From Parundibacterium terreum (GTDB taxonomy: Bacteria > Pseudomonadota > Gammaproteobacteria > Burkholderiales > Burkholderiaceae_D): a DNA stretch of 64,000 bases. Below, in pieces: positions 1 through 64,000 of this stretch. The notes beneath the pieces were generated by a model that had not been told where the DNA came from, made no database searches, and worked only from the letters and a program-made list of their open reading frames with translations. Location of the stretch: the NCBI RefSeq assembly GCF_014636315.1, contig NZ_BMED01000007.1, forward strand, positions 124,001 to 188,000, in the 5' to 3' direction. The position numbers and the translations under genes were made by a program. Each line of letters opens with the position of its first letter. Position 1 is the stretch's first letter.

Positions 1-645
1 CAGATGATGCTGCCAGTGTCGCAGTGCGCCTTCATCACCATTATCCACTTTTATTGTATCGAACAATGTGCGCGCACCTTGGTGGCGCAGCCAGTGTTCC
101 AGCCTGTGGCCGAAGGCGCAATACTGTTCATAGCTGCTGTCGCCCAATGCCATCACACCGTATTGCAAATGTGCCAGCGGCAGGGCCTGCCCCATCAGTT
201 TGCGGGCAAAGCCTGCCGCGCTGTCCGGTGCATCCCCTTCTCCTGTCGTGCTGACGATGAACAGGATACGGCTTGCGGCATCCAGCATGGCTTTGTCCAG
301 CTTTGCCAGTGACAGCAAGCGCACCGCCATGCCGCCGTCCTGCAAGGCCTGCGCAGTCTGCAAGGCGATTTGTTCTGCATAACCGGTCTGGCTGGCATAA
401 ACCACCAGCATCGCGTCCTGGCTGCTGCCTTCAGCAGTTGCCAGTTGCAGGCCGAGTTGCTGTTTATTCCTGGTTTTCAGATAAGTGACGAAACAAAATG
501 CCAGGTAAGCCAGCACCAGCAATGCCGCCGTGAACATGCGGCCATTCTGGCTATCCAGCAAGTGGCTGCGGCTGATGCTGTATGTGGAAATCGCCGCCAA
601 TGCCAGGCTGGCAATCCACAGGTTTTTGGTCAGCAGCGATTTCAT
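1..645 (-). CDS. Flavodoxin-domain reductase, sulfite reductase flavoprotein type (3' part cut by window edge)
   Basis: An open frame of 215 codons starts at the ATG at 645 and runs off the left edge without a stop. Residues 1-60 hold two probable membrane segments (about 7-24 and 38-57). A flavodoxin domain follows from about residue 78, with the FMN phosphate loop YASQTGYAEQ and the stretches IVSTTGEGDAPD and MALGDSSYEQYC, typical of the flavodoxin half of sulfite or cytochrome P450 reductases. A FAD/NADPH-binding FNR domain would be expected in the missing part. It is the last visible gene of the Fur-box operon, 37 bases after apbE, and closely resembles the flavodoxin domain of the fusion protein at 31690-34332. 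Likely role: bringing electrons from NADPH to the membrane; the substrate is unknown. Confidence 0.85.
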   Translation of the reverse strand, partial: MKSLLTKNLWIASLALAAISTYSISRSHLLDSQNGRMFTAALLVLAYLAFCFVTYLKTRNKQQLGLQLATAEGSSQDAMLVVYASQTGYAEQIALQTAQALQDGGMAVRLLSLAKLDKAMLDAASRILFIVSTTGEGDAPDSAAGFARKLMGQALPLAHLQYGVMALGDSSYEQYCAFGHRLEHWLRHQGARTLFDTIKVDNGDEGALRHWQHHL

Positions 646-682
646 CGTGGTATCTCTTAATGATGTCTTTTGAAGTTGTAAA

Positions 683-1702
683 CTAATCCAGCATTGCTTC
701 AAATGCCGGACTCATGCATTCTTCAAAGCCTTGTGCGGTGCGGCTGACAAAATATGCCGCGATATTCTGGCTGCGCGCATAGTCCATTCCCTCTTGCACA
801 CCGAGCACGGTAAGCGCGGTGGACAGGCCATCGGCGATCATGCAACTGGTGTGCAATACTGTGACCGAGGCCAGCGCATGCTCTACCGGGTAGCCGGTGC
901 GGGGGTCTATCGTGTGCGAATAGCGCCTGCCCTTGTGTTCGAAAAATCGGCGGTAGTCTCCTGACGTCGCCACGGACATTTCATGCAGTGCGATCAGGTT
1001 TTTTTGTGGCGATCCGTCATGTGTTGCAGCGCTGCTCAGAGGCAAAGGCTGTTCCAGTTCTACCCACCATGGGTCATTGTCCGGCTTGCAGCCATAGCCC
1101 CGCAATTCACCGCCGACCTCGACCAGGTAGCTTTGCACGCCTTGCTCCTGCAAGTATTGCGCAACATGGTCCACGCCGAAGCCCTTGGCGATCGAAGACA
1201 AGTCTATATACACGCCGCCGGGCTGCAAGGCGCGCTGTTCCAGGCGGTCCAGTTTGACCTCCCGCCATCCCCTGGCGGCGCGGGCATGGTCGATTGCAGC
1301 AGCAGCGGGGGCCTGGTCATGCCTGCCGCCGGGGCCGAAGCCCCACAGGTTGACCAGCGGGCCTACGCCGGGGTCGTAAGCGCCGTTGCTTTGCTGCGCG
1401 ATATATAGCGCATAATCCAGCACCTTGAAAAATTCCGGTGGCAATGCATGCCAGCTGCCGGCTTCGGCGCGGTTGAAGCGGCTCAGCGTAGAGCTGTCCA
1501 GCCAGGTGCTCATCTGTTCGACCACGCTGTCCAAGCGCTGCTGTATGCCTGCATGCAGTTGCTCCAGCGCCAGGTGATCCGGACGCACGAGCTTGACCGA
1601 CCAGGTCGTTCCCATGCTGTTACCCGCCAGGCTGTCTATCGTTGCAGATGGCGGGATGGATGGCGGTTGTGCCATCGTCAATGGGATCAGGACGCGATTC
1701 AT
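683..1702 (-). CDS. apbE: FAD:protein FMN transferase (ApbE family)
   Basis: 339 residues, the normal length for the family. ApbE moves FMN from FAD onto a Ser/Thr of target proteins, using Mg2+. Visible signatures are NSMGTTWSV near residue 30, the SSIAKGFGVD loop near 170, the motif HTIDPRTGYPV near 275 and the following MIADGLSTAL segment. Known ApbE proteins usually act outside the cytoplasm with a lipoprotein signal, but here the N terminus (MNRVLIPLTMAQPP) has only a very short hydrophobic run. A TGA lies directly before the ATG, so the start cannot be moved upstream. The likely substrate is the DUF2271 protein two genes upstream, which has a DGVSGAT motif. The ribosome site is weak, and a GC hairpin separates it from the preceding gene. 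Confidence 0.92.
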   Translation of the reverse strand: MNRVLIPLTMAQPPSIPPSATIDSLAGNSMGTTWSVKLVRPDHLALEQLHAGIQQRLDSVVEQMSTWLDSSTLSRFNRAEAGSWHALPPEFFKVLDYALYIAQQSNGAYDPGVGPLVNLWGFGPGGRHDQAPAAAAIDHARAARGWREVKLDRLEQRALQPGGVYIDLSSIAKGFGVDHVAQYLQEQGVQSYLVEVGGELRGYGCKPDNDPWWVELEQPLPLSSAATHDGSPQKNLIALHEMSVATSGDYRRFFEHKGRRYSHTIDPRTGYPVEHALASVTVLHTSCMIADGLSTALTVLGVQEGMDYARSQNIAAYFVSRTAQGFEECMSPAFEAMLD

Positions 1703-1732
1703 TCAGGCCGGGGAAGAGTCATTTGGTGATAT

Positions 1733-1759
1733 GGCGGACGGCAAGTCTTGCCATCCGCC
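1733..1759 (-). other. GC-rich intercistronic hairpin between the DUF4198 gene and apbE
   Basis: An inverted repeat with arms of about 11 bases (GGCGGAtGGCA pairing with TGCCgTCCGCC, one internal mismatch) lies in the 83-base gap. No T-run follows on either strand, so it is more likely an RNA stability or partial attenuation element than a full terminator. Confidence 0.5.
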
Positions 1760-1785
1760 CGTGCTGCACAAGATACTTGAGCCGC

Positions 1786-2619
1786 TTATTGCGGCAATAC
1801 TTCCAGTGTCGCGACATAGCTGGCGCGGCGCTCCTTGGCCGGTTTGGCAGCCTTGTCGTCTTTCAGCGAGGCTTCCAGCCAGTACATGCCGGCGGTAGGC
1901 CAGGTAACGCTGAATTTGCCATCTAGGTCAGTCGTTGCCGAAATTTCGTTCAGCTTGTTGCGGTAGCGTATGCCGCCGCTGATCACGCTGACTTTGACAT
2001 TGGCGGCCGGTTTGCCGTCTATCATCAGGCGGAAGCTGGCAGCCTCGCCGACGAACAGATCTGTCGGTGCGGTTATTGTTTGCATTTCCAGGCCGGAACC
2101 GGTGATGGACAAGGCCTTGCCGCCCGGTTTACCGGCAGTGACAAAGGTTTCTACACGGCCGCTGCTTTGCGTGACCTGCAAGTCTTCCGCATTGGCAGGC
2201 ACATCTTTCGCAAATGTTTCTGCCGTGCCGCGCCAGCGTTTGGTCTGGCCGTTTTCCTTGTAGCTGGCAAACATCGCATTGTTGACGATGCCCAGCTTGT
2301 AGGTGCCGCCCTGCGACAGCTGCACGTCGAAGGTGCTGCGGTATTTGCCGGTGCTGGCGTTTTCCGCCTTGGCTTGGGTGCCATCAGGCGCAGTGATGAC
2401 CAGATTATCCAGTTTCAAAGGCTGGTGGTCGGCGAAGAAAACATCGGTGGATACCGCTGCATCGACGGTGACCCAGGCTTTTTCTGCCGGCAGTGAAGTA
2501 CCGGAAGGCAGCAGCCACATGCGGTGCGCGCTGGCGCTCAATGGCGTAAATGCCGCAGCAATGGCGGCGACGGTAGCTGTCAGCGTGACTGCCCGTTTGA
2601 ATGTACCGGATAGTGTCAT
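1786..2619 (-). CDS. Secreted DUF4198-family protein
   Basis: 277 residues with a clear signal peptide (hydrophobic 10-26, cleavage expected after SASA at 31). The mature protein would begin HRMWLLPSG, so histidine 32 becomes the free N terminus, as in the metal-binding NikK/CbtK members of DUF4198. The C-terminal half (about 165-270) has an Ig-like strand pattern with a GKPAANVKV segment and a closing SYVATLEV strand. A strong ribosome site (GGAG, 6 bases before the ATG) supports the start. It lies 26 bases downstream of the DUF2271 gene in the iron-type operon. Role inferred: periplasmic metal or cofactor handling for the flavin redox proteins; the ligand cannot be read from sequence. Confidence 0.85.
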   Translation of the reverse strand: MTLSGTFKRAVTLTATVAAIAAAFTPLSASAHRMWLLPSGTSLPAEKAWVTVDAAVSTDVFFADHQPLKLDNLVITAPDGTQAKAENASTGKYRSTFDVQLSQGGTYKLGIVNNAMFASYKENGQTKRWRGTAETFAKDVPANAEDLQVTQSSGRVETFVTAGKPGGKALSITGSGLEMQTITAPTDLFVGEAASFRLMIDGKPAANVKVSVISGGIRYRNKLNEISATTDLDGKFSVTWPTAGMYWLEASLKDDKAAKPAKERRASYVATLEVLPQ

Positions 2620-2645
2620 GGCGTTCTCCTTTATTGTTATCGATA

Positions 2646-3155
2646 TCAGGACTTGATGTTCAGGGATACCAGGCCCAGCTCATCGCCGCCCTGTACTTTA
2701 ACGTTCTGTTCGCCCTTGGCTTGCCATTTGAACGGTACCTTGACGACTTCACGGCCGCCGCCTTCGCGCGCAGCTTCCACCACCAATTGGTAGTCGCCTG
2801 CAGGCAGATTGGCCAGCACGCCTTTATCGGAAGAGAAGCTCAATTGATGTTCGCCGACCGGACGCGTTGCGCCGCTGACGCCATCCACCGGCATTTGCAG
2901 TTCGCGGCCGCTGCGGCGCCACCATTGGCGGAGATCCTTCAGCCACTTATTGCCTTCGTTGTCCTTTTTCTTCATGTCATACCAGACCGCCAGATTGCCT
3001 GCGACGCTTTGGTCCGGTTTTTCTATCCAGATGGCGACGTAAGGGCGGTGGTATTCGGCCACATTCAGACGCGGCACTTCGACTTTCAGATTCAGATCGG
3101 TAGCCATGACTGGAGCGACCAGGCCGGTCAGGGCAACGGAGAGCAATACACGCAT
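2646..3155 (-). CDS. Secreted DUF2271 protein with a flavinylation motif
   Basis: 169 residues: signal peptide 1-18 (cleavage after PVMA), then a DUF2271 beta-sandwich. Residues 91-97 read DGVSGAT, matching the D-x-x-[ST]-G-A-[TS] motif of proteins that receive covalent FMN from ApbE; Thr97 is the predicted attachment site. An ApbE gene sits two genes downstream in the same operon, which supports this. It is preceded by the PepSY membrane gene and followed after 26 bases by the DUF4198 gene. Likely role: a periplasmic one- or two-electron flavin carrier between a membrane reductase and an iron-related acceptor. The family assignment and motif are firm; the electron acceptor is inference. Confidence 0.85.
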   Translation of the reverse strand: MRVLLSVALTGLVAPVMATDLNLKVEVPRLNVAEYHRPYVAIWIEKPDQSVAGNLAVWYDMKKKDNEGNKWLKDLRQWWRRSGRELQMPVDGVSGATRPVGEHQLSFSSDKGVLANLPAGDYQLVVEAAREGGGREVVKVPFKWQAKGEQNVKVQGGDELGLVSLNIKS

Positions 3156-3234
3156 GTTAAACCTCAGTAGTAATGATAGAAAAATTTGGACAGACAGGGC
3201 AAATTACAAAAACAGATGCGAGAAAAACAGGATG

Positions 3235-3888
3235 CTAATGAATCAAGACAATCGCCAGCAACAAGGGCACCAGCAGACCGAAGCCGACGATGGGCCAGGT
3301 AGTGGGGCGGTTGCCGGAATGCAGTTGCAGCAAGAACAGACCGGTAATGCAAAAAACCAGGCAGGCGCCGGCAAAAATATCGATGAACCAGGGCCATGCG
3401 GCGCCGGTATTGCGGCCTTTGTGCAAATCATTGAAATAAGAGACCCAGCCGCGGTCGGTCAATTCGTATTCCAGGTCGCCGCTTTCCAGGTCTACCCTGA
3501 GCCAGGCGTCGCCGCCCGGACGCGGCAGCGATACATACACTTCTTCCTTGGACCATTCCGCCGCCTGCTCGCCAACGCTGATCGACAGTTGCTTGCCCAG
3601 CCAATCGCGCACAGGCAAGGGCAGCGGATCTTTGGCGCCATGCTTTTGCGCCTGCTGCAGGCTGGCCAGCTGCGACACCAAAGCTTCTGGTACCTGCGCC
3701 GTCTTCTTGGTGACTTGCGGATGCGCCTCGATCTGTGCCGAATGATTCAGCGTAATACCGGTGGCGGCAAACAGCAGCATGGCGATGATGCACAGCGCAG
3801 AGCTGATCCAATGCCACTGGTGCAAATGCTTCAGCCAGAATGAGCGGCGTTGCTGATTGGATTGTTTGGTGATGGCTATTTCGCTCAT
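3235..3888 (-). CDS. PepSY-associated transmembrane protein
   Basis: 217 residues. TM1 lies at about 28-46 and is preceded by histidines (HLHQWHW), with a further His at the end of the helix (LNHS). A periplasmic PepSY-like region of about 110 residues follows, then the conserved NDLHKGRNTGAAW stretch and two C-terminal helices (about 160-185 and 195-216). This architecture resembles bacterial membrane redox proteins that may carry heme or pass electrons across the membrane. It is the first gene of the operon, 60 bases downstream of a near-consensus Fur box. It probably links the cytosolic flavodoxin-type reductase (last visible gene) to the secreted DUF2271 protein. Heme ligation by the conserved histidines is inferred. 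Confidence 0.85.
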   Translation of the reverse strand: MSEIAITKQSNQQRRSFWLKHLHQWHWISSALCIIAMLLFAATGITLNHSAQIEAHPQVTKKTAQVPEALVSQLASLQQAQKHGAKDPLPLPVRDWLGKQLSISVGEQAAEWSKEEVYVSLPRPGGDAWLRVDLESGDLEYELTDRGWVSYFNDLHKGRNTGAAWPWFIDIFAGACLVFCITGLFLLQLHSGNRPTTWPIVGFGLLVPLLLAIVLIH

Positions 3889-3947
3889 GGGAGTCTGGAC
3901 ATGCCTGCGGCAGGCGTCTTGGGGCCTTGGCGCCGCTCAATTGTAAA

Positions 3948-3962
3948 TGATAATAATTCTCA
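3948..3962 (-). promoter_or_regulatory. Fur box upstream of the PepSY-DUF2271-DUF4198-apbE operon
   Basis: TGATAATAATTCTCA matches the 7-1-7 Fur consensus (TGATAAT-N-ATTATCA) at 13 of 14 informative positions. It is embedded in an AT-rich stretch at 3945-3975, 60 bases before the first gene. Iron repression of the operon is a strong inference. Confidence 0.8.
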
Positions 3963-3975
3963 TTATATATCATTT

Positions 3976-4480
3976 ATTTGCAGGAAATAAACCCGTATAA
4001 ATACGCACTAGTAGAAGATTTGTAACGTTCTTTGCCAGAACGACCCGGATTGTAAAGATACTGTCCGCGAGGAAAGGGGCTAAAGATTGTGCCGGCCGAG
4101 CATGAGGAAACCCCCTGGCCCGTTCACCTAGTACACCGTGAAGGCAAAAAGCGGTTCGTCTAAGGTGCGTACTGCATCGATATGGTCGCAGAGAAGTTGC
4201 GGGCCAATAAGCAGCTTAATAAGCAGCTCAATTAGAGCTCGCTTTTTCTCATCATGCGCGGCGCGAAACAGAGTATTGCGCCCTACATCATTCCTGTCTT
4301 AACTGAGCGTCATTACTATGGATTTGTCTGCAGTAAATGCGGCAAGTAAGAAAAACCTGTCCATTCTGTTTCGAAAAAAAGGAAGTGTCGGCAGCGCAGG
4401 AAGCAATCCGGGCTGTTCACTTCGAATTGTTACTCTTGTCCTGCTTCAGTGAAATTGCAGCGGACTTTACGGAGAATATT
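3976..4480. other. Intergenic region with a short tandem repeat
   Basis: About 500 bases without a convincing gene between the Fur operon and the secreted hydrolase. The only structure seen is a tandem pair of 12-mers (AATAAGCAGCTT/C) at 4206-4229. An upstream in-frame ATG at 4337 exists, but the hydrolase clearly starts at 4481. Confidence 0.5.
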
Positions 4481-5452
4481 ATGAATCTGAATAAAATAAA
4501 CAGTCTTGCCAAGTTTGTTGCAGCGTTGTCGCTGGCGTTGGCAGCAACAAATTCAATTGCCGCGGCAACGCCAATTGTTTACCGTACTGTAACGGTCGAT
4601 GGCCAGCAGATCGCCTATCGCGAAGCCGGCTCGCAGAACCAGCCTACCTTGCTGTTACTGCATGGGGTACCCAGCTCATCGAGAATGTACGATGGTCTGA
4701 TGCGCCAGCTAGGGCGCAAGTATCACCTGATCGCTCCTGATTATCCTGGTTTCGGCAATAGTAGCGCATCTGACCCGGAGCAGTTCTCCTACACCTTTGA
4801 TCATCTCGCTGAAGTTATGCAAAAGTTTGCGGATACAGTGGGTGTTCAACAATACGTATTGTTCATGCAGGACTACGGTGCGCCAGTAGGCATGCGCATG
4901 GCCCTGGCCAGACCTGGCGCAGTACAAGGCCTCATCTTCCAGAACGGTAATGTCTATGACGAAGGCCTGGGGGCAATGTGGGCCAAGCGCAAAGCTTTTT
5001 GGGCGGACCGCGCTGCGCATGAGAAAGAGGTTATCGAGGCTCAGCAATCGCTGGCGGTGACGAAAATGCGCCATCTGGGCGATGATCCTGATACAGAGGC
5101 CTACGATCCCGATCTGTGGATGGACGAATATGCGTACCTAAATCGCCCTGGACAGGGAAAAATTCAGGCTGCGCTGATTTATGACTATCAAAACAATCTG
5201 GCTTCTTATCCGGTGTGGCAAAGATGGCTGAGGGAACATCAATTGCCGACATTGGTTTTATGGGGCAAGCATGACCTGGCTTTCACTGTCCCTGGTGCTG
5301 TCGCTTTTCGTAAAGATAACCCGGCTGCTCAAATTGAAATTCTGGACGGCGGTCACTTCGTGATGGATACGCGATTGAGTGAAGTGGTGACAATCACTGA
5401 TCAGTTCATGCACAAGCATCAAGCCCGGTTTTCCAAGGACTCACGTCGATAA
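4481..5452 (+). CDS. Secreted alpha/beta hydrolase, epoxide hydrolase/haloalkane dehalogenase-like
   Basis: 323 residues from the ATG at 4481, chosen because GGAG lies 7 bases upstream and the product then begins with a typical signal peptide (cleavage near SIAAA, residue 28). The oxyanion motif HGVPSSS is followed by the nucleophile elbow MQDYGAPVG, where the nucleophile is Asp rather than Ser. Later come the GKHD acid segment and GGHFVMD with the catalytic His. An Asp nucleophile is characteristic of epoxide hydrolases and haloalkane dehalogenases. Periplasmic export is unusual for those enzymes but known in some proteobacterial members. The gene stands alone, and its substrate is not predictable. 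Confidence 0.88.
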   Translation: MNLNKINSLAKFVAALSLALAATNSIAAATPIVYRTVTVDGQQIAYREAGSQNQPTLLLLHGVPSSSRMYDGLMRQLGRKYHLIAPDYPGFGNSSASDPEQFSYTFDHLAEVMQKFADTVGVQQYVLFMQDYGAPVGMRMALARPGAVQGLIFQNGNVYDEGLGAMWAKRKAFWADRAAHEKEVIEAQQSLAVTKMRHLGDDPDTEAYDPDLWMDEYAYLNRPGQGKIQAALIYDYQNNLASYPVWQRWLREHQLPTLVLWGKHDLAFTVPGAVAFRKDNPAAQIEILDGGHFVMDTRLSEVVTITDQFMHKHQARFSKDSRR

Positions 5453-5569
5453 ATGGGCTTGGGGCATGTGTATAGTCTCATAATGGCAGGAAAAGATGCC
5501 GCTCAGGGCTTGTGAGCCTGACCGAAACGGACTCAAATGCTGTTCCATGATTTTCCATTGCCCTATCTC

Positions 5570-8131
5570 TCAGGCCCTATTCGCCAGAAGAGTTGCCGGT
5601 TCGGGGTTGCGCTGTAGCCAGCCGGCGACCTGGTCGCCCGGCATAGGGCGGGCGTACCAATAGCCCTGAGCCTCGTCGCAGCCCATTTCCGCCAGGATCT
5701 TCGCTTGCGATGCGTCTTCCACCCCTTCAGCGATGACTTTCAAGCGCAGGCTATGCGCCATCGACACGATGGCCAGGGCGATTGCGCGGCTGTCGGCATC
5801 TTCCGTCAGGTTCAACACAAAGGACTTGTCGATTTTCAGCGTATCTATGGGGAAGCGCTTCAGGTAGGCCAGACTGGAATAGCCGGTGCCGAAATCATCG
5901 ATGGACAGCGTGACGCCGATTTCCTTCAACTGGTGCAGTTGCAGCAGTACCGATCCCACATTTTCCAGCAGCAGGCTTTCAGTCAATTCCAGTTCCAGGT
6001 ATTTGGCCTCCAGCTTGCTGGCCTGTAGCGCCTGCTTGACGATGCTGACGATATTGGCCTGGCGTATCTGCACCGCCGACAGATTGACGGCGACCATCGC
6101 ATGTGTAATGCCGCGGGTTTGCCATTCCTTGGCCTGGCGGCAGGCTTCGTTCAGCACCCAGGTGCCTATGGGGACAATCAAACCGTTGATTTCGGCAATG
6201 GGAATAAATTCCAGAGGTGGAATTAAGCCGCGCACAGGATGCTGCCAGCGTAGCAAGGCTTCAAAGCCCAGCAATTTGCCGCTGCGCAAGTCGAATTGCG
6301 GCTGGTAATGCAGCCTGAACTGGTTGTCTGCCAATGCGCTGCGCAGCGCGACTTCCAGCTCCAGCCGGTTGTGCGCATTGGTATTCATTTCCTGCGTAAA
6401 GAATTGGAAATTATTTCGTCCCGCGCCCTTGGCGCGGAACAGTGCGATATCGGAATTCTTTAATAGCGCCTCGAAATCATCGGCATCTGCCGGGTAGCAG
6501 CTGATGCCTATGCTGACGCCCACCACCAGCGAGTGGTTGCCTGCTTCTATCGGCGCGGCCAGGGTTTCTATGATTTTTTGCGCCAGTTGTGCGGCACCCT
6601 TGGCATCGGTATTGGTCAGCAAGATGCTGAATTCGTCGCCGCCGTAGCGTGCCACGGTATCCACTTCGCGGATCAGGTATTTGAGCCGGCTGGCAACGGT
6701 TTGCAGGACCTGGTCGCCTACCGAGTGCCCGAGCGAATCGTTGATGGTCTTGAAATGATCCAGATCCAGGAACATCATCGCCACTTCGGTTTGATCGCGC
6801 CGGGCCGCAGCGAGTGCATGCACTGCCCTGTCGCGCAGCAGGGTACGGTTGGGCAGCGTGGACAGTGCGTCGAAGTAGGCCATGTACTGGATGCGCTCCT
6901 CCGCCTCCTTGTACTGGGTCAGGTCGGTGATAATGCTGACGTAATGCGAGGTCAGGCCGCTATCGTCGCCTACCGCACTGATGGAAAGACGGACCGGATA
7001 GGTGGAACCGTCCTTGCGCCTGTTGTTCAGCTCACCATTCCAGTGGCGGTTTTTCCTGAGGTCTTTCCACAGATCGCTGAAATAGCCTACGTCGTGCTGG
7101 TCTGCTCGCAAAATACTGGCGTTGACGCCGCTGATTTCTTCCGCGGTGTAGCCGGTGGACCTGCAAAATGCGGAGTTGGCGGTAATGATATTAGCCTGCG
7201 CATCGGTAATGATGATCGCCTCATGGCTGCTTTCAAAGACCTGGGCCGCCAGCCGCATCTGCTCTTCATTGTTTTTCAGCGTGGTGATTTCCACGATAAC
7301 GCCGCACATGCGGGTAGGCTTGCCCTGTGCATCATATAAATATCGGCCCCGGCCGGCGATCCAGTGCAGGCTGCCATCGGGCCAGATGACGCGGAAATCC
7401 TTGCTGTAGTCGGAATGCTGGTCGCGCGCTATCTCGGACGCAGCTTCGAGTCCATCGATGTCATTGGGATGCACGCGCTTGCGGAAGCTTTCATAGCGGC
7501 CGTCGAAGTCTTCTGGCTCCATGCCGAACAGGGCTGCGTGGCGGTCGCTCCAGATGATCACGCCGCTCAGCAAATCCCAGTCCCAGATACCGGCTTCTTC
7601 TACTTCCAGTGCCAGCGTCAGGCGCTGTTCATTCTGCGTAGCGCGAAAAGAAGCAGCTTCCAGCTGGGCGATCTTGTGCTCCAGTTTCTGGATCAGCACT
7701 GCATTGTATTCTTTCAGTATCGTCGCTTCGTCAGACTTGAAGCGGGACACCGCCGGCGGCTGCCTGAGGCGCAGCAGTTCAGTAATCAATTGCAGCAAAT
7801 CGTCGGGGTCTGCCGGCTTGGTAATGAAGGCGTCTGCGCCCAGGCCCAGCGCATAGGCTTCGTCCTTGGAGTCGGTATAGGTCGCGGTGTAAAAGGCCAG
7901 CGGAATATGGCGTAGCGTGTGGTCGGTTTTCCATTCGCGGCATAGGCGGAAGCCGTCCATCACCGGCATCAGGATGTCGGTGATGATCAGGTCCGGCGGA
8001 GTTTGCCTTGCCGTCAGCAACGCTTCTGCGCCTTCGGCGGCAACGTCCACCAGATAGCCGTGCCCTTCCAGCAGCGACTGTAGCAAATAACGGTTTTCTT
8101 CCCGGTCGTCAACGATCAATATTCTTGGCAT
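5570..8131 (-). CDS. Response regulator with PAS-PAS-GGDEF-EAL output (c-di-GMP turnover)
   Basis: 853 residues. An N-terminal receiver domain (1-125) has VDD at 7-9, phospho-acceptor Asp52 in ITDILMP, and the FITKP lysine. Two PAS domains follow (about 165-290 and 295-415). The GGDEF domain has an intact YGGDEF motif, and the C-terminal EAL domain has an intact GFEALLRW motif plus DDFGTGYSS and AEGVED, so both synthesis and hydrolysis of c-di-GMP appear possible. It lies 84 bases downstream of the histidine kinase gene on the same strand, so the kinase is the likely partner phosphorylating Asp52. Signals and outputs (motility, biofilm) are not shown by the sequence. Confidence 0.93.
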   Translation of the reverse strand: MPRILIVDDREENRYLLQSLLEGHGYLVDVAAEGAEALLTARQTPPDLIITDILMPVMDGFRLCREWKTDHTLRHIPLAFYTATYTDSKDEAYALGLGADAFITKPADPDDLLQLITELLRLRQPPAVSRFKSDEATILKEYNAVLIQKLEHKIAQLEAASFRATQNEQRLTLALEVEEAGIWDWDLLSGVIIWSDRHAALFGMEPEDFDGRYESFRKRVHPNDIDGLEAASEIARDQHSDYSKDFRVIWPDGSLHWIAGRGRYLYDAQGKPTRMCGVIVEITTLKNNEEQMRLAAQVFESSHEAIIITDAQANIITANSAFCRSTGYTAEEISGVNASILRADQHDVGYFSDLWKDLRKNRHWNGELNNRRKDGSTYPVRLSISAVGDDSGLTSHYVSIITDLTQYKEAEERIQYMAYFDALSTLPNRTLLRDRAVHALAAARRDQTEVAMMFLDLDHFKTINDSLGHSVGDQVLQTVASRLKYLIREVDTVARYGGDEFSILLTNTDAKGAAQLAQKIIETLAAPIEAGNHSLVVGVSIGISCYPADADDFEALLKNSDIALFRAKGAGRNNFQFFTQEMNTNAHNRLELEVALRSALADNQFRLHYQPQFDLRSGKLLGFEALLRWQHPVRGLIPPLEFIPIAEINGLIVPIGTWVLNEACRQAKEWQTRGITHAMVAVNLSAVQIRQANIVSIVKQALQASKLEAKYLELELTESLLLENVGSVLLQLHQLKEIGVTLSIDDFGTGYSSLAYLKRFPIDTLKIDKSFVLNLTEDADSRAIALAIVSMAHSLRLKVIAEGVEDASQAKILAEMGCDEAQGYWYARPMPGDQVAGWLQRNPEPATLLANRA

Positions 8132-8215
8132 GCCGCAGTTTCCTGTTTCCTTACGCTACGCTTTACCTGGTGTTGTTCGAATGCTTCTATCTTACGGCGT
8201 ATTGATCAATAATCT

Positions 8216-9661
8216 TTATGGTGTTGCAATGCCGTGGCGCGGCAGGATCACGGTAAAAATGCTGCCTTGGCCCACCACACTCTCCACGCTGATCTGCCCA
8301 CCCATCAGGGCCAGCAGGCGCTGGCTGATCGCCAACCCCAGGCCGGTACCCTCATGCGGCTTGTTTACCCTGTCTTCAATTTGCCGGAAAGGCTGGAATA
8401 GTGCAGGCATGTCTTCCGGCCGGATGCCCATGCCGGTATCCTGGATCTGCACCCGCATGATCTGTTGCGGCACGCTGTCTTCATCCTGCGCATAGTCGTC
8501 CACCATTTCGGCAGTCAGCGTGATTTGTCCTTTTTCGGTAAATTTGACCGCATTGCTGAGCAAATTGATCAGTATCTGTTCCAGCCGCCTTTTATCCGAT
8601 ACGATTTCGCCCAGATCGCCGCCTATCTTTGTTGTCAGCGTTAATCCTTTTTTCTCGGCCAACGGGGCGACCAGGCTTACCGAGCGTGTCAGCGATTCGG
8701 CGATAGGGAAGGGCACTTGCAGTACCTGCAACTGGCCGGCTTCTACCTTGGAGATGTCCAGCACGTCGTTGACTAGCGCTAGAAGATGGCGGGAGCTTTC
8801 CCTTACCATGCCCAGCTGTTTTTTCTGCTCGGTATTCAAGGGGCCGGCCAGCTCCTGGAACAGGATGCCGGAAAAGCCGATGATGGAATTCAACGGGGTG
8901 CGCAACTCATGCGACATGGTGGCCAGGAAAGAAGACTTGATGCGGTCCGATTGCTGCGCCCGGGCGCTGGCAGCTAGCAGGTCTTCATTGCTCTTGCGCA
9001 GGGCTTCATCAGTGATGCTGCGGTGTATCAGGTCGCGCCGGATCACAAAGAAGGACCCCAAGGTAATCAGCAGGCCAAGAATGATGCAGGCGGCAATCGC
9101 TAGCCTGGCCTGTTTTCTGGAAGCCTCCATTCTGGTCGTCGCGAGTTCCAGCGAGCTGCGTTCGCCTTGCTGTAGGGTATTGATCGCCTGCCTGATCTGC
9201 TCATGCAACACCAGGCCCTTGCCAGCCAGATAGCTATCCCTGGCCGCGTCCAATCCCTGCTCGCGCTTGAGCTGCAAGACTTTTGCCAGGCCGGCACGCC
9301 TGTCATCCAGCAGGGATTTCAGGGTTTTAAGCTGTTGCAGTTGGGCCGGATTATCGCTGGTGAGTATGCGCAGATTGTCGTAACGGTTATCTACGTCGTT
9401 CAGGTCGTTCTGATACGGACCCAGATAAGCGATATCGCCGGTGATCACATAACCGCGCACGCCGGTTTCGCCATCGGTGACGACATAACGCAGCGATTCC
9501 AGCGCAGCGATCACATGGTGCGAATGGTCGACCTGGATCGCATCGGTGGTTTGCTGGTCGTTGGAACGCCAGGCCGTATACCCGAGCAGGCCCAGGGTGA
9601 GCAGACCCAGGGCAAAACTGATGTCTATCTTGGTTTGTAGCGTTAATTTCACACTAGTCAC
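8216..9661 (-). CDS. CHASE3-domain sensor histidine kinase
   Basis: About 480 residues. TM1 lies at 13-31, a periplasmic CHASE3 sensor at about 38-175 (GETGVRGYVITGD signature), and TM2 at 187-207. HisKA follows with phospho-accepting His251 in MSHELRTPLNS, then HATPase_c with the N box (NLLSNAVKF), G1 (DTGMGI) and G2 (GTGLGLAIS). There is no attached receiver domain. The frame opens with GTG at 9661; an internal GTG at 9652 has a better-placed AGGTG and may be the true start. It precedes the REC-GGDEF-EAL gene, and together they form a two-component c-di-GMP pathway. The ligand of CHASE3 is unknown. Confidence 0.93.
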   Translation of the reverse strand: MTSVKLTLQTKIDISFALGLLTLGLLGYTAWRSNDQQTTDAIQVDHSHHVIAALESLRYVVTDGETGVRGYVITGDIAYLGPYQNDLNDVDNRYDNLRILTSDNPAQLQQLKTLKSLLDDRRAGLAKVLQLKREQGLDAARDSYLAGKGLVLHEQIRQAINTLQQGERSSLELATTRMEASRKQARLAIAACIILGLLITLGSFFVIRRDLIHRSITDEALRKSNEDLLAASARAQQSDRIKSSFLATMSHELRTPLNSIIGFSGILFQELAGPLNTEQKKQLGMVRESSRHLLALVNDVLDISKVEAGQLQVLQVPFPIAESLTRSVSLVAPLAEKKGLTLTTKIGGDLGEIVSDKRRLEQILINLLSNAVKFTEKGQITLTAEMVDDYAQDEDSVPQQIMRVQIQDTGMGIRPEDMPALFQPFRQIEDRVNKPHEGTGLGLAISQRLLALMGGQISVESVVGQGSIFTVILPRHGIATP

Positions 9662-9970
9662 CTACCGATATAAGCGCGCTGAGCAGGCCTCGCTGATGGC
9701 GGCAGATGCGGCCGTGCAGCTAAGGGGGACTGTTGCAACCTTCCCCTACCTGGGGCTTGGTACGAAGCAGGTAAGGGAGGCAGGTCCTTTGGTGCTTATT
9801 TATTGCTCAATAAGCTAATAAATCATATCACGCAAGCGCAACATACATGCTATTTTATTAATTAGCTGAAGACGCCAGACTTGATTCATTATATTTCCAT
9901 GTGGAAATAGTGCAAGCAGCCAATTGCTCAATTGGCTGTCGGCAATATCCTACTTCAGGCGGTTGCTGGG
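9662..9970. other. Intergenic region with two adjacent palindromes
   Basis: About 300 bases between the cysB-type gene and the histidine kinase gene. TATTTCCA-TG-TGGAAATA lies at 9892-9909 and AGCCAATTG-CT-CAATTGGCT at 9918-9937. An imperfect inverted repeat (CCTTCCCCTACCTG / CAGGTAAGGGAGG) lies near 9740-9781. No T-tract follows the second palindrome on the minus strand, so a terminator for the regulator gene is uncertain. Confidence 0.45.
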
Positions 9971-10909
9971 TCAGGCAGCCTGTTCGGTATGTTCGGTCAA
10001 TGCCCTGGAGATATCTTCCCTTGCTAGTTCCGGTGCGAACTGCAGGATGAAATCATAGGTGTATGCCCGCAGATAGGCACCACGCCTTACCGCCAGCCGC
10101 GTGACATTGGCTGCAAACAAATGGCTGGCTTCTATGGTTTTCAGACCATGATCGCGATGAGACTCTATTGCCATCGATGCCACCAGGCCCACGCCCAGGC
10201 CCAGCGATACATACTGCTGGATCACGTCGGAGTCCATCGCTGTCAGCACGATGTCGGTGCTGATCCCAGCCTGCTTGAAGGCCGCGTCGATATGGCCGCG
10301 CCCGGTGAAGCCGACATCGTAGGTGATCAGCGGATAGGCGGCCAGGTCGGCCAGTTCCACCCTGTCCTTGTCCAGCAGAGGATGGCCATCCTGTACCACG
10401 ATCACATGGTTCCACTGGTAGCAGGGGAAGGAAACCAGGTCCTTGAACTGGCTCAGGCCCTCGGTGGCGATGCCTATATCTGCCTTGCCCGACAACACCC
10501 ATTCTGCGATGTGTTCCGGCGAGCTTTGCTGCAAGGCTATGCGCACTTCCGGGAAGGCGCTACGAAAAGCTTGCACGACCTTTGGCAATACATAGCGTGC
10601 CTGGGTGTGAGTGGTTGCTATCGTCAGCGTGCCGCGGGTCTGGTCGGAGTAGTCATTGCCGGCCTGTTGCAGATTTTCCGCTTCCAGCAGCAGGCGGTCT
10701 ATGATTTGCAATATGCCCTTGCCTGGCTCGGTCAGGCCGGTCAACCGTTTGCCGTTGCGCTCGAAGATATCCACACCCAGCTCTTCTTCCAGTTCGCGTA
10801 TCTGGCGGCTGACGCCGGGTTGCGAAGTGAACAGCACGTTCGCTACTTCGGTCAGGTTGAAGCCGCAGCGGGCGGCTTCGCGTATGGATCTCAATTGTTG
10901 AAAGTTCAT
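9971..10909 (-). CDS. cysB: CysB/Cbl-type LysR transcriptional regulator of sulfur assimilation
   Basis: 312 residues from the ATG at 10909 (MNFQQLRSIREAARCGFNLTE). A longer frame opens at 10996 but would add a low-complexity Ser/Asn/Lys/His tail absent from the family. The winged HTH occupies 1-60 with LFTSQPGVSRQIRELEEELG, and the effector-binding domain follows with THTQARYVLP, typical of CysB and Cbl. It lies directly downstream of cysA, in line with the sulfate and sulfonate transport genes it presumably activates in response to O- or N-acetylserine or adenosine phosphosulfate. CysB versus Cbl cannot be settled from one copy. Confidence 0.9.
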   Translation of the reverse strand: MNFQQLRSIREAARCGFNLTEVANVLFTSQPGVSRQIRELEEELGVDIFERNGKRLTGLTEPGKGILQIIDRLLLEAENLQQAGNDYSDQTRGTLTIATTHTQARYVLPKVVQAFRSAFPEVRIALQQSSPEHIAEWVLSGKADIGIATEGLSQFKDLVSFPCYQWNHVIVVQDGHPLLDKDRVELADLAAYPLITYDVGFTGRGHIDAAFKQAGISTDIVLTAMDSDVIQQYVSLGLGVGLVASMAIESHRDHGLKTIEASHLFAANVTRLAVRRGAYLRAYTYDFILQFAPELAREDISRALTEHTEQAA

Positions 10910-10967
10910 GGCAGTCTTCTTGTTGTGCTTGTTGTTGTGCTTACTTATGTACTTACTTGCGTGATTA

Positions 10968-12038
10968 CTACTGTGCTTGTTGATCGACAAAGACATGCAG
11001 GCGCTTGGGCCGCACGACCAGCGCCTCGCCCACTTTCAGTTTCAGGTGGGCATAGCGCTCGCTGGAAATCATCGCTTCTATCAGGTCGGCATTGTCGTCC
11101 CGCTCCAGTTCCAGTTGCGCCAGCGGACCTATGCTGTGTACGCGCTTCAGTTGCACCAGCAAGCCTTCTGCGCCGGGCGAATAGCGATCCACTTCCAGTT
11201 CATGCGGGCGCACATAGCCTATGCCGGTCGCATCGCGGGTTTCTGCGTGGCCGGGAGCCTGGAATGCTACGCCGCCTGCATCCAGGATGCCTTCATGCAC
11301 GCGGCCGTGGAACAGGTTCACATTGCCGAGGAAACCGTAGACGAACGGCGACGCCGGATGCTGGTAGACCTCGGACGGCGAACCTATCTGCTCGACCTTG
11401 CCCTGGTTCATGACCACGATCTGGTCGGCGACTTCCAGTGCTTCTTCCTGGTCATGCGTGACGAAGATGCTGGTCACATGCAATTCATCATGCAGCCTGC
11501 GCAGCCAGCGGCGCAATTCCTTGCGCACCTTGGCGTCCAGCGCGCCGAAAGGTTCGTCCAGCAGCAGCACGCGCGGCTCCACCGCCAGTGCGCGGGCCAG
11601 CGCAATACGCTGGCGCTGGCCACCGGACAATTGCGGCGGATAGCGGTCTGCCAGCCAGTCCAGTTGCACCAGTTCCAGCAGCTTGGTGACCTTGTCGCGT
11701 ATCTGCTCTTCGGAAGGACGTATGGCGCGCGGCTTGACCCTGAGGCCGAACGCGATGTTCTCGAAGATCGTCATATGCTTGAACAGCGCATAGTGCTGGA
11801 ATACAAAACCGACCTGGCGCTCGCGCACATGCTGCGCCGACGCGTCTTGCCCATCCAGCAGCACCTGGCCGCTATCCGCATGTTCCAGGCCGGCGATGAT
11901 GCGCAGCAGCGTGGTCTTGCCGCAGCCGGAAGGACCCAGCAAGGCGGTGAGTTCCCCGCTGGGGAAATCCAGCGATACATTATCCAGAGCGGCGAAACTG
12001 CCGAAGCGCTTGTGGAGTTGGTTGACTGCGATGCTCAT
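10968..12038 (-). CDS. cysA: Sulfate/thiosulfate ABC transporter ATP-binding protein CysA
   Basis: 356 residues. Walker A is GPSGCGKTT (35-43), the signature is [15 protein letters not shown], and Walker B is [14 protein letters not shown], followed by the H-loop THDQEEA. A C-terminal regulatory TOBE-like region spans about 235-350. It hydrolyses ATP in the cytoplasm to drive sulfate import through CysT and CysW. It follows cysW by 11 bases and precedes the cysB-type regulator, so all four probably form one transcript. Length and motifs are standard. Confidence 0.95.
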
Positions 12039-12049
12039 GATGTGTCGCC

Positions 12050-12976
12050 TTATTCCTGGGGTATCTGTTTACTGTGGATCTGGTGAGTGCGCCACTCCAC
12101 TAGGGCCTTCAGGGCCAGCGTCAGCAAGGCCAGCAAGGTCAGCAGCGATGCGACTGCAAAGGCTGCGGTGAAGTTGTATTCGTTATAGAGAATCTCTACC
12201 TGCAAGGGCAGCGTATTGGTTTCGCCGCGGATATGGCCGGACACCACCGATACCGCGCCGAATTCGCCCATGGCCCTGGCGTTGCACAGAATCACGCCAT
12301 ACAGCAGGCCCCATTTCACATTAGGCAGGGTCACGTGCCAGAAAGTACGCCAGCCGGATGCGCCCAGCACCAGCGCGGCTTCTTCCTCTTCGCTGCCTTG
12401 CGATTCCATCAGCGGTATCAGTTCGCGCGCGACGAACGGGAAGGTGACGAAAATAGTAGCCAGTACAATGCCAGGCACCGCGAACAGGATCTTTATTTCA
12501 TGGTTGCGCAGCCATTCGCCAAACCAGCCCTGCGCGCCGAACAGCAATACATAGATCAGGCCGGAAATGACCGGCGATACCGAGAAGGGCAGGTCAATCA
12601 ACGTCAATAGCACGCTCTTGCCGCGGAAATCGAACTTGGCGATGGTCCAGGCTGCAGCGACGCCGAATACCAGGTTTAGCGGCACCGCGATGCCGGCGGC
12701 GATCAGCGTAAGGCGTATTGCGGACAGGGCATCGTCTTCCGTGATGGCGGCAAGATACACATGCCAGCCTTTCTTGAAGGCTTCTGCAAAGACGGCGGCC
12801 AGCGGCACGAACAGGAATAACGTCAAAAAGGCCAGGCCTATCGTGACCAGCACCACGCGCACCCACAGCGGTTCCATCGTTGCCGCCAGCGTGGGTACAG
12901 GCTCTGCACGGCGTGCCCGTGCCAAGGCTTCCGACGCGGCGGTATTTTCAGTCAGGGGAAGAGCGGCGGTGGACAT
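12050..12976 (-). CDS. cysW: Sulfate ABC transporter permease CysW
   Basis: 308 residues with about six membrane helices. The inner-membrane-component loop [23 protein letters not shown] contacts CysA, and [22 protein letters not shown] is the usual CysW ending pattern. The N terminus has about 35 extra polar residues. It shares one base with the end of cysT, indicating translational coupling. It forms the membrane channel with CysT. Confidence 0.95.
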
Positions 12977-13827
12977 CAGTTGGCCTCGTTCTTTTTACGG
13001 CTCCAGGCTTGCAGAGCATTAATGGACAACAGCAGTGCGAAAGACAGCAGCAGCATGACCACAGCAATGGCCGTAGCACCCGCATAGTCGTATTGCTCCA
13101 GCTTGGTAATCATGAACAAGGGCGTGATTTCAGACACCATGGGCATATTGCCGGCGATGAAGATCACGGAACCGTATTCGCCGGTGGCGCGTGCAAAGGC
13201 CAGTGCAAATCCTGTCATCAATGCCGGCAGGATGGTCGGCAGGATCACCTTGGTGAAGGTCTGCCAGTGGCTGGCGCCCAGGCTGATTGCCGCTTCTTCC
13301 AGTTCTTTTTCGGCCTCTTCCAATACCGGTTGCACAGTGCGCACAACAAAAGGCAGGCCGATGAAGGTCAGCGCAACAACCACGCCCAGAGGTGTAAATG
13401 CAACCTTCAGGCCCAGCGGTTCCAGGTAATGCCCTATCCAGCCATTCGGCGAATACAGCGTGGCCAGGGTGATGCCGGCCACGGCGGTCGGCAGCGCAAA
13501 AGGCAGATCTACCACCGCGTCTATCAGTTTTTTGCCGGGGAATTTATAACGGACCAGTATCCAGGCGACGATGCCGCCAAAGAAAGTGTTCAGCGTGGCG
13601 GCGATCAGCGACGCGCCAAAAGTCAGCTTGTAAGAGGCGACTACCCGGTCTGAGGTCACGGTATTCCAGAATGCTTCCCAGGTCATGGTGAAGGTCTTCA
13701 GGAAGACCGCAGACAGGGGGATCAGCACGATCAGACCGAGGTAGAACAGCGTGAATCCCAGCGACAGATGAAAGCCGGGGATCACGCGGTGCGCCGTAGA
13801 TTTGGTGAAAATACCAGCAGATGCCAT
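12976..13827 (-). CDS. cysT: Sulfate ABC transporter permease CysT (CysU)
   Basis: 283 residues with six predicted helices. The conserved coupling loop is [22 protein letters not shown], and [19 protein letters not shown] is the CysT-type segment. It is the first gene of the cysTWA block, and its stop overlaps the cysW start by one base. Upstream AT-rich DNA carries a 9-base inverted repeat (13899-13931) that could be an operator. It forms a heterodimeric channel with CysW, fed by the Sbp protein encoded at 21231-22238. Confidence 0.95.
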
Positions 13828-13898
13828 TCGCGGCCTTATAACATATATGACTATGGAGTCACGATCATGGCAGTATTTTGTTATATGGAAAACGAATT

Positions 13899-13931
13899 TT
13901 TATGCATGTTGATAGAAGAAATATGCATAAA
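13899..13931. promoter_or_regulatory. Inverted repeat upstream of cysT, candidate regulator site
   Basis: TTTATGCAT and ATGCATAAA form perfect 9-base arms with a 15-base spacer, 72 bases upstream of cysT in an AT-rich stretch. Position fits an activator site such as CysB, but CysB sites are poorly conserved, so the assignment is tentative. Confidence 0.45.
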
Positions 13932-13995
13932 GGGCGCTCAAATCAGTATGTATTTGATAATTTAAGTGGCTTTTCTTGTGGAATAGCAAACAAAA

Positions 13996-14829
13996 TCACG
14001 TAGCTGTCTCGGCAATGCCGGTATTTTCTGTTTTCTTGACTGCCAGGCTGGCTGCCGGCAGATCCAGCAAAAAACCTTGCAGGAAATAGTCGCTACCGGC
14101 GTGGTTGTCCTGGACGCTGGCCAGTTTTTCCTGGTTTTCCAGGCGTTTGAAGACCACACGGCTACCCGCTTTTGTCGCTTGTTCCAGCAGGCTGCGGTGA
14201 GCTTCTGTCGCAGTGGGATGATTGGCATCCAGTTTGATCACGTCGGGCCTGACCCTGTCCAGCAATTCCAGAGCCTGATGTGCGTCGCTGGCATTGATGC
14301 CTATGCGGAAGCCGTTGCGGCGGTAGTTGTCTGCCACGTGGTTCAGCACCCAGCGCTGGCTGGGGGTAATCTGCGGCAATTGCAAAACGATATGCTGGTG
14401 CGGCAGCTCCAGTATGTCCAGGATGCGGCGAAAGGCCATGCCGTGATTGCCTTCCACCGCCGCCAGCAGGCGGGTATGCACGGTCAGGTATAAATCCACG
14501 CCCTGGCTTTCGGGCTGCCGGTAAAAATTGATCGCATGCAGGATGCGGCACAGCCTGTCCAGCTCTACCGACTCATTGTCATTGGCAGCATGGTCCAGCA
14601 GCTTCCAGATGTTCAGGCCCTGGTCGTTGGCAGCATAGCTGCGCGCGTAGCCTTCATAGCCGATGACGCGGCGGTCCTGGCCTGAGCGTATGGCCTGGAA
14701 AGCGCTGGTCAGCGTGGAATTGAAATAACGCCCGCGTGCGCGGCCTTCTTCGTCCAGCCAGATATTGGTGCTGGCACCCTGGGTATTATATAAATGGGTC
14801 AGGTATTTTTGTAATGCGGGAGAGGGCAT
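13996..14829 (-). CDS. Degenerate EAL-domain protein in the sulfur cluster
   Basis: 277 residues, almost all one EAL fold. Catalytic positions are largely lost: the EAL triplet reads EGY (59-61), the Asn of the next metal motif is replaced (YLTVHT), the LELTE strand reads LQLPQ, the DDFG loop reads NASD, and the EGVE segment reads KRLEN; only IKLD keeps its Lys. It therefore probably cannot cleave c-di-GMP and may act as a binding or protein-interaction module. It lies between the molbindin and cysT on the same strand, inside the sulfate/sulfonate genes. Its regulatory role there is unknown. Confidence 0.85.
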   Translation of the reverse strand: MPSPALQKYLTHLYNTQGASTNIWLDEEGRARGRYFNSTLTSAFQAIRSGQDRRVIGYEGYARSYAANDQGLNIWKLLDHAANDNESVELDRLCRILHAINFYRQPESQGVDLYLTVHTRLLAAVEGNHGMAFRRILDILELPHQHIVLQLPQITPSQRWVLNHVADNYRRNGFRIGINASDAHQALELLDRVRPDVIKLDANHPTATEAHRSLLEQATKAGSRVVFKRLENQEKLASVQDNHAGSDYFLQGFLLDLPAASLAVKKTENTGIAETAT

Positions 14830-14939
14830 TGCTGCTCCTTGTTTGTTGCAGGGGGGGCGACGCTTGCCGCTGGTGTTTCCGCCGGTGCTTCAGATTCCAG
14901 CCTCGGCCCGGATAGGGCAAGGCCGGAAGTCTGCAGTGA

Positions 14940-15155
14940 TCAGAGTTTTGCGATTGATACTTCGGTTGCCTTCACCAATGCCACTACTTCCGTACCTATT
15001 TCCAGGCCCAGATCCTTGACCGAGCGGGTAGTGATGACCGAGGTGACGATGCCGGCCGGTGTTTCCACATCGACTTCGGAGACGACCGAACCTTCGATGA
15101 TGGCCTTGACCTTGCCTTTGAACTGATTGCGGACGTTGATTGCCTGGATACCCAT
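14940..15155 (-). CDS. Molbindin (Mop/TOBE) small oxyanion-binding protein
   Basis: 71 residues from the ATG at 15155, which has a good AGGAG. A frame opening at 15194 would add a Phe/Leu-rich tail with no ribosome site. The single Mop domain shows GIQAINVRNQFKGKV, then the IIEGSVVSEVDVETP strand and SVITTRSVKDLGL, as in TOBE/molbindin proteins that bind molybdate or related oxyanions as oligomers. It sits between ssuB and the degenerate EAL gene. A buffering or sensing role for molybdate or sulfate is inferred. Confidence 0.88.
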   Translation of the reverse strand: MGIQAINVRNQFKGKVKAIIEGSVVSEVDVETPAGIVTSVITTRSVKDLGLEIGTEVVALVKATEVSIAKL

Positions 15156-15247
15156 GATGACTCCTGTGTGGTGTAACAAAAAAAGAAAAAACAAGCGGCT
15201 GGCTCAGCCTTGAAAAAAATTGCGGTGATCTGCAGGATCCAGCTAGT

Positions 15248-16222
15248 TCATACGGCCCAGTGCACCTGGCTGACCGTCTTCAGCAGAGAAAGGTCACCCA
15301 GCGGTGCATCCAGCGACTGGGCCGGACGTTTCAGTACGCGATCCAGGATCTTTTCCTCCAGCGCAGCAAAAGCCGGGTTGCCGCGTGCCCTGGGACGTGG
15401 AAGCGAGACCTGCTCATCCAACGTGATCTGGCCGTCTTCGATCAGAATTACGCGGTCAGCCAGTGCTATCGCCTCCTGGACGTCATGCGTGACCAGCAAG
15501 GCAGTAAAGCCGCGCTGCTGCCACAGTGATTCGATCAGGTTCTGCATCTCTATGCGGGTCAGCGCATCCAGCGCACCCAGCGGTTCATCCAGTAGCAACA
15601 GCGCCGGTTCATGCACCAATGCACGCGCCAAGGCGACACGCTGGCGCTGGCCGCCGGACAAGACTGAGGGCCATTCATCTGCGCGCTCGGCCAGGTCTAC
15701 CTGGGCCAAGGCCCGCTTTGCCGCATCGCTGCCCTGCTTCAGGCCCAGCGAGACATTGTCCAGTACGCTCTTCCATGGCAACAGGCGCGAATCCTGGAAC
15801 ATCACGCGGGTATCCGGCCTGCTGTTCGGCACGCTGTTTACGCAACTGGCGCAGGTGATGGCTTGCGCATGCGGATTAAAGTCTATGTTGCCGGTGTCGG
15901 CGGTTTCCAATCCGGCAACCAGGCGCAGCAGCGTGCTTTTGCCGCATCCGCTGCGTCCTATCACGGCGACAAACTCGCCTGCTTTGACCTGCAGATCTAT
16001 CGCCTTCAGCACGCGCCTGCCGCCGAAGGATTTTTGCAGGCCGCGCAGGCTCAGGCTTGCACCTGCTGATTTATTCTTTTTGGCTTGCACCAAGGGTGCG
16101 GGCTCCTGCTTTTCCTGGCCCTTGTCTTCCCAGTCGGCATCGAGCTCGCTTTTCAGGGCGGCGATGCTTTCTATGCGGGATGCGCTTCTCAACTGCGCGT
16201 GTTCTGCGGGAAAATGATTCAT
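15248..16222 (-). CDS. ssuB: Aliphatic sulfonate ABC transporter ATP-binding protein SsuB
   Basis: 324 residues, longer than the usual 250-270 because of a polar N-terminal extension of about 50 residues. Walker A is GRSGCGKST (89-97), the Q-loop [10 protein letters not shown] (141-150), the signature [15 protein letters not shown], and Walker [14 protein letters not shown] roughly 20-residue insertion before the Q-loop contains a CASC pair (124-127), not seen in standard SsuB. It overlaps the end of ssuC by four bases. It supplies energy for sulfonate import. Confidence 0.92.
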
Positions 16223-17085
16223 GCCTTGCTCCTGTTATAGGATGGATGCCAGCGCAGCCAATAGTGTTCCAGCGCGCGCGACAGCACATCGGCTAGTTTG
16301 CCCAGCAGCGCATACAGCAGGATGCCGACCAGCACCACATCGGTTTGCAGGAACTCACGCGCATTCATTGTCATATAGCCTATGCCGGCCTGTGCAGAGA
16401 TGGTTTCCGCCACGATCAGCAATACCCACACCAGGCCCAGTGCGAAGCGCACGCCGACGAGGATGGATGGCAGGGCGCCCGGCAAGATCACATCGCGGTA
16501 CAGTGCCCAGCCCGACAGGCCGTAGCTTTGTGCCATTTCTATCAGCCCCTTGTCCACCGAGCGTATGCCGTGGAAGGTATTCAGGTAGACGGGGAAAAAT
16601 ACGCCGACCGAGACCAGGAACAGCTTGGCCGTTTCATCAATGCCGAACCACAGTATCACCAGCGGTATCAGCGCCAGCGCCGGGATATTCCTAACCATCT
16701 GCAGCGACGTATCCAGCAGGGTCTCGGCGGACCTGAAGGTGCCGGTCAGCAGGCCCAGCAGCAACCCCAGCCCGCCGCCGGCCGCAAAACCGGACAGTGC
16801 GCGCCACAGGCTGGTTTTCGCATGCAGCCACATCTCACCGGAAGCGGCCAGCGTCCAGAACGCTTTGGCAACCGCCAGCGGTTCAGGCAGGATGCGGCTG
16901 GACAGCCAGCCCAGCTGGGATGAGGCTTGCCATACAATCAGCAACAGCAGCGGCACTGCCCACGGCAAGAAATGAGATAGCAATTCCCTTGCGTGCGACG
17001 CCCAGTTGATGCGGGGTGCAACATGTTCCATAGTTGCTCTGCCTGAGAGCAACTCTTCTGGAATGTCTGTGATAAATGGTCCCAT
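16219..17085 (-). CDS. ssuC: Aliphatic sulfonate ABC transporter permease SsuC
   Basis: 288 residues. The start at 17085 has AGGAG 6 bases upstream; a second ATG at 17031 is less supported. About six helices are predicted, with the coupling loop [23 protein letters not shown] and a C-terminal segment [17 protein letters not shown] characteristic of SsuC/TauC permeases. It lies 56 bases after ssuD and overlaps ssuB by four bases. It forms the membrane channel for alkanesulfonates delivered by the two SsuA-type proteins. Confidence 0.93.
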
Positions 17086-17141
17086 CTTTTTCTCCTGCTA
17101 TCCGATAAGGCTCGCGGCGGCCGAATGTCGCTTGGCGCGAA

Positions 17142-18338
17142 CTACGACTGGCTCTGCAATTTGCCTTGCGCCTGCTGGGATGGGCTGGGGCGCGAGATAG
17201 GCACGATATTGTTGGCCATGATTTCTCCGAACGGCCCGGTGATGCTGGTGCTCTCGCCGGCGCCCGGAACTGCCTTGCCTATCAGCGGGAAAACCAGTTC
17301 TGCGAAACGGTAGGATTCTTCCAGATGCGGATAGCCGGACAGGATGAAGGTGTCTATACCCAGGGCCGCATACTCATGCATGCGTTCGGCGACGGTTTCC
17401 GGGTCGCCGACTAGTGCTGTGCCGGCACCGCCGCGCACCAGTCCTACGCCGGCCCACAGGTTGGGCGACACTTCCAGCTTGTCGCGCTTGCCGCCATGCA
17501 GGGCTGCCATGCGCTGCTGGCCGACCGAGTCCATCTTGGCAAACGAGGCCTGCGCCTTGGCGATGACTTCATCGTCCAGATGGCTGATCAGCTCATCGGC
17601 CGCTTTCCAGGCTGCCTCATTGGTTTCACGCACGATCACATGCAGGCGTATGCCAAAACGCAGTGTGCGCCCGTATTTGGCGGCGCGCGCGCGCATGTCG
17701 GCGATCTTTTCAGCTACCGCTGCCGGGGGTTCGCCCCAGGTCAGGTAGACGTCCACCTGCTCTGCCGCCAGCTCATGCGCCGGGCCGGAAGAGCCGCCAA
17801 AATACAGCGGAGGGTAGGGTTTTTGCACTGGCGGATACAGGGTTTTCGCGCCCTTGACCTTGATGTGCTTGCCGGAAAAATCATAGCCCTTGTCACCGCC
17901 TTCGCCGGACAATGCTGCGCGCCAGACGCGCAGGAATTCATCGGTGATTTCATAGCGTTCGGTGTGGTCCGCAAAGACCCCATCCGCTTCCAGCTCGCCC
18001 TGGTCGCCGCCGGTGACGACGTTGACCAGCAGGCGGCCATTGGACAGGCGGTCAAAAGTGGAAGCCATGCGTAGCGACAGGCCGGGGCTGCTGAGGCCGG
18101 GGCGGATCGCCACCAGGAATTTCAGGTTCTTTGTCGCGCCTATCAGGCTGGAGGCGACGACCCATGCATCTTCGCAAGAGCGGCCGGTAGGCAGCAATAC
18201 GCCATCATAGCCCTGGGTATCGGCGGCAACCGCTACCTGCTTCAGGTAGTCGTAGTTGATATGGCGCGCGCCGCGCGAAGTTCCCAGATAGCGGCTGTCG
18301 CCGTGGGTAGGGATGAACCAGAAAACATTTAAACTCAT
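17142..18338 (-). CDS. ssuD: FMNH2-dependent alkanesulfonate monooxygenase SsuD
   Basis: 398 residues from the ATG at 18338, with AAGGA upstream and the standard N terminus [19 protein letters not shown]; the frame extends to 18380 without support. It is a bacterial luciferase-like TIM barrel with [17 protein letters not shown], the [18 protein letters not shown] flavin/sulfonate region and [10 protein letters not shown]. It cleaves C-S bonds of alkanesulfonates to release sulfite and an aldehyde, using FMNH2 from SsuE. It lies between ssuA and ssuC. The C-terminal 30 residues are polar and Gln/Ser-rich. Confidence 0.95.
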
Positions 18339-18407
18339 GATCGTTCCTTTCTGTTTGCCGGGGCGGCGCCGCAGCGCCACCCCTGGAGGTCTGGAAGTGG
18401 TTAGTTA

Positions 18408-19418
18408 TTAGTTACGTGCAGCAATCGCCGGGGACGCTGCGGGCGGCAGCCAGGCCGCATCCCTCACATTGATTTGCCTGGGGATCAGTTTTTGCTGAAA
18501 AAAATTGTCTGCCACTCTTTGCTGGTCTTCCAGCATGCTCTGGGTCAGGTACACTACCGGCGAGCGCGGCCGGCGCGTCAGGTAGGCGGATATCGTCGGC
18601 TGGTCCAGCCCCGTGCTGGCGGCAATCGCAGCGATGGCCTCCTTGCGGTTGGTCTGCACAAAGTTGTCGCTGCGCGTCAGTTCCTCAAACAGCAGGTGGA
18701 TTATTTGCGGATATTTTTCTGCAAACGAGCGGCTGGACAGGTAGTAAGACAGGTTGTTCACCAGGTCTTTTCCGGTCGCCAGCACGCGCGGCTGCGCACT
18801 TTGCTCTATCGCGGCCCAGTAAGGATCCCAGATTGCCCAGGCATCTACGCTGCCGCGCTCAAAGGCGGCCCGCGCATCGGCCGGCGCCAGATAGATGGGG
18901 CTGATGTCGCTCCATTGCAGGCCGGCCTGCTGTACCGCGCGCAGCACATGGTAGTGCGCGCTGGAACCCTTCTGGAAGGCGATTTTCTTGCCCTTCAGGT
19001 CGGCCAGTGACTTGATCACAGAATCCGGTTTTACCAGGATGGCACTGACCGCCGGCTTGGCAGGCTCGGCGCCCACATACACCAGGCCGCTACCCGCCGC
19101 CTGCGCAAAAATCGGCGGCGGCTCGCCAGTGGTGGCAAAGTCTATGCTGCCGACTGACAAGGCTTCCAGCATTTGCGGGCCGGCAGTGAATTCAAACCAG
19201 GTCACCTTGGTGCCCTTCAACTGCTTTTCCAAGGCCTGCCTTTGCTTCAGCAGGGTCAGGTTGACTGAGCTTTTCTGGAAACCTATGCGCAATTCTTTCG
19301 GCGCATCGCTGATGGCTGGGGCTGCGGATGCAGACGATGCAGCCCACGCCAGATAGGGTGTCAAGGCAAGAGCTACTGCCAGCAGCAGGCTGCGGCGCAA
19401 TGGGGAGAGGGTCTTCAT
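18408..19418 (-). CDS. ssuA: Aliphatic sulfonate-binding periplasmic protein SsuA, copy 1
   Basis: 336 residues with a signal peptide 1-26 (cleavage near LAWA). The type II binding-protein fold shows LRIGFQKSSVNLTLLKQRQ, FAAGP-type FTAGPQMLEAL, DFATTGEPPPIFAQAAG and FERGSVDAWAIWDPYW, the usual SsuA signatures. It lies immediately downstream of a second ssuA copy (17 bases apart) and upstream of ssuD. The two are clearly related but diverged, so they may bind different sulfonates. It delivers substrate to SsuC. Confidence 0.92.
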   Translation of the reverse strand: MKTLSPLRRSLLLAVALALTPYLAWAASSASAAPAISDAPKELRIGFQKSSVNLTLLKQRQALEKQLKGTKVTWFEFTAGPQMLEALSVGSIDFATTGEPPPIFAQAAGSGLVYVGAEPAKPAVSAILVKPDSVIKSLADLKGKKIAFQKGSSAHYHVLRAVQQAGLQWSDISPIYLAPADARAAFERGSVDAWAIWDPYWAAIEQSAQPRVLATGKDLVNNLSYYLSSRSFAEKYPQIIHLLFEELTRSDNFVQTNRKEAIAAIAASTGLDQPTISAYLTRRPRSPVVYLTQSMLEDQQRVADNFFQQKLIPRQINVRDAAWLPPAASPAIAARN

Positions 19419-19434
19419 CGTCTATTCCGGCGAG

Positions 19435-20436
19435 CTAGAGTTTGATGGCGACGACGGCATCCCTGATATTGATTTTTTTAGGAATCAATTTCAGATCGGC
19501 AAAGGCATCGGCGATGTTTTGCTGTTCCCGTATCACCTGTTCGCTAAGCGGTTTTACGCCGTAAGCGAAGCGCTTGGCCGCCAGTTCGACGATGCTCGGT
19601 TCCAGGCCCACTTGCGACGCCAGTTGTGCGGTCACATCGGCGGTGTTCTTGGAGCCCCATTCGTCTACCTTGACCAGTTCTTCCAGCGTAATGCGCAGGA
19701 TGTCGGCGTTTTTTTGCGCATAGGGTCTCGCCGCGAGGTAAAACTGGTGGTTGCTGACCAGGCCCTGGCCGTCGACCAGGATGCGTGCGCCCAGTTGTTT
19801 TTCTGCTGCCGCAAAGAAAGGATCCCAGATCACCCAGGCGTCAACGCTGCCGCGCTCGAATGCGGCGCGCGCATCGGCCGGCGGCAGATAGATGGGCTCG
19901 ATATCCTTGTAGGCGATACTGGCTTTTTCCAGGACCTTGAGCAGCAGGTAGTGCACATTGGAACCCTTGTTCAGCGCGATCTTCTTGCCTTTCAGATCGG
20001 CGGCGGTCTTCAACGGAGAGTTCTTGGGAACGATCACTGCTTCGCCTGCCGGTGCGGGCGGTTCGTGGCCCACATACACCAGGTCGGCGCCGGCCGCCTG
20101 CGCAAAAATGGGAGGCGCTTCGCCGGTAGTGCCGAAATCCACGCTGCCCACATTCAGGCCTTCCAGCAACTGGGGACCTGCCGGGAATTCTATCCACTTC
20201 AGTTGTATGCCTTGCTGTGCCAGGCGCTTGTCCAGCGCGCCTGTGGCTTTCAGCAAGGTCAGCGTGCCGTATTTTTGATAGCCTATGCGCAGAGTGCCGG
20301 CCGCTGCTTTGCCTTGTGCCAGGGCCAGCGCGGGCAGACCACCGGCGAAGCCTCCCAAAGCACCCAGCGTGGCCGCTGATAGCAGACCCAAAGCCTGGCG
20401 CCTGGTTTTCCTTTTATCGTCTTTAAAATTGTTCAT
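19435..20436 (-). CDS. ssuA: Aliphatic sulfonate-binding protein SsuA, copy 2, with twin-arginine leader
   Basis: 333 residues. The leader has an RR pair followed by a long hydrophobic stretch (KTRRQALGLLSAATLGALGG), consistent with Tat export rather than Sec. The mature part shows LRIGYQKYGTLTLLKATG, FPAGPQLLEGLNVGSVDFGTTGEAPP and FERGSVDAWVIWDPFF. It is paralogous to the next gene downstream. Located between ssuE (161 bases upstream) and ssuA copy 1. Sulfonate specificity cannot be read from the sequence. Confidence 0.9.
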   Translation of the reverse strand: MNNFKDDKRKTRRQALGLLSAATLGALGGFAGGLPALALAQGKAAAGTLRIGYQKYGTLTLLKATGALDKRLAQQGIQLKWIEFPAGPQLLEGLNVGSVDFGTTGEAPPIFAQAAGADLVYVGHEPPAPAGEAVIVPKNSPLKTAADLKGKKIALNKGSNVHYLLLKVLEKASIAYKDIEPIYLPPADARAAFERGSVDAWVIWDPFFAAAEKQLGARILVDGQGLVSNHQFYLAARPYAQKNADILRITLEELVKVDEWGSKNTADVTAQLASQVGLEPSIVELAAKRFAYGVKPLSEQVIREQQNIADAFADLKLIPKKINIRDAVVAIKL

Positions 20437-20597
20437 GGTCGTCCAGTTCTACATTCGCAGTGTTGAGATCACAATTTCAATTTTTCAGGCAAGCCGTCCC
20501 CCTGCAGCACGATGCCGCCAGAAATGGGCTTGTGGATCAGTTGTAGTGCAGTGGTGACGCAGTTGCGGCAAGGCCGGGGTACCGGCCTCTGGGTTTG

Positions 20598-21185
20598 CTA
20601 GGCGCTACATCGCAGTTGCGTGAATTGAACTGCGTCGAAATTATTACCCTGGTTGCGCAAGGCAATCAGACTGTGGGTAAGGTGGCTGATGCCCTCGGTG
20701 ATGCGCTGGGCTATCGTCGTATCGATATTCAGGCCGTACTCTTCCGACCATTCTATCTGTGCATCGGTGGCATAAATACTGGGCAGGATATGCTTGGCGG
20801 CGAGTGAAGCCAGCACCGGGCGCAATGCGTAGTCCAGCGCCAGCATATGCGACTGGCTACCGCCGGTTGCCAGCGGCAGCACCAGTTTCCCACTCAGGCC
20901 GTCTTGCGGCAAGATATCCAGGAAGGTTTTCAATACGCCGCTATAAGCGGCCTTGTACACGGGGGTGCTGACGACGACCGCGTCCGCCTGTGCCACCAGC
21001 GCTTTTGCCGCACGCAGTTCATCATTGTTGAAGTCGGCATGCAGCAGCGCCTGGGCCGGCAAATCCCTTGCTTGCACCCTGGCAGTGCGGTAACCCAGCT
21101 CATTCAGCCTGTCTCCTACATGATGCAGCAGGCGGGTAGAGCGTGAAGGGTTGGACGGACTTCCAGAGAGCAGCAGGATATTCAT
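20598..21185 (-). CDS. ssuE: NAD(P)H-dependent FMN reductase SsuE
   Basis: 195 residues with a flavodoxin-like fold. The N-terminal phosphate-binding loop is SGSPSNPSRSTRLL, followed by DAVVVSTPVYKAAYSGVLKTFLD and LATGGSQSHMLALDYALRPVL, which are SsuE/MsuE signatures. It reduces FMN for SsuD. It lies between sbp and the ssuA pair, so flavin supply, sulfonate capture and monooxygenase are encoded together. Length is normal for the family. Confidence 0.93.
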   Translation of the reverse strand: MNILLLSGSPSNPSRSTRLLHHVGDRLNELGYRTARVQARDLPAQALLHADFNNDELRAAKALVAQADAVVVSTPVYKAAYSGVLKTFLDILPQDGLSGKLVLPLATGGSQSHMLALDYALRPVLASLAAKHILPSIYATDAQIEWSEEYGLNIDTTIAQRITEGISHLTHSLIALRNQGNNFDAVQFTQLRCSA

Positions 21186-21230
21186 GTCATCTCACTAAAC
21201 TTGAGTGCTTGAGTGTAATAAGCGGCGCGC

Positions 21231-22238
21231 TTATTTTTTACCCGGTTGATAAATCTGGTCGAAGATGCCGCCATCCGCGAAATGTTCTTTTTGCGCCTTG
21301 GTCCAGCCGCCGAAAGTGTCATCTATCGTAAACAGCTTCACATTTGGAAATTGCGACGCATATTTTTTCGATGCTTTTTCCGTTGTTGGGCGGTAGTAGT
21401 TTTTCGCGATGATTTCCTGGCCTTCGTCGGTGTACAGGAAGTTCAGATAGGCTTCTGCCACTTTACGGGTGCCGCGGCGGTCAGCTACCTTGTCAACTAC
21501 AGCGACCGAAGGTTCGGCGAGGATACTGGTGGACGGCGCTACGATCTCGACCTTGTCCGGGCCCAGCTCCTTGATTGCCAGCAGTGCTTCATTTTCCCAG
21601 GCCAGCAATACGTCGCCTATGCCGCGCTCCACAAAGGTGGTAGTTGCGCCGCGTGCGCCGGAATCCAGTACCGGTACGTTTTTATACAGCTTGCTCAGGA
21701 ATTCCTTGGCTGTGGCCGGGCTGCCGCCCGGTTGTTTCAAAGCATAGCCCCAGGCTGCCAGATGGTTCCAGCGGGCGCCGCCTGAGGTTTTCGGGTTCGG
21801 TGTAATGACGGAAACGCCAGGCTTGACCAGGTCGTTCCAGTCCTTGATACCTTTGGGATTACCTTTGCGTACCAGGAAGACAATGGTCGATGAATAAGGC
21901 GAGCTATTGTGAGGCAGTTTCTTTTGCCATTCCTTGGAAGTCAGGCCGCGCTCGGCGATGGCATCGGTATCATAGGCCAGCGCCAGTGTGACGACGTCAG
22001 CATCCAGGCCGTCAATGACCGCGCGTGCCTGCTTGCCGGAACCGCCATGCGATTGCTTGATGGTGACGTTGTCGCCAGTCTTGGCTTTCCACTGCTTGGC
22101 AAATGCCTGATTTACGTCCTGATACAGTTCGCGGGTAGGATCATAGGAAACGTTCAAAAGGGATATGTCGGCGGCGTGCGCGGAGATATTGCCGATTACA
22201 GCGATAGAGGCGGCCAGGAACAGGTGTTTCAGTTTCAT
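21231..22238 (-). CDS. sbp: Sulfate-binding periplasmic protein Sbp
   Basis: 335 residues from the ATG at 22238 (AAGGA upstream); a TTG two codons earlier is a less likely start. The signal peptide ends near SAHAA. Family markers are [31 protein letters not shown], the [12 protein letters not shown] segment and [16 protein letters not shown]. It binds sulfate in the periplasm and passes it to CysTWA, encoded about 7 kb downstream on the same strand. It heads the whole minus-strand sulfur block. The 280 bases upstream are AT-rich and may hold a CysB-type promoter. Confidence 0.94.
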
Positions 22239-22470
22239 CTGCAATTTTCCTTGTTGTCGTTTTGTCGGAAGGCCGGCGAGGCCTGCCGAAAATAAAATTT
22301 GAGGAATGTAGATTAATGCGGCGCAAGTGAAACAAGAACTAATAGTTTCGCGGTTTGATATGCGTTTTTCGTATATGAGGGATCGGGCTGGCTGAATTAT
22401 TTAATCTAGGAATGAGGTCGGCGGGCTTGAATTGATATCAAGATTGATGTCAAGACGCAAATAAACACGT

Positions 22471-22501
22471 AAATAAAAATGGCCCGCTCGTCGGAGGGGC
22501 C
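22471..22501 (-). terminator. Rho-independent terminator of the hmgA-fahA operon
   Basis: On the minus strand GGCCCCTC pairs with GAGCGGGCC (one bulge) around a CGAC loop, followed by ATTTTTATTT, 20 bases after the fahA stop. Confidence 0.7.
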
Positions 22502-22521
22502 GCTATGGGGGCAATCAGGTT

Positions 22522-23853
22522 TTACAGCGTGCGTGCCGGCAGGACGGTACCGCTGACTTCGCCGAAACCTATGCGGGCGCAGCCGGGTTTATGGGCCCAT
22601 CCACGCAGGATCACGGTATCGCCATCCTCGATAAAGATGCGTTTCTCGCCGCCCGGAAAGCTGATCGCCTCCTTGCCGCCGCCGGTCAGCTCCAGCAGCG
22701 AACCCGCTTCTGACGGTTGCGGGCCGGACTGGGTGCCGGATCCCAGCAAGTCGCCGGGGCGCAAATTGCAGCCATTCACCGTATGATGGGTGAGCAACTG
22801 CGATACGCTCCAGTAAGAATGGCGGAAGTTGGATTGGGACAGGCTTTGCGCGGCCACGCCTTGCTCGCGCATGGCTTGGGTTTGCAATGACACCTGCAAT
22901 TGAACGTCAAATGCACCGTGCGTGCGCAAATCGGCGGAATCCAGATAGGCCATGGGCTGAGGATCGGCCTGCTCCCTGTCCCATGCCAGCCTGTAGGGCG
23001 CCAGCGCTTCCAGCGTGACTATCCATGGCGAGATGGTGGAGGCGAAGTTCTTGGCCAGGAAAGGTCCCAGCGGCTGGTATTCCCAGGCCTGGATATCACG
23101 CGCCGACCAGTCATTCAGCAGGCACAGGCCGAATACATGCGATTCCGCCTGATCAATAGTGACGGCATCACCCAGCTCATTGCCCTTGCCGACAAAGATG
23201 CCGATTTCCAGTTCATAGTCCAGCCGTTTGCTGGGGCCGAATACCGGAGTATCCGAGGTCGGCGGCTTGGTTTGTCCCAGCGGGCGGCGGAACTGCTGGC
23301 CGGACACGCCTATCGATGAAGAGCGGCCGTGGTAACCGATCGGCACCCATTTGTAATTGGGCAGCAATGGATTATCCGGACGGAACAGTTTGCCTATCGC
23401 AGTGGCGTGGTGGACCGAGGTATAAAAATCTGTGTAGTCGCCGATCTGCGCCGGCAGGCCATATTCAGCATCACTCTGGGGAACCAGTGCGCTGCGCAGG
23501 CTGGCTTCCTGTTGCGCTCCTGCGCGCAGGATACGCGACAGCGCCAGGCGTAGGGCGGACCAGGTTTCTGCTCCCAGGCCCATCAAGGCATTCAGGCTAT
23601 TGCTTTGCAGGGCCAGCGCGACTTCGGTGCTTTGCAAGGACGGAAATCCGCTGAAGGCATTTGCCGCGTAGGCTGCATGCAGGTCCAGGATCTGGTCGCC
23701 GATGGCGACGCCTATGTGAAAATCTCCACCGGCCTTGCTGCGAAATACTGCGAACGGCAGGTTCTGTATGGGGAAATCGCTGTCCGGCTGGTTGGCCGAG
23801 GCCACCCAGCTACCTAGTTTCACATCATGGGTTTCATTCAATTGCACGGTCAT
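22522..23853 (-). CDS. fahA: Fumarylacetoacetase
   Basis: 443 residues, normal for the family. It hydrolyses fumarylacetoacetate to fumarate and acetoacetate, the last step of tyrosine/homogentisate breakdown. Seen are the N-terminal FAH_N domain (FPIQNLPFAVFR), the catalytic core with FYTSVHHATAIGKLFRP and YHGRSSSIGVSG, the metal-binding region LDYELEIGIFVGKGN, and NDWSARDIQAWEYQPLGPFLAKNF. Its ATG overlaps the hmgA stop by one base, so the two are translationally coupled. A maleylacetoacetate isomerase gene is not present in the window. Confidence 0.96.
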   Translation of the reverse strand: MTVQLNETHDVKLGSWVASANQPDSDFPIQNLPFAVFRSKAGGDFHIGVAIGDQILDLHAAYAANAFSGFPSLQSTEVALALQSNSLNALMGLGAETWSALRLALSRILRAGAQQEASLRSALVPQSDAEYGLPAQIGDYTDFYTSVHHATAIGKLFRPDNPLLPNYKWVPIGYHGRSSSIGVSGQQFRRPLGQTKPPTSDTPVFGPSKRLDYELEIGIFVGKGNELGDAVTIDQAESHVFGLCLLNDWSARDIQAWEYQPLGPFLAKNFASTISPWIVTLEALAPYRLAWDREQADPQPMAYLDSADLRTHGAFDVQLQVSLQTQAMREQGVAAQSLSQSNFRHSYWSVSQLLTHHTVNGCNLRPGDLLGSGTQSGPQPSEAGSLLELTGGGKEAISFPGGEKRIFIEDGDTVILRGWAHKPGCARIGFGEVSGTVLPARTL

Positions 23854-25202
23854 TATGCTTGCTCCGGATTAAAGTTCTTTTGTATGCCCATCCAGCACTG
23901 GTAGTAGTCGTTCTGCAGTTGCGGCGAGGCCAGCGCATAGGCGGTTGGGCGTATCACGTGCCGGGTTTCAAACATGAAGGCCATCGTGTTATCTACCTTG
24001 TGCGGCGCTGTGGTATCGGCATTGCTGGCCTTGTCAAAGGTCGGCGCGTCAGGGCCGTGGCCGCTCATGCAGTTATGCAGGCTGGCGCCGCCGGGACGGA
24101 AGCCGGCCGATTTCGCATCATACTGGCCGTGGATCAGGCCCATGAATTCGCTGGCGATATTGCGATGGAACCAGGGCGGGCGGAAAGTATTTTCCGCAGC
24201 CAGCCAGCGCGGCGGGAAAATCACGAAGTCCAGCGTGTCCACGCCCGGCGTATCGCTGGGCGCCTGCAGTACCAGGAAGATGGATGGGTCAGGATGGTCA
24301 TAGCTGATCGAGCCTATGGTATTGAAATGGCGCAGATCATATTTATACGGCGCGTAGTTGCCGTGCCAGGCCACTACATCCAGCGGCGAATGGTCTATCT
24401 TTGCGCTCCACAGATTGCCGCTGAACTTGGCGATCAGCTCGAAACTGCCTTCGCGGTCTTCATAGCTGGCATGCGGAGTCTGGAAGTCACGCGGATTGGC
24501 CAGGCCATTGGAGCCTATCACTCCCAGGTCGGGCAGGCGCAGCAAGGCGCCGAAGTTTTCGCAGATATAGCCGCGCGCCTCGCCATCCGGCAGGCTGACC
24601 TGGAAGCGTATGCCGCGCGGTATGACCGCTATTTCCTGCGGCTCCAGGTCGATAATGCCCAGTTCGGTGCGTAATTGCAGCCGCCCCTGCTGAGGCACGA
24701 TCAGCAATTCGCCGTCGGCGGAATAGAAAAACTTGTCCGTCATGTCGCGGTTTGCCGCGTACAGGTGGATAGCACAGCCGCTTTGTGCATCCGGCGAGCC
24801 GTTGCCTGCCATCGTGATCCAGCCCTGGATGAAGTCGCTTGCTTCGGCAGGCATAGGCAACGGGTCCCAGCGCAACTGGTTGGGCGGTGCTGCTATCTGG
24901 TCAAACTGGCTGACGATGCCGCGGTTACTGATTTGCTGAAACGGATGATGCATCGCTGCCGGGCGTATCCGGTACAGCCAGGAGCGGCGGTTATGGTGGC
25001 GCGGCGCAGTAAAAGCCGTGCCGGACACTTGCTCTGCATACAGGCCATAGGCCACTTTTTGCGGGGAATTCTGGTTTTTCGGCAATGCACCGGGCAGGGC
25101 CTCGGTGGCGAATTCATTTGCAAAGCCGGTCTGGTAGGCCAGTTTGCCGGTTTGCAAGGGGGAGGCTAGGGAGGCTTGGCGGCCCTCGGTCATCGTATTC
25201 AT
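23853..25202 (-). CDS. hmgA: Homogentisate 1,2-dioxygenase
   Basis: 449 residues, with AGGA upstream of the ATG. It opens the ring of homogentisate using Fe(II) and O2. Family markers include [30 protein letters not shown], and the C-terminal metal region [20 protein letters not shown] with the [12 protein letters not shown] segment. First gene of the hmgA-fahA operon, divergent from a LysR gene; three 11-base-phased repeats lie just upstream. It probably serves phenylalanine, tyrosine or phenylacetate catabolism. Confidence 0.97.
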
Positions 25203-25225
25203 GGCTTTCCTTTGCTGCTAGCTGT

Positions 25226-25267
25226 GTGAACACTAGTTGAGCGCTGTTTGAGTACTAATTGAGTGCT
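25226..25267. promoter_or_regulatory. Helically phased TTGAG-box repeats in the hmgA/LysR divergent promoter
   Basis: TTGAGCGCT (25237), TTGAGTACT (25248) and TTGAGTGCT (25259) recur at exactly 11-base spacing; a weaker copy GTGAACACT (6 of 9) at 25226 keeps the phase. The array starts 24 bases upstream of hmgA on its coding side and probably binds a regulator on one face of the helix. Confidence 0.6.
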
Positions 25268-25348
25268 AATACTTTAGTGCAAAGTGCAGCCTTTTACGCT
25301 ATAAATAGATAAATGTAGCCCATTGATATTATGAATAATAGGTAAAAG

Positions 25349-26254
25349 ATGATAGAACCCAGAGAGCTGGACCTGAACTTGCTGGTGGTATTCCAGGAAA
25401 TATTCCAGCAAAAGCAGATATCGGCGGTTGCCCGCAAGCTGGGCCTGTCGCAGCCGGCGGTCAGCAATGCGCTGGCCCGCCTGCGGCGCAGCTTTGGCGA
25501 TGAGTTGTTTGTGCGTACTGCGCTGGGCATGCAGGCTACGCCGTTTGCCGAGCAACTGGCTGAACCTATAGGTGCTGCGCTGGAGCAAGTCAGGCTGGCG
25601 TTGAACCGGCATGAGCATTTTGATGCAGGAAGTAGCCGCCGCCATTTCACGATAGCGATGACCGATGTCGGCGAGGTGTATTTCATGCCCGTGCTGGTGG
25701 AAAAATGCCGGCAGTTTGCGCCGCAACTGAAGATCAGTACGGTGCGGGCCAGTAGCGTGGACCTGAAGGCAGAGATGGAGGCGGGGCGGGTCGATCTGGC
25801 GATAGGCGCGTTTGATGACGTGTCGGAAGCGCTCTACCAGCGCCGCCTGTTCAAGCAGGACTACGTCTGCATGCTGCGTGCCGGCCATCCCCTGGCAAAA
25901 GCAAAGCTGACATTGAAGGATTTCCTGGCTGCCCCGCATCTGATCGTCGCATCGATGGAAAGCCCTTACGACAGCATCAACCAGAGCCTGGAAAAAGCCG
26001 GTGTGAAGGATGTTTCGCAGTTTAGCGTGCCGCACTTTGTTGCTGTTCCTTATATTGTTAGTACGACCGATCTGCTGGTGACTGTGCCGCAAAAACTGGC
26101 GGAGCGGGCAGCAGCTCCCTTCAATCTGCACTATGTAAAACCGCCGCTGCGCTTGCCTTCGCTGCAAACCAATATGTTCTGGCACCGGCGCTACAACCAG
26201 GACGAGGGTAGCCAGTGGCTGAGGGGATTCATCGCCGAGCATTTTGCCGAGTGA
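25349..26254 (+). CDS. LysR-family regulator, probably of hmgA-fahA
   Basis: 301 residues. The N-terminal winged HTH (about 8-65) shows FQEIFQQKQISAVARKLGLSQPAVSNALARLR, followed by the substrate-binding domain (about 90-298) of the NodD/PcpR-like type. It is transcribed divergently from hmgA with 146 bases between the two starts, a classic arrangement for a LysR protein controlling its neighbour. Homogentisate or another pathway compound would be the likely co-inducer; this is inference. Confidence 0.88.
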   Translation: MIEPRELDLNLLVVFQEIFQQKQISAVARKLGLSQPAVSNALARLRRSFGDELFVRTALGMQATPFAEQLAEPIGAALEQVRLALNRHEHFDAGSSRRHFTIAMTDVGEVYFMPVLVEKCRQFAPQLKISTVRASSVDLKAEMEAGRVDLAIGAFDDVSEALYQRRLFKQDYVCMLRAGHPLAKAKLTLKDFLAAPHLIVASMESPYDSINQSLEKAGVKDVSQFSVPHFVAVPYIVSTTDLLVTVPQKLAERAAAPFNLHYVKPPLRLPSLQTNMFWHRRYNQDEGSQWLRGFIAEHFAE

Positions 26255-26343
26255 TTGCCGAGGTGCGGAGGCGCGTTGCGGCGATGCTGCCGCCCTGAAT
26301 TGAAAGATGAAATAAAATTATTTTTAAAATAGCTTGATATTTA

Positions 26344-26355
26344 ATAGTGCACTAT
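26344..26355. promoter_or_regulatory. Palindromic operator candidate 1 (ATAGTGCACTAT)
   Basis: A perfect 12-base palindrome, 300 bases upstream of the esterase start. The same core pattern recurs at 26500 and in the palindrome at 27704-27734. Confidence 0.5.
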
Positions 26356-26496
26356 ATATAATTCAAAACATCGAAACACAGGCAGCACGGCCGGGCCGTC
26401 TTTCCCTTGATGTGTCTCAGATGCTGATGGTTCGAGAACTTTGTAGTAAAGAGTAAATGAGAAGGCGCGGGAGTTTGCGCCACTTTTAATCTCAAA

Positions 26497-26514
26497 TATA
26501 TAGTGCGCTATATA
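26497..26514. promoter_or_regulatory. Palindromic operator candidate 2 (TATATAG-N4-CTATATA)
   Basis: Seven-base arms TATATAG and CTATATA surround TGCG, 141 bases upstream of the esterase ATG. It is the longest member of the local palindrome family and of a size suited to a MarR- or TetR-type dimer. Confidence 0.5.
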
Positions 26515-26654
26515 GTAGTTGGCGATAATAAATGAGGGGCGCCTCTTGCGGAGAAAAGTAAAAGGCGGCAACTCATTGAAGTTTATTGAAGCAGCTTGGC
26601 ATTAACCAATATTCACTCATTCATCATTAAGCACTAGGCTAAAAGGAAATAATC

Positions 26655-27683
26655 ATGAAATCCATCAAAAACGCACTGGCAGTGACAGCAATCGGTGTTT
26701 CCCTCGCCGCCATCGGCAACGCAAACGCAGCGGGCAGCCCCGGCGTAGAGGTCCACACCCAGGCTTTCCTGCAGGCGCTGGAAGCGGGAGGCGGCAAGCC
26801 TTTGGAGCAACTGTCGCCTGCAGACGCGCGCGCCATACTGGTAGGCGCGCAGGCAGGTGTCAAGCTGACATTGCCAAAAGCGGACGTATCGGAAAAAACC
26901 ATCAAGGTGGATGGCGCTGACGTGAAATTGACCATTGTGCGTCCTGCAGGTGTCAGCAAGACGCTGCCGGCCTTCATGTTTTTCCATGGTGGCGGCTGGG
27001 TGCTCGGCGATTTCCCTACCCATGAACGCCTGGTACGTGACCTGGTCGCCAACTCCGGTGCGGTTGCGGTATTCGTCAACTACACGCCATCCCCGGAAGC
27101 CGGCTATGGCGTCGCAATCAACCAGGCTTATGGCGCCACAAAATGGGTTGCCGAGCACGGCAAGGAAATCAAGGTGGATGGCAACCGCCTGGCGGTAGCG
27201 GGCAATAGCGTAGGCGGCAACATGGCAACGGTGGTTGCATTGATGGCGAAAGACAAAGGCGGACCAAGCCTGAGGTTCCAGGCATTGTTATGGCCGGTCA
27301 CCGACAGCAACTTCGACACCGCCTCGTATGCACAATTTGCCGAAGGCCACTTCCTGACACGCAATATGATGAAATGGTTCTGGGACAACTACACCACTGA
27401 CGCCGCAAAACGTAACGAGATCTATGCATCGCCATTGAAAGCAACGACAGCGCAACTGAAAGGCCTGCCGCCGACGCTGATTGAAACAGCAGAGTTCGAC
27501 GTATTGCGCGACGAAGGTGAAGCTTACGGCCACAAGCTGGACGCTGCCGGTGTGCAGGTTACCAGCGTACGCTACAGCGGCATGATTCACGACTTCGGTT
27601 TGCTGAATGTGATCAGCGATGTACCGGCAGTAAAAGCTGCAATGCGCCAAGCCGGTGAAGAACTGAAAGTACACCTGAAATAA
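26655..27683 (+). CDS. Secreted alpha/beta hydrolase, hormone-sensitive-lipase type esterase
   Basis: 342 residues; AAGGA 7 bases before the ATG; signal peptide 1-26 (cleavage near ANAA). The HSL-family oxyanion motif FFHGGGW is followed by the nucleophile elbow GNSVGG (Ser), the acid segment EFDVLRDEGEAY and the catalytic His in SGMIHDFG. It is an extracytoplasmic carboxylesterase of unknown substrate. Two ATAG-N4-CTAT palindromes lie upstream and a 31-base palindrome follows the stop. No partner enzyme is adjacent, so the natural substrate cannot be inferred. Confidence 0.92.
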   Translation: MKSIKNALAVTAIGVSLAAIGNANAAGSPGVEVHTQAFLQALEAGGGKPLEQLSPADARAILVGAQAGVKLTLPKADVSEKTIKVDGADVKLTIVRPAGVSKTLPAFMFFHGGGWVLGDFPTHERLVRDLVANSGAVAVFVNYTPSPEAGYGVAINQAYGATKWVAEHGKEIKVDGNRLAVAGNSVGGNMATVVALMAKDKGGPSLRFQALLWPVTDSNFDTASYAQFAEGHFLTRNMMKWFWDNYTTDAAKRNEIYASPLKATTAQLKGLPPTLIETAEFDVLRDEGEAYGHKLDAAGVQVTSVRYSGMIHDFGLLNVISDVPAVKAAMRQAGEELKVHLK

Positions 27684-27703
27684 GCAGTTAATCCCCATCA
27701 AAT

Positions 27704-27734
27704 ACATAGCTTGCTACTTAGTAGTGAGCTATGT
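27704..27734. promoter_or_regulatory. 31-base imperfect palindrome between esterase and DUF4148 genes
   Basis: Fifteen-base arms around a single central T: 13 standard and 2 G-T pairs if folded as RNA. It contains ATAGCTTGCTAC and GTAGTGAGCTAT, related to the palindromes upstream of the esterase gene. No T-run follows, and it lies 40 bases upstream of the DUF4148 start, so an operator is as likely as a terminator. Confidence 0.5.
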
Positions 27735-27773
27735 TGAAGATAAATCAACCCAAATCAAATTAAGGAGCTTCAA

Positions 27774-28190
27774 ATGAAAACCGCAACTCTCTTCGCAGCA
27801 GCATTGATATCCGTTACAGCCAGCAATCTGGTGTTCGCCCAATATAACGGTCCCAATTTTGGTTCCAATGCCGGTCCATACACCGGCATGGGCGTAACCC
27901 GCGCCCAGGTAAGCGCTGATCTCGATCAGGCCCGCGCCAACGGCGAATTAAAACTTGGCGATGAATATCACTATGCACCTGCCAAACAAGCTAGCGCAGG
28001 TAAAACACGCGCTGAAGTCCTTGCCGAACTGGAACAGGCGCGCAAAGATGGCAAGTTAGCTGTCGGCGATGCTTCCTATCCGAGTCAGCCAGCGCAGACT
28101 TCCGACCGTTATCGTTACGAAGTGCGTTCACAGTCGGTGTCGGCGGACAAACTGAGCTCTTACAATAAACCCTTGGAATACCGCAATTGA
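27774..28190 (+). CDS. Secreted DUF4148 protein with two repeats
   Basis: 138 residues; AAGGAG upstream; signal peptide with cleavage near VFAQ. Two copies of the DUF4148 unit are visible: TRAQVSADLDQARANGELKLGD and TRAEVLAELEQARKDGKLAVGD-type sequences at about 41-63 and 79-101. Such proteins are abundant in Burkholderiales and their role is unknown. It lies 90 bases downstream of the esterase gene and ends at a strong terminator; shared palindromes hint at co-regulation with the esterase. Confidence 0.85.
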   Translation: MKTATLFAAALISVTASNLVFAQYNGPNFGSNAGPYTGMGVTRAQVSADLDQARANGELKLGDEYHYAPAKQASAGKTRAEVLAELEQARKDGKLAVGDASYPSQPAQTSDRYRYEVRSQSVSADKLSSYNKPLEYRN

Positions 28191-28240
28191 TAGTGGATGA
28201 TTGCAAGAGCATCCATGCTCCCGGGAAGAAGATAAAAAAA

Positions 28241-28268
28241 CGGCCGGAATTCACCGGCCGATTTTTTT
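28241..28268 (+). terminator. Rho-independent terminator after the DUF4148 gene
   Basis: CGGCCGG and CCGGCCG form a 7-base GC stem with loop AATTCA, followed by ATTTTTTT. Confidence 0.9.
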
Positions 28269-28353
28269 ATGAGCAAACTTCATGAACAAGTACAAGACTT
28301 CGCTGACACAGGGTAGAGTTAGCACAGCGAGCCATCGGCGCAATCGGTATGGC

Positions 28354-28887
28354 TTAGTAGGTGACAGTCACAACTACGGAATCGGTAAAGGTGCCAAGCG
28401 TACTCGGATTTTGTCCAGAAGGAATGCGTGCATACACGCTGCTGTTCGCAGTCGAACCGGTGCCGACCAAGGGCATGCCCGTCGCAGGCGTATTGCCCCA
28501 GGTGGTAGAACGGCTTGCATCCTTGTACAGCGAATAATTGAGGAAGACCGGTGTAGTGCCGCCGCTGGACAGGCGGCGCACTGGTGTAGAGTCTGTTGAG
28601 CCTGCTGCTGCATGCGCTCCCTGGTCGAGAGTAATGACGGCGGGCACCGATAAAGAGCAACTGGTGCTGATCGAGGCGGTGACGTCCTGGTTGGCCGCAG
28701 CATTTGCATTGAGTGGATCGTAAGTCGTGGTGAAGCCGCTGGCACTTACTGTGCAGCTATTATTGACTGTGACTGTATTCACCATGGTTGCGGTGACCGT
28801 TGCCGCGTACAGTAGCCGGCTCGTTCCCAAGACCGCAGTACCCATTACAAAAACTATGGCAACTCTTTTCAGATAATTGCTCTTCAT
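28354..28887 (-). CDS. Spore coat U (SCPU) domain secreted protein
   Basis: 177 residues from the ATG at 28887 (MKSNYLKRVAIVF); an ATG at 28902 lacks any ribosome site. The signal peptide ends near LLYAA. The remainder is one SCPU domain: NSCTVSASGFTTTYDPLNA with a paired later cysteine (STSCSLSVP), and the closing strands GTFTDSVVVTVTY. These domains build secreted pili-like or coat structures through a chaperone-usher route, but no chaperone or usher gene is adjacent. Orphan status makes its role uncertain. Confidence 0.88.
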   Translation of the reverse strand: MKSNYLKRVAIVFVMGTAVLGTSRLLYAATVTATMVNTVTVNNSCTVSASGFTTTYDPLNANAAANQDVTASISTSCSLSVPAVITLDQGAHAAAGSTDSTPVRRLSSGGTTPVFLNYSLYKDASRSTTWGNTPATGMPLVGTGSTANSSVYARIPSGQNPSTLGTFTDSVVVTVTY

Positions 28888-29294
28888 ATACCACCCCAGC
28901 ATTACGGAACGGCCGCTGCCTTCAACGCACCAACTCCAGTTCTTGTTGTTCGTTTAAGTATTACGGGTCCCGCCATATATAAAATTTCCTCACTGAATTT
29001 ATGGTAAGTGCAAACCAGTTTGGCCACAAGCGCTATCCCATTTTCGAGGACATTTTTCGTAGAAAATTAACCATCGTTTGCACTTAACTTTATGTGACAA
29101 ATTTTTCAGGGGAATCAAGTGATATAAGGCCGGGTTTGGAATTGAGATTAAAAATCATTCGTGCATTTGGGAGAAACTTTTTCTTCCAGTTTCGGCATTG
29201 AATTTGATGTGATGCGATTAAATTAAATTGCCAAATTCCTATTGTGGGACGCAAAAAAAAGCTGCCGCAGCGGCTTTTTTTATTGAGCCTGAAA
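28888..29294. other. AT-rich intergenic region
   Basis: About 400 bases without a supported gene. The only clear element is the terminator at 29254-29281 that serves the TonB receptor gene. The minus-strand frame at 29090-29350 runs into the receptor gene in another frame and has no features. Confidence 0.5.
29254..29281 (-). terminator. Bidirectional terminator after the TonB receptor gene
   Basis: GCTGC and its partner GCGGC form a stem with loop CGCA, flanked by an A-run on one side and a T-run on the other, 13 bases beyond the receptor stop. Confidence 0.85.
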
Positions 29295-31463
29295 TCAGAA
29301 ATCGATGATCCCGCGCAAAATGAATTGTCTGGCGTCTCCCACCGCCACATAGATATTGCTGCCGGCGGAAGGGTAATAGGTTTTGTCTAGCAAGTTCCTG
29401 ATATTCAATTGCAGGTGGGCAGAGTGCCCGGCCAGCGTCGTGTCATACGAAGCAAATGCATCTACTACATGATAGGGATCAAGGAAGAAGCTGTTGGCGC
29501 TGTCGCCGGCACGGCTGCCTACATAACGCACGCCGGCTCCGGCACGCCATTGATCGCGGTTGGCACTGCGGTCGAAATCATGCGTGATGAACACCGAGGC
29601 ACTCTGCCGGGCGACGTTAGCCAGGCGATTGCCCTGCAGCTTGGGGTCTTGTGTGACCTTCGCATCGGTGTACGCATAACTGCCTATGAGTTTCCACTGT
29701 GGTGCAATCTCACCGGCAACATCCAGTTCCAGGCCCTGTGAGCGTGCCTTGCCCGCTGCGCGCACGAAGGTGTCGCCGTTGACAACCTCGGATACCTGCA
29801 CATTCTGCTTGTCGATGTTATACAGCGCTGCAGTAGCGGTGATCCCTTTCGGCAAGTCCAGCTTAGCGCCCACTTCCCAGGATTTACCCTGTTCCGGCGG
29901 CAGCGCATCGATGTGGCTGGCGATAGAGGTATTTGGCTTGAAGGATTCGCTATAGCTGCTATAGAGCGACACTGCAGGGTTGAGCAGGTAGACCACGCCT
30001 ACACGCGGTATCAGCTTGTTGCCGGAGACATCGGTATTGATATTGAAGGGACGGCCCTTGCCGGCAACTTCATCGTATTGCTGGTAGCGAACGCCGGCTT
30101 GCGCTATCCATTGCTCGCTCAAGTGTACCGTGTCCTGCGCAAACAACGAGTAGGCGTGCAGCTTGTCGGTCTGGTCGCTATCCGGTGCGCTGATCGTAGT
30201 GGAGTTCGGCAACAGGCCGTATACCGGCTTGTAGATATTGAAGCTGGTATTGTTGGTGCCGCGTATCAGGTCGCGCCGGTAGATATTACTGTCTTCAAAA
30301 TCAAAGCCCAGCATCACGTCATGCCTGATTTCACCCAGCTTCAGCTTGCCGGTGATATCGCTTTGTACCGCATGCTCCTGGCTGACAGCACCGCGCGTAC
30401 CGTCAGGGCGGCGCGTGAGCACGCCGGTGACAGGATTCAGCGATACGGTGCGCGCCTGGAAGTCATCATAGCGGTTGCGATTGTAGCTATAGGCAAAGTT
30501 GGCTGTCCATTGCTGGTTCAGCTTGTGTTGCGACTGCACGGTGAAAAAATCGGAATCGCCTATGCTGCGGTTATATGCTTCGTCCAGCCTTTCATCGCGT
30601 GGGATATTCACAGGTTTGCCGGTGCGGTTGTCGATAACGGTGCCACGGTCGAAAGGCTGTTCGTAATTGGTATGCTCATACGAGATGCGCACCGTATTGT
30701 CGCGGCCGTACCAGGCCAGCGAAGGCGCGACCACGAGCTGGCGGCTGTCGCCGAAATTGCGCCAGTAATCGCTGTTGCTATAGTCGGCGATCAGGCGGTA
30801 GGCCAGGCCTGAGCTGCCGATGGCGCCGGTCAAATCTACCGATGCGCCGCCGCCCAGGTCGCTGGCTGTCAGCGCGACCTGGGCCTGGGTAGTTAATTGC
30901 GGCTTCTTGGTGACCATGTTGACTACGCCGCCCGGGTCCATCGTGCCGTACATGATGGAAGAGGGCCCCTTCAGGACCTCGACGCGTTCGGTGGTATAGG
31001 TCAGGTTGCGCGCCAGCACCGTGCGTATGCCGTCACGCAGGATGGAGCCGTCGCGATTGAAGCCGAAGCCGCGCTTGATCAGCGCATCCTGTGTACCGCC
31101 CAGCGTATTGGCCTGCGTGACGCCGCTGATGTTGTACATCGCTTCATCGATGTTGCGTATCAACTGGTCTTGCATTACCTGGGCCGGCACGACGCCGACC
31201 GATTGCGGCGTTTCCAGTAAGGCGGCATCGCTGCGGGTCGCGGTGGACGCGCGCTTCGGCTGGTAGCCGCGTTCCTGCGCCTTTTCGCGAATGATGATAT
31301 CGGGCAGATTCAGCGAAGAAGCATCGGCGGCCTCTGTTTGTGCTGCGGGAGATGCAGATGTCGTGGATGTTGCTGGCCCTGCAGGCAGGGCCTGGCTATG
31401 GGCTAAGGGCGACAGTGCGAAGGAAAGCAGCGTGCCGCTCCCCAATACTTTGAGCATGCTCAT
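29295..31463 (-). CDS. TonB-dependent siderophore receptor
   Basis: 722 residues: signal peptide with cleavage near AHSQA (24), then a plug domain (about 80-190) with LLETPQSVGVVPAQVMQDQ and EVLKGPSSIMYGTMDPGGVVNMVTKKP, typical of ferric-siderophore receptors. A 22-strand barrel follows, ending RQFILRGIIDF with the terminal Phe needed for outer-membrane assembly. There is no N-terminal signalling domain for an anti-sigma partner. A Fur box lies 26 bases upstream, and the PepSY-flavodoxin reductase is divergent. It takes up a hydroxamate- or catechol-type siderophore; the ligand cannot be named. Confidence 0.95.
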   Translation of the reverse strand: MSMLKVLGSGTLLSFALSPLAHSQALPAGPATSTTSASPAAQTEAADASSLNLPDIIIREKAQERGYQPKRASTATRSDAALLETPQSVGVVPAQVMQDQLIRNIDEAMYNISGVTQANTLGGTQDALIKRGFGFNRDGSILRDGIRTVLARNLTYTTERVEVLKGPSSIMYGTMDPGGVVNMVTKKPQLTTQAQVALTASDLGGGASVDLTGAIGSSGLAYRLIADYSNSDYWRNFGDSRQLVVAPSLAWYGRDNTVRISYEHTNYEQPFDRGTVIDNRTGKPVNIPRDERLDEAYNRSIGDSDFFTVQSQHKLNQQWTANFAYSYNRNRYDDFQARTVSLNPVTGVLTRRPDGTRGAVSQEHAVQSDITGKLKLGEIRHDVMLGFDFEDSNIYRRDLIRGTNNTSFNIYKPVYGLLPNSTTISAPDSDQTDKLHAYSLFAQDTVHLSEQWIAQAGVRYQQYDEVAGKGRPFNINTDVSGNKLIPRVGVVYLLNPAVSLYSSYSESFKPNTSIASHIDALPPEQGKSWEVGAKLDLPKGITATAALYNIDKQNVQVSEVVNGDTFVRAAGKARSQGLELDVAGEIAPQWKLIGSYAYTDAKVTQDPKLQGNRLANVARQSASVFITHDFDRSANRDQWRAGAGVRYVGSRAGDSANSFFLDPYHVVDAFASYDTTLAGHSAHLQLNIRNLLDKTYYPSAGSNIYVAVGDARQFILRGIIDF

Positions 31464-31488
31464 GGCTATATGTTTTCTTGAATATAAA

Positions 31489-31503
31489 TGAGAATTATTA
31501 GCA
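31489..31503. promoter_or_regulatory. Fur box between the TonB receptor and the PepSY-flavodoxin fusion
   Basis: TGAGAATTATTAGCA matches the 7-1-7 Fur pattern at 12 of 14 positions. It lies 26 bases upstream of the receptor gene and 187 bases upstream of the divergent reductase gene, so it may control both. Confidence 0.75.
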
Positions 31504-31689
31504 TTTATGGTAACATGCGGCTTGCTCCTGTGTCAGCAATTCATGCATAAGCGCTTGTACTTATTGCCCTATCTTTCTCGACTCTGTATAAGAGGCGGCG
31601 TGAGGGCCTAAGGGCCTGCGTGATGCAGAAGCAAGTAAACGCCACGCCACTATCGCAATAGCCACGCAGCAGACACGCAGCAGATACTC

Positions 31690-34332
31690 ATGTTTAAAAA
31701 AATCTGGTTTCAAATCCACTGGTTCATAGGCATTACCGCCGGCACCATCATGATCATCATCGGCCTGACCGGTGCCTTGCTCAGCTTCCATGAAGAAATA
31801 GTGGATGCACTCAATCCCGGCATCGTGCATGTAAAACCGCAGACGATGGCGGTGCTGACGCCGGAACAATTGTTGAGCAAGGTAAGGGCGCTGGATCCGG
31901 AGCGCCGTATCGTCACGCTGGCAATGTCGGCCGAAGCCGGAGAATCCGCCAAGATCACCTATGCGCCGCCAAAGGGCGTGCGGCGCGGTGAAATCCGTTA
32001 CGTCGACCCTTATACCGGCGTGTTGCTGGAGCGCCCGCTGGGCCAGGACTTCTTTGAGTGGATAGAGCGCCTGCACCGCTGGCTGCTGCTGCCTACCGAT
32101 ACCGGCAAGCTGGTGGCAGGCATGGTTGCCGCGTGCCTGTTTGTGCTGGCCTTGTCCGGGCTGTACCTGCGATGGCCGCGCAAGCCCCTGTCCTTGCGGG
32201 CCTGGCTGAAGCTGGACTTTGCATTGACCGGTCGTTCCTTCCTGTGGAACCTGCACTCGGTAATGGGCACCTGCGCGCTGCTGCTATACCTGATATTTAC
32301 CGTCACCGGCATGTACTGGGCGTTTGACGTCGTCAAGCTGGGCATCAATACCCTGGCCGGTGAAACGCTTGCGCCGAGGCGGGCACCGCCGGTGCAGGCA
32401 GATAAATTCAAGGTGGGCAAGAAGGCCGAAGAACAGATTGCCGTACCCGATCTGACTTTGCTGTGGAACGTATTCCAGAAAGAAGGCGGGGCTTACAGCA
32501 AGCTCAGCATGCGCATGCCCGACAAGGCCGGCCAGCCCATACAGATCACCTACCTGGACCCTGAGCCGCCGCATGAGCAGGCACGCAACCGCATGTCGAT
32601 TGACCCCGCCACCGGCAAGGTAACGCAGAACCAGCGCTACGCAGACAAGACCACCGGCGGCAAGGCCATCAGTGCCATCTATCCGTTGCACATGGGGACT
32701 TATTTCGGCTTGCCGGGCCGCATCATCATGACGCTGGCGGCTTTGATTCTGCCGATGTTTTCCATTACCGGCTGGATGCTGTACCTGGACCGGCGCCGCA
32801 AAAAGCGGCAGATACGTGCGGAACAGGCGATCTTGCGCGCCGGCCGCCGCACACAGGCAGGGGCAGTCGGGTCAGCAGCAAAACAATTGCCTGAACAAGT
32901 GCTGCTGGCTTTTGCCACACAGTCCGGCCGTGCCGAAGGGCTGGCCTGGCGCACCGCATCTGCTCTGCAGACCGAAGGCGTGGATACGACGGTGATGTCA
33001 CTGGCGCAACTGGATACCGACAAGCTGCGCCACTATCAGCGCGTGCTGTTCATCGTATCGACCTTTGGCGAAGGCGAGCCGCCGGATGCGGCGCGCAAGT
33101 TCGCCAGGCAGTTGTCGCACCAGGCGGGCAATTCACTGGCGCATGTGCAGTATGGCTTGCTGGCTCTGGGCGACAGGAATTACCAGAAATTCTGCGGCTT
33201 CGGCCACACGCTGGATCACTGGCTGCATAGCCAGGGAGCGCAAGCGCTGTTCCCGATGATAGAAGTGGACAACAATGACGCCGAGGCCTTGGCGCGCTGG
33301 CAGAATGTGCTTGCGCGGCTGGCAGGAAAAACCGAGATCCGGATGGACGCCAATCCTGCACCGGCGCTGCAGGAGCAGGATTACCAGGATTGGCAACTGG
33401 TGGAACGGCGCTTGCTGAATCCGCACAGCCAGGGCGCACCCATTTTTCACCTTGAATTGGAGGTCACTGCGAATGGCGCTGCAAATGCACCATCAATGGA
33501 GCGATCAACGCAGCAGTGGCAAGCAGGTGCGCTGGCCGAGATCGTGCCGCGCCATGCACCGGACCGTATCGCATTCTTTCTCAGCTGCACCGGCCTGGAT
33601 GGCCAGGCCAAGGTGAAACACCTGGGAGTAGTGCGCACCCTGAGCGAAGCGCTGGCACGCAGCCAGTTGCCTGCGCCGCAAGTGGCGCTGGGTTATGTGA
33701 CGCCGCAGCAATTGGCGGATACCCTGCAGCCGCTGGCCTCCCGCCGCTATTCGGTTGCTTCGCTTGCCGGAGAAGGGCGTCTGCATCTGCTAGTCAGGCA
33801 GAGCCGCCATGAAGACGGCCTGGGTATTGCATCCGGCTGGCTGACTGAGTATGCCGCAGTGAATGACAGAATAGAATTGCGCGTGCTGCGAAATCCGGGG
33901 TTTGAACTGATTGACGGGGATGGTCCTTCGATTTTCATCGGCAACGGTTCCGGCCTGGCCGGCTTGCGCGGCTTGTTGAAAGCCAGGATCGCCCAGGGGC
34001 AGCACAAGAACTGGCTGTTGTATGGCGAACGGCAGGTAGCGCATGATTTCCATCACCGCGAAGAAATCCAGCAATGGCAGGCTGACGGCATGCTCAGCCA
34101 TGTCGATCTGGCTTTTTCACGCGACCAACCGCAGCGCATCTATGTACAGGACAAGCTGCGCGAACAGGCAGAACGTTTGCTGGCATGGGGGGAACAGGGC
34201 GCAGCGATTTATATCTGCGGCAGCCTGGACGGCATGGCCGCCGGCGTGGATGCGGTGTTGACTGAATTGCTGGGCGAGGCGGCACTGGATGACCTGATCA
34301 CCGAAGGGCGTTACCGCAGGGACGTGTATTAA
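31690..34332 (+). CDS. PepSY membrane domain fused to flavodoxin and FNR reductase domains
   Basis: 880 residues. The PepSY/TM part has helices at about 11-33, 141-161, 190-212 and 343-366 with conserved histidines (FHEE, RLHRW, NLHS, PLHMG). Then come a flavodoxin domain (404-545; FATQSGRAEG, STFGEGEPPD, LALGDRNYQKFC) and a FAD/NADPH-binding FNR module (about 550-880; RRYSVAS, GNGSGLAGLRGLL, YICGSLDGMAAGVD, ending RRDVY). The whole resembles iron-regulated reductases such as Pseudomonas PA4513. It probably moves electrons from NADPH through FAD and FMN across the inner membrane, perhaps to release iron from the siderophore imported by the divergent receptor. Confidence 0.93.
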   Translation: MFKKIWFQIHWFIGITAGTIMIIIGLTGALLSFHEEIVDALNPGIVHVKPQTMAVLTPEQLLSKVRALDPERRIVTLAMSAEAGESAKITYAPPKGVRRGEIRYVDPYTGVLLERPLGQDFFEWIERLHRWLLLPTDTGKLVAGMVAACLFVLALSGLYLRWPRKPLSLRAWLKLDFALTGRSFLWNLHSVMGTCALLLYLIFTVTGMYWAFDVVKLGINTLAGETLAPRRAPPVQADKFKVGKKAEEQIAVPDLTLLWNVFQKEGGAYSKLSMRMPDKAGQPIQITYLDPEPPHEQARNRMSIDPATGKVTQNQRYADKTTGGKAISAIYPLHMGTYFGLPGRIIMTLAALILPMFSITGWMLYLDRRRKKRQIRAEQAILRAGRRTQAGAVGSAAKQLPEQVLLAFATQSGRAEGLAWRTASALQTEGVDTTVMSLAQLDTDKLRHYQRVLFIVSTFGEGEPPDAARKFARQLSHQAGNSLAHVQYGLLALGDRNYQKFCGFGHTLDHWLHSQGAQALFPMIEVDNNDAEALARWQNVLARLAGKTEIRMDANPAPALQEQDYQDWQLVERRLLNPHSQGAPIFHLELEVTANGAANAPSMERSTQQWQAGALAEIVPRHAPDRIAFFLSCTGLDGQAKVKHLGVVRTLSEALARSQLPAPQVALGYVTPQQLADTLQPLASRRYSVASLAGEGRLHLLVRQSRHEDGLGIASGWLTEYAAVNDRIELRVLRNPGFELIDGDGPSIFIGNGSGLAGLRGLLKARIAQGQHKNWLLYGERQVAHDFHHREEIQQWQADGMLSHVDLAFSRDQPQRIYVQDKLREQAERLLAWGEQGAAIYICGSLDGMAAGVDAVLTELLGEAALDDLITEGRYRRDVY

Positions 34333-34369
34333 ACCTGCAGAACCCGCAGAACCTGAACGCTGTTCACTG

Positions 34370-34404
34370 AAAAGCCATCCCGCGCAATGCCGGATGGCTT
34401 TTTT
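34370..34404 (+). terminator. Rho-independent terminator after the PepSY-flavodoxin fusion gene
   Basis: AAAGCCATCC pairs with GGATGGCTTT around an 11-base loop, followed by further T residues. Confidence 0.88.
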
Positions 34405-34582
34405 ACCAATAAAATTTAGTGTTTTTGCATCAAATAGCCGCATCACTGCCGCCGGACTCCCGCTTTTCGGTTGCCAGCGCTGAAAATACTTCACGCCAGC
34501 ACTGAATCGAATTACGCCATCGGCTTGCCAATTTGGCCTACACTTTCTTCTGTGAACAATTAATCGCGATGGAGAAACCAGC

Positions 34583-35719
34583 ATGCCTGTCATTACCTGT
34601 GTAGAAGATTTACGCATTCTTGCCAAGAAAAGGGTGCCGAAAGCCTTTTACGACTATGCCGACAGCGGTTCCTATACAGAAAGTACCTACCGTGCGAATA
34701 CTGATGATCTGGCAAAACTGAAACTGCGCCAGCGGGTCGCCATCAACGTTGACCAGCGCTCTACCCGCACCACAATGATAGGCCACGACGTGACCATGCC
34801 GGTCGCGATTGCGCCTACCGGCCTGACCGGGATGCAATGGGCCAATGGCGAGATGCTGGGCGCCATCGCCGCCGAAAAATTCGGTATTCCCTTTACCCTG
34901 TCGACCATGAGCATTTGCTCGATAGAAGACGTGGCCAGTGTTACCACCAAGCCTTTCTGGTTCCAGCTTTACGTGATGCGTGACCGCGGCTTTGTCCGCG
35001 AGATGATACAGCGCGCCAAAAATGCCAAATGCTCTGCACTGGTATTGACGCTCGATTTGCAGATACTGGGCCAGCGCCACAAGGACATCAAGAACGGCAT
35101 GTCGGTGCCGCCGCGCATCACCATTGCCAACCTGATCGATCTAGCCAGCAAGCCGGCCTGGGCATTGCGCGCGCTGGGCGGCCGCAAGACCTTCGGCAAT
35201 CTGGCCGGTCACGTGCAAGGCGGCGCCAGCGGCATACAGACGCTGAGCCAGTGGACTGCAAGCCAGTTCGACCCTACCTTGTCATGGGAGGATGTGGCCT
35301 GGATCAAGCAGGAGTGGGGCGGCAAGCTGATCCTGAAAGGCATACTGGATGTGGAGGATGCGAAGCTGGCAGTCGCGTCCGGCGCCGATGCACTGGTAGT
35401 CAGCAACCACGGCGGCCGCCAGCTGGATGGCGCGATGTCGTCGGTACAAGCGCTGCCGGCGATTGTGGACGCAGTCGGTGACCAGATCGAAGTATGGTTT
35501 GACGGCGGCATACGCACCGGGCAAGACATCCTGAAAGCCACTGCTCTGGGCGCCAAAGGCACGATGATAGGCCGCGCCTTCCTGTATAGCCTGGGGGCCA
35601 TGGGCGAAGAGGGCGTGACCAAGATGCTGGAAATCCTGCACAAGGAGCTGGACGTCAGCATGGCGCTGACCGGCACCAAGGATATACGCGAAGTGGGTTT
35701 GCACAACATCGTCCGCTAA
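34583..35719 (+). CDS. lldD: FMN-dependent alpha-hydroxy acid dehydrogenase, L-lactate dehydrogenase type
   Basis: 378 residues, the LldD length. A TIM barrel with FMN-binding APTGLTGMQWANGE, the STMSICSIEDVA stretch, FQLYVMRDRGF, the catalytic signature VSNHGGRQLDG and the phosphate-binding GGIRTGQDILKA and GRAFLYSLGAMGEEGV. It oxidises L-lactate or a related 2-hydroxy acid, passing electrons to quinone at the membrane. It stands without a lactate permease or LldR-type regulator. The specific 2-hydroxy acid is not proven; lactate is the family default. Confidence 0.92.
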   Translation: MPVITCVEDLRILAKKRVPKAFYDYADSGSYTESTYRANTDDLAKLKLRQRVAINVDQRSTRTTMIGHDVTMPVAIAPTGLTGMQWANGEMLGAIAAEKFGIPFTLSTMSICSIEDVASVTTKPFWFQLYVMRDRGFVREMIQRAKNAKCSALVLTLDLQILGQRHKDIKNGMSVPPRITIANLIDLASKPAWALRALGGRKTFGNLAGHVQGGASGIQTLSQWTASQFDPTLSWEDVAWIKQEWGGKLILKGILDVEDAKLAVASGADALVVSNHGGRQLDGAMSSVQALPAIVDAVGDQIEVWFDGGIRTGQDILKATALGAKGTMIGRAFLYSLGAMGEEGVTKMLEILHKELDVSMALTGTKDIREVGLHNIVR

Positions 35720-35768
35720 GTTTTCCGTATTGCGGCTATGCTATGGTTTTTCGACCATGGTAGCCGCT

Positions 35769-36824
35769 ATGCTGATCTTTCATAATCCCGTCCACCATCT
35801 GCACCAGGGCCGCCATGAAATGTTTCGCGGCCGCCTGGTGCCCTGTCACGAAGTGCCCGACCGGCTCGACCATGTGCTGGCTGAACTGCAGCGGCGGCCG
35901 CTGGGCGTGCTGCAAACGCCCGGTGAAGTGAGCATTGCCGAGCTGGAGCGTATCCACAGCCGGCGCTACCTGGATTTTCTGGCCGGCGCCTGGGATGAAT
36001 GGGTGGCTCTGGACCCGGCCAACGCCGATATCGACGCCTTGCCTTCCGTGTGGCCTACACGCAGCTTCCGGCACGACGTATTGCCGGATAATTTTGCCGC
36101 CCGCATGGGTCTGTTTTCCTTTGATGCGGGCACCCCGCTGACGGCCGGTACCTGGACCGCCGCCAGGGCGGGTGCCGCCTGCGCCATCATGGCGGCACGC
36201 GAGCTTGCCGCAGGTATCGCAAACGGCGATGGCACACGGCATGCTTTCGCGCTCAGCCGTCCACCGGGCCATCATGCAGGCGCGGATTTCTTCGGCGGTT
36301 ACTGTTTTCTGAATAATGCGGCGCTGGCAGTGCAGACCCTGCTCGACCGCGGATTGCAGCGCGTCGCGGTTCTGGATGTCGATTACCACCACGGTAATGG
36401 TACCCAGAGCATCTTCTACGAGCGCAATGATGTGCTGACAGTGTCGCTGCACGGCGATCCGCGCACCGAGTACCCCTTCTTCCTCGGCCATGCGGACGAA
36501 CGGGGCGCCGGGGCCGGCCTGGGTTACAACCTGAACTTCCCGCTGCCGCGCGGCACGGGCTTTCCGGCATGGAACAAGGCGCTGCAAAGCGGGCTGGACG
36601 CAATCCGCCGTTTCGACGCACAGGCTCTGGTGGTTTCGCTGGGTGTGGACACTTTTGAAGGCGACCCCATATCCGGCTTTGCATTGCGCACTGTCGATTA
36701 TCTGCAGGTGGGCCAGGCAATTGCCGCGGCCAATCTGCCGACCGCATTCGTGTTTGAGGGCGGATATGCCGTGGCCGAAGTCGGCGTCAATGTCGTCAAT
36801 GTACTGGAAGGCTTCGGCGCCTAG
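35769..36824 (+). CDS. Histone deacetylase superfamily protein (acetylpolyamine/acetoin deacetylase type)
   Basis: 351 residues if started at the ATG at 35769 (MLIFHNPVHHLHQGRHEMF, the usual family opening); an ATG at 35757 and a TTG at 35730 are alternatives, none with a good ribosome site. Zinc-site motifs are intact: RPPGHHAG, VLDVDYHHGNGTQSIFY, SLGVDTFEGDP and the FEGGYAV tail. It removes acetyl groups, probably from acetylated polyamines or other small amines. It lies 49 bases after lldD on the same strand, suggesting co-transcription. Confidence 0.9.
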   Translation: MLIFHNPVHHLHQGRHEMFRGRLVPCHEVPDRLDHVLAELQRRPLGVLQTPGEVSIAELERIHSRRYLDFLAGAWDEWVALDPANADIDALPSVWPTRSFRHDVLPDNFAARMGLFSFDAGTPLTAGTWTAARAGAACAIMAARELAAGIANGDGTRHAFALSRPPGHHAGADFFGGYCFLNNAALAVQTLLDRGLQRVAVLDVDYHHGNGTQSIFYERNDVLTVSLHGDPRTEYPFFLGHADERGAGAGLGYNLNFPLPRGTGFPAWNKALQSGLDAIRRFDAQALVVSLGVDTFEGDPISGFALRTVDYLQVGQAIAAANLPTAFVFEGGYAVAEVGVNVVNVLEGFGA

Positions 36825-36983
36825 CTTGCCAGCCTGAATCCTGGCTTTGCCGGTGATACTTTCGGGGTTTTTGCAACCTCGAAGCCCGGAAACAGCCTGC
36901 TGCGGCCGTCAAAGCCTGACATGCCTGCTTAAAACCATTAAACTGCTCCCGTCCGTTACCCCCAACGCCTAACTCACATCGCC

Positions 36984-38459
36984 ATGCAAAATCAGCCTGA
37001 TCAAAATATAGATGCCGACATGTTTGAACTGGCGCCGGTGTCCCTGTGGCTGGAAGACTTCAGCGGCGTAAAGCGCTTGATGGACCAGTGGCGAGCGCAG
37101 GGCGTTACCGATTTGCGCAGCTACCTGATGGAAGACACGCAGCGCATCGATTCCTGCATGCAGCAAATACGCGTGCTGAAGGTCAACCGCAAGACGCTGA
37201 GTTTGTTTGAAGCGAATGACCTGGAACATCTGGTCGCGAACCTGGGCCGCATCTTTCGCGACGATATGCTGGCAGCGCATATTGATGAGCTGATGCAGTT
37301 GTGGGAAGGCAAGCAGCTTTTCACGAGCAGCACGGTCAATTACAGCCTGTCCGGAAAGCGTCTGGATATACAGCTGAACGGCAGCATCCTGCCAGCGTAT
37401 GAACACAACTGGGAGCGGGTACTGGTATCGATAGAAAATGTCAGCGAGCGCGAAACGGCGCAGCGCAAGCTGGCTGCCAGCGAGGATTATGCGCGCGGCT
37501 TGTTCGAGCATTCTCCGGTGTCGTTGTGGGTGGAAGACTTCAGCCATATCAAGGCGCTGTTCGACGAGTTGCGCGAGCGCGGCATCAGCGATTTCCGCAC
37601 TTTCACCGATGTGCATCCGGAATTCGTCGAGCGCTGCATGCAGGAAATCCGTATCATCGATGTGAACCAGCAGACCCTGAGCATGTTCGCGTCCCCGGAC
37701 AAGCCCACCCTGCTGCGCAGCCTGGGCGAAATTTTCCATGATGACCTGCTGCCCCATTTCAAGGAACAACTGATAGACCTGTGGAACGGCAAGCAGTTCC
37801 ACCAGCGCGAAGTGGTCAACTATGCGCTGACCGGTGAACTGCTGCATGTACACCTGCAAATTTCAATCCTGCCCGGCCATGAAAAAAACTGGGACCAGAT
37901 ATTGATCGCGCTGACTGATATCTCTGCGCGCAAGAAGGCCGAAGCGTATCTGGAATTCCTCGGCAAACATGATGCGCTGACCAAGCTGCATAACCGCGCC
38001 TTCATGGTGGATGAGCTGAATCGGCTGGAGCGCAAGGGCCCGCACCCTGTCACCATCATCATTGGCGATTTGAACGGTTTGAAGGACGCGAATGATCAAC
38101 TGGGCCACGCAGCAGGCGATGCCTTGTTACGCAGGGTGGGTGAAGTCCTGGAGAAGGCGGTTGATAAACCCTATCACGCGGCCCGCATAGGCGGCGATGA
38201 ATTTGCCATCATCATGCCTGCCAGCGAAGAGCGCGACGCGCTGGCGTTGATGGACAGCATACAAGAGCTGATAGAGATCAATAACCAGTACTACTCCGGC
38301 TCTCTGCTGAGCCTGTCCATGGGTTGTGCCACCAGCCAGCCTGGCGAAAGACTGGAGGCTGTGGTGCAAAGGGCGGATCAGAGGATGTACGAGGACAAGC
38401 GCGAATATTATGCGGGAACCGAGGGGCAGGACCGGCGACATGTCGCTGCAAAAAGCTGA
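36984..38459 (+). CDS. Diguanylate cyclase with two tandem PAS domains
   Basis: 491 residues. Residues about 14-165 and 174-325 are an internal duplication: each begins with PVSLWxEDFS, passes through the RIxxVNxxTLSxF region and the VNYxLxG strand, and ends in a linker helix. The GGDEF domain (about 330-480) has the intact active site ARIGGDEFAI and a KLHNRAFM start. No EAL domain is present, so it should make c-di-GMP. No transmembrane segment is seen, so the sensing is cytoplasmic. It is followed by a strong terminator and is not in an operon. Confidence 0.92.
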   Translation: MQNQPDQNIDADMFELAPVSLWLEDFSGVKRLMDQWRAQGVTDLRSYLMEDTQRIDSCMQQIRVLKVNRKTLSLFEANDLEHLVANLGRIFRDDMLAAHIDELMQLWEGKQLFTSSTVNYSLSGKRLDIQLNGSILPAYEHNWERVLVSIENVSERETAQRKLAASEDYARGLFEHSPVSLWVEDFSHIKALFDELRERGISDFRTFTDVHPEFVERCMQEIRIIDVNQQTLSMFASPDKPTLLRSLGEIFHDDLLPHFKEQLIDLWNGKQFHQREVVNYALTGELLHVHLQISILPGHEKNWDQILIALTDISARKKAEAYLEFLGKHDALTKLHNRAFMVDELNRLERKGPHPVTIIIGDLNGLKDANDQLGHAAGDALLRRVGEVLEKAVDKPYHAARIGGDEFAIIMPASEERDALALMDSIQELIEINNQYYSGSLLSLSMGCATSQPGERLEAVVQRADQRMYEDKREYYAGTEGQDRRHVAAKS

Positions 38460-38482
38460 GCGCCTTAGCTGCTAAGTAAAGA

Positions 38483-38507
38483 AAGCCCGCATGCGCGGGC
38501 TTTTTTA
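38483..38507 (+). terminator. Rho-independent terminator after the PAS-GGDEF gene
   Basis: GCCCGC and GCGGGC pair around ATGC, flanked by AA and followed by six T residues. Confidence 0.9.
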
Positions 38508-38666
38508 TTGGCGCCATGCCGAATTTGCGAAGGTGCGCGGACAGGAATGTCAATTTCTGTGTCGTAACATCTTGCAACACTTCTCCAGTCAACAGCTTTT
38601 GAAATGACCGCGTTATAGAGGTACGCAGGAGATGCCTGCGATAACTAGTAAATAGGAAACTACACC

Positions 38667-38978
38667 ATGAACAAGCTGATCGCCACCCTCGTTGCTGCTA
38701 CCTTCGCCATGGGTACAGCGTTCGCTCAAACTCCTGCCAAGCCAGCCGCGCCAGCAACACCGGCTGCCTCCGCAAAAGCTGCAACATCGGCCACTGCCGC
38801 AGCTCCGGCTGCTCCTGCCGCAAGCGCCGCCGCTGCATCTGCTCCATCCGCTGCTGCACCAGCAGAAAAAGCAGTGAAGAAAGTGAAGCACGGAAAAGGC
38901 AGCAAGCACCGTGAAGCAGGCAAGGATGCGAAGAAAGACCTGACTGCAGAAACAGCAAAGCCAGCTCCTACAAAATAA
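38667..38978 (+). CDS. Small secreted Ala/Pro-rich protein with a Lys-rich tail
   Basis: 103 residues; AGGA upstream; signal peptide 1-20 (cleavage near AFAQ). The mature part is low complexity, Ala/Pro/Ser-rich to about residue 66, then basic (KKVKHGKGSKHREAGKDAKK). No known domain. Similar acidic- or basic-tailed small secreted proteins are common in Burkholderiales, with unknown function. It has its own promoter space and a terminator 30 bases after the stop, so it is probably monocistronic and may be well expressed. Confidence 0.75.
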   Translation: MNKLIATLVAATFAMGTAFAQTPAKPAAPATPAASAKAATSATAAAPAAPAASAAAASAPSAAAPAEKAVKKVKHGKGSKHREAGKDAKKDLTAETAKPAPTK

Positions 38979-39008
38979 GCCTCACTCTTTTGTAGTCGAG
39001 CCAAGAAG

Positions 39009-39042
39009 AAAAAATCCGGCAAACTTTTGCCGGATTTTTTTT
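39009..39042 (+). terminator. Rho-independent terminator after the Ala/Pro-rich protein gene
   Basis: AAAATCCGGCAAA pairs with TTGCCGGATTTT around a CTT loop, followed by a long T-run. Confidence 0.92.
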
Positions 39043-39184
39043 GTTTTACGTATTTTTTTTACGCATTCTTAATGCAGATACTCATTCGATAAATGACGTT
39101 TTCGTGAAATTGAGTGTTTCCTCTAAGTCATCTCCCTGACACAAGCCGGCAATAGAATCGGCGCTTTCAATCGGGAGAGACTAC

Positions 39185-40903
39185 ATGAGCAAGCGTGAGC
39201 AGTCGCAAGACAATAATGCGCCAGAGAGCCTGGGCCGGCGCGGTTTCGTCGTCAAGATGTCGTCTGTCGCCGCGGTATTGGCTTCCGGCGGTGCGCTGAC
39301 CGCCTGCGGAGGCAGCGGCGCTGATCTGAACGGCGAACAGGCTGCTTTCAACTACGGCGTCGCCAGTGGCGATCCGCTGGCAGACCGCATCATCCTGTGG
39401 ACATATGCCAAGACTTCGACCGACGCCTCAGTTGACCTGACCTGGCAGATGGCCGCTGACGCCAGTTTTACGACGGTGCTGTTTTCCGGCAAGGTCACGG
39501 CGACCAAGGATAGCGGCTTCACCGCAAAAGTGGACGCAACCGGACTGAGCGCGAATACCGAATATTTTTACCGTTTCACTGCGCCGAACAATGCCGTATC
39601 CGCAGTGGGGCGCACACGCACTCTGCCTACAGGCAATGTCTCTGAAGTGAAACTGGCCGTATTCTCTTGCAGCGACTACCCTGCAGGCTACTTCAACGCC
39701 TACGATTCTGCGATCTCTTCCGGTGCGCAATTCGCGCTGCACCTGGGCGACTATATCTATGAGTATAAAGACGGCGTTTATCCGCCGGCTGCGACTGCAG
39801 TAGCGGCGCGCGTATCCGCACCGCCTAATGAAGTCGTGACACTGACCGACTACCGTACCCGGCATGCCCTGCACAAGGCTGATCCGTATGTGAAAGCCCT
39901 GCACGCGCGCATGCCCATGATCGCCATCTGGGATGATCATGAGTTTGCCAACAACGCCTATATGGATGGCGCAGAAAATCATAATCCCAACACGCAGGGA
40001 CCATGGACTGCCAGGAAAGCTGCTGCCAGCCAGGCCTACCATGAGTGGATGCCGATACGTACCCCAGACGCCAGCAATCTGTTGAAGATCTACCGCTCCT
40101 TCGATTTCGGCAATCTGCTGTCGCTGCACATGCTGGATACCCGCATCATAGGCCGCGAACATCAGCCTGACCGGACCATCAACGCAGCAGGACTCGATAT
40201 TGCCGACCCTGCCTTCCTGCCTTACGCCTTCAACAAAAACAAGCAGTTGATGGGCACAACGCAGCAAGCCTGGCTGGATACGCAGATGGCGGCATCCAAG
40301 GCAACCTGGCAGATACTCGGCAACCAGACGGTAATGGGGCGGGTGCAGCTTCCCGCTTCAGTGCTGGTGACCAACCTCAGCGCCGCCTCCGTCACCGACT
40401 ACCTGACAGCAAAAGCCACACCTGCTGCGGTTCAGACCCAGGCACAAAAGGACTTGCTGGACCCGGCAAAGAATCCAAGGATTTCCTATACCTTCGATAA
40501 CTGGGAAGGTTATCCGAACGCGCGCGATGCCGTGCTCGCATCGGCGGCCAAGAACAAGGCCGCAGGCAAGAAATTCCTGGTACTGTCCGGTGATAGCCAC
40601 AATGCCTGGTATAACAAACTGACCTTGGCAGATGGAACACAGGTAGGCGCGGAGTTTGCCGGCATGTCGGTCACATCTTCCGGCTTTGAAGAAATTTTCC
40701 CGCCTGCATTGATACCGCCAGCAACTCTGGCAGGCACCATCAAGGCACTGGTCGATGATATCAATTACATCGATACCTACCGCCGCGGCTATATGCTGGT
40801 TACCGTGACGCCTGCAGGCGCCAAGGGCGATTATGTGTATGTCAGCTCGGTGACCAGTTCCAGCTATACGACGACGGTGGACAGCTTCACCTACGCTGGA
40901 TAA
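39185..40903 (+). CDS. phoD: Alkaline phosphatase D (PhoD) family phosphodiesterase
   Basis: 572 residues. The leader combines a twin-arginine motif (GRRGFVVKM) with a lipobox-like LTAC, so it may be a Tat-exported lipoprotein. The PhoD_N domain follows (FNYGVASGDPLADRIILW), then the metallophosphatase core with FSCSDYPAGYF, LHLGDYIYEY, IWDDHEFANNAY, LGNQTVMGR and LSGDSHNAWYN, which supply the Fe/Ca ligands. It releases phosphate from phosphomono- and diesters outside the cytoplasm. No clear Pho box was seen upstream. Confidence 0.94.
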   Translation: MSKREQSQDNNAPESLGRRGFVVKMSSVAAVLASGGALTACGGSGADLNGEQAAFNYGVASGDPLADRIILWTYAKTSTDASVDLTWQMAADASFTTVLFSGKVTATKDSGFTAKVDATGLSANTEYFYRFTAPNNAVSAVGRTRTLPTGNVSEVKLAVFSCSDYPAGYFNAYDSAISSGAQFALHLGDYIYEYKDGVYPPAATAVAARVSAPPNEVVTLTDYRTRHALHKADPYVKALHARMPMIAIWDDHEFANNAYMDGAENHNPNTQGPWTARKAAASQAYHEWMPIRTPDASNLLKIYRSFDFGNLLSLHMLDTRIIGREHQPDRTINAAGLDIADPAFLPYAFNKNKQLMGTTQQAWLDTQMAASKATWQILGNQTVMGRVQLPASVLVTNLSAASVTDYLTAKATPAAVQTQAQKDLLDPAKNPRISYTFDNWEGYPNARDAVLASAAKNKAAGKKFLVLSGDSHNAWYNKLTLADGTQVGAEFAGMSVTSSGFEEIFPPALIPPATLAGTIKALVDDINYIDTYRRGYMLVTVTPAGAKGDYVYVSSVTSSSYTTTVDSFTYAG

Positions 40904-40919
40904 AGTAGTTTTATCCCTG

Positions 40920-40952
40920 AAAAATCCGCTTCAACAGAAGCGGATTTTTTTA
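40920..40952 (+). terminator. Rho-independent terminator after phoD
   Basis: AAATCCGCTTC pairs with GAAGCGGATTT around AACA, with a T-run after it. Confidence 0.92.
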
Positions 40953-41074
40953 TCTCCATCTGATCGCACGTCCCTCTTTGCTTAGTCATCAAGATCCTCT
41001 CAGGCGAGGGTGCCAAGCGAGATACGGCGTATGCTGGTAGCATCAGTGGTATTTTTTGATGTCGCAGCATTCGG

Positions 41075-42526
41075 ATGTGGATGAACATGGCTGGTCAAAT
41101 TGCCAACGAAATAAACACGGATACGGCTCCGGTTAAAAGCCCGGATATCACAGCCAGGGATGGCTTGCCGGACAATGAGAGGCGCTGGGCGATGGCCTCG
41201 GTGGCGATAGGTGTCAGCATGGCGTCGCTGGATACGGCGATTGCCAATACGGCATTACCGGCAATGGCCAGCCAGTTGCTGGCGACCCCGGCAGACTCGG
41301 TATGGATCGTCAATGTCTACCAACTGGCGATGGTCGCTACGCTGCTGCCGTTTGCCGCACTGGGCGAAATTCTCAGTTATCGCCGCATCTGCATTTTTGG
41401 CCTGTGCCTGTTCACCGTTGCTTCGCTGGCCTGCGCCTGCGCATGGAATCTGCCTTCGCTGGTGGTCGCTCGTTTATTCCAGGGTGTAGGTGCCAGCGCC
41501 GTGATGGGAGTGAATACCGCCTTGCTGCGCGCGATCTATCCTTCCAAATTACTGGGACGCGGCTACGGCTTCAATTCGCTGGTGGTGGCGGTAGGCTTCG
41601 CAGTCGGACCTACGCTGGCTTCATTGATACTGTCGGTCGCCTCCTGGCCCTGGCTGTTTGCGATCAATGTGCCACTGGGTATTGTCGCTGTGCTGCTGGC
41701 GCGCAAGGCCCTGCCGGTGACCCAGCGTTCCGGGCATAAATTCGATGTCGTTACAGTGCTCTACAATGTCGGCGCCTTTGGCCTGCTAATCCTGCTGTTC
41801 GGCGACGCCGCGCATATGGTCGACATCAAGAAAATTCTGTTGGAAGCTTGCGGCGCCTTGATATTTTTCTTCCTGCTGCTGCGCAGGCAGGCCGGGCATC
41901 AGGCGCCGATGCTGCCGGTGGATCTGTTCCGCCGGCCGCTGTTTGCCTTGTCTGCACTGACGGCAGTATGCACTTTCGCAGCACAGGGTCTGGCATTCGT
42001 CTCTTTGCCTTTTTACTTTGAAGCGGTGCTGGGCCGGTCCCCGGTGGAGACCGGTTTTCTGATGACTCCCTGGGCCGTGCTGGTCGCCGTCATGGCGCCG
42101 ATCGCGGGCCGTTTGAGCGATCACTATCCGCCCGGCCTGCTGGGCGGCATAGGTCTGGCGACTTTATCCGCGGGGCTGGTGGCAATGATATTGATGCCGC
42201 ATCATCCGTCGGTCATCGACATCTGCTGGCGCATGGCGGTATGCGGCATAGGTTTCGGCTTTTTTCAGGCCCCTAATCTGAAGGCCATCATGGGCAGTGC
42301 ACCGCCGGAACGCAGCGGCGGGGCCAGCGGTATCGTGGCCACCTCCCGGCTGATAGGGCAGGCCTCAGGGGCCGCGCTGGTGGCTTTCTGCTTCCTGATC
42401 TCCGGTAAAAACGGTGAGGCCCTGGCGCTAGGACTGGGCGCCAGCTTCGCTGCAATTGCCTGCATCGCCAGCTTTTCCCGCCTGTTTGTCGCGCCGGTTC
42501 CACACTCTGCCGCTCAAAAGCCTTAG
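41075..42526 (+). CDS. MFS drug-type exporter, DHA2 family
   Basis: 483 residues; an internal Met at residue 5 could also be the start. About 14 membrane segments are predicted. Motifs of the DHA2 group are seen: motif C-like LDTAIANTALPAMA in helix 1, WIVNVYQLAMVATLLPFAALGE in helix 2, the RLFQGVGASAVMGVN stretch and AVGPTLASLILSVASWPWLFAINVPLG. It probably exports small hydrophobic or toxic compounds using the proton gradient. It has no adjacent membrane-fusion protein or regulator, so the substrate is unknown. Confidence 0.9.
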   Translation: MWMNMAGQIANEINTDTAPVKSPDITARDGLPDNERRWAMASVAIGVSMASLDTAIANTALPAMASQLLATPADSVWIVNVYQLAMVATLLPFAALGEILSYRRICIFGLCLFTVASLACACAWNLPSLVVARLFQGVGASAVMGVNTALLRAIYPSKLLGRGYGFNSLVVAVGFAVGPTLASLILSVASWPWLFAINVPLGIVAVLLARKALPVTQRSGHKFDVVTVLYNVGAFGLLILLFGDAAHMVDIKKILLEACGALIFFFLLLRRQAGHQAPMLPVDLFRRPLFALSALTAVCTFAAQGLAFVSLPFYFEAVLGRSPVETGFLMTPWAVLVAVMAPIAGRLSDHYPPGLLGGIGLATLSAGLVAMILMPHHPSVIDICWRMAVCGIGFGFFQAPNLKAIMGSAPPERSGGASGIVATSRLIGQASGAALVAFCFLISGKNGEALALGLGASFAAIACIASFSRLFVAPVPHSAAQKP

Positions 42527-42795
42527 CAATCCTTTCTCCCCTCCTTCAATATTCACATCGTGAAACAGGGGAGGCGGATGGTCTGTTTGCATGCTAACGC
42601 CGCCAATCTGGTCGCCAGGCTTGCCTGGGATTAAGGTACGTCAGCGCACGGAGCAGGCTTGCCGGTCTGGCTAAGATAGTCCTAACCTGCCTGTTATGCG
42701 GCTACGGCTCCTGCATTGCTGTTTCAGTTTGTCCGCCAAAAAATGATGTCGCTGTAGCAGCTTATCGATTATCCATATCAAAACCGCTATTGCTT

Positions 42796-43593
42796 ATGGC
42801 TACGCTGTATCTCGGTTGTGCTGGCTGGAGTGTCCCGCGCCATTTACCTGATCAGGCAATGGGGGAGTTTCCGGTGTTGTTGCCGTTCCAGCAGCAATTA
42901 CAGCATCAACAGCATGCTGAAAAAGATAAAACCCACTTGCAGCGTTATGCATCATTTTTTTCTGCTGTAGAAATTAATACTTCGTTTTATCGTGCGCATA
43001 TGCCGGCAACTTACGACCGCTGGCGGCTGAGCGTGCCTGCCGACTTTCGTTTTTCAGTCAAACTGCCGCGTCGCATCACCCATTTTCTCCGGCTCGAAAA
43101 CTGCGACAGCGAACTGCGCAGCTTCATCAAAGAGGTTGGCTATCTGCGCGAGAAACTCGGTTGCTTGCTGATCCAATTGCCACCCAGCCTGAAATTTGAA
43201 AGGCGCGTGGCACAACAGTTCTTTGCCAGTCTAAAGCAGCAGACAGAGGTTGCGCTGGCACTGGAACCCAGGCATCCGACCTGGTTCGGCCCTGAAGCCT
43301 TGGAAATGATGCACATGTACCAGCTCGCACCTGTGCATGCCGACCCGCAACCCGCAGGTATGGGGAGCGCAGACCTGCCGGAGGCTTCATCAATTGCCTA
43401 TCATCGCCTGCACGGTAGTCCGGATATGTATTATTCGGCCTACGATGGTGATTACCTGCGGGCGCTGCACAACATGCTGGTGTCGCAGCAGGGCCAGGGA
43501 AAGCAGGTGTGGTGCATTTTCGATAATACAGCACAGGGTGCGGCATTCTGGAATGCATTGCTGCTGAATTCAATGGACACTCAGCCTAGCTGA
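42796..43593 (+). CDS. DUF72 family protein (YecE-like TIM barrel)
   Basis: 265 residues from the ATG at 42796; a TTG at 42790 is a weaker start. DUF72 hallmarks are the opening LYLGCAGWSVP, then FFSAVEINTSFYRAHMP, FRFSVKLPRRITH, LLIQLPPSLKFE, LALEPRHPTWF and AYHRLHGSPDMYY. The fold is a TIM barrel distantly related to endonuclease IV; no biochemical function is established. It is monocistronic by appearance, with a 269-base gap upstream. Confidence 0.9.
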   Translation: MATLYLGCAGWSVPRHLPDQAMGEFPVLLPFQQQLQHQQHAEKDKTHLQRYASFFSAVEINTSFYRAHMPATYDRWRLSVPADFRFSVKLPRRITHFLRLENCDSELRSFIKEVGYLREKLGCLLIQLPPSLKFERRVAQQFFASLKQQTEVALALEPRHPTWFGPEALEMMHMYQLAPVHADPQPAGMGSADLPEASSIAYHRLHGSPDMYYSAYDGDYLRALHNMLVSQQGQGKQVWCIFDNTAQGAAFWNALLLNSMDTQPS

Positions 43594-43706
43594 TTGCGTT
43601 TGCCAGTCGCCAGGGATAGAGATTCCCCGTGACTGAATACGAGGATTGTCTGGTTTGCAAGCTTGAGCTATATTGCTGTTCACGCCAATACTCATAAAGG
43701 GACAGC

Positions 43707-44129
43707 ATGAAGCCACAAATCCACAAACCAACCGGCGCCTTCATAGGCGCATCCTGGACCGCATTGCTGGTGGGTGGGATTACCTTCATGGTCGGTTTAT
43801 GGAATGCGAATATGCAGTTGAATGAAAAGGGCTATTACTTCACCGTTTTCTTGTATGGCCTGTTTTCAGCGGTATCGCTGCAGAAATCCGTACGCGACCG
43901 CATGGAGGGCATACCGGTGACAGGCATCTACTTCGGTCTTTGCTGGCTGTCTACCGGCCTCGCGATCCTGCTGCTGGCAGTGGGCCTGTTCAATGCCACG
44001 TTGGCGGATAGCGAAAAAGGCTTTTATGCAATGGCCTTCCTGCTCAGCCTGTTTGCTGCCGTTGCCGTGCAAAAGAATGTGCGCGACATTGCGATCATGA
44101 ACGCAGCAGCAGGTTCACTGGAAGAATAA
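43707..44129 (+). CDS. YiaA/YiaB-family inner membrane protein
   Basis: 140 residues with four predicted helices arranged as two copies of a two-helix unit. The first copy contains NEKGYYFTVFLYGLFSAVSLQKSVRD, and the second SEKGFYAMAFLLSLFAAVAVQKNVRD; both are diagnostic of the YiaA/B repeat. The function of the family is unknown. It lies about 110 bases after the DUF72 gene on the same strand. Confidence 0.9.
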   Translation: MKPQIHKPTGAFIGASWTALLVGGITFMVGLWNANMQLNEKGYYFTVFLYGLFSAVSLQKSVRDRMEGIPVTGIYFGLCWLSTGLAILLLAVGLFNATLADSEKGFYAMAFLLSLFAAVAVQKNVRDIAIMNAAAGSLEE

Positions 44130-44212
44130 CTCATGCAGGCTCCGGCCTGCGGCGCCGGCCGCTTTGGAGCTAGGCCCACGGAGACTGCCGTTTCCGTGGT
44201 ATTTTATCCGCC

Positions 44213-45145
44213 ATGGCTTTTACCAATCTGCTGAGGCGGCTCGATCTCACTACCCTGCAACTCTTCCTTGCGATTCACGAGGAACGCACCCTCACGCGTG
44301 CCGCGGAGCGTGAGGCGATTGCGGTGTCCGCCGCCAGCAAACGCCTGGTAGAACTGGAGCAGGCGCTGGGAGTGCCGCTTTTCGTGCGCAAGGCCAGGGG
44401 CATGGAACTGACACCCGCCGGCGAAACCCTGCTGACGCATGCCAGGCGCATGCTGCTCAGCGTAGAGAACCTGGGCCTGGAATTGTCCGAGCATGCGCAG
44501 GGCATACGCGGCTTTGTCCGCATGGTTGCGAATATCTCCGCCATCGTCGAGTTTTTGCCGGAAGACCTGCGCGCCTTCATGCAGATGCATACGCAGATCA
44601 AGCTGGACCTGAACGAACGCCCCAGCAATAGCGTGGTCAAGGGCGTGGAAGACGGCTGGGCCGACATCGGCATCTGCTCGTCGGATGTCGATACGCATGA
44701 ACTGCAGACCGCAGTTTACCGGCGCGACCGGCTGGCACTGGTGATGCGCAGCGACCATCCGCTGGCGGGCCGGCAGCATGTCGCGTTTGCGGAAACCCTG
44801 GACAGCGATTACGTCGGCATGCATGCCGACAGTTCCATCAATTCCCGCACCCATCTGGCCGCGCGCGAAGCCGGTCGGACGTTGAAGATGCGCATCCACG
44901 TTCCCAGTTTTGATGCGGTATGCCGCATGGCCCAGGTAGGCATGGGCATAGGGCTAGTGCCGCATGATGTATTCCTGGCAATCGGCCGTCCGCTGGGCCT
45001 GGTTGCCGTCGCAGTGGATGAGAGCTGGGCGCAGCGTGAGCTGCTGACCGTTGTACGCGATGCAAGCAGCCTGTCGCCGGTGACGGCGGCGCTGTACGAT
45101 TACCTGTGCAGCGCCGAGCAGCGCGCAGGCAAGCCAAAGCCCTGA
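44213..45145 (+). CDS. LysR-family regulator of the CoA-transferase/lyase genes
   Basis: 310 residues. The HTH is near the N terminus (LQLFLAIHEERTLTRAAEREAIAVSAASKRLVELEQALG), with the substrate-binding domain at about 95-300. It is transcribed in the same direction as, and 120 bases before, the CaiB-type gene, so control of that catabolic set is likely but not shown. No characteristic operator was recognised in the gap. Confidence 0.88.
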   Translation: MAFTNLLRRLDLTTLQLFLAIHEERTLTRAAEREAIAVSAASKRLVELEQALGVPLFVRKARGMELTPAGETLLTHARRMLLSVENLGLELSEHAQGIRGFVRMVANISAIVEFLPEDLRAFMQMHTQIKLDLNERPSNSVVKGVEDGWADIGICSSDVDTHELQTAVYRRDRLALVMRSDHPLAGRQHVAFAETLDSDYVGMHADSSINSRTHLAAREAGRTLKMRIHVPSFDAVCRMAQVGMGIGLVPHDVFLAIGRPLGLVAVAVDESWAQRELLTVVRDASSLSPVTAALYDYLCSAEQRAGKPKP

Positions 45146-45265
45146 AGAAAATTTAAGCCTGGCAGCTCGTGAGCGTTCTCTTTTTGCGAACGCTGGTGGA
45201 AAAATGACGATTGGACGCGGCAGGGGTCTTTCACTATCCTGAAAAAAAGATAGATGGAGACTGTA

Positions 45266-46459
45266 ATGAGTGGACCCCTGAAAGGTATCCGTGTCATCGA
45301 GATCGGAACCCTGATCGCCGCACCCTTTGCGGCGCGCATGCTGGCCGAGTTCGGCGCTGAAGTGATCAAGATAGAAGCGCCCGATACCGGCGACCCCATA
45401 CGCAAATGGAGAAAGCTGCACGAGGGAACTTCGCTGTGGTGGTATCTGCAGTCGCGCAATAAAAAATCGATTTCGATCAACCTGAAATCCCCAGCCGGCA
45501 TAGACATCATCAAACGCCTGGCTACCGATGCCGACATCCTGATAGAAAACTTCAAACCCGGTGCGCTGGAAAAACTCGGCCTCGGCTGGGATGTGCTGCA
45601 TGCGCTGAACCCGGCGCTGACGATGGTGCGTATTTCCGGCTATGGGCAGACCGGCCCTTACCGCGACCGGCCGGGCTTCGGCGCAATCGGCGAGGCGATG
45701 GGCGGCATACGTTTTACCACCGGCGAACCGGATGGCGTGCCGCCGCGGGTCGGCATCAGCCTGGGCGATTCGCTGGCGTCGCTACATGCAGTAATGGGCG
45801 CCTTGATGGCGGTATTGCGCGTGAAGACTGGGCAGGGCCAGGGGCAGGTGGTGGATGTGTCGCTGGTCGAAAGCGTGTTCAACCTGATGGAGAGCCTGAT
45901 CCCGGAATATGATCTGCTCGGCCATGTGCGCCAGCGCAGTGGCGGTTCGCTACCGGGCATTGCTCCATCCAATACCTATCCAACGCGCGACGGCGGCTAT
46001 GTCGTCATCGCCGGCAATAGCGATCCCATCTTCAAGCGCCTGATGCAGGCGATAGGCCGCACGGATATCGGCAATGATCCAAAGTTTGCGCGCAACGACG
46101 GCCGTGTCGCCAACGTGGCCCTGCTGGATGCGGCAATTGCCGGCTGGACTTCCAGCCAGCCGATCGCCACCGTGTTGGCGGTGCTGGAGCAGGCTGCGGT
46201 GCCTGCCGGGCGCATCTACTCGGTGCAAGATATCGTCGCCGATCCGCACTACCAGCAGCGCGACATGATCCTGTCTGCGGAATTGCCCGGCGGCGTCAAG
46301 GTGAAGATGCCGGGCATCGTGCCAAAATTATCGGAAACTCCCGGTGAAATTCATTGGCAGGGGCCGGCGCTGGGCGCACATACCGATGAATTACTGGCGG
46401 GCTTGGGCATGCAGCTGGCCGAGATAGAGCGCCTGAAGCAGGAAGGAGTCGTTCAATGA
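45266..46459 (+). CDS. CaiB/BaiF family CoA-transferase (family III)
   Basis: 397 residues from the ATG at 45266, which has GGAG 7 bases upstream; an ATG at 45254 is less likely. Family III marks are GIRVIEIGTLIAAPFAARMLAEFGAEVIKIE, RNKKSISINLKSPAG, the GEAMGGIRFTTG loop and the catalytic-Asp region ISLGDSLASLHAVMGALMA. It overlaps the next gene by four bases (ATGA). With the downstream HMG-CoA lyase homologue, a role in activating 3-hydroxy-3-methylglutarate or a related C5-C6 dicarboxylate is likely; the donor could be succinyl-CoA. Confidence 0.9.
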   Translation: MSGPLKGIRVIEIGTLIAAPFAARMLAEFGAEVIKIEAPDTGDPIRKWRKLHEGTSLWWYLQSRNKKSISINLKSPAGIDIIKRLATDADILIENFKPGALEKLGLGWDVLHALNPALTMVRISGYGQTGPYRDRPGFGAIGEAMGGIRFTTGEPDGVPPRVGISLGDSLASLHAVMGALMAVLRVKTGQGQGQVVDVSLVESVFNLMESLIPEYDLLGHVRQRSGGSLPGIAPSNTYPTRDGGYVVIAGNSDPIFKRLMQAIGRTDIGNDPKFARNDGRVANVALLDAAIAGWTSSQPIATVLAVLEQAAVPAGRIYSVQDIVADPHYQQRDMILSAELPGGVKVKMPGIVPKLSETPGEIHWQGPALGAHTDELLAGLGMQLAEIERLKQEGVVQ

Positions 46460-47418
46460 AAAACCTGGAAACAGATGCAGAGCGCCTGATCGTGCAGGAA
46501 GTGGCTCCCAGAGACGGTTTGCAGATAGAACCGACCTGGGTGGCGACCGAGGACAAGATCGCGTTGATAGACCAATTGTCCGGCCTGGGTTTTTCACGCA
46601 TAGAAGCCGGCTCCTTTGTATCGCCCAGGGCCATTCCTGCACTGCGCGATGGAGCGGAAGTATTCACCCGCATTGCCCGCAAGCCGGGCGTGACCTATGT
46701 TGCATTGATCCCCAACCTGAAGGGCGCGCAAAGGGCAATGCTGGCCGGCGCCGACGAACTGAATCTGGTCATGTCTGCCAGCCAGGCGCATAACCGCGCC
46801 AATATGCGCATGAGCTGCGAGCAATCATTGGCGGCATTTGCGGAGGTCGTGACGCTGGTACAGGGTGCCAGGCTGCTGGGAACGGCGGTAACGCTGAACG
46901 GCACCGTGGCCACGGCTTTCGGTTGCCCGTTTGAAGGAAAAATAGCGGAAGAGCGCGTGCTGTCGCTGGTAGAGCAATACCGGCAGATGGGTATGCAGGG
47001 CATCACCCTGGCCGATACCACCGGCATGGCCAATCCACGCCAGGTTGCTGCACTGGTCAAGCGGGTGCTGGCCATCGTGCCCGCTTCCATGTTGACCTTG
47101 CATTTCCATAATACCCGCGGCCTGGGATTGACGAATGTGTTGGCAGCCTATGAAGCTGGTGCGCGGCGCTTTGATGCATCGCTGGGCGGGCTGGGCGGTT
47201 GTCCCTTCGCACCCGGCGCGTCCGGCAATGTGTGTACTGAAGACCTGGTGAACCTGTGCCACGAAACCGGCATAGCTACAGGCATAGATTTGCCGGCGCT
47301 GATCAAGGTGTCGCGCACGCTGCCCGCCCTGCTGGGGCATCAAGTACCCAGCCAGGTTGCCAAGGCCGGCCTGGCGAGCGAGCTGCATCCCATGCCGTGC
47401 CAGGAGCTTGCAGCCTGA
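46456..47418 (+). CDS. Hydroxymethylglutaryl-CoA lyase family enzyme
   Basis: 320 residues. A DRE-TIM metallolyase with VAPRDGLQIEP, IEAGSFVSPRAIPA, the metal-binding HFHNTRGLGLTN and the C-terminal signature LGGCPFAPGASGNVCTEDLV, including the active-site Cys. It cleaves HMG-CoA, or a homologous 3-hydroxyacyl-CoA, to acetyl-CoA and a keto product. Its start overlaps the CoA-transferase stop, so the two are translationally coupled and likely act in sequence. Confidence 0.93.
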   Translation: MKNLETDAERLIVQEVAPRDGLQIEPTWVATEDKIALIDQLSGLGFSRIEAGSFVSPRAIPALRDGAEVFTRIARKPGVTYVALIPNLKGAQRAMLAGADELNLVMSASQAHNRANMRMSCEQSLAAFAEVVTLVQGARLLGTAVTLNGTVATAFGCPFEGKIAEERVLSLVEQYRQMGMQGITLADTTGMANPRQVAALVKRVLAIVPASMLTLHFHNTRGLGLTNVLAAYEAGARRFDASLGGLGGCPFAPGASGNVCTEDLVNLCHETGIATGIDLPALIKVSRTLPALLGHQVPSQVAKAGLASELHPMPCQELAA

Positions 47419-47503
47419 GTTTTAGTAGTGCAACCACAAGTACAACCACAATAATATGACTAACACTTCGGCGCACTCGCACAGAGGCCCGACAGGAGAC
47501 AAG

Positions 47504-48841
47504 ATGAATACCCAAAGCACTTTTGCCACAGGGCTGGCAAGCAGCATCACGACTTCACTGGATGAATCAGCCATGGTACGTAAGGTTGCATGGCGCATCA
47601 TGCCGCTGATAATGATCTGCTACTTGTTTGCTTTTTTCGACCGCATCAATATCAGTTTTGCCAAATTCCAGCTACAGGGCGACCTCGGCCTCAGCGATAC
47701 GGCTTATGGCTTGGGCGCCAGCCTGTTCGTGGTCGGCTACGTATTGTTTGAAGTACCCAGCAATATGTTCCTGTACAAGGTCGGTGCGCGGCGCTGGATA
47801 GCCCGCATCATGATCTCCTGGGGCATTGCCACCGCGGCCATGATCTTTGTTTCCAGCGAATGGCAGTTTTATGGGCTGCGCTTCCTGATCGGTGCGATGG
47901 AAGCAGGCTTCGCACCGGGCGTGCTGTACTACTTGACCTTATGGTTTCCTACCGCGTTTCGCGGGCGTATCACATCGCTGCTGTTCCTGGCATCTGCTTT
48001 TGCAGGCCTGATCGGCGCGCCGGTTTCAGGCCTGATCCTGAGCAACCTGGAAGGCGTGATGGGCGTGCGCGGCTGGCACTGGCTGTTCCTGCTGGGCGGC
48101 TTGCCCTGCATCCTGCTTGGCCTGGTCGTGCTGAGCCAGTTGAAGGACAGGATAGAAGATGCGCAATGGCTGTCCCATGAGGAGCGCGAGCTGCTGCGCA
48201 GCCGTATCGCGCACCAGAACAAGGACACCGGCGGGCATTCGTTGCTCGGCGCGATCAAGACACCCGGCTTTTTGACTCTGGGCCTGGTGTACTTCCTGAT
48301 ACAGGTTGCTTCGTACGGGCTTAACTTCTGGGCGCCGCATCTGATCCGCACTGCCGGCACACAAAATCCGACAGTCATCGGTTTGCTGACGGCGATACCC
48401 TATATCTGCGGTGCGATCAGCATGGTGCTGGTGGGCCGCATGTCGGATGCCAGCGGAGAGCGCAGGAAGTTCGTGATCGGCCTGATGCTGCTGGCGGCCA
48501 TAGGCTTCTTCATGGCGGGCATGTTCGACAAGCAGACTGCGCTGCTGGTCTTTGCCTTATGTGCGCTAGGTGCAGGCGTAGTAGCTGCAATCCCGGCGTT
48601 CTGGGCCTTGCCGCCCAAGCTGGTGAGCGGCGCCGGTGCAGCCGGCGGCATTGCGCTGATCAATACCCTGGGACAACTGGGCGGCATCGTTAGCCCGGTG
48701 ATGGTGGGCCGCATCAAGGACATGACGGGCAGCACCACGCCGGCGCTGTATGTAATCGGCTGCATGGCCTTGCTGTGCGTATTGATACTGGCTTATGGCT
48801 TGCCGGAAAAATTGCGCAGCAAGGAAAATTCCCGAGTCTAA
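47504..48841 (+). CDS. MFS permease, anion:cation symporter (phthalate/tartrate) type
   Basis: 445 residues from the ATG at 47504, which has AGGAG 5 bases upstream; an ATG at 47456 would add an unusual polar tail. Twelve helices are predicted. ACS-family features are seen: LIMICYLFAFFDRINISFAKFQL, LFEVPSNMFLYKVGARRWIARIMISWG, FLIGAMEAGFAPGVLYYLTLWFP. Such transporters import organic acids with protons. Located 85 bases after the lyase gene, it probably imports the acid handled by the two preceding enzymes. Confidence 0.9.
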   Translation: MNTQSTFATGLASSITTSLDESAMVRKVAWRIMPLIMICYLFAFFDRINISFAKFQLQGDLGLSDTAYGLGASLFVVGYVLFEVPSNMFLYKVGARRWIARIMISWGIATAAMIFVSSEWQFYGLRFLIGAMEAGFAPGVLYYLTLWFPTAFRGRITSLLFLASAFAGLIGAPVSGLILSNLEGVMGVRGWHWLFLLGGLPCILLGLVVLSQLKDRIEDAQWLSHEERELLRSRIAHQNKDTGGHSLLGAIKTPGFLTLGLVYFLIQVASYGLNFWAPHLIRTAGTQNPTVIGLLTAIPYICGAISMVLVGRMSDASGERRKFVIGLMLLAAIGFFMAGMFDKQTALLVFALCALGAGVVAAIPAFWALPPKLVSGAGAAGGIALINTLGQLGGIVSPVMVGRIKDMTGSTTPALYVIGCMALLCVLILAYGLPEKLRSKENSRV

Positions 48842-48873
48842 GGATATATATAAACGTACAAATAGGAAGATAT

Positions 48874-49509
48874 CTAGGCCGGCAGGGTTTGCTGCAATTG
48901 CTGGTATAGCGCAAACCTTTCTTTCAGGCCTACCGTGCCGCCATTGATTCTCTTGGTGATCTCGGTGAAGTCTTCCAGATCATTGTCATCGGTCTTGTCG
49001 TCGGCCAGCGCATTCAGGCCCCTGGTATTCCAGAACCATGCGGCGCTGAGCGCGGCATTGGGCTTTTGCAAGAGCAGGTCGGGATTGTTAATCAAATCCA
49101 GGCCCAGCGCCGCGCCCGCTGCCACATAGTTGGCCCGTCCGGTGATCTGTATGATGCCGCGGCCGCGAAACTGAAAGCCATCGCCGCTGGCTTCGTTGCC
49201 ATTGCCCAGGCGGTTTGCATAGACAAAGCTGGCAAGTTTCTTCTCGTTGGCGACATAAGGCAGTGCCGATGCTTCGGTGGGAAAGCGCTTCGGCCACACG
49301 GCCATCAGGCGCGCGGCGGTTCTGTAAAACAGACCCTCGGTCAAGGTATTGAATTGGCCCGATTCATGGCCTGTTTGTGCCAGGAAGCTGCAGATGCGGT
49401 CGCGGGTATTGATCTCGAATTTGTCCAATGCCGGTGATAGTGCCGCTGCCCATCCGGCAGGATCGGTGCACTGTGGGAATACAGTCTTCAGGGTTTGTTC
49501 TGTAATCAT
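48874..49509 (-). CDS. Glycoside hydrolase family 19 chitinase/endolysin
   Basis: 211 residues from the ATG at 49509 (AGGAAG upstream); the frame continues to 49605 but without support. GH19 marks are SFLAQTGHESGQFNTLTEGL (Glu49 as likely acid), the WPKRFPT segment, YANRLGNGNEASGDGFQFRGRGIIQITGRANY and NPDLLLQKPNAALSAAWFW. There is no signal peptide. Cytoplasmic GH19 proteins of this size are typical of phage endolysins and their relics, but no holin or other phage gene is near. It converges on the MFS gene with 32 bases between stops. Confidence 0.9.
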   Translation of the reverse strand: MITEQTLKTVFPQCTDPAGWAAALSPALDKFEINTRDRICSFLAQTGHESGQFNTLTEGLFYRTAARLMAVWPKRFPTEASALPYVANEKKLASFVYANRLGNGNEASGDGFQFRGRGIIQITGRANYVAAGAALGLDLINNPDLLLQKPNAALSAAWFWNTRGLNALADDKTDDNDLEDFTEITKRINGGTVGLKERFALYQQLQQTLPA

Positions 49510-49773
49510 GGATCTTCCTATTTGCCGGTGGGATTTATTTCTCAGGATATTGTTTTTTGGACATCGCCTTAGTATAGAAGTCGATACGCAAATTACAAGT
49601 TGCAAGTTGTGTGGCGGCTAGCCTCGGCCGCGTTTCAAGCGGTGGCCGCGGGCAACAGATGATCAATGCTAGACTTTGCGCTCAGCCCCATTAGCGTCTT
49701 AGCTCGCCGTGCGCGCAGCATGAATGGCGTACGTGTATGAGGCTCTTGCGTAAATTATTGTGAGGAGCATTGG

Positions 49774-50208
49774 ATGAAAAAATTGGATAGCGGATTTTGT
49801 TTGATGGTGGGCAAGGTATTGCTCGCAGGCTTGTTTTCAATCGCAGCCTCGGTGCATGCGCAAACGGTCGCTGCGCCGCAAGCCAGTACGGCGACCGCAA
49901 CTGCGGACAATGCCATATTGCTGACCATTTTCCTGAAGCATGACCAGTCGCGTCCCTTGGCGGAGTTGAATGCGCAACTGGCAAAACAAGGCTTCTTCAA
50001 AGCATTTCCTCCAGCCGGCACCGAGGTGATGAGCTGGTATGTGACGATGGGCATAGGCCAGGTGATTACCTTGCGCTTTCCGGCTTCGCGGCTGCGCGAA
50101 ATCAACCGCATCCTGGAAGACACCGCCTGGGGACCGTATCGCACCGAGTTTTATGTCAGCTACGACTACAAGGATGTAGCGATGGGGCAGCACGCAAAAG
50201 CGCAGTAG
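49774..50208 (+). CDS. Small secreted protein of unknown function
   Basis: 144 residues; GGAG is 9 bases upstream of the ATG; signal peptide with cleavage near VHAQ (residue 30). The mature part (about 45-135) contains NAILLTIFLKHDQSRPLAE, VMSWYVTMGIGQVITLRFP and LRLREI-type helices, suggesting a small alpha/beta ferredoxin-like or dimeric barrel fold, but no family was recognised with certainty. It is monocistronic and ends at a strong terminator. Confidence 0.75.
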   Translation: MKKLDSGFCLMVGKVLLAGLFSIAASVHAQTVAAPQASTATATADNAILLTIFLKHDQSRPLAELNAQLAKQGFFKAFPPAGTEVMSWYVTMGIGQVITLRFPASRLREINRILEDTAWGPYRTEFYVSYDYKDVAMGQHAKAQ

Positions 50209-50260
50209 AGCAGCAAGGAAGCAATTCCCGGCGCACTGCCCGTGCGGCCGAGCAGGGAAG

Positions 50261-50300
50261 ACCGCCCGAATCATTCGTATTCGGGCGGTTTTTCTTTTTT
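50261..50300 (+). terminator. Rho-independent terminator after the secreted unknown protein gene
   Basis: ACCGCCCGAAT pairs with ATTCGGGCGGT around a 7-base loop, followed by a T-rich run. Confidence 0.92.
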
Positions 50301-50351
50301 TTGGCTGACAGGAAATGGAAAATAGGCTGCGTGACCTTAAATAAACTATAG

Positions 50352-50380
50352 TTGTTTTTTAAAATTAATTTGCGTATAGT
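50352..50380 (+). promoter_or_regulatory. Predicted sigma-70 promoter of the aromatic binding-protein/feruloyl-CoA synthase genes
   Basis: -35 TTGTTT at 50352-50357 and -10 TATAGT at 50375-50380 with an ideal 17-base spacer. Transcription would begin near 50387, at the edge of the GAGCT repeat. Confidence 0.6.
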
Positions 50381-50388
50381 ATATTTGT

Positions 50389-50418
50389 GAGCTGAGCTGA
50401 GCTGAGCTGAGCTGAGCT
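50389..50418 (+). repeat. (GAGCT)6 pentanucleotide tandem repeat
   Basis: Six perfect copies of GAGCT, 7 to 37 bases downstream of the predicted -10 box and about 70 bases before the binding-protein ATG. Perfect pentamer repeats can change copy number by slippage. Confidence 0.95.
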
Positions 50419-50486
50419 GTAGCAATTCCCCGATTTAAAACAGACCGAGCAAATCGGCTACATCATTGATTGATAACGGAGGAGAC

Positions 50487-51638
50487 ATGAACAAGAATAT
50501 CTGCGCCCTGGCGGCCGCAGTGGGCAGCGCTTTGCTTGCTGCTGCAGCACCGGCGATGGCCGACATCAATGTCGGTATTTCAGTTTGCGCGACCGGGCCC
50601 GGCGCCTCGCTGGGAATACCTGAAAAAAATACGGTAGCCCTGTTCCCGACGATGATAGCCGGCGAGAAAGTCAATTACATCGTGCTGGATGATGCGACCG
50701 ACGCGACCCAGGCTACCAAGAATGCGCGCAAGTTTGTCTCCGAGAACAATGTGGACCTGATCATAGGATCGTCCTCGGTGCCGCCTGCGCTGGCCATTGC
50801 CGAGGTCGCCAATGAAAGCAAGACGCCGCAACTGTCGATGTCGCCGATAGAACTGGCCGGCGACAAGAATAAATGGGTATTCCGCACGCCGCAGCATAAC
50901 GCCGTCATGGCGCAGGCGCTGGCCGAGCATATGAAGGCCAACAAGGTCAAAACCATAGGCTTTATCGGCTACACCGACGGCTATGGCGAGGGCTGGCTCA
51001 AGGAAATGAGCAAGGCTGCGGCCGACGCCGGCATGTCCGTGTCCGTCGTAGAAAGATTCAACCGCACCGACACCAGCGTGACCGGCCAGGTGCTGCGGCT
51101 GGTGGGCGCCAAGCCGGATGTGATCCTGGTGGCGGCTTCCGGCACGCCCTCCGCATTGCCGCAACTGGCCTTACTGGAGCGCGGATACAAGGGCCAGATC
51201 TACCAGACCCACGGCACGGCCACCAGGGAATTCATGCGCGTAGGCGGCAAGGCGGTGGATGGCACGATACTGCCTGTTGGCCCGGTAGTGGTTGCTGCGC
51301 AATTGCCGGATAGCCATCCTTCTAAAAAGCTAGGGCTGGAATATACCCGCTTGTATGAAGAAAAATACGGCGCCGGATCCCTGTCTTCTTTCGGCGCTTA
51401 TGCGCAGGATGCCTATCGCATCTTCGCCGCCGCAGTTCCGGTCGCCTTGAAAAAGGGCAAGCCCGGCACGCCGGAGTTCCGCCTGGCCTTGCGCGATGCA
51501 ATCGAATCGGAAAAGGAAATCGCGGGCACGCAGGGCGTGTTCAATATGACTGCCGGCGACCATTTTGGCCATGATGCCCGTTCGCGCGTGCTGGTGCGCG
51601 TAGAAAAAGGCGACTGGAAACTGATCAATGCACAGTGA
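50487..51638 (+). CDS. ABC transporter substrate-binding protein, LivK-like, aromatic acid type
   Basis: 383 residues from the ATG at 50487 with a near-perfect GGAGGAG; a TTG at 50466 in the same frame is unlikely. The signal peptide ends near PAMAD. Type I periplasmic binding fold: INVGISVCATGPGASLGIPEKNTVALFP, the VDLIIGSSSVPPALAIAEVANE region and IGFIGYTDGYGEGWLKEM. It overlaps the feruloyl-CoA synthase gene by 11 bases, so it probably captures the aromatic acid activated by that ligase; membrane partners may be the liv-type genes at 57278-60679. Confidence 0.9.
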   Translation: MNKNICALAAAVGSALLAAAAPAMADINVGISVCATGPGASLGIPEKNTVALFPTMIAGEKVNYIVLDDATDATQATKNARKFVSENNVDLIIGSSSVPPALAIAEVANESKTPQLSMSPIELAGDKNKWVFRTPQHNAVMAQALAEHMKANKVKTIGFIGYTDGYGEGWLKEMSKAAADAGMSVSVVERFNRTDTSVTGQVLRLVGAKPDVILVAASGTPSALPQLALLERGYKGQIYQTHGTATREFMRVGGKAVDGTILPVGPVVVAAQLPDSHPSKKLGLEYTRLYEEKYGAGSLSSFGAYAQDAYRIFAAAVPVALKKGKPGTPEFRLALRDAIESEKEIAGTQGVFNMTAGDHFGHDARSRVLVRVEKGDWKLINAQ

Positions 51639-53493
51639 GTCCACGACCATGGCTGAATTGAATACTAGCCCTGTGCTGTTTTCCGAGCCACAGGTCAACA
51701 TGACGCGCCGGGAAGACGGCGCTATTTTCCTGCAGTCGCCCGTGGCGCTGGAACAGCAGGTGCGCTGTCTCGGAGAATACCTGAATCTGTGGGCGGAAAA
51801 AGCGCCGCAGCGGGCCTTTCTGCTCGAACGAAATAGCGAGGGCCGCTGGGCCGGAGTGACTTATGCACAGGCACGTGACAAGGTGTACCGCATTGCCACC
51901 TGGCTGATCGGGCAAGGCATCGGCACGGATAATCCGGTCGTGGTCCTGTCCGACAATAGTGTCGAGCATGCCTTGCTGATGCTGGCCTGCATGCAGGTGG
52001 GCATACCGTATTCGGCGATTTCGCCCGCCTACTCGGTCGTGTCCAGGGATCACGCCAAGCTGAAGGGCTTGATCAGGCGCCTGGCACCGGCCGTGATCTA
52101 TGTGGCCGACCCCGTCTTGTTTGGGCCAGCGCTGGCCGCGATTGATGGCCTGCACCAGGCGACTATCGTGGTTGCGGATGGCAAGCATGCACCGCCGGCC
52201 GGCCTCAATTTTTCCAGTTTGCTGGGCGAAGTGGATGAGCTGGCAGTGGATGCCAGGTTCGCGCAGGTGAATCATGATACCGTAGCCAAGATATTGTTTA
52301 CCTCCGGCTCCACCAGCGAACCTAAGGGTGTCATCAATACCCAGCGCATGCTGTGCTCTAACCAGCAGGGGAAGTTGCAGGTATGGCCCTTTCTGAAGCA
52401 GACGCCGCCGGTGTTGCTGGACTGGCTGCCGTGGAACCACACCTTCGGCAGCAACCACAATTTCAACCTGATCCTGGCAAATGGCGGCACGCTGTATCTG
52501 GATGCGGGTAAGCCCATGCCAGGCTTGTTTGATACCAGCATCGCCAACTTGCGCGATGTGGCGCCTACCATGTACCTGAACGTGCCGCGCGGCTTTGACA
52601 TGCTGGTGCCCATGCTGCGTAGCGATGCTGCGCTACGGCAGCGCTTCTTTTCGCGCCTGCAGGTGATTTTTTATGCAGCCGCCGCTTTGCCGCAGCATCT
52701 GTGGGAGGCGCTGGAACAGATATCGCGCGAGGAGCTGGGTTATGTGATCCCCATGGTTACGGCCTGGGGTTCCACCGAGACGGCGCCGCTGGCGACCGAT
52801 TGCAATTTCCAGGCCGAGCGTTCGGGAGTCATCGGTTTGCCGATTCCCGGTGTCACGCTGAAGCTCTTGCCTTGCGGCGAAAAACTGGAAGTCAGGGTCA
52901 AGGGGCCGAATATTACTCCCGGCTACTACAAGCAGCCCGAGCTGTCGCTGAAAGCCTTTGACGACGAGGGTTTTTACATCATGGGCGATGCGGTCAGGTT
53001 TGTCGATATGGCCAGACCCCATCTGGGCCTGATCTTCGATGGCCGCATTACCGAAGATTTCAAGCTGTCCAGCGGAACCTGGGTCAGTGTCGGTGCCTTG
53101 CGCCTGAGGGTGATAGAAAAAATGGCGCCATTGGTACAGGATGCCATCATCGCCGGGCACGACTGCAATGATATCCGTCTGCTGCTGTTGCCAAACATCG
53201 CTGCTTGCCGCCGCCTTAGCGGCAGCAGCGACGATGCAAGCCTGAGCGAGGTGCTGGCGCATCCTGCGGTCAGGGATCATATACGTAGTGCCTTGCATGA
53301 GTTGCGCAATACAGGAGCCGGCTCTTCCACTTACGCAAGCCGCGCGCTATTCCTGCAGCAGCCCTTATCCGTGGACGGTAGCGAAATCACGGACAAGGGC
53401 TACGTGAATCAGGCGGCAGTGCTGAACAATCGCCATCATCTGGTGGACTTGCTGTATGCGGAACCGGCCGATGCGGAGCTCATTTCCTTGTGA
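51628..53493 (+). CDS. Feruloyl-CoA synthase-like acyl-CoA ligase
   Basis: 621 residues, matching the long feruloyl-CoA synthase group; an internal ATG at 51649 is another possible start. Adenylate-forming enzyme with P-loop LFTSGSTSEPKGV, the AWGSTETAPLAT A5 motif, MGDAVRF and the hinge region FDGRITEDFKLSSGTWVSV. It would convert a hydroxycinnamic or related aromatic acid to its CoA ester using ATP. Its start overlaps the binding-protein gene. Next downstream comes a palindromic element and then the boxR-type gene. The exact acid (ferulate, coumarate, other) is not determined. Confidence 0.88.
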   Translation: MHSESTTMAELNTSPVLFSEPQVNMTRREDGAIFLQSPVALEQQVRCLGEYLNLWAEKAPQRAFLLERNSEGRWAGVTYAQARDKVYRIATWLIGQGIGTDNPVVVLSDNSVEHALLMLACMQVGIPYSAISPAYSVVSRDHAKLKGLIRRLAPAVIYVADPVLFGPALAAIDGLHQATIVVADGKHAPPAGLNFSSLLGEVDELAVDARFAQVNHDTVAKILFTSGSTSEPKGVINTQRMLCSNQQGKLQVWPFLKQTPPVLLDWLPWNHTFGSNHNFNLILANGGTLYLDAGKPMPGLFDTSIANLRDVAPTMYLNVPRGFDMLVPMLRSDAALRQRFFSRLQVIFYAAAALPQHLWEALEQISREELGYVIPMVTAWGSTETAPLATDCNFQAERSGVIGLPIPGVTLKLLPCGEKLEVRVKGPNITPGYYKQPELSLKAFDDEGFYIMGDAVRFVDMARPHLGLIFDGRITEDFKLSSGTWVSVGALRLRVIEKMAPLVQDAIIAGHDCNDIRLLLLPNIAACRRLSGSSDDASLSEVLAHPAVRDHIRSALHELRNTGAGSSTYASRALFLQQPLSVDGSEITDKGYVNQAAVLNNRHHLVDLLYAEPADAELISL

Positions 53494-53553
53494 TTCCAGT
53501 GATGGCCGCCGTCAGTAAAGCGGCAAAAGAAAGAAAAAATAGAGGCAGGTCTA

Positions 53554-53758
53554 GTAGAACTCATTTCATAAATAGGAGGGAGATGCGTTTGACTTAAAAG
53601 CCCACTTTTAAGTCAAACCCTTCGGGAACGGCTCATTTGGGCACATTGCGGCGTTACGCCGCTAGTAAAGGGAACCACCCTTTACGTCGCGACGTGCCTC
53701 GTACTGCATCCCAAATGAACTCGTTCGCACTCACCCCTATTTGTGAAATGAGTTCTAC
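53554..53758. mobile_element. MITE-like palindromic element with 24-base terminal inverted repeats
   Basis: The 205-base segment begins and ends with inverted repeats GTAGAACTCATTTCA(T/C)AAATAGG that agree at 22 of 23 positions. Inside are a perfect 13-base-arm hairpin (53588-53617), an inner pair TCATTTGGG/CCCAAATGA (53633-53641 and 53710-53718), and within that GCGGCG-TTA-CGCCGC (53648-53662), GTAAAGGG/CCCTTTAC (53665-53685) and GTCGCGAC (53686-53693). No coding capacity and no clear target duplication. It ends 27 bases before the boxR-type ATG. Confidence 0.75.
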
Positions 53759-53785
53759 AATGTGCTTTTAGAAAGGACATCGACT

Positions 53786-54805
53786 ATGCCGGATCGCAAG
53801 GGAAGCGGGAAAAAAACTGCGGTAGCAGACACCGCAAAGGTCGGGAAAGCAGGAAAAAAAAGCAAGAATGCTCCACAGGCGGAGGCAATAGAAGGCGCAG
53901 AGCCGGCAAGCGGAAAAGCGGCCGACAAGTCCAGCACGCTGGAAACGACAGAGCTGTCGCTGCAGTTGGGGCAGAGGGTGCGCTCGGCGCGCGCCGCGCG
54001 TGCGATGACGATGAAGCAACTGGCTTCCGAGTCCGGGATTTCGCTGCCTTATTTGTCTCGTGTGGAAAAGGGCGACGGCAATATTTCTATCGCCGTATTG
54101 TACCGGCTGGCGCTGGCGCTCAATTTGCCGATAGAAAACCTGCTGGCCGATAACGAAAGATATGGCAGTAACTATACGCTGGTCATAGAGTTGCTGAAGC
54201 GCCAGTCGCCGGAGCAATTGGCAGAAATCAGGCGTGTACTGGCTGACCATGTATCAGGACGCAAGGGCAATGACACCGCACCGCGCAAGATTGCGCTGAT
54301 CGGCTTGCGCGGCGCCGGCAAGACGACGCTGGGGCCGCTGATTGCGGCCAAGCTGAAGGTACCGTTTATAGAGTTGAACCGCGAGATAGAACAGGAAGCG
54401 GGCATTACGCTGAACGAGATTTTCTGGATCTACGGTCAGGCTGGCTACAGGCGGCTGGAGCAGCGCTGCCTGGAACGCGTAATCGCGACCTATCCGGAGG
54501 TGGTGCTGGCCACCGGCGGCGGCATCGTTGCCGAGCCTTCCACCTATGAGTTGTTGCAGCATTCGTTTTACAACATCTGGCTCAGGGCCAGGCCGGAGGA
54601 GCATTTTGAGCGGGTAATGGCCCAGCACGATGCGCGCATTGCCAGCCCCCAATTGCGGCAGGAAGCGATGGAAAACATCTTCCGCACGCTGGAAGCAAGG
54701 GAAAGTGCCTATCAGCTCGCCCACCTGACGGTGCAGACATCGGGCAAGACCGTGGCAGAAACGGTGAAGGAAGTGGCGGCGCTGCTGTCACGAAAAAAAG
54801 CATGA
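53786..54805 (+). CDS. boxR: BoxR-type regulator: XRE HTH fused to a shikimate-kinase-like domain
   Basis: 339 residues from the ATG at 53786 with AAGGA upstream; a GTG at 53762 is in frame but close to the MITE-like element. After a Lys/Ala-rich tail (1-55) comes an XRE helix-turn-helix (about 60-118; MKQLASESGISLPYLSRVEKG), then a shikimate-kinase-like domain (165-335) with P-loop GLRGAGKTT (173-181) and the VLATGGGIV strand. In known BoxR proteins the kinase-like domain senses benzoyl-CoA and the protein represses box genes. It lies between the ligase and the dehydrogenase/crotonase genes. Confidence 0.93.
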   Translation: MPDRKGSGKKTAVADTAKVGKAGKKSKNAPQAEAIEGAEPASGKAADKSSTLETTELSLQLGQRVRSARAARAMTMKQLASESGISLPYLSRVEKGDGNISIAVLYRLALALNLPIENLLADNERYGSNYTLVIELLKRQSPEQLAEIRRVLADHVSGRKGNDTAPRKIALIGLRGAGKTTLGPLIAAKLKVPFIELNREIEQEAGITLNEIFWIYGQAGYRRLEQRCLERVIATYPEVVLATGGGIVAEPSTYELLQHSFYNIWLRARPEEHFERVMAQHDARIASPQLRQEAMENIFRTLEARESAYQLAHLTVQTSGKTVAETVKEVAALLSRKKA

Positions 54806-54859
54806 ATCAATAGGATGAGTTAATAAGTTAAGTACGGTGAAACAAGAGGTGAGCAAAGC

Positions 54860-55795
54860 ATGAATATCAAACGAGTAGCAGTAGTCGGCACAGGTGTCAT
54901 CGGTGCCAGCTGGGTGGCCTATTTCCTGGCGCAGGGGCTGGATGTATCGGCGACCGATCCTATGCCGGGGGCGGAAGAAAAATTACGGAACACAGTGCAG
55001 CGGCATTGGCCGACGATGGAAAAGCTGGGCCTGGCAGCCGGTGCCTCGATGGACAGGCTGAGTTTCAGCGCTGACCTGGAAACTGCGCTGAAAGATGCCG
55101 ACTTTGTGCAGGAAAACGGACCGGAACGGGAAGACCTGAAGATAGAATTGTTCCGCCGCATGGATGCGGCCTTGCCTGAACAGGTGATTCTGGCATCCAG
55201 CTCCTCGGGCTTGTTGATGAGCCGGGTACAGGCTGCATGCCGCCATCCGGGCCGCGTGGTGCTGGGCCATCCCTTCAATCCGCCGCATATGATACCGCTG
55301 GTGGAAGTGATAGGCGGCGAGCAGACTTCGCCACAGGCGGTGCAAACGGCAATGGAGTTTTATGCAGCCATAGGAAAGCGGCCTATCCATCCGCTGAAAG
55401 AAGTCAAAGGACATATAGCCAATCGCCTGCAGGCGGCGCTGTGGCGCGAGGCTTTTCATCTGGTGGAGCAGGGCGTTGCCACGGTCAGCGACATCGATAC
55501 GGCAATCGCCTACGGGCCGGGCCTGCGCTGGGCGCTGATGGGGCCTTTCCTCAATTTGCATCTGTCCGGTGGCGACGGCGGCATACGCCATATGCTGGAT
55601 CATCTGGGGCCGCCGATAGAAAGCTGGTGGGCCGATCTGGGAGCGCCGTCGATTACCGAAGAATTGAAGCAGAAGATCACCGCAGGTGTGCAGGAAGAAT
55701 TGCAGCAGCGCCAGTCCAGCGCACTGGAAGCCGAGCGTGACCGCCTGCTGACCGGTCTGATCGATGCCAAAGCCGGATCAAGAACCCTACCCTGA
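54860..55795 (+). CDS. 3-hydroxyacyl-CoA dehydrogenase (carnitine-dehydrogenase-like subfamily)
   Basis: 311 residues. N-terminal NAD-binding Rossmann fold (VAVVGTGVIGASWVAYFLAQGLDV), the FVQENGPEREDLKIELF region, catalytic SSSSGLLMS and LGHPFNPPHMIPLVEVI with the active-site His, then the C-terminal dimerisation domain. The N terminus is close to L-carnitine dehydrogenases, but the setting with an aryl-CoA ligase and a crotonase suggests oxidation of a 3-hydroxyacyl side chain or ring-derived CoA ester. It lies 54 bases after boxR and 27 before the crotonase. Confidence 0.9.
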   Translation: MNIKRVAVVGTGVIGASWVAYFLAQGLDVSATDPMPGAEEKLRNTVQRHWPTMEKLGLAAGASMDRLSFSADLETALKDADFVQENGPEREDLKIELFRRMDAALPEQVILASSSSGLLMSRVQAACRHPGRVVLGHPFNPPHMIPLVEVIGGEQTSPQAVQTAMEFYAAIGKRPIHPLKEVKGHIANRLQAALWREAFHLVEQGVATVSDIDTAIAYGPGLRWALMGPFLNLHLSGGDGGIRHMLDHLGPPIESWWADLGAPSITEELKQKITAGVQEELQQRQSSALEAERDRLLTGLIDAKAGSRTLP

Positions 55796-55822
55796 ATCTA
55801 CGTAAAAGCGCAGGACAAAAGC

Positions 55823-56611
55823 ATGACCGATGAAAAAATCTTTGGAGCGCTGAGCGTAGCCCTGTACGGAGCAGTTGCCGTGGTGTCGCTGGACCGGGCG
55901 GCCAAGCGCAACGCGCTGAACGACGTGACAATTGCAGAGCTGCGCACTTTTTTCGAAACACTGGACAGCGGCATCAAGGCGGTGGTCATACAGGGCAGTG
56001 GCGAACACTTTTGTGCCGGCCTGGATTTGTCCGAAGTACGCGGACGCAGCGCAGCCGAGGCCATGTTCCACTCGCGCTCCTGGCATCACGCATTCGAGCG
56101 GATACAGTTCGGGCGGGTACCGGTGATCTCGGTGCTGAAAGGCGCGGTGATAGGCGGCGGACTGGAGCTGGCAGCGGCAACGCATATACGCATTGCCGAG
56201 ACGAGTGCCTTCTATGCGTTGCCGGAGGGGCAGCGCGGCCTGTTTGTCGGCGGCGGCGGCTCGGTCAGGATACCGCGCCTGGTGGGTGTGCCGTGCATGA
56301 TGGACATGATGCTGACCGGGCGGGTGCTGGATGCAGAAGAGGGGCTGCGCGCAGGCATATCGCAATACCTGGTTGCGCCGGGGCAGGGGCTGGAGAAAGC
56401 GCTGGCGCTGGCACAGAAAATAGCGGCCAATGCACCGTTGACCAATTATGGCGTGCTGCATGTATTGCCGCGCGTGGTAGAGCAATCCATCCAGGACGGC
56501 ATGGTGACCGAGGCTCTGATGGCTGCGGTGGCGCAGAGCGACCCGGATACGCAGGACAGGCTGACGGCCTTTGTTGACTTCAAGGCAAACAAGGTCAGTC
56601 CTGTGCTGTAA
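55823..56611 (+). CDS. Enoyl-CoA hydratase/isomerase (crotonase) family protein
   Basis: 262 residues. Crotonase-fold marks are SGEHFCAGLDLSEV (first oxyanion segment), GAVIGGGLELAAATHIRIAE (second) and the ALPEGQRGLFVGGGGSVRIPRLVG loop. It may hydrate or cleave the CoA ester produced by the upstream ligase, for example in hydroxycinnamoyl-CoA breakdown; the residues needed to tell hydratase from lyase or isomerase are not decisive by eye. It is the last gene of the boxR-dehydrogenase-crotonase run. Confidence 0.92.
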   Translation: MTDEKIFGALSVALYGAVAVVSLDRAAKRNALNDVTIAELRTFFETLDSGIKAVVIQGSGEHFCAGLDLSEVRGRSAAEAMFHSRSWHHAFERIQFGRVPVISVLKGAVIGGGLELAAATHIRIAETSAFYALPEGQRGLFVGGGGSVRIPRLVGVPCMMDMMLTGRVLDAEEGLRAGISQYLVAPGQGLEKALALAQKIAANAPLTNYGVLHVLPRVVEQSIQDGMVTEALMAAVAQSDPDTQDRLTAFVDFKANKVSPVL

Positions 56612-56726
56612 TCGCACAACAGCGTGTGGTTTCTTTAAGAAAGGGCTTCACGATATTGCCTGATGGCATCATAATCGAAATGATGGAGGGGGCTGGAATA
56701 CTGTCGTATTTCGCCGCTCTCCTGAC

Positions 56727-56740
56727 AGTGCGAACGCACT
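56727..56740. promoter_or_regulatory. 14-base palindrome upstream of the Cache-protein gene
   Basis: AGTGCG-AA-CGCACT is a perfect palindrome 34 bases before the ATG at 56775. Position suits an operator; the regulator is unknown. Confidence 0.4.
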
Positions 56741-56774
56741 GCATAAGCCCACAAAAACAAACAAGGAGACTTAC

Positions 56775-57233
56775 ATGAAGAAAATTTTCGCTTTAAGCCT
56801 GAGCGCGCTCAGCCTGGCAGCTTCTGTTGCCGCCCATGCAGAACCGGCCAGCAAGGATGCCGCCGTGGCGCTGGTGGACAAGGCGGTCGCCAACGTGAAG
56901 AAAAAGGGCGTGGAAGCAGCCTGCAAGGATTTTGCAGACCCTAGCGGCGGTTATATCCAGGGTGAACTGTATGTATTCGTGCAGGACACGCAAGCGAAGA
57001 TGATCTGCCATGCAACCAATGCCAAGATGAACGGTAAGGACTTGTCGCAGTTGAAGGATGCAGACGGCAAGCAATTTGCCAAGGCCATGTCGGACCTGGC
57101 TGTGGCCAAGGGAACGGGCTGGGTTGACTATCAATGGGTGAATCCGGTTACCAAGGAACTGGAACCTAAGTCTTCGTACATCAAGCGCGTCAATGACACG
57201 GTGCTGCTGGGTGTGGGCATCTACCGCAAGTAA
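56775..57233 (+). CDS. Secreted single-Cache domain protein
   Basis: 152 residues; AAGGAG upstream; signal peptide 1-22 (cleavage near AHAE). The remainder is one sCache_2 domain: ACKDFADPSGGYIQGELYVFVQDTQAKMICHATN, the GWVDYQWVNPVTKELEPKSSYIKRV region and a closing VLLGVGIYRK strand. Free-standing periplasmic Cache proteins are thought to bind small organic acids and may assist a receptor or transporter. It is followed by convergent livF, with a GC hairpin between them. Confidence 0.9.
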   Translation: MKKIFALSLSALSLAASVAAHAEPASKDAAVALVDKAVANVKKKGVEAACKDFADPSGGYIQGELYVFVQDTQAKMICHATNAKMNGKDLSQLKDADGKQFAKAMSDLAVAKGTGWVDYQWVNPVTKELEPKSSYIKRVNDTVLLGVGIYRK

Positions 57234-57247
57234 TTCCGTTTTACATG

Positions 57248-57269
57248 CCGGCCACTGCATGGTGGCCGG
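57248..57269. terminator. GC hairpin between convergent Cache-protein and livF genes
   Basis: CCGGCCAC pairs with GTGGCCGG around a TGCATG loop. T-runs are short on both sides, so it is a weak bidirectional terminator candidate. Confidence 0.55.
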
Positions 57270-57277
57270 GATTTCTG

Positions 57278-57979
57278 CTACACCCCCAGATACTGCTTTA
57301 AAGAATCCTCCGATGCTGCCAGCATGTCGGACTGGCCCGCCAGCACGATACGCCCCTTCTCCAGCACCACTGCCTGGTCGGTTTGCGCCAGCACCGCGCG
57401 GAAGTTGCGGTCCACGATCAGCGTGCTGATGCCGGATTCGGCGATTTGCCTTATCACACGCCAGATTTCCTTGACGATCAGCGGCGCCAGGCCCTCGGTG
57501 GCTTCATCCAGGACCATTAGCTCGGGATTGGTCATCAGGGCCCTGCCGATAGCCACCATCTGCTGCTCACCGCCGGAAAGCTGCTGGCCGCCATGATCCA
57601 GCCGTTCGCGCAGGCGCGGGAAGGTATCCAGCACTCTTTCGTAAGTCCAGTCCTGCCGCCCGTTGTTGCCGCGCCGGGCGCTCATCACCAGGTTTTCGCG
57701 CACCGACAGGTTGGGGAAAATGCCGCGGCCTTCCGGCACATAGCCTATGCCCATGCGCGCCATGCGCTCCGGCGCCTGGCCGGTAACATCCTTGTCCTTC
57801 CAGTTGATGCGGCCGGAGCTGGCCGGCACATAGCCCATCAGCGTACGTATCAGCGTGGTCTTGCCCATGCCATTGCGGCCCAGCAGGCCTACCGATTGGC
57901 CGGGGGCTATCTTCAGGTCCACCCCGTGCAGGATATGGCTCTCGCCATAGTAGGTGTTGATTGCTTGCATCTGCAGCAT
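57278..57979 (-). CDS. livF: Branched-chain/aromatic ABC transporter ATP-binding protein, LivF type
   Basis: 233 residues. Walker A is GRNGMGKTT, the signature LSGGEQQMVAIGRALMTNP, Walker B LMVLDEATEGLAP, with a following VDRNF stretch where most ABC proteins have the switch His; LivF proteins commonly vary here. It lies 8 bases after livG as the final gene of the transporter operon. It pairs with LivG to energise uptake of the substrate bound by the LivK-type protein, probably an aromatic carboxylate given the benzoate-CoA ligase upstream. Confidence 0.93.
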   Translation of the reverse strand: MLQMQAINTYYGESHILHGVDLKIAPGQSVGLLGRNGMGKTTLIRTLMGYVPASSGRINWKDKDVTGQAPERMARMGIGYVPEGRGIFPNLSVRENLVMSARRGNNGRQDWTYERVLDTFPRLRERLDHGGQQLSGGEQQMVAIGRALMTNPELMVLDEATEGLAPLIVKEIWRVIRQIAESGISTLIVDRNFRAVLAQTDQAVVLEKGRIVLAGQSDMLAASEDSLKQYLGV

Positions 57980-57987
57980 GACGGTCC

Positions 57988-58761
57988 TCAGTTAGCGTGT
58001 GCTTCACCCAGATAGGCGAGCTGCACTTCCGGGTTGTTGCGTATTGCGGCCGGTGTGTCGCTGGCGATGACCTGGCCGTTAACCATTACGGTGATATGGT
58101 CGGCCACGCGGAATACCGCATCCATGTCATGCTCCACCAGCAGCACGGCATGGGCCTGCTTCAGTTGTTCCAGCATGGCCAGCATGCGCTCGGTTTCTTC
58201 TGCGCCCATGCCGGCCAGCGGTTCGTCCAATAGCAGCACGCGCGGGCCGGTCGCCAGGCACATCGCAATTTCCAGTTGTCTTTGCTGGCCGTGGCTGAGG
58301 CTGCCTGCCGGTGTGGCGGCCGCGTGTGTCAGTCCGGCGATTTCCATCGCGTCGCGGGCACGCGCCAGGCTGCTGCTGCAGGCGGACGCCGCCTGCCATA
58401 TGGCCCAGGGTTTTTGTGCGGCTGACTGTGCGGCCAGCCGGCAGTTTTCCAGTACATCGAAACTATGGAAGATCGTGGTGCGCTGATAACTGCGCCCGAC
58501 ACCGGCACGGGCGCGGCGCGGCTGCGACCAGCGGCTGATATCCTGGCCGTCAAACGCAATGCTGCCGCCGGATGGCGGGATCTCGCCGGACAGCATATTG
58601 ATCAATGTCGATTTTCCCGCGCCATTGGTGCCTATCACCGCATGCACCTGGCCCACGTGCAGATCAATGGAAACAGCATCGACCGCAGTCAGGCCGCCAA
58701 AGCGGCGGCTCAGGCTGCTCGCACTCATCAGCGGAGCGCGGGTTTGCATATCATGCATCAC
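57988..58761 (-). CDS. livG: Branched-chain/aromatic ABC transporter ATP-binding protein, LivG type
   Basis: 257 residues; Met5 is an alternative start. Walker A is GTNGAGKST, the LivG-type RSYQRTTIFHSFDVLEN Q-loop region, the signature LSHGQQRQLEIAMCLAT, and Walker B VLLLDEPLAGM, followed by LVEHDMDAVFRVAD with the switch His. It overlaps the end of livM by 11 bases. A Gln/Ala/Trp-rich stretch (AQKPWAIWQAASACSSS) in the helical domain is slightly unusual. Confidence 0.93.
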   Translation of the reverse strand: MMHDMQTRAPLMSASSLSRRFGGLTAVDAVSIDLHVGQVHAVIGTNGAGKSTLINMLSGEIPPSGGSIAFDGQDISRWSQPRRARAGVGRSYQRTTIFHSFDVLENCRLAAQSAAQKPWAIWQAASACSSSLARARDAMEIAGLTHAAATPAGSLSHGQQRQLEIAMCLATGPRVLLLDEPLAGMGAEETERMLAMLEQLKQAHAVLLVEHDMDAVFRVADHITVMVNGQVIASDTPAAIRNNPEVQLAYLGEAHAN

Positions 58762-59803
58762 TGCCTCCTTTGGCTGCGCGCCTGGCGCGTTTCCATATCC
58801 CTTTTCGGCCCAGGCCTATCAGGCCATTTGGCAGGAAGGCTACGAACAGTATCATCGTGATCCCCAGGCTGAGTTGCCAGTGCTGCGCAAAGCCGGCAAA
58901 GATTGCTTCCGATGAATAAAATTCCTTCAGCAGGATAAAGACCACAGTGCCCAGCACCGCGCCGCGCAAACTGCCCAGGCCGCCCAGTATGATCATCAGC
59001 AATACTGCGCCGGATTCATGCCAGGACAATAATTCCGGATTGACGACGCCGGTCCTGGCTGCCATCAGGAAGCCTGCCAGGCCTGCCAGCATGCCTGCGA
59101 TCACGAAAGCCGCCAGCTTGTAGCCATAGGTGCGGTAGCCGGCAGCGCGCATCCTTTGCTCATTGGTACGGATGCCAGCCAGGGCGCGGCCAAAGCGCGA
59201 GCGCTGTATCGTCACCAGCAACAAGTAGCTCACGGCCAGGCTGCCCAGCGCAAAGAAAAAGAAATGCTGCGGCAATTCCAGGTTGACCAGGCTGGTACCG
59301 GCGACGGCAAGCACAGGGCGGCTGTTCAGATAGATGCCGTCGCTGCCGCCGGCGATGCCCGTATCGTGGAAGATGAAGAAGGCCATCTGTGCAAAGGCCA
59401 GCGTCACCATGATGAAGTACACACCCTTGGTACGTAGGCTCAGCGCGCCGACAAACAGCGCATAAGCGCAGGCCGCCAGCATCGCCAGCGGCAGCATCAC
59501 GAGTATGCTTCCCGGGCCGTCGTCAGGCACCGTCAAAGCGGTGACGTAGGCGGCGATACCGAAGTAGGCCGCGTGACCCAGGCTGATCAGGCCGGTAGTG
59601 CCGACCAGCAGTTCCAGGCTCAGCGCAAAGATCGCATAGATGATGATCTTGACCACCAGATCCTGTGCATACTCGCTCAGCAGCGCGGGCAGCATGCAGG
59701 CTGCCAGCAGCACGATAGCCGGCAGCAGCCAGTCCTTGCTCGATTTGGATTTGATGGGTGGCGACATGGCGTTTGCAGCGGTTGCAGTGAGGGGAATGCT
59801 CAT
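58751..59803 (-). CDS. livM: Branched-chain/aromatic ABC transporter permease, LivM type
   Basis: 350 residues with about eight to ten predicted helices. LivM signatures are FALSLELLVGTTGLISLGHAAYFGIAAYV and the coupling loop RFGRALAGIRTNEQRMRAAGYRTYGYKLAAFVIAG, then GLGSLRGAVLGTVVFILL. The C terminus is Arg/Lys-rich. Three bases separate it from livH upstream, and it overlaps livG downstream, so the block is tightly co-translated. Confidence 0.94.
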   Translation of the reverse strand: MSIPLTATAANAMSPPIKSKSSKDWLLPAIVLLAACMLPALLSEYAQDLVVKIIIYAIFALSLELLVGTTGLISLGHAAYFGIAAYVTALTVPDDGPGSILVMLPLAMLAACAYALFVGALSLRTKGVYFIMVTLAFAQMAFFIFHDTGIAGGSDGIYLNSRPVLAVAGTSLVNLELPQHFFFFALGSLAVSYLLLVTIQRSRFGRALAGIRTNEQRMRAAGYRTYGYKLAAFVIAGMLAGLAGFLMAARTGVVNPELLSWHESGAVLLMIILGGLGSLRGAVLGTVVFILLKEFYSSEAIFAGFAQHWQLSLGITMILFVAFLPNGLIGLGRKGIWKRARRAAKGGSDA

Positions 59804-59806
59804 GAA

Positions 59807-60679
59807 TCAATAACCTTTGCTTTTTAGACCCTGCGGACGCCATACCAGGATGACTGCCATCAGCAGATAAACACTGAGTCCGCTATATTGCGCAAACAAG
59901 ACCTTGCCGAAAGTATCGACAAAGCCGACCAGCAAGGCAGCAATCAATGCCCCCGAGATCGAACCTATGCCGCCGATCACCACCACGACAAAGCAGATGA
60001 TCAGTATCTGGCCGCCCATGCCTGGGTACACCGAGCTGACCGGGGCGGCGATCATGCCGGCCAGCGCCGCCAGTGCGACACCGGCGGCGAACACGATGCG
60101 GTACAGCAAACGGATGTTGATACCCAGGCCGCGCACCATATCGCGGTTGCTGGCGCCAGCCCGTATCATCATGCCCAGCCGGGTACGGTTGACGACGTAA
60201 TACAGGCCTATGGCAACCGCAATACAGGTCGCCGATGCAAACAGGTTATATACGGGGTATTTCATCAGGTCGCCGAGCGAGATCGCGCCGGACAGCCATT
60301 CCGGCAGCCTGACACCGTGCACATCATTGCCGGCCAGGATGCTGCGCAACTCCTCGAACACCAGTATCAACGAGTAAGTCATCAGCACCTGCTGCAGGTG
60401 GTCGCGCTGGTACAGGTAGCTGAAGAACACCCATTCCAGCACAAAGCCGAAGATCACGGACAGCACCACGCCCGTTGCCATCTGCAGCAGGAACTGGTCG
60501 CCGAAAACCGGCGCCAGTGCATACGCCATATACGCGCCCAGCATGTAGAAACTGCCATGCGCGAGATTGATGACGCCCATGATGCCGAAAATCAGCGTCA
60601 AGCCGCTTGCCACCAGGAAAAGCAAGAGCCCGTACTGAATGGAGTTCAGGCACTGGACGAGAAATGTAGAAAATTCCAT
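59807..60679 (-). CDS. livH: Branched-chain/aromatic ABC transporter permease, LivH type
   Basis: 290 residues with about eight helices. LivH signatures are FGIMGVINLAHGSFYMLGAYMAY near the start, RTRLGMMIRAGASNRDMVRGLGINI as the coupling loop, and FVVVVIGGIGSISGALIAALLVGFVDTFG. It lies 129 bases after livK, a gap holding a 27-base tandem direct repeat. With LivM it forms the membrane channel. Confidence 0.94.
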   Translation of the reverse strand: MEFSTFLVQCLNSIQYGLLLFLVASGLTLIFGIMGVINLAHGSFYMLGAYMAYALAPVFGDQFLLQMATGVVLSVIFGFVLEWVFFSYLYQRDHLQQVLMTYSLILVFEELRSILAGNDVHGVRLPEWLSGAISLGDLMKYPVYNLFASATCIAVAIGLYYVVNRTRLGMMIRAGASNRDMVRGLGINIRLLYRIVFAAGVALAALAGMIAAPVSSVYPGMGGQILIICFVVVVIGGIGSISGALIAALLVGFVDTFGKVLFAQYSGLSVYLLMAVILVWRPQGLKSKGY

Positions 60680-60700
60680 GGCTACCCTGCGCTGCTGTTC

Positions 60701-60754
60701 GATGTGAAAATTCTATGCAAGCACTTTGAGGTGAAAATTTAATGCCAGCGTTTT
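60701..60754. repeat. Tandem 27-base direct repeat between livK and livH
   Basis: 60701-60727 and 60728-60754 are adjacent copies sharing 21 of 27 bases, each with GTGAAAATT and ATGC-AGC cores. It lies in the non-coding livK-livH gap. Confidence 0.7.
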
Positions 60755-60808
60755 AAGAAGAGCGAGTCCGCAGCGTAGTGCGCGCAGGCTCGCCCGCCCC
60801 TACACCGA

Positions 60809-61963
60809 TTACATCTTGCAGCCCTTGGCAGGATCGGCCAGTGCCTTGATGGCAATGCCTTTCATTTCATTGATATTGCCCTTCACCTGGCGAAGATAAA
60901 TATCCTGCACAGGATTGTGCGCCGCAGATAGCGTGAATTTACCGCGCGGGCTGTCCACCTGGCTGCTTGCCATGCCTGCAATCACCTTGTCGCGGTTCTT
61001 GATGTCGCCACCGGCGGCTTTCAGGCCCGATTCCAGCAATTGCGCTGCGTCATAGCCCTGTACCGCATACACGTCGGCATTGGTTTTATAGGTCTTGGCA
61101 AAATTCAGGCGGAAGGCATTGTCGCGCGGCGTGTTCAGGTTGTCCGCATAGTGCAGTGTCGTGGTCAGGCCTTGCGCCGCCGCACCCTGTGCGTCTATCG
61201 TGCCGTCGGTCAGGAAGCCGGGGCCGTATAGCGGTATCGTCTTGTTCAGCCCAGCCGCTGCATAATCCTTGACGAACTTGACTGCGCCGCCTCCGGCAAA
61301 AAAGGCATATACGGCATCCGGTTTTTGCGCGGCGATTTCAGTCAGCAAGGCCTGGAATTCCACATTGGGGAAGGCCAGGGTCAGGTTTTGCGTTACCTTG
61401 CCGCCACCTTTTTCAAAGCCGTCGACAAAACCCTTGGCCGATTCATTGCCTGCCGCATAGTTCCAAGTGATGGTCATCGCCTTCTTGTGGCCGTTCTTGG
61501 CCGCGACCACGCCCATCGCATATGCCGGCTGCCAGTTGGTGAATGAAGTGCGGAATACATTCTTTGCACACATCGCACCGGTGATCGCATCTGCTCCTGC
61601 ATTCGGCACGATCAGCAGCGTATTGCTTTCGCGTGCAGCCTTGGCCATGGCCAGCGCGACGCCGGAGTGCACGGTGCCCACCAGTACATCGACCTGGTCG
61701 CGCTTGATGAGCTTGTTAACATTGTCGGTCGCCTTGGCCGGATCAGACTCGTCGTCAACCTTGAAGTATTGTATGTCGCGCCCGGCCAGCTTGCCGCCCT
61801 GTTCGGCGACGTACAACTTGAAGCCGTTTTCTATCATTTCACCCAGGTTGGCATAGGTGCCGGTGGCCGGCAGCATCAGGCCGACCTTGATAGGCGTGGT
61901 CTGTGCGCAGGCCAGCGTTGAGCACAGCAGCATCGCCGCCAGTGCAGCTATTTTGGTTTTCAT
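60809..61963 (-). CDS. livK: ABC transporter substrate-binding protein, LivK type, for aromatic acids
   Basis: 384 residues from the ATG at 61963 with AGGAG upstream; the frame opens at 61999 but lacks a site there. The signal peptide ends near LACAQ. Type I binding fold: IKVGLMLPATGTYANLGEMIENGFKLY, VDVLVGTVHSGVALAMAKAARE, NYAAGNESAKGFVDGFEKGGG and AVQGYDAAQLLESGL. It is followed by livHMGF. Proteins of this subgroup next to benzoate-CoA ligases typically bind benzoate or substituted benzoates; that specificity is inferred from context. Confidence 0.92.
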   Translation of the reverse strand: MKTKIAALAAMLLCSTLACAQTTPIKVGLMLPATGTYANLGEMIENGFKLYVAEQGGKLAGRDIQYFKVDDESDPAKATDNVNKLIKRDQVDVLVGTVHSGVALAMAKAARESNTLLIVPNAGADAITGAMCAKNVFRTSFTNWQPAYAMGVVAAKNGHKKAMTITWNYAAGNESAKGFVDGFEKGGGKVTQNLTLAFPNVEFQALLTEIAAQKPDAVYAFFAGGGAVKFVKDYAAAGLNKTIPLYGPGFLTDGTIDAQGAAAQGLTTTLHYADNLNTPRDNAFRLNFAKTYKTNADVYAVQGYDAAQLLESGLKAAGGDIKNRDKVIAGMASSQVDSPRGKFTLSAAHNPVQDIYLRQVKGNINEMKGIAIKALADPAKGCKM

Positions 61964-62058
61964 TTTTTTGTCTCCTGTTATTACGGCGTTCAATGGCATC
62001 TTTTAATGACGTCTTTTTGCGCCTTGTTGAACATACCGCCCTCATTGATTTTTTTTAA

Positions 62059-62871
62059 CTACATCTGCTGTACCGCCTTGATGAATTGCCCTGCCTTGTT
62101 ACTCAATACCTCCGCCTGATCACGGTGGGGTGAGTGCCCGCATTGCGGAATCACCTGCAATACCGCCTGCGCGACCTGGTCTTGTATGCCGGTGATCTGC
62201 GCCAGCGTGCCGTATTCGTCGTCTTCTCCCTGCACCGCCAGCATCGGGCAGGCGATGGACGGGAGATATGCTTCTATATTCCAGGAGCGGAACTCAGGGT
62301 CCAGCCAGACATCGTTCCAGCCCCAGAATGCAGAATCCACGTCGTCATGGTGGCGTGCCAGCCGCTCACGCAAGCCCTGCTGCAAATAAGTTTCGCGGGC
62401 GACACCGATGGCTGCGACCGTCATGTCCTCCACAAAAATATGCGGTGCTACCACCACGATGCCGCTGACCATATCGGGATAGCGTGCCGCGTACAGCAAT
62501 GCAATCGAGCCGCCATCGCTATGGCCGAACAGCCAGGGTTTTTCCAGCCCTATTTTCTTGAAAAACAGCGGCAATACTTCAAATGCCTGCCTCTGCATGA
62601 AGTCCACCGGAAAACGTTCGGCCGCCGGCCTGGCCGTGGATCTTCCATAGGCATAGCGGGAAAAAACCAGGCCGCTGAAGCCGTTACGCGAGCAGAATTG
62701 TTCCGGAAAATCCTTCCACAGCGATACCGATCCCAGCCCCTCGTGCAGGAAGACCACCACAGGCTGATCCGACTTTTTCACGCCTACCCATTGGTATTCC
62801 AGTTGGATATTACGCCCATTCCAGTCTATTTCGGCGAACAGCGGCGATTGATTTTCATGCTCTGCAACCAT
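62059..62871 (-). CDS. Alpha/beta hydrolase next to benzoate-CoA ligase
   Basis: 270 residues, no signal peptide. FLHEGLGSVSLWKDFP gives the oxyanion loop, GHSDGGSIALLYAARYP the nucleophile elbow with Ser, GEDDEYG the acid region and QCGHSPHRDQ the catalytic His. It begins 2 bases after the ligase stop, so it is probably translationally coupled. Hydrolases in this position occur in box (aerobic benzoyl-CoA) clusters, where a lactone or thioester hydrolase has been proposed; the actual substrate is not shown. Confidence 0.9.
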   Translation of the reverse strand: MVAEHENQSPLFAEIDWNGRNIQLEYQWVGVKKSDQPVVVFLHEGLGSVSLWKDFPEQFCSRNGFSGLVFSRYAYGRSTARPAAERFPVDFMQRQAFEVLPLFFKKIGLEKPWLFGHSDGGSIALLYAARYPDMVSGIVVVAPHIFVEDMTVAAIGVARETYLQQGLRERLARHHDDVDSAFWGWNDVWLDPEFRSWNIEAYLPSIACPMLAVQGEDDEYGTLAQITGIQDQVAQAVLQVIPQCGHSPHRDQAEVLSNKAGQFIKAVQQM

Positions 62872-62873
62872 GC

Positions 62874-64000
62874 TTAATGGCCTTCCGCTGCGCGTAGTTT
62901 GAAACGCTGTATTTTGCCGGTGGCTGTCTTGGGCAGTAATTGCACGAAAGAAATGTCGCGCGGATATTTATGCGGCGCCAGGCGTGACTTGACGAACTTT
63001 TTCAAATCGTCCTCCAGTTCGCCGCAGGCGGATTCCGGATGCCGCAGCACCACAAAAGCCTTGGTCTTGGTCAGTCCATCCGCATCCGGCACGCCGATGA
63101 CCGCGCACTCCAGCACTGAGTCATGGCCCATCAATGCGGATTCGACTTCTATCGGCGACACATACTGGCCGCTGACTTTCAGCATGTCGTCGCTGCGGCC
63201 TGCATAGGTATAGTAACCGTCTGCATCAATCGAATACTTGTCACCGCTCTTGACCCAGTCGCCGACGAAGGTGGAGCGGCTTTTTTCGCGGTTGGCCCAG
63301 TACAGCAATGCTGCGCTGGGGCCGCGTATGTACAGGTCGCCGATTTCGCCGTTCGGCACGGCGTGACCGTTGTCGTCGCGCAATTCCAGCTGGTAGCCGG
63401 GTACCGGCCTGCCGGTAGAGCCGTAATGCACGTCGCCCTCCCGGTTGGACAGGAAGATATGCAGCATTTCGGTGGAGCCCAGGCCATCCAGGATGTGGCA
63501 ATCAAAATGATGATGGAATCTTTCTCCGACTTCCCTGGACAGGGCTTCCCCCGCAGAGGCGCAGATGCGCAGCGCGACTTGTTCTTTGGCCGGTAGCTCG
63601 TCCGAGGCCAGCATCGCTACATACAAGGTGGGCACGCCGCAAAACACGGTGGGCCGGTGTTCCGTCAGGCGCTTGAATACCGCAGGCGGGGTAGGACGTT
63701 CCGGCATCAGTACCGTAGTGGCTCCCACGCTGAGCGGAAAGGTCAGAGCATTTCCCAGGCCATAGGCAAAGAACAGTTTTGCCGCAGAAAATACCAGATC
63801 GGATTCGCGCACTCCCAATACGGGTTTTCCATACAGCTCTGCGGTCCAGAACAGGTTGGCATGTGAATGCACGGTACCCTTGGGCCGGCCGGTGGAGCCG
63901 GAGGAGTATAGCCAGAAGGCGAAGTCGTCGGCTCGTGTCCTGGCAAAATCAGCCTCTGCCAGCGGCGCGGTGTCCAGCACGCTGGCAAAACTCAGCGCTC
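62874..64000 (-). CDS. bclA: Benzoate-CoA ligase family protein (N-terminal part cut by window edge)
   Basis: The frame is open to the right edge; 375 full codons are visible and about 140-150 N-terminal residues are missing relative to the family. AMP-binding motif LYSSGSTGRPKGTVH is followed by KLFFAYGLGNALTFPL, typical of benzoate-CoA ligases, then LDGLGSTEMLHIFLSN, GDLYIRGPS, KSGDKYSIDADGYYTYAGRSDDMLKVSGQYVSP and the C-terminal catalytic Lys in PKTATGKIQRF. It activates benzoate or a close analogue for the box pathway. It heads the visible run ligase-hydrolase-livKHMGF. Confidence 0.93.
   Translation of the reverse strand, partial: ALSFASVLDTAPLAEADFARTRADDFAFWLYSSGSTGRPKGTVHSHANLFWTAELYGKPVLGVRESDLVFSAAKLFFAYGLGNALTFPLSVGATTVLMPERPTPPAVFKRLTEHRPTVFCGVPTLYVAMLASDELPAKEQVALRICASAGEALSREVGERFHHHFDCHILDGLGSTEMLHIFLSNREGDVHYGSTGRPVPGYQLELRDDNGHAVPNGEIGDLYIRGPSAALLYWANREKSRSTFVGDWVKSGDKYSIDADGYYTYAGRSDDMLKVSGQYVSPIEVESALMGHDSVLECAVIGVPDADGLTKTKAFVVLRHPESACGELEDDLKKFVKSRLAPHKYPRDISFVQLLPKTATGKIQRFKLRAAEGH

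Follow-up and report, generated by a model that had tools for sequence, protein, structure and literature searches.

A predicted Fur-controlled operon of Parundibacterium terreum for PepSY-like flavinylation and putative iron reduction

Gene content and organisation of the operon

The window analysed here, i.e. the whole stretch of 64,000 nucleotides from Parundibacterium terreum (contig NZ_BMED01000007.1, positions 124,001 to 188,000), begins with five genes on one strand preceded by a Fur box. This arrangement, proposed in the initial annotation, proved to be real, with gene families assigned by profile search:

3949-3967, minus strand: Fur box TATAATGAGAATTATTATC, 16/19 positions, with an overlapping 15/19 match at 3943-3961; approximately 60 nt upstream of the first gene
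3235-3888, minus strand: PepSY_TM_like_2 membrane protein, 217 aa (PF16357, 2.2e-83; PF03929, 39.8 bits, cut-off 28.8)
2646-3155, minus strand: DUF2271 protein, 169 aa (family match 1.5e-51), predicted FMN acceptor Thr97
2865-2885, minus strand: DGVSGAT codons (DUF2271 residues 91-97), computed from the gene start
1786-2619, minus strand: DUF4198 protein, 277 aa (family match 2.2e-53)
683-1702, minus strand: ApbE flavin transferase, 339 aa (family match 6.5e-92)
1-645, minus strand: membrane-anchored flavodoxin/FNR reductase, N-terminal 215 aa (Flavodoxin_1, 2.9e-28)

The intergenic gaps deduced from these coordinates are 79, 26, 83 and 37 nt. The reductase gene runs past the window start and is complete in the genome (541 aa, L096:9020-10645); the operon end was corrected accordingly, to approximately 980 nt beyond the first base of the window. 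In the complete reductase, Flavodoxin_1 and NAD_binding_1 scored above their cut-offs and FAD_binding_1 below (26.1 bits vs 32.3). ApbE matched PF02424 with 308.3 bits (cut-off 25.6) over profile positions 1-266 and was aligned with the solved FMN transferase 5mgy (1.2e-71). Scans for an operon promoter and terminator returned nothing above shuffled sequence.

As initially annotated, DGVSGAT in DUF2271 was the sole D-x-x-[ST]-G-A-[ST] motif among the five proteins. DUF2271 combines this [ST]GA[ST] motif with a Sec-type signal peptide, as scored by our own hydrophobicity rule, and its predicted model (pLDDT 84) places the motif in a loop. Sequence searches of solved structures with DUF2271 returned no relative, a second search yielding only designed proteins (5cwl, 2.7e-4; 6e9r, 0.0087), while Foldseek with the model gave no match at E ≤0.001 (best 3w57, a C2 domain, 3.1e-3).

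Gene neighbourhoods were compared among 65 named loci, all from close relatives, and a phylum-wide sample of 78 DUF2271 places above the family cut-off, besides that of the window (12 places below the cut-off were left out). In addition, 44 genomes with a DUF2271 match contributed 11 wide-flank loci to the main counts and 29 short loci (L067-L095, with L092 being the same place as L205), which were kept apart; three further genomes were excluded, namely G008 (contig end), G029 (in-frame stops) and G060 (below cut-off). A separate analysis covered 29 of the 34 linked class A phylum-sample genomes and the P. terreum genome itself. PepSY, DUF4198, ApbE and the reductase were all encoded within 8 kb of DUF2271 in 58 of the 65 named loci, close relatives by construction, whereas the phylum-wide sample showed this complete set at just 25 of its 78 loci. 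DUF2271, PepSY, DUF4198 and ApbE were present in all 29 short loci, which were checked separately.

Judged from its sequence, the operon is another case of the PepSY-like flavinylation clusters described with DUF2271, DUF4198 and ApbE (Meheust et al. 2021, PMC8238504). PepSY (PF16357/PF03929), DUF2271, a secreted DUF4198 and ApbE are shared, with no essential difference from the clusters as presented in the main text of that study. Furthermore, all five genes and their order are shared with Caulobacter crescentus CC_3059-3063 (CCNA_03155-03159), as judged by annotated product.

Predicted Fur control

The near-consensus Fur box noted in the initial annotation was found to be the only match with three or fewer mismatches in the 64 kb window, as scored against the 19-nt Fur consensus. 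In shuffled sequence, 0.01 such matches were expected, and 300 shuffles of the 300 upstream bases gave none at 16/19, the best being 15. Sites of at least 13/19 were present upstream of related PepSY genes in 71 of 124 stretches, compared with 2 of 124 control stretches within the gene (one PepSY locus was left out as too short). On the basis of these matches, the operon is predicted to be under Fur control. The Caulobacter operon is Fur-bound and iron-repressed according to EMSA, lacZ and microarray data (PMC3751524, PMC12004947), and Fur repression of PepSY-like clusters has been cited for Shewanella and Caulobacter, with iron reduction as the proposed function (PMC8238504).

PepSY protein and reductase

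Five histidines of the PepSY protein were largely kept among 126 rows (His26 in 125, His49 in 116, His156 in 126, His190 in 106 and His217 in 116), and the PepSY_TM_like_2 protein is predicted to be a probable haem-wire. A PepSY_TM core with conserved His residues is shared with FoxB and the PepSY_TM siderophore reductases, in which these residues are described as serving two haems (PMC11334425). In contrast to these reductases, PepSY and the flavodoxin/FNR protein are separate genes in the operon, with a fused form located elsewhere in the window (31690-34332). This PepSY_TM fusion is a natural joining of PepSY and reductase functions, and its C-terminal portion shares 46% identity with the operon reductase across 538 aligned positions. 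A sequence search of solved structures with the PepSY protein gave nothing credible, with two chance-level rows.

ApbE and the site of flavin attachment

Neither FMN_bind nor NqrB/RnfD was matched in a search of the P. terreum genome, and each of its two other ApbEs adjoins a DUF3570, so that DUF2271 is the obvious substrate of the operonic ApbE. Classical periplasmic ApbEs begin with a lipoprotein signal peptide; the N-terminus of the operonic ApbE lacks both a 12-residue hydrophobic segment (0.88) and a Cys, and a TGA stop lies immediately 5' of its ATG, as read from the sequence. It failed our 12-residue rule and passed a permissive 8-residue rule only through the weak stretch VLIPLTMA, a borderline result. 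The window ApbE thus appears to be without a normal signal peptide, borderline by the permissive rule, though its substrate has one, a feature missed by the initial annotation.

The same hydrophobicity rules were applied to related proteins, with rows lacking a start codon far enough upstream counted as not exported. In the ApbE tree, 143 of 159 rows were kept after thinning of near copies. The 12-residue rule was passed by 3 of 103 class A and none of 17 class B operonic ApbEs, by all six ApbE-DUF2271 fusions, and by 28 of 30 unlinked ApbEs (the best 30 of 37 matches); the permissive rule was passed by 16/103, 0/17, 6/6 and 27/30 (again the best 30 of 37), respectively. DUF4198 passed the 12-residue rule in 129 of 129 cases and DUF2271 in 58 of 127 (class A) and 13 of 21 (class B), these low DUF2271 counts indicating that the rule overlooks short signal peptides; under the permissive rule, the corresponding counts were 128/129, 126/127 and 19/21. 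By these rules, operonic ApbEs are mostly without a normal signal peptide. Flavin attachment may precede Sec export.

A second group of ApbEs, adjacent to DUF3570, passed the 12-residue rule in 0 of 22 and the permissive rule in 3 of 22 cases (one lacking a candidate start), while 8 of 30 DUF3570 loci had no ApbE within the 3-4 kb examined. A signal peptide was scored for DUF3570 itself in 12 of 30 (12-residue rule) and 14 of 30 cases (permissive rule), counts that are low because ten rows had no start in the search range; when the longest other frame was taken, 15 of 31 rows passed the 12-residue rule. The P. terreum genome carries two DUF3570 frames, with L277 lacking a clear signal. Export as predicted from signal peptides is therefore well supported for DUF2271 and only partly for DUF3570, which tempers the following reading. 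It is plausible, if somewhat short of probable, that two separate ApbE lineages, serving DUF2271 and DUF3570, are signal-less while their substrates are exported, and that they represent a pre-export flavinylation route to which the window operon belongs. The cytoplasm, as the site of FAD synthesis, would then also be where FMN is added, with the precursor still unfolded and its export following with the flavin in place, and the window operon would be independent of periplasmic FAD. If flavin is indeed attached before Sec export, the view that ApbE acts mainly in the periplasm would need a second branch. A signal-less flavin transferase is known from Klebsiella pneumoniae, where a cytoplasmic ApbE without signal peptide targets a soluble cytoplasmic fumarate reductase (PMC12052999), whereas the likely target of the window ApbE is secreted. 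No paper was found stating that flavin is attached before Sec export of the substrate, and the main-text passages of Meheust et al. (2021) considered here treat neither the site of action of the operonic ApbE nor metal binding by DUF4198.

Alternatively, ApbE could be exported by a short, non-canonical signal (a conserved RVLIP stretch) or together with its substrate, with periplasmic FMN attachment as in Nqr/Rnf, a possibility that we consider real but doubtful. The 16 of 103 class A ApbEs and the window ApbE that pass the permissive rule agree with it, as do the clear lipoprotein signals of the L063 and L203 ApbEs, the signal peptides of all six fusions and the periplasmic location stated in a review to have been essential for a classical ApbE (PMC12052999). 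Furthermore, the ApbE tested from A. ursilacus is termed signal peptide-truncated (PMC8238504), which also weakens any rule that all DUF2271-associated ApbEs are signal-less. Conversely, the gap between operonic and unlinked ApbEs (the best 30 of 37 matches) under the 12-residue rule argues against such export, as do the short and polar N-termini of class B operonic ApbEs. Tat export of pre-folded holo-DUF2271 was rejected, as a strict twin-arginine was present in only 1 of 148 DUF2271 N-termini (a looser pattern in 9/127 class A and 2/21 class B proteins), which also speaks against the alternative of ApbE export.

Delayed export through a weak DUF2271 signal peptide was also considered and found no support. 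Among rows with a usable start, median signal strength was 1.76 in 103 linked class A loci and 1.74 in 28 unlinked loci, classes A and B combined (p = 0.94). The DUF4198 control showed a slight difference (p = 0.035).

DUF4198 as a candidate metal-binding protein

DUF4198, to which the initial annotation gave no such role, is likely a metal binder as judged by its residues and fold. Its signal peptide is followed by a predicted mature N-terminal His32 after A-S-A (cleavage site assigned by eye), and the corresponding residue was His in 127 and Asp in 3 of 130 rows. Across 65 rows, H1 was invariant and a second conserved His, residue 65 (mature 34), was kept in 90% or more. A search of solved structures with the single sequence gave no relative, while a profile search reached Zcp-titled chains at 1.5e-6. 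The fold is shared with IsDUF4198 (PDB 9GCB; VIA Z 15.5 over 205 residues, rmsd 4.8) and with Zcp (PDB 9MHI-9MHO; VIA Z 20.7 over 217 residues, rmsd 4.5), the next unrelated entry having a Z of 6.6. Compared with these proteins, the window DUF4198 is approximately 15% identical and its candidate second His ligand is other than His18.

IsDUF4198 binds metal through its N-terminal His and His18, with Ni as the best reported ligand (Kd 18 nM); the metals named in the section considered here do not include Fe. Together with the same fold in Zcp structures containing Cu, Zn and Co, this could suggest that the operon serves a metallophore or a metal other than iron (Ni, Zn or Co), which DUF4198 would carry specifically and reduction would release. 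We regard this as unlikely in view of the Fur box and of the Fur and iron control of the Caulobacter operon; moreover, mature position 18 is Trp in the window protein (residue 49, by plain count), the family keeping His34 instead.

Conservation of the DUF2271 acceptor residue

The initial annotation had raised the possibility that the motif is kept only beside apbE. This did not hold: the acceptor Ser/Thr was present in 154 of 154 DUF2271 loci, whether or not apbE was adjacent. Of the 54 phylum-sample loci linked to ApbE, just 23 had the strict motif, which was absent from the other 31 (19 of 34 class A, 6 of 14 class B and 6 of 6 fusions). By class, it occurred in 15/34 linked and 10/21 unlinked class A loci, in 8/14 linked and 3/3 unlinked class B loci, and in 0/6 fusions. 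Among the named loci, 49/62 linked and all three unlinked ones had it, and it was also present in 2/7 linked class A, 2/3 linked class B and 1/1 unlinked class B loci of the 11 extra relatives, and in 18 of the 29 short loci. Adjacency is an unclean label, since a search of 24 genomes in which no apbE adjoins DUF2271 located a copy elsewhere in every one of them, although ApbE was also present in 7 of 14 control genomes.

That Thr97 is kept for structure, with the operonic ApbE having a different target, would agree with Ser/Thr in all 24 unlinked class A loci (21 phylum and 3 named, with no apbE within 8 kb) and with variants such as DGVTGPT, but is very improbable given that the homologous A. 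ursilacus DUF2271 is flavinylated at the motif Thr and loses this modification upon Thr-to-Ala substitution (PMC8238504), that the other four operon proteins lack the motif, and that a distant apbE was located in each of the 24 genomes searched for one, ApbE being common in the controls also.

Proposed mechanism

The operon is probably a Fur-controlled PepSY-like flavinylation system, in which the DUF2271 protein would reduce iron. We infer iron reduction by the system as a whole, together with the electron path, iron as acceptor, the metal of DUF4198 and the compartment of flavinylation. Upon iron shortage, Fur would leave its box, and a cytosolic reductant, probably NADPH, would reduce the membrane-anchored flavodoxin/FNR protein. 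Electrons would then cross the membrane via the haems of the PepSY protein to FMN bound covalently to Thr97 of periplasmic DUF2271, which would reduce ferric iron, or chelates of it, so that iron can be taken up in the ferrous form. The N-terminal His of DUF4198 may bind a divalent metal, possibly the Fe(II) so formed or iron in a complex. ApbE would add FMN to the DUF2271 precursor prior to Sec export, with the balance slightly favouring the cytoplasm.

This model is weakened by the strict motif missing from 31 of 54 linked loci, by the complete set of four partners being limited to 25 of 78 loci, by VLIPLTMA in the window ApbE, and by Ni rather than Fe being the best IsDUF4198 ligand. In addition, iron reduction is reported in the main text of PMC8238504 only for VciB, itself unlinked to flavinylation parts. 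It is supported by the gene families, the gene set in 58 of 65 named loci and the Fur box, by the acceptor Ser/Thr in every locus and the conserved PepSY histidines, and by the natural PepSY_TM/reductase fusion, the substrate census of the P. terreum genome and the homologue literature. The core of the initial interpretation, i.e. an iron-regulated, ApbE-flavinylated DUF2271 with PepSY and a reductase, matches published work on homologues, while the link between motif and apbE adjacency that it put up for checking was not supported.

The window operon represents a well-supported additional case, from a genus that most resembles Undibacterium, of a widespread, little-tested iron-reduction system, with the site of DUF2271 flavinylation and the possible uptake by DUF4198 of Fe(II) made by the flavoprotein as testable points. 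Insertions in the Caulobacter operon reduce fitness in EDTA (PMC3751524, PMC12004947), and a Caulobacteraceae relative, Phenylobacterium L054, is present in our locus set.

Operon structure and iron regulation

Five predicted genes, all on the minus strand, run from position 3888 down past the first base of the window, and their products match, in order, the family profiles of PepSY_TM_like_2, DUF2271, DUF4198, ApbE and a flavodoxin-type reductase, with intergenic gaps (from coordinates) of 79, 26, 83 and 37 nt. The reductase gene is complete in the genome (stretch L096), and it and the genes flanking the operon are located as follows.

L096:9020-10645, minus strand in the window: flavodoxin-type reductase, 541 aa, whole in the genome
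L096:8295-8999, strand opposite to the operon: next likely gene downstream
4337-5452 of the window, directed away from the operon: upstream neighbour, alpha/beta-hydrolase-like by eye

As the downstream gene lies on the other strand and the upstream gene is directed away, the five-gene set stands alone. By eye only, the 234 aa downstream product resembles a DNA-binding domain linked to an ATPase-like (GHKL) domain. After a hydrophobic N-terminal segment, the reductase contains a flavodoxin domain, a region weakly matching the FAD-binding profile and, last, an NAD-binding domain.

The only site in the 64 kb with no more than three mismatches to the 19-base Fur consensus is located at 3949-3967 (0.01 expected). 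Of 124 related PepSY genes, 71 are preceded by Fur-like sites matching at 13/19 or better; such sites occur in 2/124 within-gene control stretches.

The operon is a real, well-formed member of an already known system, and its initial annotation as an iron-regulated operon for a flavinylated DUF2271 carrier was right but not new, the mechanism having been published in outline. According to Meheust et al. 2021 (PMC8238504), 3220 PepSY-like clusters, including DUF2271 in 2833 and DUF4198 in 1500, were proposed to perform Fur-controlled iron reduction, and the DUF2271 protein of A. ursilacus was flavinylated by its own ApbE, a Thr-to-Ala substitution abolishing flavinylation. Caulobacter CC_3059-3063 has, by annotated product, the same gene order as the window operon; its tabulated values range from 12 to 51, with accompanying text on iron limitation and fur mutation, its promoter is reported to be bound by Fur, and insertions in these genes to reduce fitness in EDTA (PMC3751524, PMC12004947). 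In Alteromonas, DUF4198/DUF2271 pairs are described as adjoining iron-responsive TonB receptors and as increasing under iron limitation (PMC7190382).

The DUF2271 substrate motif

DGVSGAT (DUF2271 residues 91-97) is the sole motif of its kind among the five operon proteins. In the AlphaFold2 model of mature DUF2271 (pLDDT 84), which consists mainly of strands, this motif occupies a loop. The DNA resembles Undibacterium most closely, the DUF2271 protein being 77% identical to its U. pigrum counterpart. Across 154 DUF2271 loci (65 named, 78 from a phylum sample and 11 extra relatives) the acceptor residue was always either Thr (132 loci) or Ser (22 loci). The preceding residues vary more (SGAT, TGAT, SSAT, SAAT, SGPT and TGPT, with TRPT in ApbE-DUF2271 fusions). 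Since, according to a review of ApbE, a Gly-to-Ala change in the motif of one substrate left about half of the flavinylation, several of these variants may still be modified. In the second DUF2271 class (class B; L156-L170, L172, L173 and L181-L184), the motif ends in [ST]GAS in 21/21 loci, 17 of which have apbE within 8 kb, at about 2.1-2.3 kb.

In six loci (L148, L150, L151, L153, L154 and L155) ApbE and DUF2271 are fused; the fusion proteins bear signal peptides, and their motifs are degenerate (DGVTRPT, for example). A DUF2271-apbE pair with a DGLSAAT motif was also observed on a contig labelled Gemmatimonas sp. (L019), where PepSY, DUF4198 and the reductase had no match in the surrounding stretch.

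Signal peptides and the compartment of ApbE action

The N-terminus of the window ApbE is MNRVLIPLTMAQPPSIPP, with a stop codon immediately ahead of the ATG. By our 12-residue hydrophobicity test, applied over possible starts, only 3 of 103 operonic ApbEs of class A (linked to the first DUF2271 class) scored as exported: L063 and L203, which are clearly lipoproteins, and L149, a doubtful case. Corresponding scores were 0/17 for operonic class B ApbEs and 6/6 for the fusions, which alone among the DUF2271-linked ApbE groups studied look exported throughout. The control for this test works, since unlinked ApbEs, taken from genomes whose DUF2271 has no adjoining apbE, scored 28/30 (best 30 of 37 matches), many of them bearing lipoprotein-like signals. 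The operonic ApbE was the only ApbE found in 24 of 30 operon-bearing genomes, and none of these 24 scored as exported, a few without a usable start being counted as negative.

The P. terreum genome itself (G000) holds two further ApbE genes, each beside DUF3570.

G000:C7:11078-13048: ApbE
G000:C9:19250-20925: ApbE

The 12-residue test reveals no signal peptide in either product, and a search of this genome for FMN_bind and NqrB/RnfD proteins found none. ApbEs adjoining DUF3570 scored 0/22 by this test and 3/22 by our permissive 8-residue rule; signal peptides of DUF3570 itself, shown only in part, were counted in 14/30 (permissive rule, tight start range) or, in another count, 15/31.

In the ApbE tree, the ApbEs of DUF2271 operons fall into a single group (105 rows, SH-aLRT 97) and the DUF3570 type sits in a separate small group, so that ApbEs without signal peptides occur in at least two lineages; as the root is arbitrary, signal loss and ancestral absence are not separable in this tree.

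Attachment of FMN to DUF2271 ahead of Sec export is feasible, since a seven-residue motif is enough for ApbE, as stated in the ApbE review, and the E. coli Sec pathway is reported to pass biotinylated or phosphopantetheinylated precursors (PMC3418276). Against pre-export attachment, the permissive rule passes 16/103 class A ApbEs and also the window's own, L063 and L203 are lipoproteins, the fusions bear signals, and the A. ursilacus ApbE is described as signal peptide-truncated (PMC8238504). No statement on pre-export flavinylation was found in the literature searched, which consisted mostly of open-access papers. The compartment of ApbE action is, together with the N-terminal His of DUF4198, worth a specialist's time.

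The predicted N-terminal histidine of DUF4198

The predicted mature N-terminus of DUF4198 is His in 127/130 rows, and mature position 34 is likewise His in 109/130 (at least 90% in the 65 closer rows). In structural comparison the DUF4198 model (pLDDT 93) reached Z 20.7 against Zcp (217 residues, rmsd 4.5) and Z 15.5 against Ni-bound IsDUF4198 (205 residues, rmsd 4.8), the following entry reaching only Z 6.6. In IsDUF4198 the Ni ligands are reported to be the N-terminal His and His18 (PMC12537917). Zinc and Zur regulation is described for a gonococcal gene called zcp (PMC13343924), which is matched to the Zcp in the PDB by name only. For the window DUF4198, Fe(II) is the natural guess, because the operon is iron-regulated.

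Proposed electron path through PepSY and the reductase

Among 126 PepSY rows, His156 is retained in 126, His26 in 125, His49 and His217 in 116 each and His190 in 106. A three-helix topology would place one His set near each membrane face, an arrangement compatible with a pair of haems like that described for FoxB (PMC11334425). The reductase is 46% identical to the C-terminal part of a natural PepSY_TM-flavodoxin-FNR fusion encoded elsewhere in the window, a resemblance which supports joint working of PepSY and the reductase.

29295-31463, minus strand: TonB-dependent receptor, divergent from the fusion gene
31690-34332, plus strand: PepSY_TM-flavodoxin-FNR fusion, 880 aa

The region 29295-34332 probably represents a second, siderophore-linked ferric reductase. 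A Fur-like site (13/19) is located between these two genes, at 31484-31508.
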